Of a stretch of 40,251 bases of DNA, positions 1 to 40,251 are shown in pieces; the first letter of the stretch is position 1; each line of letters opens with the position of its first letter. A model generated the notes under the pieces. It saw nothing but the letters and a program-made list of their open reading frames with translations. It was not told the origin of the DNA and made no database searches. Origin of the DNA: a virus; IMG/VR virus record IMGVR_UViG_3300044608_002693, positions 1 to 40,251 of that record; one strand, 5' to 3'. The translations under genes and the position numbers were made by a program.

Positions 1-246
1 TGCTGCTCTTCACCCTCACCGGCCTGCCCTTCATCACCTCGCAGGAGATCGGGCGCAACGCGGCCTACCTCCAGGACAAGAAGATGCTCAAGTATTTTGG
101 CATGAGCGAGGAGCAGGCGGACCGCGTCTCGACCGCGCTGACCAAGAAGGAGCGCGTGGCCGCGTTCAAGGAAGCCGAGGCCGCCCGCGACCCCGCCCTC
201 ATCGAGGCCGGACGCCGCCAGCTTTTCGTGGACACCATGGCCCAGC
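1..246. repeat. Terminal overlap, left copy (matches 40006-40251)
   Basis: Bases 1-246 align without gaps to 40006-40251. Six bases differ, all within the first 119 and all at third codon positions without changing the protein. Bases 120-246 (127 nt) are identical to 40125-40251. This shows that the window closes into a circle of about 40,005 bp. Because true terminal repeats of one molecule are normally identical, the differences point to two closely related strains in the assembled sample rather than a physical direct terminal repeat. Confidence 0.9.
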
Positions 247-3200
247 TACAGGAACCCGCCGATCCTTTCCAGCCGAGCATTCGCCGGGACGGGGACCGCT
301 TCACCGTTCTCGACGCCGAGGGCAATACCATCGCGGACCGCGTGGACGTGGATACCGCCTTCTATGAATTTGAGCGCATCGCCGGCAGCAGCGAGACACT
401 TTTTGCCAGCGTCCAAGGGGAACTGATCAACGCCCTCCTCGAGGCCGGCCAAGCGACCAACCCGGAAGGATTTAGCGAGCAGATCGACGTGGCCACCCAA
501 GAGGTCATCAACCGCTACAACAACATGACGCCCGAGCAGCTGCAAAGGCGCATCGCCCAGTGGGAGCGCGAGACAGGCCAGACGTGGCAGCCGGGGGCCG
601 CGGTCAACATCACCGCGGTCAACAGCCTTGAGCAGGTCAAGGAAGGTCTTTTCCAAAGCATCACCCGCGTGGTCAAGGCGAAGTCCCCCGAGGAAATCCG
701 CGCCGTCCTCGAAGACCGCGCCGAGGGCCAATACAAGATGGCCCTGCAATCCGGCCAATTTGCCGAGAGCGACATGGTGGGGTGGATTCGGGAATACGAA
801 GCCGGCACCGGCGACAGCCTGCTCGAGGAAGACTTCACGTCACGTGACGTAGTCGAGGCCGTCAGCACCATGTCGGTGGCCTACTACAGTGGCAACCTGG
901 ACAACTCCCGCGTCTCGTCCCGGCTCCGCGCCTTCTTCGAGGCACTGAAAGAATACTTCGCCGCCATCTTCGCCCGCGGCATCCGCATCAAAGAAGCCAT
1001 CGCCGCCGGCCAAATCGCACCGGAATTCGAGGCATTCCTCGCCCAAAGCGTGGGCCTCGACATTGACCGGCAGATCGGAGTGCAGGCGGCCCAGCAGGCC
1101 GTAGCGGACATCAACTCTGGCGCATCGGAGGCCACGGCACCCGCGGAACTCAAATTCCAAGATCCAACATATAGCGTTCGCGTAGAGCCGCCTCCGCAAA
1201 AAACGATCACGGCTTACAAGCTGTTCAAAACAAAATCGGACCAGCCGGGAAAATTGTTCCCGTTGTTTATTGGTAAAACTGTCCCCGCGGAAATTGGCGT
1301 TTGGTACAACGCGGATTCTATTCCCACCAAAAGTTTTGCAGAGCGTCCGGGTTGGCATGCCGGCGACACGCCGTCTGCGATGCATATCGGTGCCCGCATT
1401 CCTGGCTCTACTAAACCCAGCTACCGGCGTGACGATGAGGTGTGGGCGGAGATTGAGATGTCCGCCGATGTTGATTGGCAGCCGGAAGCAAATCGCCGCG
1501 GAACGAACAAAGACGGCAAACTGGTTCCAAGCAAAGCAGACATTAAAGACCAGTTACCAAAGGACGGTTTCTACCGCTACAAGACGAATCCCAACATGCG
1601 CGGCGAATGGCTGATCGGCGGGGCGATTAAAGTTAACCGCATTCTTTCCGATCAAGAGGTGGCCTCAATCAACGAGGCAAATGGAACGCAAGATCTACCA
1701 AGGATGAATGCGGGAGGATTAGTCGAAAGCACTTTTTCCATATCTCCATCGCAACTTGAATTGAATTTGCGAAAGGAAAAATTGCCTCCGGTGACTGTAC
1801 AGCAATTTCAATTCACTGATGAGAATTTCCAGCTGCAACTGTACGCCGAAAACGAAGACTACCTTGGTTATGCTGACTTAACGCTCGACGGCGAAGAAAT
1901 ATCGGTAGATGCAACCTTTCTCTATCCCCAGCATCGTGGAAAAGGATACGGAGAAGCATTGTATCGAGAAATCGCCAAGTTCGCTCAACGCAATGGGGCT
2001 ACAATATTGTTTTCAATGTCTGTATCTCGGGAAGCTATAGCAGTCCGAGAAAAGCTATTTGAAACAAATTACAAAGTTGTCACTGGACAAGACGATGACG
2101 GCCAGCAAATCGAAATGTCCAGTGCCGTCGATCCGAGCGCGAGTTACTCCATCAGCCAATCGCACGATGCGCTCAAGGCCAACGGAAAAGCTCGTTCCGA
2201 CATAGACATCAAATCACTGCCCCGGTTTGCTGACGATACCAAGAGCCATCTGGTAGATGAAAAGCTGGCCGCGCTCGATGCCATCTACCGCGAGGTGGGT
2301 GACCCCTTGGAATCCGAAGAAAGCTGGTTTTCCTACGTTCGCGCCATTGGCCGCGACGAGAAGAACCCGATCATCATGCCGCCCGCCCGTGCGATGGAAT
2401 ACGCCAAAGGCAAAAACATTACGCGCATCACCGACGATCTGCTCAAGCATCCCGAATTTGTCGAAGCCCGGGAGAGCGGTTTGGATATCGGCACCGACAT
2501 GCTGGCCAAATTCCGTTCCGGCGAACTTGGCCGGCGCGATTTGGCCAGCTTGTTTGTCTGGGGACTATTGTCCCGAGGTGTGGGTGCCTATCCGCAAGAA
2601 GGCGGGTTCTTGGCTCTGCACAATAACGGACTGCTCGACAACTTGGACAAAGTGTTCGCCGGCGAAATGACGATGGAAGATTTGGACAGCTGGGCGAGGG
2701 CATCGATGAAAGGATCTCCCGGCGCAAGCTCGACGCAAAATGCCATGAAGGTGGCCGATCAAATGCGGGCCATGATGACCGAGATCGACGGGCGCATGGC
2801 TATCGATGTCATGCTGGACGCTTGGAAAAGCGGCATGACCGGACCGCAACTTCGCCGCGAGGTGCGCCGGATGTTCACCAACGACCGCCCGAGTATTCAG
2901 ATCCAGAACAAGGTTTTGAGTTTCATCATCCTGGTATCCGGGCGTCCCGATGTCTTGGTGCTCGACCGCGTGCAATTCCGGCACATGTGGGGAGGCAAGG
3001 CATTGCAAGATGCCATGACGGCTTTCCACAAAGAGATCGTCAAAGCCAAAGCGGCCACGATTAAGAAATACGGAAAGAACAGCCCGGAGGCCGCGCTGGC
3101 CGCCGCGGTCAGCGAAAACCCAACGAACATCTACGATGCATTGCCGGTCATCGACAAGGACGGCACGTTTAAGTTTGCCGTCAAAAAGGGCGACAAGTTT

Positions 3201-6200
3201 ATAGCCACCGATGGTATCGCCAAAATCGGTGACGGTATGCACGGCATGGCGCTCTACGAAGCCTTGGAGCGGGCCATCGATAAGCCGGTGGCCAAAGCCT
3301 ATAAAAAAGCCGGCATCTCGTATCCTGGCGTGGGCGCGTTTCACTGGGACAGCTGGTTGGTCGAAAGCCAGCAAGCCATCAGTCACCCCACGCTGGCCGT
3401 TATTGCCCAGACAGACATGCGTCCGTCCTTGGGCGTGACCGAGGGTAAATTCAACAAATTGTCCTACGGCATGATCTTCCGTTATGACGGATTTTACATG
3501 CGGGAGCTATTGACCCGCCCCGGGGTCTATGCGATTTTGAATCGTGATGAAATCAAGAGGTTCAACACCAAAGATGTCTTCAAAGCGATTGGCCGGAAAA
3601 TCCCTCTGGAAAGCAACGAAGACGGGAGCAAGCGCGTCCGGCCCTGGATCAACGACCTCACCGACCAGGAGCGGGAACGCTTCGATGGATATCTCACCGA
3701 AATCGCAGAGCGCACCGCATCCATTGGCGATGCTGGCGATGATGGGGGGACCGATGGCGGGGGACGAGGCGGATCTGGCGAGCAGTCAAGCGTAGGCACC
3801 TTCGCCATCTCGCCGGCTTCCTACTACGGCGACCTCGAGTCCGCGGTGGCCGCGCTCAACAGCAACCCCGCCTTCCGCCGGGAGCGGGTGGCCGCAGTGC
3901 TTTCCAAATTCAAGCGGATCAAAGAGCAGTTTGCCAACAAGGCGGACCTCGAACCGCTTTCCATGCCCGAGGCCGTGGCCCAGCTGGAAGCCATCATCAC
4001 GCTGCTCCCGCCGGACGCACAATCCGAGGTGGGAGGGTTCCGCCGTCTGCTTTCCTTTGCCACGGCCAAGGGCCGGCTCAATTACCTCACCGACCGCATC
4101 GCCAAGGCGGACGCCGCCCTGGAGAAATACCTCCGCACCGAATTGCAGGAGGACATCATGGATCTCCTCGAACGCGCCATTCCCAAGCGCGGGGAGAACA
4201 AGGTCCAGACCAGCAGCCTCGGGCCGGACGCCCAGCGCGTGGCCAACCTGGCCATCGCCGCCATCGAACTGGGCACCGACGAAACGTCCAACACCATGGC
4301 CGAGATCGAGGCCGCCTTGGCCAGCCCCGATATCGATGCGGACCGGCAAGAGCAGCTGCTCGAACAGTGGGGCGTGCTCAATGCCTTGGGCGACTTTTTC
4401 AACCGCTCCGCCTTGGAACTCGACCAAGCGCGGGCATTCCTTCGCCAGACGTTTGGAGCCGGACGCGCTATGTGGCGCATGCAGCAGGAGGCCCGCCGCA
4501 AGCAATACCGCGACATGGCCGAGGAACTGGCCGGCGGTCTGAAGAAGGCCACCGAGAACCAGATCGATAAGATGGATAAGGAGAACCCGTGGCTGAAGAA
4601 CCCGCGGCAATTTGTCCTTTCGCACTACAGCTTCATGCAGCTGCTACGGAGCGTCCTGCCCAAGGCCGGCTTCCTCGAAACGTGGGAGCGGTCGATCCGC
4701 CAAGCCGAGATCGGGAGCAGTCGCTACCGGATGGACGCGGCCAAGCGGTTCATCGATATGCTCATGGCGGCCAGCGGCAAGAAGACCAGCTTTGGCGTGG
4801 GCCGGCTCATGTACAATATGCGGAAGACGCGGAAGGCCGCGGTCCGCTACAAGGAGGGCTACAACGAAAAGCTCATCCGCCTGCCCATGGAAACGGCGGC
4901 CAACATCCTCGAAGGCCGCGCCTCGGCCAAGGCGTTCAAGTTGAATGCCGAGGCCGTGGCCAAGATGAGCGAAGCCTACTTGGCCGTGCCGCTCATGCGC
5001 CGGCGCACCACGCCCTCCGGGGCCGTGCGCGAGACGCCCAACCGCCAGCAATTCCTCGAATTCTACGTGCGGCAAAGCGAGGGCACCGATGACAAATTGA
5101 ACATGTCACCCGCCGAGGCCATGCAGCTGCTGCTGGCTTGGGACCAGAGCGAGGTGCAGGCCCGCATGCGCCGGCAGGGATGGACCGACGAATCCATCGA
5201 GGACATGCAGAAGATGGTCACCTCGGTCCCCGGTGGAGAGGCCACCATGGATTTCCTCCGCCGCGAATACAAAGCCGGCGGGGATGCCGCGGACCCCGTC
5301 TACATGAAGATGTTTGGCATGGCCATGCCCCGCATCGAGAACTACGCGCCCACGCGCTACCGGCACAAGGATGACAGCAATGACCTTTCCCCCATGGGCA
5401 GTGCGCTCGAACTGGCCGGCACCACGCCCGGGTCCCTCAAGGCCCGCCAACGCCACGATGCCCGTATGCGCCGGACCGATGCCATCACCGTCTTCTTCCA
5501 GCACGCCGCCCAGATGGGTCACTGGATTCACTTTGCCGAGATCAACCGCGAGATCCGCGGGGTGCTCAAAAACCAGAACGTGCGCGAATCGATGGAAGCC
5601 ACCCTCGGGCGGAGCGGCCTGCAAATCTTCGACCAGTGGATGGACACGCTGGCCCAGGGTGGGGGACGCCGCGCCATGGAACTCTCCGCGGACAAGGACA
5701 TCTGGGCCGCCCTCATCAGCGGCAAGAGCATTGCCTCGCTGGGATTCAGTGTCCGCACCCTTTTCATGCAGATCGACGCGGCCAGCCGTGCCGCCCTGGA
5801 TATGGGCCTTGCCGAATACACCAAGACCGTCTTGGACCCGCGGTGGATGGCGGACATGCCCAAGGCATGGAACTCGGACACCGTGCAACGGCGTCTCATC
5901 GAAGGCAGCCGGCCCGAGGTGCGCTACGTGTTTGAGCGGGCCGCGGTCCGCCCGAGCATGCTCCTCTGGGCCGCCCAGAAATCTATGATCCCGATGCAGA
6001 TGACCGATGCCGCGCTCACCAGCTTCACGGCGGCCATCGTCTACCGCAACGCTTACAACAAGGCCAAGAAAGCCGAGGCGTCTGATGCCATGGCCGAGCA
6101 GGCCGCCCTCGACGCCATGGACAAGGCGGTCTTCAACTACAGCCAGCCAATCGACATCACCAGCCGGTCGCTCCGGGAAGTCCAGGGCAACATGCTCCAA

Positions 6201-6734
6201 AAGGTCTACATGATGTTTCTCTCGGACGCCCGTTTGAAGACGGCCCTTTTTGCCGAGGCCATTGGCCAGCTGGGCAAGGAAGGCGAGCGGGGCAAGGGTG
6301 CCAGCACCATTTCCGCGCTGATGATCATGGCCGTGGTCACCCAGACGATGGCCAACCTCTACCGCGATTGGTTCAGCGACGAACCGGACGATGAGATCTG
6401 GACGCTCGAAGGCTATGCCATGGCCATGATGCTGGCCCCGCTCTCCGGGTATATGCTGGTGGGCACCGTGGGTTCGACCGTGGTGCGCGAAGCATTCGGT
6501 GAAATGACATTCCAATCGACCGATCCGGCCAACGAAATGATCGACCGCGGCATCCGCTCCATCAAAGGCTGGGACAATACGTTCAACACCTCGGACCCCG
6601 AGGCCATGCTCAAGCAGTGGAACAACCTGCTCCGCTTCGCCAGCTTCAACCCCACGCTCGCCGCGCCCGCGGCCCTGCTCAACTTCGCCAAACCCATCGT
6701 GGGCGCGATGGAAAACGCGGAGAATCCCGAATAA
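3..6734 (+). CDS. Giant internal virion / polyvalent protein, C-terminal part
   Basis: This is the continuation of the frame that starts at 38325; across the circle it gives about 2,800 residues, well above the roughly 1,300 of T7 gp16, whose position it occupies. From the left it has a native segment (to about 1140), then a domain with a motif RPGWHAGDTPSAMHIGAR (about 1345-1400) like those in large phage polyvalent proteins, then a GNAT acetyltransferase domain (about 1780-2120, acetyl-CoA loop QHRGKGYGEAL near 1930). A long domain of unknown function follows (2160-3720, with HWDSWLVESQQAISHPTL near 3340), then a Gly/Asp linker and a large helical C-terminal region (3800-6734) with hydrophobic stretches near 6300-6480, as expected of ejected virion proteins that form a membrane channel. 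A linker like TFSISPS recurs at 1731, 2142 and 3795. The inserted block is less GC-rich than its flanks. Role in DNA ejection is inferred from position; the enzymatic cargo is family-level inference. Confidence 0.88.
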   Translation: MLFTLTGLPFITSQEIGRNAAYLQDKKMLKYFGMSEEQADRVSTALTKKERVAAFKEAEAARDPALIEAGRRQLFVDTMAQLQEPADPFQPSIRRDGDRFTVLDAEGNTIADRVDVDTAFYEFERIAGSSETLFASVQGELINALLEAGQATNPEGFSEQIDVATQEVINRYNNMTPEQLQRRIAQWERETGQTWQPGAAVNITAVNSLEQVKEGLFQSITRVVKAKSPEEIRAVLEDRAEGQYKMALQSGQFAESDMVGWIREYEAGTGDSLLEEDFTSRDVVEAVSTMSVAYYSGNLDNSRVSSRLRAFFEALKEYFAAIFARGIRIKEAIAAGQIAPEFEAFLAQSVGLDIDRQIGVQAAQQAVADINSGASEATAPAELKFQDPTYSVRVEPPPQKTITAYKLFKTKSDQPGKLFPLFIGKTVPAEIGVWYNADSIPTKSFAERPGWHAGDTPSAMHIGARIPGSTKPSYRRDDEVWAEIEMSADVDWQPEANRRGTNKDGKLVPSKADIKDQLPKDGFYRYKTNPNMRGEWLIGGAIKVNRILSDQEVASINEANGTQDLPRMNAGGLVESTFSISPSQLELNLRKEKLPPVTVQQFQFTDENFQLQLYAENEDYLGYADLTLDGEEISVDATFLYPQHRGKGYGEALYREIAKFAQRNGATILFSMSVSREAIAVREKLFETNYKVVTGQDDDGQQIEMSSAVDPSASYSISQSHDALKANGKARSDIDIKSLPRFADDTKSHLVDEKLAALDAIYREVGDPLESEESWFSYVRAIGRDEKNPIIMPPARAMEYAKGKNITRITDDLLKHPEFVEARESGLDIGTDMLAKFRSGELGRRDLASLFVWGLLSRGVGAYPQEGGFLALHNNGLLDNLDKVFAGEMTMEDLDSWARASMKGSPGASSTQNAMKVADQMRAMMTEIDGRMAIDVMLDAWKSGMTGPQLRREVRRMFTNDRPSIQIQNKVLSFIILVSGRPDVLVLDRVQFRHMWGGKALQDAMTAFHKEIVKAKAATIKKYGKNSPEAALAAAVSENPTNIYDALPVIDKDGTFKFAVKKGDKFIATDGIAKIGDGMHGMALYEALERAIDKPVAKAYKKAGISYPGVGAFHWDSWLVESQQAISHPTLAVIAQTDMRPSLGVTEGKFNKLSYGMIFRYDGFYMRELLTRPGVYAILNRDEIKRFNTKDVFKAIGRKIPLESNEDGSKRVRPWINDLTDQERERFDGYLTEIAERTASIGDAGDDGGTDGGGRGGSGEQSSVGTFAISPASYYGDLESAVAALNSNPAFRRERVAAVLSKFKRIKEQFANKADLEPLSMPEAVAQLEAIITLLPPDAQSEVGGFRRLLSFATAKGRLNYLTDRIAKADAALEKYLRTELQEDIMDLLERAIPKRGENKVQTSSLGPDAQRVANLAIAAIELGTDETSNTMAEIEAALASPDIDADRQEQLLEQWGVLNALGDFFNRSALELDQARAFLRQTFGAGRAMWRMQQEARRKQYRDMAEELAGGLKKATENQIDKMDKENPWLKNPRQFVLSHYSFMQLLRSVLPKAGFLETWERSIRQAEIGSSRYRMDAAKRFIDMLMAASGKKTSFGVGRLMYNMRKTRKAAVRYKEGYNEKLIRLPMETAANILEGRASAKAFKLNAEAVAKMSEAYLAVPLMRRRTTPSGAVRETPNRQQFLEFYVRQSEGTDDKLNMSPAEAMQLLLAWDQSEVQARMRRQGWTDESIEDMQKMVTSVPGGEATMDFLRREYKAGGDAADPVYMKMFGMAMPRIENYAPTRYRHKDDSNDLSPMGSALELAGTTPGSLKARQRHDARMRRTDAITVFFQHAAQMGHWIHFAEINREIRGVLKNQNVRESMEATLGRSGLQIFDQWMDTLAQGGGRRAMELSADKDIWAALISGKSIASLGFSVRTLFMQIDAASRAALDMGLAEYTKTVLDPRWMADMPKAWNSDTVQRRLIEGSRPEVRYVFERAAVRPSMLLWAAQKSMIPMQMTDAALTSFTAAIVYRNAYNKAKKAEASDAMAEQAALDAMDKAVFNYSQPIDITSRSLREVQGNMLQKVYMMFLSDARLKTALFAEAIGQLGKEGERGKGASTISALMIMAVVTQTMANLYRDWFSDEPDDEIWTLEGYAMAMMLAPLSGYMLVGTVGSTVVREAFGEMTFQSTDPANEMIDRGIRSIKGWDNTFNTSDPEAMLKQWNNLLRFASFNPTLAAPAALLNFAKPIVGAMENAENPE
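1716..1728 (+). promoter_or_regulatory. Dispersed 13-bp site GGRTTAGTCGAAA, copy 1 (intragenic)
   Basis: Exact match with A at the R position. It lies inside the giant virion gene, between the polyvalent domain and the GNAT domain, and is read in frame as Gly-Leu-Val-Glu, using the leucine codon TTA that is uncommon in this genome. Confidence 0.7.
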
Positions 6735-6767
6735 TCCGCTTGTCCCTCTGACTGAACGCTGCACTAT

Positions 6768-6780
6768 TTTCGACTAATCC
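6768..6780 (-). promoter_or_regulatory. Dispersed 13-bp site, copy 2 (reverse orientation, at tail fibre start)
   Basis: Exact reverse-complement copy (TTTCGACTAATCC) ending one base before the ATG at 6782. It occupies the place where a Shine-Dalgarno sequence would be, and no other ribosome-binding sequence is visible for the tail fibre gene. Confidence 0.8.
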
Positions 6781-6781
6781 C

Positions 6782-9586
6782 ATGGCTCTGCAAAACGACA
6801 CATCTCGGATTCAATACAATGGCAACAACTCGACCACCTCGAGCTATGCCATTCCTTTCGTTTTCTTCGAGAACGCGCACATCAAGTGCGTGGTGACCAG
6901 CAGCGCCGGCGTCGATAGCACGCTTGCCTTGGGCAGCGGGTTCAACGTCACCGGGGCCGCCAACCCTAACGGCGGAAGTCTCACCACCACCACCGCGGTC
7001 CCGACCTCAAGCAAAGTCACCATCTTCCGCGAAGTCCCCGCCACCCAGACCACCAGCTACCAAGAGGGTGGAGATTTCCCCGCGGCCAGCCATGAGCGGG
7101 CACTGGACAAGCTGACCATGATCGCCCAGCAGACCAAGCGTCTGGCCGACCGCGCCCTCAAGGTCCCCGAAACACAAAACAACCCGAACGACCTTCCCAA
7201 CGCCGGAAGCGGTAACAAAGCTCTTGTCAGTAACGGAGGCTCCATTCAATGGTCAGACAATAGACCCGTTCCCATATATCCAACAGGACAAGGTGCCAAA
7301 TTGCTTGCAGCACCAGGCGGGGGTGGCGAGCCATCATGGCAAGATGCGCCAAATATTGCTGCTGGTGCCTTTGCGGCAAATACCAAACTCATTAATGGTG
7401 GGAGCGTTCAATTTTCTGCTGCCCGCTTTAATGGCGAACGGTGGGGCGACACTATCAACGTAAAAGATTTTGGTGCCGTTGGCGATGGCGTGGCAGACGA
7501 TTGGCTTCCCATACAACGAGCAATTTCTCAAGCGTTCCGTGAATTTGATGCGTCTACGCTTACGGAGTCCGATTTAGTTCCATGGGGAGGGCTGTTTAAT
7601 GAGCAAGTTATGGTGCCCCGTTTGTACAGGGGACAAGGACGCGCCACCGTGTACATACCATCTGGAACTTACAAAATAAGCAAACCATTGATCATTTCGG
7701 CTGGCACAAGGATTATCGGCCAAGCCAGAAACACATATATTAAGGCCGCTCCCAATTATTATGGAGCACTCATTGAAGATGCGTTTGTATGGGTTAATCG
7801 TACATTTTTTGCAAATCAACCAGCAAACCGCTTGTTTGGGGACGCCAGTTTTGAGTACGTGCATGGCGCAATTATTGAGGGTTTGACGTTTATCAACAAT
7901 GGGGTTGGCTTTACAACACCAAACGGTCCTGGGCCGACCATTAGTGGGTACAACTTTTTGCGATTTCCTTTTGGGGGCGGTGGACCAGTGATGACAACCA
8001 ACGCGCTTGTTAACGCTGGCAGCACAACCGTCGATCTGAATCAAGGGTTTCCGATGCCTATTGGAACCAGTCCTAAATGGAAAATCCAATTTGCAAACCA
8101 TAGCACAGTTTACGATGTCGAAGCTAAATCAATACCCTTTGGTACCACGATAACATTGTCTCCGCCTCTCACGCAAAGTGTAAGTGCGGGAACCGTTGTA
8201 AAAATAGGAATTGGACGGATCATTGGTATCAACATTGGACCTGGGGAAAATTCTCAAATTAGCAACTGCGACATCTACAACTGCGACATCGGGGTGTACA
8301 CTCAACAAGGATCACCCACTCCATTAATTCAAGACGTGTCTGTATGGGGTTGTGATGTGGCGTTTTGGTGTGACGGCGGTCCATCTTTATTAATCCGACC
8401 TTCCGGCGATGGAAATAATGTGTTTGTCCGTGGCGGCATGCTGACCTCATCAAACATAACAATGATTGGCTGCAAAGCAGAATCAATGTACGCGCCTTCA
8501 TGGCGTTCATTTGTTGAGGTGACCACTTCTGAACAGTCATCCGCTTCGCAACTAACCATTCTTGGAGGAAACTTCAATCCAGGCCCGCCTTCAAGTTTGG
8601 GCCAAACCACAGCAGACAATTCATGCATACTTCGCATTTTCAAAAACAAATTTAATCAGCCGGGACATGTTCACATAAGCGGGTTGAACACAATCAGCGG
8701 AGGTACAAACTTTGCACTATTGGTTGAGGCTGAAACTGGAACTATAGAAAAACGCTGGCCGCGTAGTGGAGCGCGTGACGGTGAAGAATATTTCAGTTTT
8801 GGCTCTGTCTCGCGTCATGCTGCAAGCGTTCTTGAAAGGTACAACTATACCAACAATGCCTACAATTTTCGCTTCACGCCTCAAAGTGTCTCAATGGCAG
8901 CACCCGGCTATCCTGTATACCATGGTGCTGGAACTATATTAGAATATGAAAGCGGATTGCTTCCTGGAACAGCACAGTGGAGTAGATCTGAAACAACGCT
9001 GACCATGACGTACGCGGACCATAATTTGCAAGTGGGAGATTATGTGTGGCCTCGAGATGGATCAAATTTTGGCGGATTTCCTATTTCTTTTCCGTCCAAT
9101 GACAGTGATGGATATCTCAATGTGATGGCTGGGTCCACGTTTCGGGTAAAAAGCATTGTGAATGCCAACACGTTTACCGCCGAATGTCTTAATTCGGGGC
9201 CGACCAGCGGCACTGCCCGTATTGCGCCCATGAGGTACGTTGATTTTCATACATTGCAATACAACGAGCACAGATTTCAAATGCCGCATGTTCTGGGAAA
9301 CTCCTCAAATCAGTATGTAGCATTTGGGTACTACGACAAAAAGAGCAACCTTATCGCTGGATTGCGTGTTCCTTCTGAAAAAAATGCCGAGTTTTACGTG
9401 GCAAAACAGCTGTCTATCGGCGGAACGATTCAAAGTCCCAGTGCGATTGTTCTCACCGGAACAGCCGCTCCTGGAATGTCGGCACCTAACGGATCTTTGT
9501 ATCTCCGCACCGATGGAGATGCGTCCACAACACTCTATGTCCGGGCATCCGGCGCATGGAAACCATTAGCATCCTATGATCCTTAA
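6782..9586 (+). CDS. Tail fibre / tailspike with T7-type anchor and pectate-lyase-like beta-helix
   Basis: This 934-residue receptor-binding protein starts with a domain typical of the T7 gp17 N-terminus (residues 1-150, with FPAASHERALDKLTMIAQQ), which attaches the fibre to the tail. After a Gly/Asn linker the sequence DFGAVGDGVADD (about residues 229-240) marks the start of a pectate-lyase-3 type right-handed beta-helix, the usual fold of capsule-degrading tailspikes. The C-terminus (GSLYLRTDGDASTTLYVR, then GAWKPL) is a common end of phage fibres. The coding sequence from about 7230 onward is clearly AT-richer than the anchor region, suggesting that the receptor-binding part was exchanged as a module. 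The ATG lies directly after a reversed 13-bp site. Polysaccharide substrate and catalytic residues cannot be told from sequence. Confidence 0.9.
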   Translation: MALQNDTSRIQYNGNNSTTSSYAIPFVFFENAHIKCVVTSSAGVDSTLALGSGFNVTGAANPNGGSLTTTTAVPTSSKVTIFREVPATQTTSYQEGGDFPAASHERALDKLTMIAQQTKRLADRALKVPETQNNPNDLPNAGSGNKALVSNGGSIQWSDNRPVPIYPTGQGAKLLAAPGGGGEPSWQDAPNIAAGAFAANTKLINGGSVQFSAARFNGERWGDTINVKDFGAVGDGVADDWLPIQRAISQAFREFDASTLTESDLVPWGGLFNEQVMVPRLYRGQGRATVYIPSGTYKISKPLIISAGTRIIGQARNTYIKAAPNYYGALIEDAFVWVNRTFFANQPANRLFGDASFEYVHGAIIEGLTFINNGVGFTTPNGPGPTISGYNFLRFPFGGGGPVMTTNALVNAGSTTVDLNQGFPMPIGTSPKWKIQFANHSTVYDVEAKSIPFGTTITLSPPLTQSVSAGTVVKIGIGRIIGINIGPGENSQISNCDIYNCDIGVYTQQGSPTPLIQDVSVWGCDVAFWCDGGPSLLIRPSGDGNNVFVRGGMLTSSNITMIGCKAESMYAPSWRSFVEVTTSEQSSASQLTILGGNFNPGPPSSLGQTTADNSCILRIFKNKFNQPGHVHISGLNTISGGTNFALLVEAETGTIEKRWPRSGARDGEEYFSFGSVSRHAASVLERYNYTNNAYNFRFTPQSVSMAAPGYPVYHGAGTILEYESGLLPGTAQWSRSETTLTMTYADHNLQVGDYVWPRDGSNFGGFPISFPSNDSDGYLNVMAGSTFRVKSIVNANTFTAECLNSGPTSGTARIAPMRYVDFHTLQYNEHRFQMPHVLGNSSNQYVAFGYYDKKSNLIAGLRVPSEKNAEFYVAKQLSIGGTIQSPSAIVLTGTAAPGMSAPNGSLYLRTDGDASTTLYVRASGAWKPLASYDP

Positions 9587-10391
9587 ACGAATTGTTTTTA
9601 TTTTGGTGGCATTGGCATCAACGTGCGCCGCTCAACTCAAATCGGTCATGGTAGATGACAATGGAGTTATTCAGCGGCCTACGAATTTTTGGGCGGCAAA
9701 TGCTACCGCCCTTGTAAATCCGTTTGTCAACGTGCGCTTTGTCACGTTTGCCAATTTGTCTACTCAAGCAGAAGACGATGCAAGTGTTGCCGTGACCAAT
9801 TCTCAAGCTCGCTTTGATTTGGAAGCAACAAACGCCACCTCAAAAGCAGCTATTCGCTTGTTGCAAAATGCAAACTCACGGCCCTCTTCTGGTGCTGGAA
9901 TAGTGTGGGGCAATAACAATCACACATTCTGGTCTGTAATTGATGTGGTGCCACGTGGCACCGATGTCCTTCGCTTTGTTGCCGGAAACAACGAGCAAAA
10001 TACAAATTACGCGATTTATCCAACGAACAAAGCTGTTGGTTTTGAAATTAGTTTGGCGGGCGAAAGCGGAGGAACCGGAACCAACCGTTTACGTTTGATC
10101 GCACACAACGGAACTACTGCAACCAATGGACCTTGGGTGAATATTGGAAACTGGTTTGAGCAGTATACTATTGGAGTGCAGCACAACAAAACTAATGGAG
10201 AAGTGCGCGTTAGTATCGGCGTCAACGGATCAAGCCCTGCCGTCAACACTAATGCCACAATCATGGGCGGCCCCACAAACAATGGCGCGGGTGGATTGAG
10301 CACGTGGGAAGCCGGAATGTTTTCGACACAAACCAATGCGGGGGGGGCTGCGGGAGGCATTTATTCAGCTTGGATGGAAGTGACGCAATGA
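9576..10391 (+). CDS. Tail-fibre-linked protein with signal-peptide-like N-terminus
   Basis: This 271-residue protein overlaps the tail fibre gene by 11 bases (ATGATCCTTAA), so the two are translationally coupled. Its first 20 residues (MILKRIVFILVALASTCAAQ) have the charge, hydrophobic core and small residues before a possible cleavage point that are typical of a Sec signal peptide. The rest is rich in Asn, Thr and Gly and probably beta-strand, like secreted lectin-like or fibre proteins. It shares the AT-rich composition of the tail fibre and was probably acquired with it. A signal peptide is odd for a virion part assembled in the cytoplasm. It may be a periplasmic or surface protein protecting the infected cell or lysogen, or an accessory adhesin. 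I do not recognise the family. Confidence 0.75.
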   Translation: MILKRIVFILVALASTCAAQLKSVMVDDNGVIQRPTNFWAANATALVNPFVNVRFVTFANLSTQAEDDASVAVTNSQARFDLEATNATSKAAIRLLQNANSRPSSGAGIVWGNNNHTFWSVIDVVPRGTDVLRFVAGNNEQNTNYAIYPTNKAVGFEISLAGESGGTGTNRLRLIAHNGTTATNGPWVNIGNWFEQYTIGVQHNKTNGEVRVSIGVNGSSPAVNTNATIMGGPTNNGAGGLSTWEAGMFSTQTNAGGAAGGIYSAWMEVTQ

Positions 10392-10597
10392 TTCCCGACC
10401 ACCACACTTTCAGTCCTTTGCTCAAGGGCCTTACTGGGATGCTCGCTTCTTTTGGCGGGGCCTTGGTGACTTTTATGTCGCACCTCGAGTTGATCCTCCG
10501 GGTGGCCGGCGTGGGCATCGGCGTGGCTTGTGGCGTGGCCTCGCTGGTTTCGATCATCCGCAATATGCCGCCGCGCAAGAAAGGCCGCCTGCCATGA
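10388..10597 (+). CDS. Small membrane protein (holin-like)
   Basis: The start is the ATG that overlaps the preceding stop (ATGA), giving 69 residues. A longer reading from 10304 would overlap the previous gene heavily and is unlikely. Two hydrophobic stretches are visible (about residues 15-30 and 37-58), followed by a basic tail with RKKGR. Size, topology and basic end resemble small phage holins or membrane anchors, but its place between fibre genes rather than in the lysis cassette leaves the role open. It is coupled to the next gene by another ATGA overlap. Confidence 0.7.
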   Translation: MIPDHHTFSPLLKGLTGMLASFGGALVTFMSHLELILRVAGVGIGVACGVASLVSIIRNMPPRKKGRLP

Positions 10598-10878
10598 GTG
10601 ACATCAAATTCCAAGACTACAACCGGATCGTCAGCCAGGTGGTGGCGGTGGCCATGGGGCCGGACGGGAAGCCGGCTCTGATGTCGCCGGACCGTCCCTC
10701 GGGGACCAAGGCGGAGGGGTACACGTACAACACCAGCGCCCAGGTCACGGCAATTGCTTTTTACAGTGGCTTTGACACTTCGACCAACACCCCGAGCGGA
10801 TTGATTGCGACGAAGAACATCATCTGGAACACCTCGGGCAACGGCGCGGGACAGCCGGCCTTCGTTCACTGGACGTGA
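10594..10878 (+). CDS. Small conserved-looking phage protein of unknown function
   Basis: The ATG at 10594 overlaps the previous stop (ATGA) and gives 94 residues beginning MSDIKFQDYNRIVSQVV. A longer upstream reading is possible but would overlap the previous gene. There are no membrane segments. The sequence is polar, with a Ser/Thr/Asn-rich second half (SGFDTSTNTPSG) like small domains associated with tail fibres. It sits between a membrane protein and the second fibre gene and is coupled to both, so a role in the fibre assembly is likely but not shown. Confidence 0.7.
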   Translation: MSDIKFQDYNRIVSQVVAVAMGPDGKPALMSPDRPSGTKAEGYTYNTSAQVTAIAFYSGFDTSTNTPSGLIATKNIIWNTSGNGAGQPAFVHWT

Positions 10879-13232
10879 GCAACTACGCTTACAATCCGAT
10901 CACCGGCCAACTCGACCTTGTCGGATCGGGGGGTGCCAGTTACATCAATGGAGTAGTAGCTACACCAGCTGATTTGCCTGTTACCGTAGGAACACCGGCA
11001 CTCGATTCCGTATATCTCGCCAAAGCTGCAAGCGGCGTTTGGCTCATCAATCGCCGTCCCGCGGGATTGTATTGCCGCGTGGCCAATAACGGAAATTTGA
11101 CCGATTGGTATGCGATGTCAGCTTTCCCAGAGGTGAATGCAGATGGCAACTGGTCACTGTACAACACTTCTGACCCAACCAAGGAATTGGGATTTTCTTT
11201 GGCATCCATTGGTACGGGGACAAAACGCATCATCACCGCTCCGAACAAAAACATCACGCTGGATGACGCGGGCGACTCTCGGACCCCAACCAGCCACACC
11301 CACACAGGCTCCCAAATAAATGTCGGCACCACCGCCAACCTCCCGCTCAAAACAGGCACAAACGGCGTAGTCGAGGCGGGTTCTTTCGGCACGGCGGCAG
11401 GGAGCTTTTGCGAGGGGAGCGATGCGCGGCTTTCGGATGACCGCGACCCGAATCTTCATGCCGCAAGTCACCTCCCCGATGGTGCGGATGAGCTTTTTGA
11501 CCAGTCGTTGAATACGGACGACGCGCCAGCGTTTAGAAGTCTAAGCGTTCTAAACGCAAATCAAAATGGAATAACATTTTATGCTTATGAAGAAGATGGC
11601 GAAACCAAAATAGACATAGGCTTTTCGGATGGCCCAACAAAAACATTCGATGCAAATAATTATTTGGTGACAGAAGGCGACCTCGGCACCGCCGCCGCAG
11701 AAGACACCACGGCCTTCGCCGCCTCTGGCTCCATCACCACCAGCGGCCTCACGCAAGCCACCGCAAGAATTTTAGGCCGCACGACTGCCAGCACAGGCTC
11801 CATCGAGGAGATCCAAATTGGCTCGGGCCTTTCGCTTTCGGCGGGGGAGTTGTCGGCTACGGGATCGGGCGTCACCGCAGTCGGCGCATCCACCGCCGAT
11901 GTGTTGAGCGTGTCGGGGTCTGATCTGGTGGCCGATGACCCAAATGCCGACCGCATTATTTTCTGGGACGATTCGGAATCCAAACTGCGCTATCTGGAAG
12001 CGGGGTCGGGGCTGTCGATTAGTGGCACAACGATGACGGCTACGGGCGGCATCGGCGGCGGCACAGGCTCCACCGATAATTCTATTTTGCGGAGTGACGG
12101 CACGGGGGGCAGCACGTTGCAGGCCAGCGGCATCAATATTGATGATGCCATTGTTTCCTATTCTATTACAGGCGCAGAAAGCACCGACATCATCACTGCC
12201 ACGGGCCACAACTTTACGGCAAACCAAGGAGTGCGATTCACTGCGCTGACGGGCGGTGCGGGACTTAGCACCGCGACCAACTACTTCGTCCGCGATATTT
12301 CTGGCAGCACGTTCAAAGTATCCACGACCAGCGGGGGAGCAGCGTTCAATTTTACGACTGACATCTCGGCAGGCACAATCGTCGCCACTGAAGCCAACGT
12401 CACGCTGGCAAATGTTGATGCGGAAACTAATTCTTCCTTGGTGCTGACGCCAAAAGGCACAGGCGCGTTTATTGTGGGGCCGAAGCCCGATGGCACTGCC
12501 ACGGGCGGGCAGCGACGCGGAACAAATGCAATCTGCATGGTGCGGAACCGAAATAACGTCAATCAGGTGGCATCTGGAGCATCAAGCATAGCGATCGGAG
12601 AACAAGCAAGGGCCAATGGGACTAGCAGCGTTTCCATTGGAATTTTTGCAAGCGATAGCAGCGGAAATGGTTCCACTTGTATCGGGCCAGACACCACCTC
12701 GACAACGGATGCTTTGGCAATCGGGAGGTATGCAGTTGCCAGCGGAATCCAGAGCATGAGCTTTTGCCAAGGCACGGCCAGCGGGGTGCTAAGCGTGCAA
12801 TTTGGCTCAGTATCCAACGCCAGCCTCCGCTCGCAATTTCTTACGCGGCCATTTAGCTCGGTCTATTGGGGCGGCCAAACCACCAACGCCACCCCCACCG
12901 TCCTCAACTTAGACGCCACCGCCACCAACCGCTTCACCATCGCCGCCAACACCGCCTTGGCCGTGGACATCCTCTTAGTCGCCCGCCGCAGCGACACCGC
13001 CGACAAATGGTTGGTCGCCCGCCGTTTCCTCGGCATCCGCAGGGACGGCAGCAACAACACATCCCTCATCGGCACGGTGCAAGATTACGGACTCGACCAA
13101 TCCGCAGGCTCGCCATCGTGGACGTTCGCGCTGACCGCCGATGACACCAACGAAGCCCTGCAACTTGAAGTGACAGGCGCGGCCTCCGAGACGATCCAAT
13201 GGCGTGCCACCGCTTTCTATCGCGTAGCGTAA
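10875..13232 (+). CDS. Second tail fibre / adhesin with YadA-head-like repeats
   Basis: This 785-residue protein starts at a GTG that overlaps the previous stop (GTGA). The N-terminus (SNYAYNPITGQLDLVGSGG) is a form common in phage fibres. The middle holds low-complexity Thr/Ser/Gly segments and beta-rich stretches. Residues about 550-650 contain repeats of the type ASSIAIGEQARANGTSSVSI and ALAIGRYAVASGIQSMSF, which resemble the left-handed beta-roll head of trimeric autotransporter adhesins. The C-terminus (IQWRATAFYRVA) looks like a compact beta-domain. The role is probably host recognition. With the tailspike at 6782 the virion would carry two receptor-binding proteins. No reverse transcriptase or template repeat of a diversity-generating system is present. 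Confidence 0.85.
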   Translation: MSNYAYNPITGQLDLVGSGGASYINGVVATPADLPVTVGTPALDSVYLAKAASGVWLINRRPAGLYCRVANNGNLTDWYAMSAFPEVNADGNWSLYNTSDPTKELGFSLASIGTGTKRIITAPNKNITLDDAGDSRTPTSHTHTGSQINVGTTANLPLKTGTNGVVEAGSFGTAAGSFCEGSDARLSDDRDPNLHAASHLPDGADELFDQSLNTDDAPAFRSLSVLNANQNGITFYAYEEDGETKIDIGFSDGPTKTFDANNYLVTEGDLGTAAAEDTTAFAASGSITTSGLTQATARILGRTTASTGSIEEIQIGSGLSLSAGELSATGSGVTAVGASTADVLSVSGSDLVADDPNADRIIFWDDSESKLRYLEAGSGLSISGTTMTATGGIGGGTGSTDNSILRSDGTGGSTLQASGINIDDAIVSYSITGAESTDIITATGHNFTANQGVRFTALTGGAGLSTATNYFVRDISGSTFKVSTTSGGAAFNFTTDISAGTIVATEANVTLANVDAETNSSLVLTPKGTGAFIVGPKPDGTATGGQRRGTNAICMVRNRNNVNQVASGASSIAIGEQARANGTSSVSIGIFASDSSGNGSTCIGPDTTSTTDALAIGRYAVASGIQSMSFCQGTASGVLSVQFGSVSNASLRSQFLTRPFSSVYWGGQTTNATPTVLNLDATATNRFTIAANTALAVDILLVARRSDTADKWLVARRFLGIRRDGSNNTSLIGTVQDYGLDQSAGSPSWTFALTADDTNEALQLEVTGAASETIQWRATAFYRVA

Positions 13233-13233
13233 T

Positions 13234-13767
13234 ATGAACACCGAAACCATCTATAACGTCCTTCTTGACCAGCCCCGCCAGATCGACGGCAAAACGTGGC
13301 ACGGACTCAGCTACCAGCTAACCCGCGACGAGAGCGGCAAGATCGAAGTGCGAGAACACGGTTGGCCGACCAAGCTGACGATCTACGAAGCGGACGGCCC
13401 CGAACTGGAAGACTTAGACGAGGCGACAGTGAAAGCTGCTATCGAGGCCGAGCTGCCTGTGGATGCAAACTATGTGATACCGCCGCCGCTTGTGCCGTTT
13501 GTGCCGACTTACACCGCCGAGCAAGTTGTCTCGCAGTATTTCTCGGCCTACCAAATCGCCGCCCTCCAACGCCTTGAAATGGCCCTGCTCCAAGCAGGCA
13601 AGCCCCTCGGCGTGAAGATGACCGCCGCGAAGCAGTGGCTTGAAGGCGTCATGCTTTCATGGGCCGCAGCCCCGACACCCGCACCAGCGGAGTCTTTCGG
13701 CCAGCCGCAGGCGAGCTTTGCGGAAGCCTCGAGCGAGGCTGTGCAGGCGTTGACAGCACAACCCTAA
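13234..13767 (+). CDS. Hypothetical protein, possible fibre-associated protein
   Basis: This 177-residue protein begins one base after the fibre stop. Residues 1-70 are acidic and mixed alpha/beta. Then a Pro-rich hinge (IPPPLVPFVP) is followed by a helical segment (EQVVSQYFSAYQIAALQRL) and an Ala/Pro-rich tail. Genes in this place often encode fibre assembly proteins, but no specific family is recognised. Its tight spacing to the second fibre suggests co-expression and a role in the same structure. Confidence 0.75.
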   Translation: MNTETIYNVLLDQPRQIDGKTWHGLSYQLTRDESGKIEVREHGWPTKLTIYEADGPELEDLDEATVKAAIEAELPVDANYVIPPPLVPFVPTYTAEQVVSQYFSAYQIAALQRLEMALLQAGKPLGVKMTAAKQWLEGVMLSWAAAPTPAPAESFGQPQASFAEASSEAVQALTAQP

Positions 13768-13774
13768 CCGGAAA

Positions 13775-13787
13775 GGATTAGTCGAAA
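13775..13787 (+). promoter_or_regulatory. Dispersed 13-bp site, copy 3 (lysis cassette start)
   Basis: Exact match, three bases before the ATG at 13791 and just after the preceding gene ends. Upstream GGAAAGGA (13770-13777) overlaps it and could serve as a distant ribosome-binding site. A protein bound here could control entry of transcription into the lysis cassette. Confidence 0.8.
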
Positions 13788-13790
13788 ACT

Positions 13791-14072
13791 ATGAACTCTC
13801 TTTTCGCCAAACTTGCAGGCATCTCGCTGGCCTTGTGGAATTTTTACTTTCCCCTGCTGCGCGACATTTTCAACACCGGGGCCACGGCCCTGCTTCCGCT
13901 TGCGGTGGACGTGGTTCGCAATCTGAACAAGACGGACCTGCCAAGCGGGGCCAAGCGTGACCAGGCACTGCTGTCACTGAAGAGGGCGGCACTGGACCAA
14001 GGAATTTCCGCCACCGAATCGCTGCTCCGGTGGACGGTCGAAAGCGCGGTGCAGCGCGTGAAACTCAAATGA
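13791..14072 (+). CDS. Holin-like protein (LLH-type)
   Basis: The 93-residue product has an N-terminal hydrophobic segment (residues 8-20), an amphipathic region with LLPLAVDVVRNLN, and a C-terminal half (AKRDQALLSLKRAALDQG, then SLLRWTVESAVQ) whose pattern matches phage holins of the LLH family as I remember them. It opens the lysis cassette, overlaps the next gene by four bases (ATGA) and lies about 400 bases before the endolysin. Holins make pores in the inner membrane to time release of the endolysin. Family assignment is by pattern only. Confidence 0.75.
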   Translation: MNSLFAKLAGISLALWNFYFPLLRDIFNTGATALLPLAVDVVRNLNKTDLPSGAKRDQALLSLKRAALDQGISATESLLRWTVESAVQRVKLK

Positions 14073-14377
14073 AATCCTTCATCCTCCGATTCCTTGTCTC
14101 GAAGGGTGGCAGCCTGCTGACGCCGGCGATTGCCGCCCTGGTGGCCGCCGCGGTGACGCGGGTGGCCGCGCACGATCCTACCTTGGCCAGCCACATTGAC
14201 CCCGCGGCGGTCACGGGTTTTTTGATGGCCGCCTTGGTGAGCGTGATCAATTACGCGACCAACGCGGCCCAGAGCAACGGGGTCAAAAAGATCCAAGCCG
14301 TGGTGAACGCCCCGGTGGATGGCTATGCCGGTCCGGTGACCTATACGGAAGTCCGGCGGGCCTTGCCAAATTCATAA
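14069..14377 (+). CDS. Holin-like / lysis-cassette membrane protein
   Basis: The start is the ATG that overlaps the holin stop, giving 102 residues. Two Ala/Val-rich hydrophobic segments (about residues 17-33 and 48-63) suggest two membrane passes. The last third (GVKKIQAVVNAPVDGYAGP) resembles the end of peptidoglycan-binding-type repeats or of phage holin families with a soluble tail. The stop at 14375 comes in the middle of what looks like a longer protein: the minus-one frame continues open for another 110 bases and ends exactly at the endolysin start. Either this is a programmed frameshift with two products or the gene has been shortened. Confidence 0.75.
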   Translation: MKSFILRFLVSKGGSLLTPAIAALVAAAVTRVAAHDPTLASHIDPAAVTGFLMAALVSVINYATNAAQSNGVKKIQAVVNAPVDGYAGPVTYTEVRRALPNS

Positions 14378-14490
14378 CCAAGGAACCGGAACCGGAGGAC
14401 CCGCGGCCATTCTGGCAAAGGCTGCTGGCCTCGCTCCGGGCGGACGTGGACGGGAAACGATTCTGGATCAAAGGAAAGGCGAACTTCTAA
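14341..14490 (+). other. Open minus-one frame without start codon, linking holin and endolysin
   Basis: The frame is open from 14200 to the stop at 14488-14490 but has no ATG, GTG or TTG before an internal GTG near its end. From about 14360 it encodes a plausible peptide (AKFITKEPEPEDPRPFWQRL, ending RFWIKGKANF). Its stop overlaps the endolysin start as TAATG, the same coupling used elsewhere in this genome. It is best explained as a frameshifted extension of the gene at 14069, either programmed near GCCAAATTC or produced by a mutation or assembly error. Confidence 0.5.
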
Positions 14491-14909
14491 TGCATGCATT
14501 TCGAGCAATGTTGAATGTTGCCGGCGTGAAGCACTTCACGGCGGAGGAATTGTTTTTCCGCGGGTCGAGCGATGCGACCTTGGGGCTGAATACTCCGCCG
14601 CCGCAATCGCTTTGGAAGAACATGATCCCGACCGCCGTGGTGGCCGATGAGGCCCGCGAAAAACTGGGCAAACCGATCCGCGTTCTTTCGGCCTACCGCT
14701 CGCCGGCGTACAACCGGCGTATCGGCGGGGCCAGGTCGAGCCAGCACATGAGGTTCTGTGCGCTGGATCTCGGCACCGAGCAGCCGGCGGCCCTCTACAA
14801 GATCCTCCTGGAGATGCGGCGGGACGGGAAATTCAAGGGCGGGCTGGGGCTTTACCGGACGTTTGTCCACCTCGACACCCGGGGAGTGAACGTCAACTGG
14901 GCAGCGTAG
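14490..14909 (+). CDS. Endolysin, M15-family zinc peptidase
   Basis: This 139-residue protein has the zinc site of the peptidase M15 (VanY/L-Ala-D-Glu or D-Ala-D-Ala type) family: SxHxxxxxxD as His86 and Asp93 in SSQHMRFCALD, and a third ligand plus catalytic region His127/Asp129 in FVHLDTRG. The YRSPAYN motif (residues 69-75) is also typical. It would cut peptide cross-links in peptidoglycan after the holins permeabilise the inner membrane. No signal sequence is present, consistent with holin dependence. The start overlaps the preceding frame as TAATG. The last residues NVNWAA recur as NANWAA about 220 bases further on. Confidence 0.92.
   Translation: MHAFRAMLNVAGVKHFTAEELFFRGSSDATLGLNTPPPQSLWKNMIPTAVVADEAREKLGKPIRVLSAYRSPAYNRRIGGARSSQHMRFCALDLGTEQPAALYKILLEMRRDGKFKGGLGLYRTFVHLDTRGVNVNWAA
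14888..14905 (+). repeat. Imperfect direct repeat, left copy
   Basis: The sequence GAACGTCAACTGGGCAGC at the end of the endolysin gene recurs at 15108-15125 with 16 of 18 bases the same. The two copies are exactly 220 bases apart and bracket the tRNA-like structure. Confidence 0.75.
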
Positions 14910-14926
14910 TCACTTGAAAATGATTT

Positions 14927-15025
14927 GGCGGTGCGGCGTGGAGCAGGACACGCGGCCAGACAATGGAGGGTTACAAAATAACACCACAATATGTAACAAA
15001 GCGGGTGCGAATCCCGCCGCCGCCC
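14927..15025 (+). ncRNA. tRNA-like structure with abnormal anticodon region
   Basis: A seven-pair acceptor-like stem (GGCGGTG with CGCCGCC, one G-U), a D-arm-like hairpin (GCGT/ACGC around 14936-14953) and a five-pair T-arm (GCGGG/CCCGC with loop TGCGAAT at 15006-15012) are in the right order for a tRNA. The middle is too long and does not form a normal anticodon arm. It instead contains a five-pair hairpin GTTAC/GTAAC (14970-14997) with an 18-base A-rich loop. The T-loop starts TGC rather than TTC, as does the phage tRNA-Met at 27224. It may be a decayed or intron-bearing tRNA, or a structured RNA that uses a tRNA-shaped end. No CCA is encoded. Confidence 0.4.
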
Positions 15026-15107
15026 TTAACATTCCCGCTCGCATACCCTTTCGGGTCGCTGATTCTGCGCCCGTCTGTGTAACCGCTTTGGCGCTATACC
15101 CGCTCGG

Positions 15108-15125
15108 GAACGCTAACTGGGCAGC
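15108..15125 (+). repeat. Imperfect direct repeat, right copy
   Basis: GAACGCTAACTGGGCAGC repeats the end of the endolysin gene (14888-14905) with two changes, and is again followed by a stop triplet (TTGA here). Such a pair can be left by insertion of a short element or by duplication. Confidence 0.75.
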
Positions 15126-15131
15126 TTGATG

Positions 15132-15332
15132 CTAACCCAAGACGAGATGGCACACCGTTGTTATGGCGTCCAACTCGCGCTTGCCGGCACGGCAAAACTT
15201 GCGCGTTTCTTCGTAGTCAAAGTTTGCGTTGGCTTCGTCAACCATCCCAGCCAATGCTTCAAATTCCAGTTTGGTAAGGCGCAGGACGTAGCCGCGCCGT
15301 GTGCGTTTGAGAGAGGATTTGGTTTTCATCAT
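15132..15332 (-). CDS. Small basic/acidic protein next to integrase, unknown function
   Basis: Read on the minus strand this gives 66 residues with a basic N-terminus (MMKTKSSLKRTRRGYVLRL) and a helical acidic middle (EFEALAGMVDEANANFDYEE). The amino-acid mix is coherent, whereas the overlapping plus-strand frame has a strange composition. It lies downstream of the integrase in the same direction and could be co-transcribed with it. It might be an excisionase or other recombination helper, but no family motif is seen and the ribosome-binding site is weak. Confidence 0.5.
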   Translation of the reverse strand: MMKTKSSLKRTRRGYVLRLTKLEFEALAGMVDEANANFDYEETRKFCRAGKRELDAITTVCHLVLG

Positions 15333-15369
15333 AAGGAAGTAGCCAGCGAGGCTCGAAAGTTCAACATAC

Positions 15370-16512
15370 CTACAGCATTTTTTTGAAACTTTTTTTCAAC
15401 GCTTTTGTCATAGCATCAATTGATACCGCCGTGTAGCGGTTGCTGACGCGGACCGAATCGTGGTCGCAGATCAGCTGGCGGACGCGCTGATCGATGCCGG
15501 CCTCGGCCAGCAGGGAATTGGTGGTGTGACGCCATGAGTGGAATGTCTTGTCGGTAAGGCCGCGGCCTTCGCCACGCTTGGTGGTCTTCACGCGGACGAT
15601 GCCGGCGCGGTCGAGCAGCTGGGAGAAGTGTTTGCTGGCGGTGCCGTGCTCCATGGCCGCGAGGGTGGGGGTGATGAGGCCCTGGCCGCGGAGTGTTTGT
15701 AGCTCACCCATGAGCGGGACGGTGACCACCTTGCCGAGGCGGGATTTTTTCTCGGGAAGGAACCGGAGGTTGCCGTCCTCGATCTCCTCGTAGGACCGCC
15801 GGCGGGCGTCCCCGAGGCGCATGCCAAAGTAGAGGCCGAACAGGATGCAGGTGCGCCATTCGCCTTGGGCGACTTTGAGGATGGCCGCAATCTCGCCCTG
15901 GTTGAATGCTTTGCGTCCCGAGGGCGTGGCGTCCGCGCTCATACGGAAGAGGGCCGCGGGGTTGGCCTCGATGTTTCGGAGATGCATGGCGCGGGTAAAG
16001 ACGGCCCGGATGGTCTTGGTGACTTGCTGGGCGGTATTGGTGGACAGGCCGCGCTTGGTCATGCCGTGGTAGAACTCGCTTATATCCTCTGGCGTTATGG
16101 ACCGGAGATCGTGGCGGGTGCGCTGGCCGAGGAAGTCTGCGAAGTGCGCCACGTGTTTGCGGTAGCTCTCCATGCTGCGAGTCTTGGCCGTCTTGGCTGC
16201 CAAATAGCCTTGGGCGGCCTTTTCCCACGTGGAGCGCCGTCTGGCCGCGGACATGCCGGCGGCCCGTAGCAGGGCATCCAAGCGCGATTGCGCCCACACG
16301 CTGTCCGGCGTCTCGGAGCGTAGCTCTCGGCCTACGGCTTCCATCTCGTCTGCCACGCGCTGGGCGGTCCGGCGGGCGGTCTTGAGTGGCAACTTGGTCG
16401 AGCGTATGGTCTGACGCCAGAACCCGCCCTGGGGGTGATCCGGTGCCGCCACCCAGACGCGCATCCGGGCCAGCCAAAAAGGAGAGTTGGGCATGGTGGT
16501 CAGCGAGGCCAT
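15370..16512 (-). CDS. int: Tyrosine-family site-specific integrase
   Basis: This 380-residue protein has the complete catalytic set of phage integrases: Arg232 (FGMRLGDA), a beta-hairpin lysine (EKKSRLGK, residues 255-261), His325-x-x-Arg328 (HSWRHT), His351 (CDHDSV) and the nucleophile Tyr360 (NRYTAVS). The N-terminal residues 1-110 form an arm-binding and core-binding-like region, and residues 110-185 the SAM-like domain. It joins phage attP to host attB and so shows a temperate lifestyle. It is transcribed toward the lysis genes, opposite to the rest of the genome. Its 5' end lies next to a tRNA-like attP core flanked by short direct repeats, the usual arrangement for tRNA-targeting integrases. 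ATG at 16512 was chosen; Met7 is an alternative. Confidence 0.96.
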   Translation of the reverse strand: MASLTTMPNSPFWLARMRVWVAAPDHPQGGFWRQTIRSTKLPLKTARRTAQRVADEMEAVGRELRSETPDSVWAQSRLDALLRAAGMSAARRRSTWEKAAQGYLAAKTAKTRSMESYRKHVAHFADFLGQRTRHDLRSITPEDISEFYHGMTKRGLSTNTAQQVTKTIRAVFTRAMHLRNIEANPAALFRMSADATPSGRKAFNQGEIAAILKVAQGEWRTCILFGLYFGMRLGDARRRSYEEIEDGNLRFLPEKKSRLGKVVTVPLMGELQTLRGQGLITPTLAAMEHGTASKHFSQLLDRAGIVRVKTTKRGEGRGLTDKTFHSWRHTTNSLLAEAGIDQRVRQLICDHDSVRVSNRYTAVSIDAMTKALKKSFKKML

Positions 16513-16520
16513 GGGGAAAA

Positions 16521-16534
16521 AGTTAGCACAGCAA
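16521..16534 (+). promoter_or_regulatory. Putative integrase arm-type site 1
   Basis: AGTTAGCACAGCAA lies just upstream of the integrase start, between it and the tRNA-like core. It recurs as AGTTAGCCCAGCAA on the other side of the core, so it is likely a binding site for the integrase N-terminal domain. Confidence 0.6.
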
Positions 16535-16583
16535 TTTGTACATGCAATAGTGGCTAATGTGGTAAATTTTCGAGCGTTTTACT

Positions 16584-16633
16584 CTGTAACAGAAGGGCCG
16601 GCCCCGAGCGTCGGTTCGATTCCGACCCTCGCC
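16584..16633 (+). other. attP: attP core: 3' half of a tRNA-Tyr-like gene
   Basis: The segment begins with an anticodon loop CTGTAAC (anticodon GTA at 16586-16588), followed by the 3' strand of the anticodon stem. A variable-arm hairpin (GGGCCGGCCC, from 16595), a perfect T-arm (GTCGG, loop TTCGATT, CCGAC at 16610-16626) and the acceptor strand CCTCGCC (16627-16633) complete it. The long variable arm with GTA anticodon points to tRNA-Tyr. There is no 5' half in the window, so this is not an expressed tRNA. Phages that integrate into tRNA genes carry just such a 3' part to restore the host gene. Exact crossover limits cannot be set without the host sequence. Confidence 0.8.
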
Positions 16634-16665
16634 TCTCTCTCTGTAGAATGGGCCGCGGAGCCGAG

Positions 16666-16688
16666 AGTTAGCCCAGCAAGTTAGCACA
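16666..16688 (+). promoter_or_regulatory. Putative integrase arm-type sites 2 and 3
   Basis: AGTTAGCCCAGCAA (16666-16679) is directly followed by AGTTAGCACA (16679-16688), in the same orientation as the copy at 16521. Two copies on this side and one on the integrase side bracket the attP core. Confidence 0.6.
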
Positions 16689-16724
16689 CATTTGCCTCTT
16701 TCAACTTCCTTGGCGCGGGGTATC

Positions 16725-16737
16725 TTTCGACTATGCC
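16725..16737 (-). promoter_or_regulatory. Degenerate copy of the dispersed 13-bp site (overlaps a start codon)
   Basis: TTTCGACTATGCC matches the reverse complement of the consensus except for two bases, and the ATG of the gene at 16733 lies inside it. Binding here would cover the start of the regulatory region operon. Confidence 0.45.
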
Positions 16738-16933
16738 TTACGCCGATCCCGATCAGCGCAAAGAATACATGAGGGAGAGATACCGCGAACGCTACGAGGG
16801 CGAGCGGGGCTTCCGGGAGAAGGAGAACAAGCGGAAAAGAGCGTACTACGCTACCAACGAGCGGTATGCCTCGAAGACGCGCCGGCGATGCCGGCTGAAT
16901 GCCCGCAAGAAAGCGGCGGCCCAGAAAAAGTAA
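16733..16933 (+). CDS. Small, strongly basic protein of unknown function
   Basis: The 66-residue product is unusually rich in Arg, Lys, Glu and Tyr (MPYADPDQRKEYMRERYRER) and probably one long helix. The opening MPYADPDQRKEYM is of a form often seen in small phage proteins of unknown role. It could bind nucleic acid. It is the first plus-strand gene after attP, has no clear Shine-Dalgarno sequence, and its start overlaps a degenerate copy of the 13-bp site. Confidence 0.7.
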   Translation: MPYADPDQRKEYMRERYRERYEGERGFREKENKRKRAYYATNERYASKTRRRCRLNARKKAAAQKK

Positions 16934-16940
16934 CTCACAC

Positions 16941-16981
16941 ATAGGACCGCCAATGTCCTATCCCCCTCGATAATTTGGGGG
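16941..16981. terminator. Two hairpins between convergent genes
   Basis: A seven-pair hairpin (ATAGGAC/GTCCTAT, 16941-16961) is followed directly by a five-pair G/C stem (CCCCC/GGGGG, 16962-16981). They lie between the ends of the genes at 16733 (plus) and 16992 (minus), where a bidirectional terminator would be expected. There is no T-tract, so factor-independent termination is uncertain. Confidence 0.4.
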
Positions 16982-16991
16982 CGTGAACAAG

Positions 16992-17231
16992 CTATTGATT
17001 CTTCTTGCGTGGGGGCAGTTTGCTTTTGGCTGCTGCCTGGTGCTTCTGGCCTTTTCTCTCCGCCGCGTCAGCCGCGTCATTGAGAGCTTGGGTGAGGACC
17101 CACCGGACATACGCCGATAGGGAACTGAAACCCTGGGCTTTGGCTTGGGCCTTGGCGCGTTTGGTCAGCGCCGGTTCCATCGAAATGCCGGCGTGGACGC
17201 TCTTTAGGTGCGTGGGTTTTTTGGGATTCAT
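16992..17231 (-). CDS. Ribbon-helix-helix DNA-binding protein (candidate repressor)
   Basis: The ATG at 17231 is preferred (79 residues, MNPKKPTHLKS) because GAAGG lies nine bases before it; a longer start at 17258 is possible. Residues about 16-47 (GISMEPALTKRAKAQAKAQG, then SSLSAYVRWVLTQAL) follow the CopG/Arc ribbon-helix-helix pattern: a short strand, helix A, turn and helix B. The C-terminal tail is Lys/Gln-rich. Such proteins bind operator DNA as dimers. It is transcribed away from a second ribbon-helix-helix gene across a region of inverted repeats, an arrangement like that of the Arc/Mnt immunity control of phage P22. A role in lysogeny control is an inference. Confidence 0.75.
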   Translation of the reverse strand: MNPKKPTHLKSVHAGISMEPALTKRAKAQAKAQGFSSLSAYVRWVLTQALNDAADAAERKGQKHQAAAKSKLPPRKKNQ

Positions 17232-17344
17232 AGCGGCTTTACCTTCGCACAATACCAAAAGTTAACAAGTTTTGGGCATGGGGTTTTCTGCCCATCTTTT
17301 CGCTTGAACCTTGTTAAAGGTTTGGCAAGAGTTGGCGCATCGAT
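17232..17344. promoter_or_regulatory. Divergent control region with inverted repeats
   Basis: Between two divergent ribbon-helix-helix genes are several inverted repeats. They are CCAAAA/TTTTGG with nine bases between (17255-17275), GGGCA/TGCCC (17274-17293) and the perfect AACCTTGTTAAAGGTT (17307-17322). In addition TTAACAAG (17262-17269) is the reverse complement of CTTGTTAA (17310-17317). The segment is AT-richer than its surroundings. These look like operators over back-to-back promoters. No -10/-35 pair with good spacing could be assigned confidently. Confidence 0.6.
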
Positions 17345-17506
17345 ATGGCGAACAGGCGCAAACCCGCATCCCAAAAGGTCCGAGCCACGGGCATCTCATT
17401 GCCACCGGACCTGCTCAAGAAAGCCCAGCGTTTCGCGTTCCAGCAGGACATGAGTTTGTCCGCGCTCATCCGCGAGTTGCTCATCACCCAGCTGGCCGCG
17501 AAATGA
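17345..17506 (+). CDS. Short ribbon-helix-helix DNA-binding protein
   Basis: This 53-residue frame (MANRRKPASQKVRATGISLP...) has the typical CopG/Arc shape: a basic N-terminus, a short strand (RATGISLP), helix A (PDLLKKAQRFAFQQ), a turn with MSLSA, and helix B (LIRELLITQL). The whole protein is one domain, like P22 Arc (also 53 residues). The stop overlaps the next start (ATGA at 17503), supporting translation. It opens the rightward operon leading to the recombination genes, directly beside the control region, so it may act as the counterpart (Cro-like or antirepressor role) of the minus-strand ribbon-helix-helix protein. Which one is the lysogeny repressor cannot be told. Confidence 0.78.
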   Translation: MANRRKPASQKVRATGISLPPDLLKKAQRFAFQQDMSLSALIRELLITQLAAK

Positions 17507-17745
17507 GCACCGACCAGCTGCTTGAAGAGGCGCGTGGCACCTTGCCGCGCAACGTCAAGGGCAAGGGCCAACGGCGCGTCATCGAATCCTGGATGCCCGC
17601 GGTCAACGAACTCCGGGCGAAACATTTCAGCTACCTCGAGATCTACGAGTGGCTCAAGTCCCGCGGCATCGATGTGCATGACCGGCCTATGACATTTATC
17701 AGCGCGGTATCTCGCAGACGCCGCCGCTGGCTCAACAAACAATAG
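17503..17745 (+). CDS. Small helical, probably DNA-binding protein
   Basis: The ATG at 17503 overlaps the previous stop, giving 80 residues. A longer reading from 17311 would overlap the ribbon-helix-helix gene entirely and is rejected. The segment HFSYLEIYEWLKSRGIDV (about residues 41-58) resembles a helix-turn-helix of the type found in small plasmid and phage proteins ('S-Y-x-E-I-x-x-W-L'). The C-terminus is strongly basic (SRRRRRWLNKQ). Coupling to the DNA-binding gene suggests a joint regulatory role, not proven. Confidence 0.7.
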   Translation: MSTDQLLEEARGTLPRNVKGKGQRRVIESWMPAVNELRAKHFSYLEIYEWLKSRGIDVHDRPMTFISAVSRRRRRWLNKQ

Positions 17746-17753
17746 GAACCCAT

Positions 17754-17915
17754 ATGGACTACTACATCATCAGCATGCTGACCTTCATGGCGCTTTGCGC
17801 CGTGATGGGTGCTTACGCGGTGGGATTTTGCCGCGGTTACGACGAGTGCGAAGAACAGCACCGTTGGCACCGCTGGCTCCTTCGCCGTGAAGAGAATCGC
17901 AAGACCAAGATTTAG
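17754..17915 (+). CDS. Small single-pass membrane protein
   Basis: This 53-residue frame starts at ATG 17754, eight bases after the preceding stop, with GGAAC upstream as a weak ribosome-binding site. Residues 4-26 (YIISMLTFMALCAVMGAYAV) are hydrophobic and likely span the membrane once. The remainder is charged (CRGYDECEEQHRWHRW, then LLRREENRKTKI) and cytoplasmic by the positive-inside rule. Function is unknown. Small early membrane proteins of temperate phages often modify the host or exclude other phages, but nothing here shows that. Confidence 0.65.
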   Translation: MDYYIISMLTFMALCAVMGAYAVGFCRGYDECEEQHRWHRWLLRREENRKTKI

Positions 17916-17936
17916 GGACGCGCAACCAAAACGAAA

Positions 17937-17966
17937 CCGGCCACCGGAGCGTCCCCCGGTGACCGG
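17937..17966. terminator. Strong GC-rich hairpin, possible terminator or attenuator
   Basis: CCGGCCACCGG and CCGGTGACCGG pair over 11 positions with one C-A mismatch around an eight-base loop. It sits in the 79-base gap between the membrane protein gene and the next gene. It lacks a T-tract, so it may be a processing site, an attenuator or a Rho-type pause rather than a classical terminator. Confidence 0.5.
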
Positions 17967-17994
17967 CCAATGCAATAACAGAACCAAGTGAAAA

Positions 17995-18321
17995 ATGAAC
18001 ACAGAACAAACGCAGCTGCAACTCTTTTCCCACCATCTGGCGGGATTGGCGTTGAAGTATCCGAGCCTCTACTTCGAGGACCGGCAGAACCCGAAACATC
18101 TGGCCCGCTACAACGAGGCGGACCGGCCCGCAAAGAAGTGCAAACTGGAATTCGCCCGCTTCCAGGCGTGGCGTCCGGTGGTGCAGACGGTCAACTTGCC
18201 CCCGCTCCCGAGGGTGAGGGCCGCGGTCTACGAGACGGTGACCTTTCGCCGGCTGGTGGCGTGGGCGAGCAGCCCCACGCGGTTGGCAGAAATCCTCATC
18301 GAGAAAGGGGTGCGCGGATGA
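17995..18321 (+). CDS. Hypothetical protein upstream of recT
   Basis: This 108-residue protein (MNTEQTQLQLFSHHLAGLAL) has no membrane segment. It contains a motif-like stretch YPSLYFEDRQNP and a basic middle. The preceding AAGTGAAAA gives a poor ribosome-binding site. Its stop overlaps the recT-like start (ATGA), so it opens the recombination operon. I do not recognise the family. A longer overlapping frame from 17988 encodes the same DNA in another reading and is less likely to be real before 18318. Confidence 0.7.
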   Translation: MNTEQTQLQLFSHHLAGLALKYPSLYFEDRQNPKHLARYNEADRPAKKCKLEFARFQAWRPVVQTVNLPPLPRVRAAVYETVTFRRLVAWASSPTRLAEILIEKGVRG

Positions 18322-19019
18322 GCGACCTCGCCGTGAAAGAAGACAACAAGCGCGTGGAAGTCGCGTTCAGTGCGAGCGGGGTGCAGCTTCGCAGCATGGA
18401 TGAGATGGGGCGGTTTTGCCGCGCTATCGTTAACTCCGGTCTGGCTCCGTCCAGCTTCCAGACACCGGAGCAGGTGATGGTGGCGATTCAATGCGGCCTC
18501 GAGATCGGGCTTCCGCCGATGCAGGCTTTGCAAACCATCGCGGTCATTAAGGGCCGGCCCTCGCTGTTTGGCGATGGGGCTTTGGCTTTGGCGATGGCGC
18601 ACCACCTCTGGGGTGGCATTGAAGAAACGCACGTGGCGGAAACCAACACCGCGGTCTGCAAGGTGTGGCGCTTCATCCGCCGGGAAGACAAGACGCCCAA
18701 GCTGACGCTACGGACGTTTTCCGAGGAAGACGCCAGACGTGCCAAGCTGTGGGGAAAAGATGGTCCTTGGACCGCGTACCCCAAGCGGATGTTGCAAATG
18801 CGTGCTCGTAGCTTCGCGCTCCGCGATGCCTTCCCGGACGCATTGCGTGGCGTGGGCATCAGCGAAGAGGTCAGCGACTACCAGCCGATGAAGCCCGCCC
18901 GCGGACGCGAGGTGGCCAGCAACCTGGTGCTCCCCGATGCCGAGCCGGAATCCATCGTGGATCTGGTCAGCGACATTGCGGTGCTCTCCAACCAAATCAA
19001 GCAGGAGGAGCTACTCTAA
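18318..19019 (+). CDS. recT: RecT-family single-strand annealing protein
   Basis: The ATG at 18318 follows GAGAAAGGGG and overlaps the previous stop, giving 233 residues. The pattern of the RecT/Redbeta family is clear: TPEQVMVAIQCGLEIGLPP, IKGRPSLFGDGALALAMAH, and the later WTAYPKRMLQMRARSFAL with RDAFPDALRGV. The conserved core spans about residues 25-190, and the C-terminus is acidic. It anneals complementary single strands and works with the exonuclease encoded immediately after it (TAATG overlap). Together these could support recombination-dependent replication, circularisation or repair in a phage lacking its own polymerase. Confidence 0.93.
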   Translation: MSDLAVKEDNKRVEVAFSASGVQLRSMDEMGRFCRAIVNSGLAPSSFQTPEQVMVAIQCGLEIGLPPMQALQTIAVIKGRPSLFGDGALALAMAHHLWGGIEETHVAETNTAVCKVWRFIRREDKTPKLTLRTFSEEDARRAKLWGKDGPWTAYPKRMLQMRARSFALRDAFPDALRGVGISEEVSDYQPMKPARGREVASNLVLPDAEPESIVDLVSDIAVLSNQIKQEELL

Positions 19020-19828
19020 TGGAAACCGGAGTCCTCACCATGGCCGAGGCGTCTTACCGCCGAGCCGAAGGAATCAGCAAAAGCGATCTGGATTGGATTG
19101 CCGCACCGCGCACGCCGGCGCATTACAAGGCCCGTCGAGATGGGTTAGTCGAAAACGTGCAGACGCCCGCCATGCGTCTCGGCAGCTTGGTCCATCGGGC
19201 CGTGCTCGAGCCGGACACCATGGCCGGCGCGTACGTGGTCAAACCCGAGGGCATGCTCTTCACAACGAAAGAGGGCAAGGCGTGGAAAGCCGAGCAGACA
19301 TTACCGGTGATAACGTCACAGGAAGCTGACACGATCCACGGGATGGTGCGCTCTGTCTGGGCGCATCCGATGGCCAAGCGCATCCTCACCAACGCGAAAA
19401 CCGAGCAGTGTCTCTTCGCGGAGGATGAGCACGGGACGATCCGCAAGGCGCGTCTCGACGCGCTGGTGGGCGGAAGTGTCATACCCGACTTGAAGACCTC
19501 GGCGTCCGCGGACCCGCAGGAATTCGAGCGGAGCCTTGGCAAATTCCGCTACCACGTGCAGGCGGCCTATTATATCGATCTGTGCCGGCTGGTTGGTATC
19601 GATAAAAGTGACTTCGTCTTCATCGTGGTCGAGAAAGAGGCCCCGTATGCGACCGCGGTTTATTCGCTCTCGCAGGAAGCTATCGAACTGGGACGCGCCG
19701 AGTATCAGCGCGACTTGGTCCGGGTCCGCGATTGCACCGAGAAGAACAGCTGGCCCGGATTCACCGAGGAGATCACGGTCATCGGGCTGCCGGCGTGGAT
19801 GCAGAAACAAGCGGAGGGTTTGCTATGA
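19019..19828 (+). CDS. RecE-like 5'-3' exonuclease, PD-(D/E)XK fold
   Basis: This 269-residue protein has the motifs of the exonuclease VIII / PDDEXK family. They are GSLVHRAVLEP (residues 59-69) with a conserved His, an acidic strand KARLDAL, then VIPDLKTSASADP giving the D-x-K pair, and YHVQAAYYIDL as the helix with Gln and Tyr. It makes 3' overhangs at double-strand ends for the RecT partner. The start is TAATG-coupled to recT. Codons 42-46 (GLVEN) coincide with a dispersed 13-bp site. The C-terminus ends with a short acidic/hydrophobic region and then overlaps the next gene by ATGA. Confidence 0.92.
   Translation: METGVLTMAEASYRRAEGISKSDLDWIAAPRTPAHYKARRDGLVENVQTPAMRLGSLVHRAVLEPDTMAGAYVVKPEGMLFTTKEGKAWKAEQTLPVITSQEADTIHGMVRSVWAHPMAKRILTNAKTEQCLFAEDEHGTIRKARLDALVGGSVIPDLKTSASADPQEFERSLGKFRYHVQAAYYIDLCRLVGIDKSDFVFIVVEKEAPYATAVYSLSQEAIELGRAEYQRDLVRVRDCTEKNSWPGFTEEITVIGLPAWMQKQAEGLL
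19142..19154 (+). promoter_or_regulatory. Dispersed 13-bp site, copy in recE-like gene
   Basis: Exact match with G at the R position, 120 bases into the exonuclease gene, read in frame as Gly-Leu-Val-Glu-Asn. It could block elongation into the rest of the recombination operon. Confidence 0.65.
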
Positions 19829-20028
19829 GCGAACCCAATCCGCTCGTTCGGGCACTTGTCCTGCACGGCCAAGCCACGCTTGATTTGGTGTGGGCGCTGG
19901 AATGGATCAACACGCTGACCGACCGCATGACAGGCGACCACATGGTGGCCGAGTTTATGGCCGAGTTGGAACACCGCCGCACGCAAAGCGACACGCTTAA
20001 CGCCGCGGCCAAGGAGGCCCAGATATGA
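19825..20028 (+). CDS. Small hypothetical helical protein
   Basis: The ATG at 19825 overlaps the exonuclease stop (ATGA) and yields 67 residues, mostly helical (LVRALVLHGQATLDLVWALE). It has no membrane segment or catalytic motif. It lies between the recombination nuclease and a gene with helix-turn-helix character, and is coupled on both sides. Function unknown. Confidence 0.65.
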   Translation: MSEPNPLVRALVLHGQATLDLVWALEWINTLTDRMTGDHMVAEFMAELEHRRTQSDTLNAAAKEAQI

Positions 20029-20318
20029 CCGGCACCGAACTACGCGACCAGGGCATGGCTCTGGTCAACGAAGCCACGCCGGACCAGTGGAAGCAGGAGG
20101 CCGACAGCCTCATTGTGTCCATGGCCCGGAGCGGAACGGAATTCACCGCGGAAGATGTTCGCGCTTGGGTGGGTAATCCGCCCAAGGCCAATGCCATGGG
20201 GGCGCGGTTCATGGCCGCGCTCCGCAGTGGCATCATCGAGCGGGCCGGATGGAAACATGCCAGCCGCAAAGAGGCTCATGCCCGTGCGCTGGCGGTTTAC
20301 AAAGGGGTGGCCGCGTGA
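20025..20318 (+). CDS. Hypothetical protein, probable winged-helix-like fold
   Basis: This 97-residue protein overlaps the previous gene by ATGA. The sequence DQWKQEADSLIVSMARSG, then FTAEDVRAWVG, and later GARFMAALRSGIIERAGW follows a helix-helix-recognition-wing pattern seen in small phage proteins beside replication and recombination genes. Its end overlaps the RusA-like gene (GTGA). It may bind DNA or act in replication. Confidence 0.7.
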   Translation: MTGTELRDQGMALVNEATPDQWKQEADSLIVSMARSGTEFTAEDVRAWVGNPPKANAMGARFMAALRSGIIERAGWKHASRKEAHARALAVYKGVAA

Positions 20319-20713
20319 TCAAGGCCGTCATCCAGGGCCAGCCGGACACCGCGACCGCCCAGCAAAAAGGGGTCATGGTCCGCGGCGGGAAGGTCATGTT
20401 CTACACCAAGAAAAAGGTGCAGGACGCCAAGGACCGTCTCGTCGCGGAACTCCGCCGGCATGCGCCACGCAAACCCGTCGATTGGCCGGTGCTGGTGACG
20501 ATCCGCTTTTGGTTCGCACCGGTGAAGGCAAGGCCGCTCGAGAAAACCCATGGCGTCCGACCGGACGTGGACAATCTGGCCAAGGGCGTCTTGGACTGCT
20601 TGGTCCCCGCCGGCTGGCTCAAGGATGACGCGCTGATCGATCAACTCATCATTACCAAAGCCCGGAGCGGGGATGCCCGCCTCGAGGTCGAACTGAAAGA
20701 CTTACTCAAATGA
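20315..20713 (+). CDS. rusA: RusA-type Holliday junction resolvase
   Basis: The GTG at 20315 overlaps the previous stop, giving 132 residues; a longer start at 20249 is unlikely. The RusA signature is visible: RPDVDNLAKGVLD (Asp84 and Asp86) and WLKDDALIDQ (Asp104, Asp105), the acidic residues that bind magnesium. RusA proteins cut four-way junctions, tidying recombination intermediates before packaging. It fits the RecE/RecT system upstream. Confidence 0.92.
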   Translation: MIKAVIQGQPDTATAQQKGVMVRGGKVMFYTKKKVQDAKDRLVAELRRHAPRKPVDWPVLVTIRFWFAPVKARPLEKTHGVRPDVDNLAKGVLDCLVPAGWLKDDALIDQLIITKARSGDARLEVELKDLLK

Positions 20714-20889
20714 GCGACAGCCAGCAGAACTGGAAAGGCGAGAAAAACGTCTACCCCACGTTGGCTGCTGCGCTCAAAGCCAAGCATTCCGTGGCCAACC
20801 GTTTTGGCAATCGGTTCCGCAAATTGCGGATCTACAAGACGCGGTCCGGGTGGTGCTTAACCAAACGAACGAAAGGAACTTTTGTATGA
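20710..20889 (+). CDS. Small basic protein, unknown
   Basis: This 59-residue frame starts at ATG 20710 overlapping the rusA stop (ATGA) and ends overlapping the next start (GTATGA). The sequence MSDSQQNWKGEKNVYPTLAA, then FGNRFRKLRIYKTRSGW, is basic and without membrane segments. Coupling on both sides supports expression. Its function is unknown; it could be a DNA-binding helper for replication. Confidence 0.6.
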   Translation: MSDSQQNWKGEKNVYPTLAAALKAKHSVANRFGNRFRKLRIYKTRSGWCLTKRTKGTFV

Positions 20890-21770
20890 AATATCTTAAC
20901 ATCGAAATCACTACACTTCGCTCGCCCGACTATATCGGGGCCGAGCCTGTGACCCGCGCCACGTGGTTGAACCTGCTGGCCTATTGCGCGGACCAGGAGA
21001 ACGGAGGGGTGATCCGCGGGTGCCGCCCGTGGAAAGACCGCCAATGGCAGCAGGTGGCCGGCGTGACCGCAGAAGAAGTGTCCGCGGAAACCATGCTCTG
21101 GCATTGGGCCGGCGATGATCTGGCCATCAGCCATTACCCTTTGGATGCCGAGCAGCAGATGCAGGCCATGCGAGAGGGTGGAAAGCGGGGCGGAAAGCGG
21201 TCCGGTAAAGCCCGCCTTCAAGCAAGAAACGAAGGGGGGGTTGAAGGGAGGGTTCAAGGTAAAATCGAAGCCCCCCTCGAACGAAAAGAAAAGAAAGGGA
21301 ATGAAAGGAAAAGTAATGTAATACAAAGCCCAAGCCTCGAGGAGGTGCAGACCGCCGCGAGCATGATGGGCGTCGAGGCAAGGCTGGCTGAAATATTCTG
21401 GAATGAATGCGAAGCCAGACCAATCAGCCCAGACGGGGAGTGGACCGGCAAGGATGGACAGCCGTTTCGGAACTGGCGCAACGCGCTCAAAGCCTTTGGC
21501 GAGCGATGGAAAGCCAATGAGAACCGCAATGGCACCGCATTTGCGCGGAATGGCACCGCCACGCTTTCGACTAAACCCTTGAGTGTCTGGGAGGCCAAAG
21601 AAAAGAAAGCGGCCCTACAGGGCGAACTGGAGCGAATGAAGATGGACAAGCGGTGGAGGCAGGCCAAAGGCAATTGCCCGTGGGAAACCGAGTGGAATGC
21701 CGAAGGCCGCGAAAAGGCCCGCGAGATCCGCGCCAAGATTGCCAAGATGGAGGAGGTCATCGCGGCATGA
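20886..21770 (+). CDS. Replication-initiation-like protein
   Basis: ATG 20886 follows AAAGGAAC at good spacing and gives 294 residues; the longer upstream frame is rejected. The N-terminal region (residues 1-100, with RATWLNLLAYCADQENGG) matches a domain found at the start of phage replication-initiation or replisome-organiser proteins. A Gly/Lys/Arg-rich hinge follows (residues 95-140). The C-terminal half is helical and charged, with Trp-rich stretches (GQPFRNWRNALKAFGERW). It would recruit host helicase at the phage origin. Family-level inference; the DNA-binding wing is not certain. A reversed 13-bp-like site lies within it at 21565. Confidence 0.78.
   Translation: MKYLNIEITTLRSPDYIGAEPVTRATWLNLLAYCADQENGGVIRGCRPWKDRQWQQVAGVTAEEVSAETMLWHWAGDDLAISHYPLDAEQQMQAMREGGKRGGKRSGKARLQARNEGGVEGRVQGKIEAPLERKEKKGNERKSNVIQSPSLEEVQTAASMMGVEARLAEIFWNECEARPISPDGEWTGKDGQPFRNWRNALKAFGERWKANENRNGTAFARNGTATLSTKPLSVWEAKEKKAALQGELERMKMDKRWRQAKGNCPWETEWNAEGREKAREIRAKIAKMEEVIAA
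21565..21577 (-). promoter_or_regulatory. Dispersed 13-bp site, reversed copy with one mismatch
   Basis: TTTCGACTAAACC matches the reverse complement of the consensus with one change at the R position. It lies inside the replication-initiation-like gene. Confidence 0.5.
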
Positions 21771-21973
21771 GTTGCCCCTACGAAAAATCCACCGTGGCCT
21801 ACGCACGCTTCAGCGCCGAGGCCATGGAACTGATTTTGGATCTTTACAAGGAATACGAGCAGATGGCCGCGAAAAATGCGGTGGTGCCTTCGCCTCACCT
21901 TGAGCCGGTCATCTCGTCCTTTATCGACCTGTGGCGCGTGACCGTGGCCGCTCACCCCATTCGCGTGGAATGA
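21767..21973 (+). CDS. Small hypothetical protein
   Basis: ATG 21767 overlaps the previous stop (ATGA) and gives 68 residues. The start MSCPYEKSTVAYARFSAEAM is followed by a helix with ELILDLYKEYEQMAAK. It has no known motif. A longer frame from 21653 would overlap the replication gene and is less likely. It is coupled to the next frame by ATGA. Confidence 0.6.
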   Translation: MSCPYEKSTVAYARFSAEAMELILDLYKEYEQMAAKNAVVPSPHLEPVISSFIDLWRVTVAAHPIRVE

Positions 21974-22170
21974 ACACCCTTCAATCCTACATCGAGCAAA
22001 ACGGCATGGACCCCGCGGAGGTGATGAATGCACTGCAAACCATGGCTCCCCTGGGCACGTGCAGCGACAACGCGGTCACGCCGGCGGACGTGGGCACCGC
22101 AGGCGCGGCGGTTTTTTGGGTCCATACGCACAGAGAACTCTTTACAAGGATTAGTCGAAAGCGGAAATAG
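21970..22170 (+). CDS. Small hypothetical protein
   Basis: This 66-residue frame starts at ATG 21970 (overlap with the preceding stop). The N-terminal part MNTLQSYIEQNGMDPAEVMN is helical and acidic, the middle has CSDNAVTPADVGTAG, and the end is basic (RISRKRK). The 13-bp site at 22148 lies in the last codons but in a different reading frame from the other intragenic copies. Function unknown. Confidence 0.6.
   Translation: MNTLQSYIEQNGMDPAEVMNALQTMAPLGTCSDNAVTPADVGTAGAAVFWVHTHRELFTRISRKRK
22148..22160 (+). promoter_or_regulatory. Dispersed 13-bp site before SSB-like gene
   Basis: Exact match, at the 3' end of the small gene at 21970 and 21 bases before the ATG at 22182. It could control expression of the SSB-like protein and the terminase genes. 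Confidence 0.75.
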
Positions 22171-22181
22171 GAAACTGATTT

Positions 22182-22463
22182 ATGATCAAATACAAAATAG
22201 ACGTAACGAAGATCGACAAGGACCTGCTCTACAAAGGCGAGAAGGGCACCTACCTTAACGGCGTATTCTTTGAGAATAAAAACGGCACCGGCGAATACGG
22301 GGACGATGGCTTTATCGTCCAGGACGTGACCAAGGAAATGCGCGAGAAGGGCATCAAAGGCCCGATCATTGGCAACTGGCGTCACCTCCAAACCAAATCC
22401 ACGCCGGCCCCCAAACCCGCCCCCGCAACGTCAGCCGCGGAGGACGATGACATCCCCTTCTGA
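22182..22463 (+). CDS. Single-stranded-DNA-binding-like protein with SSB tail
   Basis: The 93-residue protein has a compact N-terminal part (residues 1-65, TKIDKDLLYKGEKGTYLNG, KGPIIGNWR) suggestive of a small beta-barrel, then a Pro/Ala-rich linker and the acidic end EDDDIPF. That last sequence is the C-terminal interaction tip of bacterial SSB proteins, which recruits repair and replication enzymes. Short phage proteins of this layout are known and probably cover single strands during replication and recombination. AGGAAA lies 10-15 bases before the ATG. The end overlaps the TerS-like gene by 17 bases. Confidence 0.72.
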   Translation: MIKYKIDVTKIDKDLLYKGEKGTYLNGVFFENKNGTGEYGDDGFIVQDVTKEMREKGIKGPIIGNWRHLQTKSTPAPKPAPATSAAEDDDIPF

Positions 22464-22938
22464 TCCTGTGGACATCGCGGACATCACGCACATGCTCAAC
22501 GACGAGCCGGTCGAAAAGCCGGCTCCGCGTCCGCGTGGTGACAAGACCAGCGAGGCCGAACTCGAACAGCGTATTCGGTTGGTGGTCAAGTGGATCACGC
22601 TTGGCCTGCCGTACTCTGAAGTTGTGGGAAGTTGTGAGAGTAATTTTGGCGTGAGCGCGGCAACCGCGGCTCGCTACGTTTCGGACGCTAATCAGCGCAT
22701 CAAAGACGCCAACGTGAAAGACCGTGACTTGGAGATTGCCAAGGCCAAAACCCGCTACGAAGCCCTCATGCAGCTGTCCACCCTGGAGAAACAATTCACC
22801 GCGGCCATTACTGCCAACACCCAGCTGGTGAAACTCCTTGGCTTGGCTGAACCCGACAAAGTCGAACACGGCGTCAGCGACACCTTGGCCCAAGCGATGG
22901 CCGAAATACGTGCAGGAAACCAAGCAAAACTTGGCTGA
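22447..22938 (+). CDS. Small terminase subunit-like protein (TerS)
   Basis: The ATG at 22447 gives 163 residues; the longer frame from 22369 overlaps the SSB-like gene more. A helix-turn-helix-like segment (GLPYSEVVGSCESNFGVSAA, then ATAARYVSDAN) follows an N-terminal acidic region. Next come a helical coiled-coil-like oligomerisation region (IAKAKTRYEALMQLSTLEKQ) and a C-terminal tail. Position directly before the large terminase and the DNA-binding plus oligomerisation architecture support TerS, which recognises the packaging site. The stop overlaps the TerL start region. Confidence 0.78.
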   Translation: MTSPSDPVDIADITHMLNDEPVEKPAPRPRGDKTSEAELEQRIRLVVKWITLGLPYSEVVGSCESNFGVSAATAARYVSDANQRIKDANVKDRDLEIAKAKTRYEALMQLSTLEKQFTAAITANTQLVKLLGLAEPDKVEHGVSDTLAQAMAEIRAGNQAKLG

Positions 22939-24439
22939 TCCGCTCTGGCGGCTCAACAACATCTACAAGATCAAACGGCCAACGGATGGCCGTCTGATCA
23001 AATTCCAACCGCGCCCGGAGCAGCAGCGCGTCTTTGAACTGCTATTAAAGGAAAGGTGCCGAAGGTTAATTATACTCAAAGCCCGCCGCCTCGGGATGAG
23101 CACCGGCATCGATATCCTGCTGGCCGATCAGATCCTTTGGAATGCCGGAAGCCAGTGCAGCATTGTCGATCAATCCATGGCCGATGCGGAGCGCAAGCTC
23201 TCGACCATTGTCAAGGTAGCCTTGGACAATCTCCCCAAAGGTATGCGCGGGAACATCAAATTTCTGCGCGACAGCGGGAGCGTGATTGAAATCACAGTGA
23301 ACGGGGATGCCGCGTCGAGCCTGTTCGCCGGCCTGCGCTCCCGCGGTGGAACGAACAACTGGTTGCACCTCTCCGAGTGGGGCGTCATCCAGGCGGATGA
23401 TCCCAAGCGGTCCGAGGAAATCCTCACCGGCGCTATCCCGAGCGCGGAGCACGGCTCTATCGTAGTGGAAACGACATGGAAAGGGGGCAGGGGAGGCCAC
23501 CTTTGGAATCTGGTCAAGACTGCCATGGAAACGCCCGAGGCGGAAAAGACCGAGGCCGATTGGCGCGTGGTATTCTTTCCCTGGTGGCGAGATCCCACCT
23601 ACACGCTCGAAGGTCCCGCGGACACGATAAGCTCGATCAATCAACGCTACCTCGCGTCCCTCGAGGACGAGATCAAGCACAAGCTCACGCCAGGGCAGCG
23701 TCTGTGGTATGACCGGCAAGAGAAGAACCTCGGGCTATTCATCTACCGCGAATTCCCTTCGACCGTGGAAGAATGTTTCAAGGCTCCGGTGGAAGGAGCC
23801 ATCTACGCGGACATGATCGACCGCCTGCGAAGCGAGGGCGCGATTGCACCGCGGCCTTACGATCACAATGCCTTGGTGCATACCAGCTGGGATCTGGGTT
23901 CGCCGGTCAACACGGTGTGCTGGTATTTCCAGATCGTGAACGAAGAGATCCGCGTCATCGATCTCGACATGAACCTGGACATGAGTCCTGTCCACCGCGT
24001 GGCCCACATGCTGGGCAAACAATACCCCTATGGCATGCACATCTTGCCTCACGATGGCATGACCACCAACACGTCCGGGCGCACCTTTGCCAACGAATTG
24101 CAGTCCGCCGGCCTCACCAACATTCGCGTAGTGCCTCGGACCAACGATATCTGGGTGGGCATCAACCGTCTCCGCCAGCTGCTGCCCCGCTTCACCTTCC
24201 GCTTGCCCCACTGCGAGTACGGCCTCGATGCCTTGGCTGCCTATCACTACAAGCCGGTCAGCGCCACGGGACTGACCAACAACGAGCCGGTGCATGATTG
24301 GTCGAGCCACCCGAGCGATGCGCTCCGCATGCTGGCCGAGGCCGAGGTGGCCGGCATGCTGCCCATGGGCGGACCGGCCCGCCGTGAGCCGGTCATCGTT
24401 CGCACCGGATTCCGCGACAACATCGTAGTGCGCCGATAG
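22931..24439 (+). CDS. terL: Large terminase subunit (TerL)
   Basis: The TTG at 22931 is chosen because it overlaps the TerS stop minimally and AGGAAA lies 11 bases upstream; GTG 22910 or TTG 22838 are alternatives. With this start the protein has 502 residues. The ATPase motif is KARRLGMSTG (residues 50-59, Walker A type). LHLSEW carries the catalytic Glu region and VVETTWKG fits the coupling motif C. The nuclease domain has WDLG (first Asp), LPHDG and HPSDALRM as metal-binding acidic positions. It pumps DNA into the prohead and cuts it. All expected motifs are present. Confidence 0.95.
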   Translation: MADPLWRLNNIYKIKRPTDGRLIKFQPRPEQQRVFELLLKERCRRLIILKARRLGMSTGIDILLADQILWNAGSQCSIVDQSMADAERKLSTIVKVALDNLPKGMRGNIKFLRDSGSVIEITVNGDAASSLFAGLRSRGGTNNWLHLSEWGVIQADDPKRSEEILTGAIPSAEHGSIVVETTWKGGRGGHLWNLVKTAMETPEAEKTEADWRVVFFPWWRDPTYTLEGPADTISSINQRYLASLEDEIKHKLTPGQRLWYDRQEKNLGLFIYREFPSTVEECFKAPVEGAIYADMIDRLRSEGAIAPRPYDHNALVHTSWDLGSPVNTVCWYFQIVNEEIRVIDLDMNLDMSPVHRVAHMLGKQYPYGMHILPHDGMTTNTSGRTFANELQSAGLTNIRVVPRTNDIWVGINRLRQLLPRFTFRLPHCEYGLDALAAYHYKPVSATGLTNNEPVHDWSSHPSDALRMLAEAEVAGMLPMGGPARREPVIVRTGFRDNIVVRR

Positions 24440-24443
24440 TTTT

Positions 24444-24830
24444 ATGAAACCACCCGCCCAACTCGTCTACGAACTCTACGATGCGGACAGTCCGCGCACC
24501 TTCCAGCAGGACCTGCAACTGCATTTGCTCCACGGTTATGTCTTCTCCACCCCAGAGGAATTCCTCATGGGCCGGCCCGTCGAGAGCACCGCGGACCCGG
24601 ACGATATCCGCAACCCCGCCGTGGTCTTCGACCGCGAAGATTGCGATTGCTGGTACATCTATGCCTATGCCACGCGAAACCCCACATTTGAAAATTGGGC
24701 GGGATTAGTCGAAAAAGTGTTGCGCTGGATGCCGTACGCGCTACCTCTCGCTGCATGGGAAAGGCGCAAGCATGACCGCATGTTGTTTTTTCCGATCCAG
24801 AGATTCCAACAAATCATACAACGACCATGA
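24444..24830 (+). CDS. Conserved-position head-gene protein of unknown function
   Basis: The 128-residue product is acidic with several aromatic residues (DREDCDCWYIYAYATRN) and a hydrophobic/basic C-terminal half. It sits between TerL and a proline-rich protein, a slot that in related podoviruses holds small proteins of unknown role. It contains a dispersed 13-bp site read as GLVEK. The stop overlaps the next start (ATGA). Its function is not recognised. Confidence 0.7.
   Translation: MKPPAQLVYELYDADSPRTFQQDLQLHLLHGYVFSTPEEFLMGRPVESTADPDDIRNPAVVFDREDCDCWYIYAYATRNPTFENWAGLVEKVLRWMPYALPLAAWERRKHDRMLFFPIQRFQQIIQRP
24702..24714 (+). promoter_or_regulatory. Dispersed 13-bp site, intragenic copy after terL
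   Basis: Exact match with the extended form GCGGGATTAGTCGAAAA. It is read in frame as Gly-Leu-Val-Glu-Lys within the gene at 24444. Confidence 0.65.
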
Positions 24831-25216
24831 GATTCTACACTCGCTCACGCCTCGATCTGACGTGTCGCAATTACGGCGGCATGTTTGGTGGTGGATCGCG
24901 GCCCGCGCCACAACCGATGGCCATGCCGGCCATGCCCACGCCTCCGCCTCCTCCGCCACCGCCGCCACCTCCACCGATGCCGAAGATGCCTGCCATGCCG
25001 GCCCCGGCTCCGCTTCCTCCTCCTCCTCCGCCGCCACCGGCTCCCGCTCCTCCGCCACCGCCAGCCAGCGGTCCCAACCGCGTCGAGGCCGCCGAGGCGC
25101 AAAACAGCAACCGCATGCAGCAGCAGAAACGCCAAGGCCAAGCCAAGACGCTTCTCGCCGGCGAAACCGGCGGATACTTCAATCCGGCCACCGGACCGCG
25201 CTCGCTGCTTGGTTAA
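24827..25216 (+). CDS. Proline-rich protein preceding portal
   Basis: The ATG at 24827 overlaps the previous stop and gives 129 residues; an internal ATG at 24881 (MFGGGSRPAP) gives 111 and resembles homologous small proteins better. Residues about 37-80 are almost pure proline with Met/Ala breaks (long polyproline runs). Next comes a helical Gln/Arg region, and it ends with AKTLLAGETGG, a motif that I associate with small proteins beside podovirus portals. It might act in head-tail joining or packaging. The polyproline run would need elongation factor P for translation. Confidence 0.7.
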   Translation: MRFYTRSRLDLTCRNYGGMFGGGSRPAPQPMAMPAMPTPPPPPPPPPPPPMPKMPAMPAPAPLPPPPPPPPAPAPPPPPASGPNRVEAAEAQNSNRMQQQKRQGQAKTLLAGETGGYFNPATGPRSLLG

Positions 25217-25229
25217 GGGTTAGTCGAAA
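25217..25229 (+). promoter_or_regulatory. Dispersed 13-bp site before portal gene
   Basis: Exact match with G at the R position. It begins directly after the TAA of the preceding gene and ends three bases before the portal ATG at 25233, filling the whole intergenic gap. Confidence 0.8.
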
Positions 25230-25232
25230 GAC

Positions 25233-26933
25233 ATGGAACAAAAGGCTGATCTTGTCCGGCTGGGGGAGTATGTGCTCACCCGCCACCAGGACCTGCTGTC
25301 CAACCGCAAGGTGTGGGACACCATGTGGCAGGACATCGCGGACTTTTGTTTGCCCCGCAAGGCGGAGATCGTCAACAAGAAGGAATACCCGGACACGTCA
25401 CGCAATGACGTGCTCTTCGATTCCACGGCGATTTACGCCAATGCGGTGCTGGCCAACGGTCAGCTGTCTTACATGTCGCCGGCGGACAGCCGGTGGTTTG
25501 TTTACGAGCCACCCGCGGCCATCAAAGACAACGACAAGGCGAAGACGTGGTTTCAGCAGTGCTCCGAGATCGTCCAGCTGAACCTGGCCAACTCCAACTT
25601 CTACTCCGAAGTCCATGAACTCTATTTTGACGATGGCACGTTTGGCACTTACGCGATGTTTTGCGAACCTGGTCGCCGTCATCCGGTCACCTTCACCACC
25701 TTCCCCTGTGGCAGCTTCTGCATCTCGGAAGATGACGAGGGCCTGGTGGATACGATCTTCCGCGAACTGAAGATGACCTGCTTGCAGGCCGCGGACAAAT
25801 TCGGGGAGGAGAACCTCTCGGAGAAGATGCGGAAGCAGGTCGAGGAATACCGCAAGACCGGCAAGGGCGGCAACACGCTGCACGATTTTGTCCATGCCAT
25901 CTATCCGCGCCGGCACAAGGACCGCGCTCCGGGCAAGGCAGATGGCGAGAACAAGCCGATTGCCAGCGTCTACGTGGACAAGTCGAGCAAGCACGTGGTG
26001 CGCTCGAGCGGATTTGACGAGCAGCCTTTCTTTGCCGGTCGCCACCTCAAGTGGGGCGATTCGGCCTACGGATGGTCCCCGGGTTGGATTGCTATGCCCG
26101 AGGCAAGGCAGCTGAACTTTTTGGTCAAGCAGATGGATGCCTTGGCCGAGATCAAAGCCTTCCCCAGAATTTTGATCCCGAGCACGCATGAGAACGAAGT
26201 GGATCTCCGCTCCGGTGGATTCACCTACTTCGATCCTCTCAATCCCAACGCGCTGCCCAAGGAATGGTTGACCCAGGGCGAATACCAGATCGGCCTCGAG
26301 CGCGAGAAGCGCAAGGAAGCCTCGATCCAGCGGGCGTTCCACGTGGATCTCTTCCAGATGTTTGCCATGCTCGACCAGAAGCAGATGACGGCCCGCGAAG
26401 TGGCCGAACGCGCCTCGGAAAAGCTGGTGCAATTCAGCCCGACCTTTGCCCGCAAAACGACCGAACTCTTCAACCCTCTGCTCCGCCGCGTTTTCAATCT
26501 CCACCTGCGCCAGGGCCTCTTCCCGCCGCCGCCCCCGGACGTGATCGTGCAGAACGAAACGACCGGCATCCCCGAGATCCCCGAGCCGGAAGTGACCTAC
26601 ACGTCCCGCGTGGCCTTGGCCATCAAGAGCCTGCACAACCTGGCCTTCATGCGGACCATGGAGCGTCTGGCCCCGATCATCCCGCTCAAACCCGAGATCC
26701 TCGACAACTATGACATGGACGCCGTGTCCCGCGACCTCGGTCGCAATGACGGGGTGCCCGCGGATTGGATCTTGGACACCGACAAGCGCGACCAGATGCG
26801 CGAGGAGCGGGCCGCGCAAATGCAGGCCATGCAGGAGCAGCAGAACATGATGGCCCAGGCGGACATGGCGGCCAAGGCCGGCTCCATCAAGAGTGACAGC
26901 ATGGTAGGCCAAGCCATCCAGCAATCTCTATGA
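25233..26933 (+). CDS. Portal protein (T7 gp8-like head-tail connector)
   Basis: The 566-residue size and pattern fit the T7-type head-to-tail connector family: the N-terminus (LLSNRKVWDTMWQDIADF), a middle region with GDSAYGWSPGWIAMPEA, and the helical segment around MTAREVAERASEKLVQF that forms the central stem. The C-terminus is Gln/Met-rich. A dodecamer of this protein forms the portal vertex through which DNA enters and leaves. The gap before it is filled by a 13-bp site, and its stop overlaps the next start (ATGA). Confidence 0.93.
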   Translation: MEQKADLVRLGEYVLTRHQDLLSNRKVWDTMWQDIADFCLPRKAEIVNKKEYPDTSRNDVLFDSTAIYANAVLANGQLSYMSPADSRWFVYEPPAAIKDNDKAKTWFQQCSEIVQLNLANSNFYSEVHELYFDDGTFGTYAMFCEPGRRHPVTFTTFPCGSFCISEDDEGLVDTIFRELKMTCLQAADKFGEENLSEKMRKQVEEYRKTGKGGNTLHDFVHAIYPRRHKDRAPGKADGENKPIASVYVDKSSKHVVRSSGFDEQPFFAGRHLKWGDSAYGWSPGWIAMPEARQLNFLVKQMDALAEIKAFPRILIPSTHENEVDLRSGGFTYFDPLNPNALPKEWLTQGEYQIGLEREKRKEASIQRAFHVDLFQMFAMLDQKQMTAREVAERASEKLVQFSPTFARKTTELFNPLLRRVFNLHLRQGLFPPPPPDVIVQNETTGIPEIPEPEVTYTSRVALAIKSLHNLAFMRTMERLAPIIPLKPEILDNYDMDAVSRDLGRNDGVPADWILDTDKRDQMREERAAQMQAMQEQQNMMAQADMAAKAGSIKSDSMVGQAIQQSL

Positions 26934-27220
26934 CAAGTGACGCCACGCTCGAGGCCCAGAAGAAGGGCCAGCAAATCACCAACGCCTTCCACCGCGTCTT
27001 CTCGAGCGAGGACGGGCAAGCCATCTTGGAGCACCTTCGCTCCTACTTCCGCGTGGACCGGCCCGCCTTCCAGCGTTCCATGCACAACGCCTATGACCCC
27101 TTGGCCGCGGCCCTCCGCGATGGCCAACGCGAGGTGCTTCTTTTCATCCAACACAAGCTCTCCGAGCCGATGGTGGGGGATGCCGACTTTGACCAACCCA
27201 AGACCAAGATCGTGCGCTGA
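26930..27220 (+). CDS. Bbp19-like phage protein
   Basis: The 96-residue protein follows the portal gene by an ATGA overlap. The pattern FHRVFSSEDGQAILEHLRSY, then DPLAAALRDGQREVLLFI, resembles a family of small proteins first noted as Bbp19 of Bordetella podovirus BPP-1, found next to portal genes. The likely role is structural or in head assembly; it has not been worked out as far as I know. The tRNA-Met begins three bases after its stop. Confidence 0.78.
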   Translation: MTSDATLEAQKKGQQITNAFHRVFSSEDGQAILEHLRSYFRVDRPAFQRSMHNAYDPLAAALRDGQREVLLFIQHKLSEPMVGDADFDQPKTKIVR

Positions 27221-27223
27221 CAT

Positions 27224-27296
27224 TGCAGGGTGGAGAAGCAGTATCTCGCCTCGCTCATAACGAAGGAGATCGTCGGTGCAAATCCGACCCCTGCAA
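27224..27296 (+). tRNA. tRNA-Met (CAT), initiator-like
   Basis: The cloverleaf has a perfect acceptor stem (TGCAGGG with CCCTGCA), a D-stem GAGA/TCTC (27233-27247) and an anticodon loop CTCATAA (27254-27260, anticodon CAT at 27256-27258). The anticodon stem has one C-A mismatch, and the T-arm is GTCGG/CCGAC with loop TGCAAAT. The discriminator A is followed by CC and not a full CCA. The layout GGGTGGAG, the CTCATAA loop and the end CTGCAACC closely resemble E. coli initiator tRNA-fMet, though the three G-C pairs of the initiator anticodon stem are missing. It lies in the late operon between the Bbp19-like and scaffold genes. A CAT tRNA reading as isoleucine is an alternative. Confidence 0.82.
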
Positions 27297-27304
27297 CCTG
27301 CGCG

Positions 27305-27317
27305 GGATTAGTCGAAA
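27305..27317 (+). promoter_or_regulatory. Dispersed 13-bp site before scaffold gene
   Basis: Exact match in the extended form GCGCGGGATTAGTCGAAAA, eight bases after the tRNA 3' end and 12 before the scaffold ATG at 27330. Confidence 0.8.
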
Positions 27318-27329
27318 ACAAACCAATCT

Positions 27330-28166
27330 ATGGACACATCCACAGCACCCGCCGGGGACGCCGCCATCACGCCGGCGTCCGAAACTGCACCCGTCACCAG
27401 CCTGCTCGAGGCCAGCCCGTCTTCCGAGCCATCCGCTCCCGCGGCATCCGCGGAGAAGCCGGAATGGCTCCCCGACAACTTCTGGCGCGAAGGCCAAGCC
27501 GATTACCAAGCCCTGGCCAAGAGCTACCGCGGCATGCAGGAGATCCTGGGCCGCAAGAGCCAATCGGTTCTGGTGCCTAACGAGAAAAGCAAGCCCGAGG
27601 AAATCGCGGAATTCCGCAAGGCCCTGGGCGTGCCGGAAAGCCCGGACGATTATTTGAAGAGCCTCAAGCCCGAGGCCCTGCCCGAGGGCGTGCAGTTTGA
27701 CGAGGCCATGGCCAAGCAGGCCGCGCAATTGGCGCACAAGCACAACATCCCGCCCGCGGCCATGAAGGAACTGGCTGCCTTGCAAATCGGGCAAGTGCAG
27801 GCCATGGCGCAAGCCAGCGAGCAAATGGTCATCCAACAGCTGCAAGCCGGCAAAGAGCAGCTGCAAAGCGAATACGGGGACAAGTTTGGCGAGAAGCTCG
27901 ACTTGGCCAAGCGGGCCGCCATCACCGCGGGCATCGATCCGACCGCCCGGGGCTTTGCTGATCCGGCCATGGTCAAGCTGGCCGTCTGGGCCGCGGAACA
28001 GATCGCGGAAGACAAGCTGGTCAGCGCCAACGCCAGCCCCATGCAAGTGGGCAAGGATCGCGCTCTGGACATCATTGCCAACCCGGAAAACCCGCTCCAC
28101 CGCCGTTACCAAGAAGGTGACGAAGACGTGGTCCGCCAAGTCCGCTCCTACCTCTCACAACGATGA
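27330..28166 (+). CDS. Scaffold / capsid assembly protein
   Basis: The 278-residue protein has an Ala/Pro/Ser-rich flexible N-terminus, the segment EWLPDNFWREGQADYQALAK (residues 47-66), and LGVPESPDDYL, both typical of T7-like scaffolding proteins. A long helical, Gln/Ala-rich middle and a charged C-terminus follow (GDEDVVRQVRSYLSQR). Scaffolds guide capsid assembly and then leave. No Shine-Dalgarno sequence is clear; the 13-bp site lies upstream. The stop overlaps the next start (ATGA). Confidence 0.88.
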   Translation: MDTSTAPAGDAAITPASETAPVTSLLEASPSSEPSAPAASAEKPEWLPDNFWREGQADYQALAKSYRGMQEILGRKSQSVLVPNEKSKPEEIAEFRKALGVPESPDDYLKSLKPEALPEGVQFDEAMAKQAAQLAHKHNIPPAAMKELAALQIGQVQAMAQASEQMVIQQLQAGKEQLQSEYGDKFGEKLDLAKRAAITAGIDPTARGFADPAMVKLAVWAAEQIAEDKLVSANASPMQVGKDRALDIIANPENPLHRRYQEGDEDVVRQVRSYLSQR

Positions 28167-28957
28167 AACCCCAACTCTTGGTGGTGGTCAGCGACCTGCA
28201 CTGTGGCAGCACGGTGGGCCTGCTCGCGCCGGATGTGCAAACGCATTACGGCAACACGGTGGGCTTTGGTTCCAACTACCACCAAGAGTGGCTGTGGGAC
28301 AAATGGCAGGAGGGCATGCGGCGGGTCTTCGACTTGGCCGGCGATGATCCCTACGTGCTCTTGTGCAATGGTGATGCGACCGAGGGCATCCATCACAGGT
28401 CCCCGGAAGTGGTGGCCACCTTGATCGAAGACCATTGCCGGATGGCCGCCGCGGCCTTGAAAGGCTACGCGGAAAAAGCAGCCAAGATCTTAATCACCCG
28501 CGGCACCGAATGCCACACGCACAACGTCGAGGACTACCTGGCCAACCTTCTCGGGGCCGGCGAGGCCCGCGACCATTGGCTCTTCACCATCAACGGCACG
28601 CTCTGCAACGCGACCCATCACATGCCGGCCACCAGCCGAGCCTACCTCGAGGCCAGCGCCATGAGCATCAACTTGGGCAATGCCCGCCTCAACTGCATCC
28701 GGTCCGGTCATCCCGTGCCGAGTGTTTACCTCCGCGCCCATCGCCATTGTGGCGGTTGGTATACGGACGGGGCCGGCATGCTCGCCGTGACCGGAGGATG
28801 GCAATTCCTCACCCGCCACGGGAAGAAGGTGGTGCCGGACGCCATTCCGCGCCCCAGCGTCATCGTGCTCGATTGGCGTGGCCTGGAGGAGGGGACCCTG
28901 CCTCACGTCCACAACTTCACTTTCAACCCGCCGCCGCCGGTCATCACAAACCTATGA
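28163..28957 (+). CDS. Calcineurin-like metallophosphoesterase
   Basis: This 264-residue protein has the metal motifs of the family: SDLHCG (Asp11, His13), NGDATEG (Asp71), RGTECH in the place of the usual GNHE, THH (residues 151-153) and RAHRH (His193, His195). The changed third motif may alter metal binding. The enzymes cleave phosphomono- or diesters of nucleotides, proteins or nucleic acids; the substrate here is unknown. Its place between scaffold and capsid genes is unusual, though such genes occur among head genes in some podoviruses. It is coupled to both neighbours by ATGA. Confidence 0.88.
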   Translation: MKPQLLVVVSDLHCGSTVGLLAPDVQTHYGNTVGFGSNYHQEWLWDKWQEGMRRVFDLAGDDPYVLLCNGDATEGIHHRSPEVVATLIEDHCRMAAAALKGYAEKAAKILITRGTECHTHNVEDYLANLLGAGEARDHWLFTINGTLCNATHHMPATSRAYLEASAMSINLGNARLNCIRSGHPVPSVYLRAHRHCGGWYTDGAGMLAVTGGWQFLTRHGKKVVPDAIPRPSVIVLDWRGLEEGTLPHVHNFTFNPPPPVITNL

Positions 28958-29205
28958 CCGCGGAAATGATTAACGCCGCCGCGTGGAAGGCGGCCATTAC
29001 TGTGCAACGTCCCGCGGACCATGTGCCCGCCGGATGGCACACCGTGCCCGAGATTGCCGAGGCCCTGGGCAAATCGGTGGACGGCATGCGGATGAGTCTG
29101 AACAAGGCGGTGAAAGCCGGACGCATTGAACGCAAGGACTTCTACATCCCCACGCCCAAGCGCGGGGTCTATTCGGTCCCGCACTACCGCCAGAAAATGG
29201 AGTAA
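28954..29205 (+). CDS. Small helix-turn-helix-like protein
   Basis: The ATG at 28954 overlaps the previous stop and gives 83 residues; a longer frame overlapping the phosphoesterase gene is rejected. The middle (TVPEIAEALGKSVDGMRMSL, then NKAVKAGRIERKDFY) resembles a helix-turn-helix (EIAEALGKS). The C-terminus is basic. It might regulate late gene expression or bind packaged DNA; unproven. Confidence 0.7.
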   Translation: MTAEMINAAAWKAAITVQRPADHVPAGWHTVPEIAEALGKSVDGMRMSLNKAVKAGRIERKDFYIPTPKRGVYSVPHYRQKME

Positions 29206-29209
29206 CGCC

Positions 29210-29521
29210 ATGGCCGCCCGTGTCCCCACCATGCGCTTCAAATACGATGGGTCTTGGTGGCGCGTGAAGATCATGCGTCCGCCGGCCCGCGAGTGCCTGG
29301 AGGGCATGGCCGATTACAGCACCCGGACGGTCTACCTCGATCCCCGCGCCGTGGCCGCCAATGGCCTCGGCATCATCGTTCACGAGATTGCCCACGTGGT
29401 CCTGCCCCACGTGGCCGAGGAACCCATCCTCGAACTGGAACGCATCTGCTCCGCGGTGGCCAAGTTTACCGGCAAGCAGTGCCAGGGCCAAATCACCATC
29501 GGCCACCACAAGCCGGCATGA
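29210..29521 (+). CDS. Small HExxH zinc-metallopeptidase-like protein
   Basis: The ATG at 29210 follows the previous stop by four bases and gives 103 residues; the longer upstream frame is rejected. The motif VHEIAHVV contains H58-E59-x-x-H62, the zinc site of gluzincin/metzincin-type peptidases, with His67, Glu70 or Glu71 as a possible third ligand. It is smaller than most active peptidases. It could be a virion maturation enzyme or a structural relic. Its stop overlaps the next start by ATGA. Confidence 0.72.
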   Translation: MAARVPTMRFKYDGSWWRVKIMRPPARECLEGMADYSTRTVYLDPRAVAANGLGIIVHEIAHVVLPHVAEEPILELERICSAVAKFTGKQCQGQITIGHHKPA

Positions 29522-29673
29522 CCACCGTCCCGCTGCTTATCTGCACGGCCTGTTATATTGCCACCTCGGTGGGATTCTACAAACAGGGCCAGATCGGAAT
29601 GTCCATCGCCTTCGCCGGATACAGCCTCGGGAATATAGGCTTCCTCTACATTTGCGTTTTCGGCTCAAAATAG
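29518..29673 (+). CDS. Small two-segment membrane protein
   Basis: This 51-residue frame (MTTVPLLICTACYIATSVGF...) has two hydrophobic segments (residues 4-20 and 28-48) separated by KQGQIG. It overlaps the preceding stop (ATGA). A longer upstream reading is a shadow of the HExxH gene. Size and topology are holin-like or antiholin-like, but it lies far from the lysis cassette. Function unknown. Confidence 0.65.
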   Translation: MTTVPLLICTACYIATSVGFYKQGQIGMSIAFAGYSLGNIGFLYICVFGSK

Positions 29674-29702
29674 AAAATTCTTTTTGACCGCGTTGGTGCG
29701 CG

Positions 29703-29715
29703 GGATTAGTCGAAA
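29703..29715 (+). promoter_or_regulatory. Dispersed 13-bp site in capsid leader (distal)
   Basis: Exact match in the extended form TGCGCGGGATTAGTCGAAA, about 165 bases before the capsid ATG, paired with a second site downstream. Confidence 0.8.
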
Positions 29716-29848
29716 GGTAGTACGAGAGCAGACAACTCCTTGGTGAGCCTGCCCGCGGCAAACCCAACAGGCCGGGACCTGCACTGTGCAGACAATCCGG
29801 TAGGCCGAGGGACAGAAAACCAAAAACCCGACCGACACCGCCAACGCG

Positions 29849-29861
29849 GGGTTAGTCGAAA
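29849..29861 (+). promoter_or_regulatory. Dispersed 13-bp site in capsid leader (proximal)
   Basis: Exact match with G at the R position, just upstream of the capsid Shine-Dalgarno sequence AAAGGAG. Two sites 146 bases apart in one leader could allow looping or double blocking of capsid expression. Confidence 0.8.
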
Positions 29862-29880
29862 AACCAAAGGAGAAACATCA

Positions 29881-30779
29881 TGTCTGCTATTACCCAGATC
29901 CCCGAGTTTTTCACGACCGAGTTTTCCAGTAACTGGAATTTCTTGGTTCAGCAAAAACTCTCCAAGCTCCGCGAATTCGTGGTCATCGACCGCGTTCAAG
30001 GAAAAGAGAAAAAGTACAATCAGATGGCCAGCGTCAACATGACGCAGATCACTGCGCGTGCTCAAACCACCAACCTCACCGACACGGCGATGGCCCAACG
30101 CTGGCTGCGCCCCCTGCAATACGAGAAGGCTGACCTCCTCGATGAATGGGATTCCGAACTGCTGGGCGAAGTTTCGCTCCCGCAGAGCGAGTTGGTGACC
30201 AACCACGCCATGGCTTTTGCCCGCAAGTGCGACGAGATCATCCTCGCCGCCGCTGTCGGCACGGCCTCCACCGGAGCCACCGGAACGACCAACACGGTCC
30301 TTCCCGCCGGCCAGAAAATCGCCCACGACTTTGTCGAGAGCGGTTCTGCCGCGACCAGTGGCCTCACCATCGCCAAACTGCGCCAAGCCAAGTTTATCTT
30401 GGATGACGCGGACGTGGACGAGGATGACCCGCGTATCATCGCGGTCAGTCCCCGCCAATTGCAGGACCTGCTCCGCACCACCGAAGTGACCTCCGCCGAC
30501 TACAATACGGTGAAGGCTCTGGTGGCCGGTCAGCTGGACACCTTCATGGGCTTCAAGTTCCGCGTGGTCAACAAGGCGTTCTTCACCCTGGCCAGCAGCC
30601 GCCGCGAAGTGGTTGCCTACGTCAAGAGTGGACTCCGCATGACCGATGCCGGACGCCGTGTCCACGTGGACATCCGCCCCGACCGCAGTCACTCGCTGCA
30701 AATCCGCACCACCGCTTCCATCGGCGCAACCCGCATGGAAGAGAAGAAAGTGGTCCAGATCAGCTGCTCCGAAGCCTAA
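29881..30779 (+). CDS. Major capsid protein
   Basis: The 299-residue protein has the features of HK97-fold capsid proteins of T7-like podoviruses: N-terminal helix region (FFTTEFSSNWNFLVQQKL), the stretch ARAQTTNLTDTAMAQRW, a long-helix region with SELVTNHAMAFARKCDEI, and a C-terminal part with GLRMTDAGRRVHVDIRPDR. The gene has the strongest ribosome-binding site in the window (AAAGGAG, eight bases before ATG), as expected for the most abundant protein. It lies after the scaffold and before the tail genes. Confidence 0.93.
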
Positions 30780-30785
30780 TCCGTT

Positions 30786-30980
30786 ATGACCATCAAATTG
30801 ACACAACAACGTGTTGATCGTGGTCGCACGGAGTCGTTGTCCGATGTGCTCGGCGGGAACATGTCCACCATTGTGACGTTTTCCGCGGCACAGCTGGCGG
30901 CCTTGAACACCTACCTGGCCAAAATCCGGGAAGGTGCCACCACCACCACGGTGGAAACCGCGATCAACGCGCTCGAATAG
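30786..30980 (+). CDS. Small hypothetical protein after capsid gene
   Basis: This 64-residue protein starts six bases after the capsid stop with no clear Shine-Dalgarno sequence beyond the local context. It is polar with a helical C-terminus (AAQLAALNTYLAKIREG). In related phages this position holds capsid decoration or small head proteins. No motif is recognised. A terminator-like hairpin follows it. Confidence 0.65.
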   Translation: MTIKLTQQRVDRGRTESLSDVLGGNMSTIVTFSAAQLAALNTYLAKIREGATTTTVETAINALE

Positions 30981-31006
30981 CGATGGACCAGTAGCTCACA
31001 ACCGCT

Positions 31007-31043
31007 GGCAGACCGGCTCCAATAGTCTGCCCCCCTTTCTTTT
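31007..31043 (+). terminator. Intrinsic terminator after the capsid genes
   Basis: GGCAGAC and GTCTGCC pair over seven bases around an 11-base loop (31007-31031), followed by C-rich sequence and a T-rich end (TTTCTTTT, 31036-31043) that runs into the ATG of the next gene. The position after capsid and before the first tail tubular gene is the same as that of T7 terminator T-phi, which tunes capsid over tail expression. Confidence 0.65.
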
Positions 31044-31643
31044 ATGGCCGCCTCCGAAACCGATATTGTCAATGATGCCCTGGGTCGCCTCGGCATTAGT
31101 CCGGTCATGGCCTTGACTGATTCGACCAAGCAGGCCCAGTTTGCCAACCGCTTTTACGAATCGACCCGCGACGAGGTCTTGGCCAGCCACCCTTGGAACT
31201 TTGCCAGCAAACGCGCCGTGCTGGCCCAGCTGGCCACGCCGCCGGATTTTGAGTGGCTCTACGCTTACCAGCTGCCCACCGACAACCTGCGCCTCTTGCA
31301 ATTGAACGGCTACGATCTGGGCAAGGTGCGCGACCCTTGGCACATCGAGGGCAATCGCCTGCTGACCGATGCCGAGAAGGCCGAGGTGCGCTACATCGCC
31401 CGCGTGACCGACACCACCTTCTACCCCGCGCTCTTTAGCGAGGCCCTCTCGCTCAAGCTGGCGGCCAAGCTATGCGCCCCGTTGACCGGACGCTTCGACC
31501 AGCCCACCGCGCTCATGCAGGAGTATGACAAGGTGACCGGACCCAAGGCCCGCCTCTCCGATGTTTTCCAGCAACGCGACAAACGCCGCATGGCCTGGGT
31601 GGACAGCGACCTGGTCAAAAGCCGCGTGAGCGGGGGATTCTAA
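31044..31643 (+). CDS. Tail tubular protein A (T7 gp11-like)
   Basis: The 199-residue length and the pattern (ETDIVNDALGRLGISPV, then NRFYESTRDEVLASHPWNFA and YAYQLPTDNLRLLQLNG) are characteristic of the gp11 family. It forms a ring that joins the portal to the nozzle and anchors fibres. Its start lies directly after a terminator-like hairpin, and translation may depend on read-through. It ends one base before the next gene. Confidence 0.92.
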   Translation: MAASETDIVNDALGRLGISPVMALTDSTKQAQFANRFYESTRDEVLASHPWNFASKRAVLAQLATPPDFEWLYAYQLPTDNLRLLQLNGYDLGKVRDPWHIEGNRLLTDAEKAEVRYIARVTDTTFYPALFSEALSLKLAAKLCAPLTGRFDQPTALMQEYDKVTGPKARLSDVFQQRDKRRMAWVDSDLVKSRVSGGF

Positions 31644-31644
31644 A

Positions 31645-34635
31645 ATGCCCGTCTCGGCCCTCATCAATTCGTTCAACGCCGGCGAATTGTCCCCCTACAT
31701 GGGGGCGCGGAGTGACGTGGAGAAATACCGCAACGGCTGTTCGACCCTCGAGAATTTCATCATCCTGCCCTACGGCGGGGTCATCCGCCGCCCCGGGACA
31801 GAATACCTGGGCAGTCCCAAATTCGACAACCGCCGGTGCCGGCTGATCGGGTTCAACTTTTCCACCACCACGCGCTTTGTCATCGAGATGGGGCACCAAT
31901 ACCTACGCTTTTGGTCCAATGGCGTGCAGGTCCTTTCCGGCGGCAATCCGGTCGAAGTGGCCAGCCCTTACCTCGAAAGCCAGCTGCGCGAAGTGCAGTT
32001 TGTCCAGATCAACGACATCATGTACCTCGTCCACCCGGACGTGGCCCCGCACAAGCTCTCCCGCTTGGCGGACACCAACTGGACCTTGACCGAGGTGGCG
32101 TGGGATTGGCCGGCGCTGCTCGATGAGAATCTGACCGACACCACGCTGGCATGTAGCCACCTCACGGGAAACGGTCGCACGCTGACCGCGTCCACCGGAA
32201 TCTTCAACGCCGGCCACGTGGGCAGCTACTACCAGCTTGGCCACGCGCTCGAGGCCGTTTTCACCGAGCGCAATATCGACGGCAACGCCAACAGCACCAA
32301 CCTCAACGTCTTTGGCGATTGGGAATTTTCCACCTCGGGCGTCTGGTCCGCCATCATCAACATCGAACAAAGCGAAGACAACGGGGCCACCTGGCAGGTC
32401 ATCCGATCCTACAAAGGCTCCGCCGAGCGGAACATCACGGCCAGCGGCAAGACCGAACGCGAGGTGCTTCTGCGCTTGGCCATTTCCAACTACGTAACCG
32501 GATCAGCTTGGGCGACCAACACCAACTACGCGCTCGATACCGTGGTGACCTACGAGAACAACGTCTACAAGTGCGTGCTGGGACATAATTCCACCGCGCC
32601 CGCTTGGAGCGAATTTGCCGGCAACTACGCGCTCGACGCCTTGGTCACGTGGAACACGCGCACCTACAAATGCACCAAGGCGCACAACAACACCACGACC
32701 AATTGGGATTGGAAAAACAAAACCTACGCGGTTGGAAACTTGGTCAAATACAATGAGCGAACCTATAAGTGCGTGAAGGCGCATAATTCCAACGTGGTGA
32801 CTTATCCTTACGGCGCGACAACTACCATCAATAACCAATACGAAGCGGACGAAAAGATTTACAAGGTCAACGAGAGTTATCTGGCCGTTTCCGGTTGGAT
32901 AGATGGGGCAAAAGAAGCGAACCAAATTCGCCAATCCGCCGAGGCATATTACCGCGTTGTCATTGCCAACTCGGACAATATAACGAACAGCATTGCCGGA
33001 AATAAAATCCAACTTCTTTCAACTCCTGCTTACAGCTTGGAAACAGCGGTAAAAGCCGATCACGAAATGGGCAAAGTGGAGTTGATGGACTATTCCCCCG
33101 ACAACCCCGAATATTGGGAGTTGCAGAATTTCCGCCCGAGCAATTTTGAATACTGGGAGCCGGTCGATTTCACGCCGGCCAACAACAAATACTGGACCCC
33201 GATCAACTACGGCACGCGCATTGCCCGCCTCGAGGCCGCGGATTCTCGCGTCTACGGCATTGTCAAAGTCACCGGATTTACCAGCGCGACCCAGGTCACG
33301 GTCAACGTGATCAACCCCGTGGCCAAGACCACCGCGACCAAGATCTGGAGCGAGGGCGCATGGAGCACCAGCCAAGGATTCCCGCGCACCGTAACCCTGC
33401 ACCAAGGTCGCATCTACTACGGCGGCACCGAGCGCCGGCCTCTCTCGATCTGGGGCAGCGTGGTGGATGATTTCCAGAATTTGCGTTTGACCACCAACAA
33501 TGACGGCGGTCTTTTCCTCACCCTCTCGGCCAAGGAAGCCAACCGCCTCATGTGGATGGAAAGCCAGGACAAGCTGCTCATCGGCACCAGTGGCAACGAA
33601 TGGACCCTCGGGGCCTCGACCGACGAGGGGATCACCCCGAGCAATGTCACGGCCCAAAAGCAATCTTCCTACGGATCAAAGTATCTGCCCGCGGCCACGA
33701 TCAATGACGTGCTGCTCTTCGTGCAGCGCCAAGGCCGCAAGGTGCGCGAACTGGTCTACGTGCTCGACAAGGACGGATGGGTGGCCCCGGATCTGACCGT
33801 CTTGGCCGAACACGTCACTTCCGGTGAAATTGTCGAGCGGTCCTACCAGCAGCAGACGGACGCCATTTACTGGGCGGTCAAGGGCAATGGCCAGCTGATC
33901 GGCATGACCTACGAGCGCGACCAGAATGTGGTGGGATGGCACCGGCATACAACTGACGGGCAATTTGAGTCAGTGGCCACGATCTACGGCCTCAACGGCA
34001 CCGACGAGGTCTGGCTCTCGGTCCAGCGCACCGTGGGCGGCCAGACCAAACGCTTCATCGAACGCTTCTACACCCAGAGCCGGGAAACCTTCGAGGCCGC
34101 GGACAAGGCCAACTGGTGGTACCTCGATTGCGCTGTTCGCTATTCGGGAACGGCGAACGCCACCATGTCCGGCCTCTCGCACCTCAACGGGCGCACCGTG
34201 GACGTGCTGGCCAACGGATCGGTGGAAACCCCGAAGACCGTGTCCGGCGGCCAGATCACTTTGGACAAGGCCCGCACCACCGTGCTGGCCGGCCTGCCCT
34301 TCACCTCGACGCTCCAGCCGATGACCATTGACATCAACAACATGGCGGACGGCACCAGCCGCGGACGCTTCAAGCGCATCCACCGGATGGTCTTGGCCCT
34401 GCAAAAGAGCCTCGGGGGCGAAGTGTCCACCGACCAAGGCCAGACTTGGCAATACCTCTACAACCGCGACTTCCCCGACCCGATGGACGCCTCGCCGCCG
34501 GTCTTCACCGGCGACACCGAGGTGGTCACCGCGTCCGACCATGACCGCAACCTCCAAGTCATGGTGCGACAAAACCAGCCACTTCCGCTCACCGTGCTGG
34601 CCTTGGTGGCCAAGATCGATTTTTATGGTGACTGA
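31645..34635 (+). CDS. Tail tubular protein B / nozzle (T7 gp12-like) with carbohydrate-binding-like insertions
   Basis: The 996-residue protein opens with SALINSFNAGELSPYMGARS and GGVIRRPGTEYLG, typical of the nozzle family; T7 gp12 has about 790 residues. The extra length is partly at residues 285-385 (about 32500-32800), where three tandem units of the kind Y-A-L-D-T-V-V-T-Y-x-x-x-x-Y-K-C occur, resembling carbohydrate-binding modules of the chitin-binding type. A further repeat, EYWELQNF / EYWEPVDF / KYWTPINY, is at 33112-33210. The nozzle closes the tail and holds DNA. The inserted units may add surface binding. The DNA at 32.7-33.1 kb is also AT-richer. Confidence 0.92.
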   Translation: MPVSALINSFNAGELSPYMGARSDVEKYRNGCSTLENFIILPYGGVIRRPGTEYLGSPKFDNRRCRLIGFNFSTTTRFVIEMGHQYLRFWSNGVQVLSGGNPVEVASPYLESQLREVQFVQINDIMYLVHPDVAPHKLSRLADTNWTLTEVAWDWPALLDENLTDTTLACSHLTGNGRTLTASTGIFNAGHVGSYYQLGHALEAVFTERNIDGNANSTNLNVFGDWEFSTSGVWSAIINIEQSEDNGATWQVIRSYKGSAERNITASGKTEREVLLRLAISNYVTGSAWATNTNYALDTVVTYENNVYKCVLGHNSTAPAWSEFAGNYALDALVTWNTRTYKCTKAHNNTTTNWDWKNKTYAVGNLVKYNERTYKCVKAHNSNVVTYPYGATTTINNQYEADEKIYKVNESYLAVSGWIDGAKEANQIRQSAEAYYRVVIANSDNITNSIAGNKIQLLSTPAYSLETAVKADHEMGKVELMDYSPDNPEYWELQNFRPSNFEYWEPVDFTPANNKYWTPINYGTRIARLEAADSRVYGIVKVTGFTSATQVTVNVINPVAKTTATKIWSEGAWSTSQGFPRTVTLHQGRIYYGGTERRPLSIWGSVVDDFQNLRLTTNNDGGLFLTLSAKEANRLMWMESQDKLLIGTSGNEWTLGASTDEGITPSNVTAQKQSSYGSKYLPAATINDVLLFVQRQGRKVRELVYVLDKDGWVAPDLTVLAEHVTSGEIVERSYQQQTDAIYWAVKGNGQLIGMTYERDQNVVGWHRHTTDGQFESVATIYGLNGTDEVWLSVQRTVGGQTKRFIERFYTQSRETFEAADKANWWYLDCAVRYSGTANATMSGLSHLNGRTVDVLANGSVETPKTVSGGQITLDKARTTVLAGLPFTSTLQPMTIDINNMADGTSRGRFKRIHRMVLALQKSLGGEVSTDQGQTWQYLYNRDFPDPMDASPPVFTGDTEVVTASDHDRNLQVMVRQNQPLPLTVLALVAKIDFYGD

Positions 34636-34636
34636 T

Positions 34637-34649
34637 TTTCGACTAACCC
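34637..34649 (-). promoter_or_regulatory. Dispersed 13-bp site, reversed, before gene at 34651
   Basis: Exact reverse-complement copy (TTTCGACTAACCC) ending one base before the ATG at 34651 and starting just after the nozzle stop. As at 6768, no ribosome-binding sequence other than this is visible. Confidence 0.8.
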
Positions 34650-34650
34650 G

Positions 34651-35091
34651 ATGAGCAAGCACCTCTACCAACTGCGTTTTTATGACCCGGAGAATGACTA
34701 TGCCATGATCTCCGATTGGTTCGCTGTCCACGGCGCGAAGTGTCCGCCCGAGCAAATCCTGCCCAAGCTGGGCGTGGTCTGCACGATGGACCAGGAGCCG
34801 GTGGCCGCGCTCTGGCTCTACATGGACAACAGCGTGGGCGTCTGCTGGGCCGAGTATCCGGTGACCCGTCCGAAGTTGAAGCTCTCGCAAAGCCGCGATG
34901 CGCTGGAAAACCTTTTCACCTACATGCGCCGGTTCGCCGCGAGCAACGCTTACCCGATCATGCGCGTGACCACCATTGCGCCCATCGCCCGCTACCTCGA
35001 GCGTTTCGGATTTAAGACCGAAATGAGCGACCTGGTCAGCATGGTGGGCATTACCATCGAACCGGAGGAAACCCATGGGAACCGGGGCTGA
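34651..35091 (+). CDS. GNAT-like phage protein
   Basis: The 146-residue product has the outline of a GNAT acyltransferase: an N-terminal strand and helix (YDPENDYAMISDWFAVHG), a central strand (EPVAALWLYMDNSVGVCW), and a helix plus strand toward the end (PIARYLERFGFKTEMSDLV). The acetyl-CoA loop is not a canonical Q/RxxGxG/A, so activity is uncertain. Similar genes are found beside tail genes in podoviruses. It overlaps the next gene by 17 bases. Confidence 0.72.
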   Translation: MSKHLYQLRFYDPENDYAMISDWFAVHGAKCPPEQILPKLGVVCTMDQEPVAALWLYMDNSVGVCWAEYPVTRPKLKLSQSRDALENLFTYMRRFAASNAYPIMRVTTIAPIARYLERFGFKTEMSDLVSMVGITIEPEETHGNRG

Positions 35092-36052
35092 AGTCATCGC
35101 CATCGCTGCGATTGTTGGGTCTGTGGCTTCCACGGGCGTGGCCATGTATGGCCAGATGCAGCAAGCGCAAGCCGCCGCGCAAATGGCGGCCTACAATCAG
35201 AATCTGCAAATGCAGGCGGCCCAGATCGCCGCCAACAACGCCATGGTGCAGAACCAGCTGATGAGCCAGCAGAATGCCTTGGCCCAGCAGCAGGCTTTGG
35301 CCTCGCAAAATGCGATAGCCAAAAACATGCAGATGAGCCAGCGGATGAACCTGCTCAACCAGCGCAACCTGCAATCGCGCTCCGACTCACAGATCATGGC
35401 GATGCAAAACAATGCGCTGATCGCCCAGCGCAACGCCGCATCGCAAGACCAAGAGGCCAACCTGGTCGAGGCCCAAGCCCGCGAACGCGCCCGCCGCCAA
35501 CGCGAGCAGAACGAGAAAGTTATGTCCGCCCTCCGCGGCAGGCAGGGCAAGAGCGCCGTCACCTTCGAGGGCAGCCCGCTCATGGTCATGGCCGAAACCG
35601 CCGGCCTCATGGAACTGGGCGTGGCCGATGCCTTCTACGAGGCCGGACTGCAAAGCCAAGCCCTCCGCACCAAAGCCGATGCCGGACGCTATGGCAGTGC
35701 CTTGGAGCTATGGCAAACCCGCTTTGTCGGACAGGACGCCATGATGGATGGGCAAGTCATGGACCTCAAAGCCCAAGCCGAACTTTCCAACCTCAACCTC
35801 GAACGTCAGTCCGCGCAATACGAACTGGCCGCCGCTCAATACCAAGGCAGTGCCTTGGTGCGTCAGCGCGGCCTCATCAACGATCAGCTGACCTATGACA
35901 TGAACGCGGCCCGCGGCACCTACATGCAGGGGATGAACCAAAGCCAAGCCTACCAGATCGGGGCCTACGGCACGCTGTTCAGTGGTTTGAGCCAAGCCGG
36001 CGGCCTGTATTCGGGTTACCGCCGTGACGTGAAATCGGGAGCATTCGCATAG
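35075..36052 (+). CDS. Internal virion protein (T7 gp14-like)
   Basis: The 325-residue protein starts after GGAGGA with good spacing. It has a hydrophobic N-terminal segment (EVIAIAAIVGSVASTGVAMY, residues 5-24) and then a very Gln/Ala/Met-rich helical region (residues 25-150) with long coiled-coil character. This matches the gp14-type ejection protein that inserts in the outer membrane to form the first part of the DNA channel. It is followed by the second and third internal proteins in the same order as in T7. Confidence 0.85.
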   Translation: MGTGAEVIAIAAIVGSVASTGVAMYGQMQQAQAAAQMAAYNQNLQMQAAQIAANNAMVQNQLMSQQNALAQQQALASQNAIAKNMQMSQRMNLLNQRNLQSRSDSQIMAMQNNALIAQRNAASQDQEANLVEAQARERARRQREQNEKVMSALRGRQGKSAVTFEGSPLMVMAETAGLMELGVADAFYEAGLQSQALRTKADAGRYGSALELWQTRFVGQDAMMDGQVMDLKAQAELSNLNLERQSAQYELAAAQYQGSALVRQRGLINDQLTYDMNAARGTYMQGMNQSQAYQIGAYGTLFSGLSQAGGLYSGYRRDVKSGAFA

Positions 36053-36054
36053 CC

Positions 36055-38328
36055 ATGGCCGTCCCCGTCAACCAGATTCCCAACGCGCCCAACGCGGTGC
36101 CCGGATCGGCCCCGTTGCCCAACACGCCGATCCCCGGGTCCGCTCGCGCCTATTCCGCGCCGGTCCTCAACGCGCCGAACTTCAGCCGCGGCAACGCTAT
36201 CCTTTCGCAGACGGCCCAGCTGCTCGACGCGCCCACGCCCCAGCCGGTCGAATTTATCGACTACGCTTCCCGCGCTTGGGCGGATTTCGGGGCCACCGGA
36301 GCCAAGGTGGCCAGCAACCTCATGGACCTGTCCATGCAGATGCAGCGGTCCCGCGACGAGGGCAACTTGGCCAAGATCGACAACACGCTGGCCCAGAGCT
36401 ACGGCGACTTCCTCACGTGGAGCCAGGACAAGCAGGCCGACCAGCTGCTGCCCGAATGGGAGAAGCGCAAGGCCGCGGCCATGAAACAATTTGATGCCCT
36501 GCCATTTTCCGAAACCGGCAAGGCCAAGGCCCAAGTGCTGATCGACAACAAGACGATCAACTACACGGTGGACGTTTCCACCACGGCCCGCAAACGCCAG
36601 ATCCAAAACGCGGACCGCGAAATGGAAGCCGCGCAAAAACGCGCCGAGATGATGGGCGACTTTGAAAGCTCCGCCGGATGGCTGGCCAAGCGCAAAGCCG
36701 CGGGACATATCGACAGCGGCACCGAGCAGCAAGGACTGCTTGAACTCGACAAAAAGCAGCAACTGTCTGGAGTGCAGCAGCGCATTGCCCTCGACCCCTT
36801 TGCCGCCGAAGAACACTTCAACGCCGTGCTCACCGAGGGTGGGGGCAAGTCCAAGGAATACGATCTGCTCGATGCGTACGCTTTCATGCAGGCCCGCGAC
36901 AATGCCCGTGGTCAGCGCATGCAATTGCAAAGGCAAGCCATCACCCAGATCAGCGACCTCTCGCTCAAGAATCCCCAAGGCATCAACGACGAGCAGATCC
37001 GCCAGCTTGGCGAGCAAGCCCGCATCCCGCAGGAAAACGTCGAGGCCCTCATCAACAACTGGAAGGTGGCCTATGACAACACGCCGGAAGGGCAGGCCCA
37101 GTTTGTGCAAAAGCAGAACGACCTCTTCTTCCGCGTCCGCCAATTCCAGCCCGAGATCGACAACGCCACCGGGGAACTGACCGAAAAGTCATTCGGGGAA
37201 TACATGGCCTTGGACGCCTCGGTCCGCGCCAACATGCCCGCCGGTTACATCGAACGCTTCACCGCGCCCATCGAACGCCGCATCGCAGAGGCCCGCAAAA
37301 AGAACGAGGGCAAGCTCGACAGCGCCCAGGTCATCATGCGCCAAACGCTGACCCAGCAAGTTAACCTGCTGCGAAAAAGCACCAAGGTTCTCGGAGATGA
37401 CGGCGGGGTAGACCGTGAAGGCAAGCCTTTGAATTACCCGAAGTTTCTCGCCGTGGAGCAGAAGCAGGCGGAACTACTCGACGCCGTGGAAGGGATCTTT
37501 GATCGCAACCCGAGCATCACCTCGGACGAGGCATTTAAGCAATTCCAAGACCTTTTCAACAACGGCGGATTCAGTGACAAGGCCGCACAGGAATTCTTCC
37601 GCGGACCGGACAACCGTTCGTTTCTTGAAAAGCTGGGCGATTGGTTTGGTGCCGCGGTCAACCCGACCGCCAACAACCCCAACGTGATGACCGCCGGCTT
37701 GTCCTGGGGAAGCTCGTCGCTCACCGATGGCCTCGAGGCCGATGCTCCGCTTCCGCCGGTGGCCGGTGCGCCTTCCGCGCCCGCGGGATTTAATCTTGCG
37801 GCCATGCCCGCGGACAAGCAGCCCGTGGCCCAGCGCATAGCCGAGATGGCCGGCCAATCCGGGCTGGGGGACTACGTGCCCCACCTCATGCTGCTGGTTG
37901 AGCAGGAGAGCAACTTCAACCCCAACACCGCAGCCAAGACTTCCTCGGCCCGCGGCCTCTTCCAGCTGCTCGACGGGGACCGCAAACGCTACGGCGGGGA
38001 CAACAGCGTGGAGGGCCAGATCCGCGCCGGCTTGGCCAAGACCAAGACCAATATCCAAGCCGCCCGCCGCGCCCTCGGACGCGACCCCGACCCCATCGAA
38101 CTTTATGTCATCCACTACCAAGGTATCGGGGCCGGTCCCGCCATCCTCAAAATCCCGGACGCGGACTTCCGCTCTACGCTCGACCGCACCGGCGGCAAGG
38201 GACACGCCAGCCGCGTGATGCGGGCCAACAAATGGCTCTCCGACATCAAGACCAACCAGGACTTCATCGATTGGGTGCGCGAGCGTTTGTCTCGTAAATC
38301 CGCGGTCCTCGCCATGGCCCAAGCATGA
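36055..38328 (+). CDS. Internal virion protein with C-terminal lytic transglycosylase
   Basis: The 757-residue protein occupies the T7 gp15 place. The first 560 residues are helical and without known motifs, beginning with a Pro/Ala-rich segment. From about residue 590 a soluble lytic transglycosylase domain is present: the catalytic Glu is in VEQESNFNP (Glu618), followed by SARGLFQLL and a later ELYVIHYQGIGAGPAI. In T7 this enzyme is at the N-terminus of gp16, so here the domain has moved to the other protein. It digests peptidoglycan locally during DNA ejection. The stop overlaps the next start (ATGA). Confidence 0.9.
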   Translation: MAVPVNQIPNAPNAVPGSAPLPNTPIPGSARAYSAPVLNAPNFSRGNAILSQTAQLLDAPTPQPVEFIDYASRAWADFGATGAKVASNLMDLSMQMQRSRDEGNLAKIDNTLAQSYGDFLTWSQDKQADQLLPEWEKRKAAAMKQFDALPFSETGKAKAQVLIDNKTINYTVDVSTTARKRQIQNADREMEAAQKRAEMMGDFESSAGWLAKRKAAGHIDSGTEQQGLLELDKKQQLSGVQQRIALDPFAAEEHFNAVLTEGGGKSKEYDLLDAYAFMQARDNARGQRMQLQRQAITQISDLSLKNPQGINDEQIRQLGEQARIPQENVEALINNWKVAYDNTPEGQAQFVQKQNDLFFRVRQFQPEIDNATGELTEKSFGEYMALDASVRANMPAGYIERFTAPIERRIAEARKKNEGKLDSAQVIMRQTLTQQVNLLRKSTKVLGDDGGVDREGKPLNYPKFLAVEQKQAELLDAVEGIFDRNPSITSDEAFKQFQDLFNNGGFSDKAAQEFFRGPDNRSFLEKLGDWFGAAVNPTANNPNVMTAGLSWGSSSLTDGLEADAPLPPVAGAPSAPAGFNLAAMPADKQPVAQRIAEMAGQSGLGDYVPHLMLLVEQESNFNPNTAAKTSSARGLFQLLDGDRKRYGGDNSVEGQIRAGLAKTKTNIQAARRALGRDPDPIELYVIHYQGIGAGPAILKIPDADFRSTLDRTGGKGHASRVMRANKWLSDIKTNQDFIDWVRERLSRKSAVLAMAQA

Positions 38329-40251
38329 CGCCCAACGAAGGACAACAGCTGGCCATCGAAAGCCGGGACCGCGAACTTCCCGACAATCACTGGAACCGCG
38401 TCTATACCGACCCCGACTATTTCGGGGAGTTTGCCAAGCGTCCGGCCATCCAGACCGGCGCGTCCCTCTCGCCTTTCCCCGAATCGTACGCCAAGCGGCA
38501 GGCCAACATTGCCTACTTGTCGAGCAGCCTCGAGATCCCCGCGGAGGAAATGCCCGCCATCTACGAGGCCAAGAAAAACGAGATCGGCAAGACCGCGCTG
38601 CAAACGCCCACGCTCTCCGACGAGGGCCTCTTCAACTATTTCAAGAAGCAGTTTGACCGCGAGAACGAGGTCAACACCGCGGCGGATGGCATCTACCAAG
38701 AGGTGCAGAAATCGGTCTTCCAGGGCCTTTTCGATTCCCAAGCCGGCACCGACATCACCGGCCAGCCTGCCTACCGCCCGCTCCTCGAGCAAAAGCTCAC
38801 CGAGGCCGGCGAACTCCTCTCCGATGAGGACCGGCTCCGTATCCGGGAGAACGCGGACAAGATGGCGGACAACCTCCGCCGCGCCAATGATTCCATCGGG
38901 GACGAGGCACGCTGGCTCTTCGACATCGTCAGCAAGCAGACCGGACGCGGGCAGGAATACGAACTGGCCGGCGAGCAACCCAACCCCGCCGGCACGGTGG
39001 GCGGTCTGGGTCCGGTGATGAATCTGGCGGTCAAGCAACCCGAGGCCGCCCCCGCGGGCGAGGTCGATCTGAACGACCCCGAGATGGTCAACTTCCAGAT
39101 GGAGCAGGTCCTCGAGAAGTTTGCGGACATGCCGACCGAGCGCCGGCAATCGATCTACCTTCTGGCTGGGGCCTTTGCCGAACTCAACCAAGTGGACAAG
39201 GGCATCTTCTACCAAGCCGCGGAAACCCTGGGCCGCTTCCTTACCCGCGAGATGGGCGAGCGCATCAGCCGCAACTTCACCGAGGAATCCATCCGCGGCC
39301 AGCAGCGTCTACTGCAAGGCGACCTCCCGCTCTACGAGGCGACCAACCTCGACGGGAGCAAAGGCTTGAGCCAAGCGCCCACGTCCGGCCAAGCCCCGAT
39401 CACCGCGGAGCAGCGCGAGAAGCTCAAGGCGGACGCCGCCCGCAAACTGAAGATCCTCCAGATCAAGCGCGAACTGGTTAACCTGGCCGATACCCAGATC
39501 GACCCGATCAAGGTGGTCACCGATTGGCCTACGTGGGAGCAGGGCTTCTACGGCTTTGTCGGATCGATCCCTTACGCCGGCATCGCCGCCATCCCCTTTG
39601 TCGGATTCCCCGCCATCACCGCGTCCTTCTTTGGGCAATACAAAGATGACCTCCTCCTCGAATACCCCGACATGGACCCCGACCAGGCGGCAGCCATTTC
39701 CGCCTTGGCCGCCCCCATGGCCGCCGGCCTCGAGCTAATCCAAGCCAACTTGGTCATGGGCCGATTTGTGTCCCTCGACCGCGCCATCAAATTTTTCCTC
39801 AAGCCCTCGCGCAATCCCATGACGCGAATCATCGCCCGCGGCACCGCCACCTTTGGCTTGGAAACCGGCATCGAACTGTCCCAGAACCGCGTCCTGCCCA
39901 TCCTGCAAACCCTCGGGGCCGCCTTGAGCGATGACATACCGGACTACGATTGGCGCAAAGACATCGAAGCATTTGACGAGGAACTGGGCGTCACCGCGGT
40001 GACCATGCTGCTCTTCACTCTCACCGGCCTGCCCTTTATCACCTCGCAGGAGATCGGGCGCAACGCGGCCTACCTCCAAGATAAGAAGATGCTGAAGTAT
40101 TTTGGCATGAGCGAGGAGCAGGCTGACCGCGTCTCGACCGCGCTGACCAAGAAGGAGCGCGTGGCCGCGTTCAAGGAAGCCGAGGCCGCCCGCGACCCCG
40201 CCCTCATCGAGGCCGGACGCCGCCAGCTTTTCGTGGACACCATGGCCCAGC
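38325..40251 (+). CDS. Giant internal virion / polyvalent protein, N-terminal part
   Basis: The ATG at 38325 overlaps the previous stop. The frame runs off the window end and continues in the same frame at base 3, giving about 2,800 codons in all. The first 390 residues are polar and helical. Then hydrophobic stretches appear (about 39540-39640, GFYGFVGSIPYAGIAAIPFV; 39690-39750; and 39990-40040, VTMLLFTLTGLPF), typical of ejection proteins crossing the inner membrane. It takes the position of T7 gp16 but lacks the transglycosylase, which is on the previous gene. The remaining domains are described at 3-6734. Confidence 0.88.
   Translation, partial: MTPNEGQQLAIESRDRELPDNHWNRVYTDPDYFGEFAKRPAIQTGASLSPFPESYAKRQANIAYLSSSLEIPAEEMPAIYEAKKNEIGKTALQTPTLSDEGLFNYFKKQFDRENEVNTAADGIYQEVQKSVFQGLFDSQAGTDITGQPAYRPLLEQKLTEAGELLSDEDRLRIRENADKMADNLRRANDSIGDEARWLFDIVSKQTGRGQEYELAGEQPNPAGTVGGLGPVMNLAVKQPEAAPAGEVDLNDPEMVNFQMEQVLEKFADMPTERRQSIYLLAGAFAELNQVDKGIFYQAAETLGRFLTREMGERISRNFTEESIRGQQRLLQGDLPLYEATNLDGSKGLSQAPTSGQAPITAEQREKLKADAARKLKILQIKRELVNLADTQIDPIKVVTDWPTWEQGFYGFVGSIPYAGIAAIPFVGFPAITASFFGQYKDDLLLEYPDMDPDQAAAISALAAPMAAGLELIQANLVMGRFVSLDRAIKFFLKPSRNPMTRIIARGTATFGLETGIELSQNRVLPILQTLGAALSDDIPDYDWRKDIEAFDEELGVTAVTMLLFTLTGLPFITSQEIGRNAAYLQDKKMLKYFGMSEEQADRVSTALTKKERVAAFKEAEAARDPALIEAGRRQLFVDTMAQ
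40006..40251. repeat. Terminal overlap, right copy (matches 1-246)
   Basis: See the left copy at 1-246. The identical part (40125-40251) is exactly 127 bases, a common maximal k-mer length of short-read assemblers, which supports an assembly-overlap origin of this duplication. Confidence 0.9.

Follow-up and report, generated by a model that had tools for sequence, protein, structure and literature searches.

Which host gene is the target of an uncultured phage whose integrase gene lies beside a fragment of a tRNA gene? This question was addressed for a 40,251 bp virus record (the window, analysed over its full length), in which positions 16521-16688 had been taken in a preliminary description for an attP with the 3' half of a tRNA-Tyr gene and three arm-type repeats. 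The reading as an attP, in which arm-type repeats and the 3' end of a tRNA gene adjoin a tyrosine integrase, held up, and the tRNA was reassigned. The region very probably serves a temperate, podovirus-like phage as its attP, which the adjacent tyrosine integrase would recombine with the 3' end of a tRNA-Cys gene in the host. By itself, the window site is an ordinary tRNA-end attP of a known type. It links a group of uncultured temperate phages to a host in a concrete and testable way (tRNA-Cys, probably in Verrucomicrobiota), and the comparative set allows an integrase lineage to be followed as its tRNA target changes and the rest of the attP is retained.

Phage Genome and Integrase

The two ends of the window share a 246 bp overlap with 98% identity (1-246 versus 40006-40251; six mismatches), indicating a circular or permuted record in which the attP site is internal to the phage DNA. 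Most simply, the record would represent a complete phage genome, circular or permuted, and the six mismatches suggest a circular assembly across strain variants. The GC content of the phage is 59%, and its other genes include those for RecT-like and exonuclease proteins and RusA.

15370-16512, minus strand: tyrosine recombinase integrase, 380 aa

The product of this gene is a tyrosine recombinase. Its Phage_integrase domain (Pfam PF00589) scored 35.6 bits against a curated cut-off of 27.1, SAM-like domains were also detected, and the PHROG integrase match reached 2.8e-31. Residues R232, K255/K256, H325, R328, H351, and Y360, which we take to be the catalytic R-K-H-R-H-Y set, were invariant among nine aligned integrases. 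The gene starts at 16512 on the minus strand and adjoins the attP region, in agreement with the preliminary description. In the phage collection, the sole match to the integrase was that of Akkermansia phage DTMo-2021a (28% identical), and a scan of that phage for a T-arm of the same kind detected none.

Organization of the Attachment Site

The elements recognized in and around the core are as follows.

16521-16530, plus strand: arm-type site 1, AGTTAGCACA, on the integrase side; exact repeat at about -88 from the core, position kept in relatives
16534-16543, plus strand: degenerate arm-type site 2, ATTTGTACAT (AGTTMTACAY in relatives); an inexact repeat, proposed from conservation
16582-16589, plus strand: left copy of the core-flanking direct repeat, CTCTGTAA
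16609-16635, plus strand: attP core, 27 bp, matching the 3' end of tRNA-Cys from Verrucomicrobiota without mismatch; 25 bp correspond to tRNA positions 49-73, plus one base on each side
16615-16621, plus strand: T-loop and presumed 7 bp overlap, TTCGATT
16639-16646, plus strand: right copy of the core-flanking direct repeat, CTCTGTAG, beyond the tRNA 3' end
16666-16675, plus strand: arm-type site 3, AGTTAGCCCA; exact repeat, +32 from the core
16679-16688, plus strand: arm-type site 4, AGTTAGCACA; exact repeat, +45 from the core

The three AGTTAGC(A/C)CA repeats reported originally (16521, 16666, and 16679) were confirmed as the only ones in the 40,251 bp, where 0.03 were expected, and 0 of 100 shuffles reached three copies. 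The spacing within each arm pair (16521/16534 and 16666/16679) is 13 bp, and all four arm sites are putative integrase-binding sites. Both copies of the CTCTGTAR repeat that flanks the core are conserved in most relatives; perhaps they bind an accessory factor, which is a guess.

Identity of the tRNA

The 27 bp core has no second match in the window within 3 mismatches (0.00 expected). It consists of C48 (16609), the two strands of the T-stem (16610-16614, GTCGG, and 16622-16626, CCGAC), the acceptor strand (16627-16633), U73 (16634), and one more base. Thus, the T-arm (16610-16626) and the 3' strand of the acceptor stem are intact, as noted previously. In contrast, the stretch at 16584-16608, previously read as an anticodon loop with GTA followed by a long variable arm, is not tRNA sequence: identity to tRNA-Cys genes ends at 16609, and the 25 positions before it match these genes at only 3 to 7. 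The supposed anticodon loop belongs to the flanking repeat, since it recurs past the tRNA 3' end. The identity block runs from the T-arm to the 3' end and leaves out the anticodon loop, as in a tRNA attachment site of the T/J class.

In bacteria, the identity elements of tRNA-Cys include U73, G2-C71, and C3-G70, whereas tRNA-Tyr needs A73 (PMC9976931). All bacterial Cys determinants tested (U73, G2-C71, and C3-G70) were found in the core, within its identity to the 3' end of tRNA-Cys(GCA). The 25-mer CGTCGGTTCGATTCCGACCCTCGCC occurred 41 times in 39 viral stretches, and the next base was T (U73) every time. Genome scans for this 25-mer covered two phyla; an exact match was present in 5 of the 388 Verrucomicrobiota genomes and in none of the 299 Pseudomonadota genomes. 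Three of the five matches were tRNA-Cys(GCA) genes, all with T73 and an encoded CCA, and two were tRNA-Phe genes with A73. Judged by the determinants in the core, the tRNA-Cys matches with T73, and the poor match to tRNA-Tyr, the tRNA source of the attP core is tRNA-Cys and not tRNA-Tyr.

The two tRNA-Phe matches might imply that the phage targets a different tRNA whose T-arm and acceptor end are the same, for example tRNA-Phe. We consider this unlikely, because the A73 of these genes differs from the T found after the block in all viral occurrences, and a change of A73 to T would damage tRNA-Phe identity. Still less probable is the original proposal that the site is an approximately 50-base 3' half of tRNA-Tyr and that the phage integrates there. 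Although a CTGTAAC string lies upstream of the T-arm at a plausible distance, the CTCTGTAR motif is present on both sides of the core, no tRNA was called at the attP by ARAGORN, and position 73 is T, where tRNA-Tyr has A. The proposed search for tRNA-Tyr genes with an identical 3' end gave at best 20 of 25 positions among 26 readable Verrucomicrobiota tRNA-Tyr genes, which have a different T-arm (CTGTAAATC) and A73 in 26 of 26 cases. For the Verrucomicrobiota genes examined, the tRNA-Tyr reading is already refuted.

Further tRNA-Cys sequences were observed in other viral loci. At L056:8610-8690, beside a very distant integrase, a longer tRNA-Cys-like segment with a GCA anticodon loop precedes the same 25-mer; this phage is an independent user of tRNA-Cys. 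At L039:8219-8366 and L066:3308-3455, the 25-mer occurs twice at a distance of 123 bp, next to an integrase of another type. In L147, the integrase is separated from the tRNA-Cys fragment by a second fragment resembling a tRNA T-arm (GGGGG-TTCGAAT-CCCTC, at 9114), perhaps as a result of nested insertions. Two candidates for integrated ends were rejected: the phage contig L047, with a full tRNA-Cys, had no integrase recognized among the ORFs in 4 kb and was not retained as an attL, and the 25-mers near both ends of 3300032249_000809 were explained by the terminal overlap of a circular contig rather than by attL and attR.

Conserved Frame and Variable Core in Relatives

Integrases 55-98% identical to that of the window were found at 33 viral loci. 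Wherever upstream DNA was present, the attP frame was the same, with a right-hand arm pair at the constant positions +32/+45 relative to the core and a left pair at about -88/-75; the second arm site of the left pair is weak and was missed by a simple score in many relatives. The core was that of tRNA-Cys in relatives with integrases approximately 66-98% identical, whereas four relatives at 55-59% identity (L027, L028, L030, and L032) had a tRNA-Gly core, CGAGGGTTCGATTCCCTTCACCCGCT. The Cys core appeared again in the viral relative L051 (56%). A 25-mer of the Gly core was present in 80 of the 388 Verrucomicrobiota genomes, and all 10 loci read were tRNA-Gly genes. The overlap TTCGATT is common to the Cys and Gly cores.

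Two further relatives (L165:488-556 and L171:7812-7880) retain the Gly core in its left half, which is joined to an unrelated, non-tRNA right half of equal length; the arms are otherwise intact, and the break falls inside the T-loop. Our tentative and rather doubtful reading is that an exchangeable tRNA core sits in an otherwise fixed attP frame of paired arms and CTCTGTAR repeats, and that these two loci might represent target switching in the overlap, caught midway. That the block is a decayed tRNA remnant or the relic of a phage tRNA and plays no part in integration, as might be argued from the lack of an integrated copy of the window phage, is the least credible alternative, given that the core is exactly conserved while its flanks diverge, lies at fixed spacing from the arm pairs and beside the integrase, and is swapped in step with the integrase lineage.

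Integrated Relatives in Verrucomicrobiota Genomes

Prophages with the same attL and attR had been anticipated; however, a scan of the genome collection revealed no integrated copy of the window phage or of a close relative, and the homologous integrases were at most approximately 31% identical. For this reason, we infer the use of tRNA-Cys from the sequence and the relatives. The Verrucomicrobiota genome G302 contains a 27% identical integrase in a 5,064 bp element, which is located between an intact tRNA-Gly(CCC) gene and its 3' fragment and is bounded by an exact 30 bp direct repeat. The tRNA-Gly fragment is directly upstream of the integrase start, the same layout as in the window, and the genome also carries an exact tRNA-Cys match. 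Among 18 homologous integrases read from the Verrucomicrobiota family to which G302 belongs, 15 had a putative tRNA T-arm/acceptor fragment close upstream in the same orientation; by sequence, these fragments come from several different tRNAs, and most end in CCA. Two tRNA-Cys 3' fragments were found beside integrases 28% and 22% identical in a separate Verrucomicrobiota MAG, titled Akkermansia muciniphila. The contig of one of them contains ORFs that read, by eye, as flagellar genes, making the title of this MAG doubtful.

Proposed Recombination and Known Systems

In the proposed reaction, both arm pairs (16521/16534, 16666/16679) and the T-stem half-sites GTCGG and CCGAC would be bound by the integrase, with strand exchange across the 7 bp T-loop TTCGATT. 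The phage would bring a new T-arm/acceptor 3' end, by which tRNA-Cys would be rebuilt, and the displaced host 3' fragment would land beside the integrase. Because the phage has TCT where the host genes encode TCCA, the rebuilt tRNA would presumably depend on the CCA-adding enzyme.

A comparable arrangement is known from mycobacteriophage Ms6, whose 26 bp attP core is identical to a tRNA gene from the T-loop to the acceptor end and stops short of the variable region; the 7 bp T-loop is the possible site of strand exchange (PMC1762012). The window core likewise covers the T-loop to the acceptor end without the variable region, and a crossover in the T-loop is probable by analogy; the exact crossover point and the binding of the arms by the integrase are what we infer. 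The likeness is drawn from the attP layout; Ms6 uses tRNA-Ala in mycobacteria, in contrast to tRNA-Cys and a probable Verrucomicrobiota host here. In Islander islands of the T/J class, crossover occurs in the T-stem region, the 3' fragment is displaced, and the tRNA is restored by the element (PMC4383910). This signature is displayed by the 5 kb element of G302; unlike such islands, the window is a phage genome in circular or packaged form.

Probable Host

The host phylum is likely Verrucomicrobiota, as suggested by the 25-27 bp match together with the distant homologues. The direct handle on the host that the preliminary description had promised is only partly available: the tRNA match exists, but it comprises 27 bases instead of about 50 and therefore points to a phylum rather than a species. 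Local GC in the three genomes with exact tRNA-Cys matches was 0.58, 0.59, and 0.44, compared with 0.59 for the phage. An argument against this host is that, in the phage collection, the best matches of the head-tail connector (25233-26933) and capsid (29880-30779) were pelagiphages of the HTVC010P group, although they were only approximately 33% and 45% identical, respectively. SAR11 hosts, in contrast to this phage, are low in GC, and the window integrase had no match in the records of the HTVC010P group. Pelagiphage-like capsid and connector genes coexist in the window with an integrase and a GC content of 59%. By an exact tRNA match beside the integrase, the marine phage group G11 was previously assigned to Verrucomicrobia (Mizuno et al. 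2013, PMC3861242), with the warning that such matches by themselves resolve the host no further than phylum or class. G11 shares this feature with the window phage and differs from it in GC content (approximately 44% versus 59%).

Other features of the window were also recorded. A complete tRNA-Met(CAT) gene is located at 27224-27298 between structural genes. Two small divergent ORFs (16992-17258 and 17345-17506) adjoin the attP and may encode regulators of lysogeny or excision; the latter showed a weak, below-cut-off resemblance to ribbon-helix-helix proteins.
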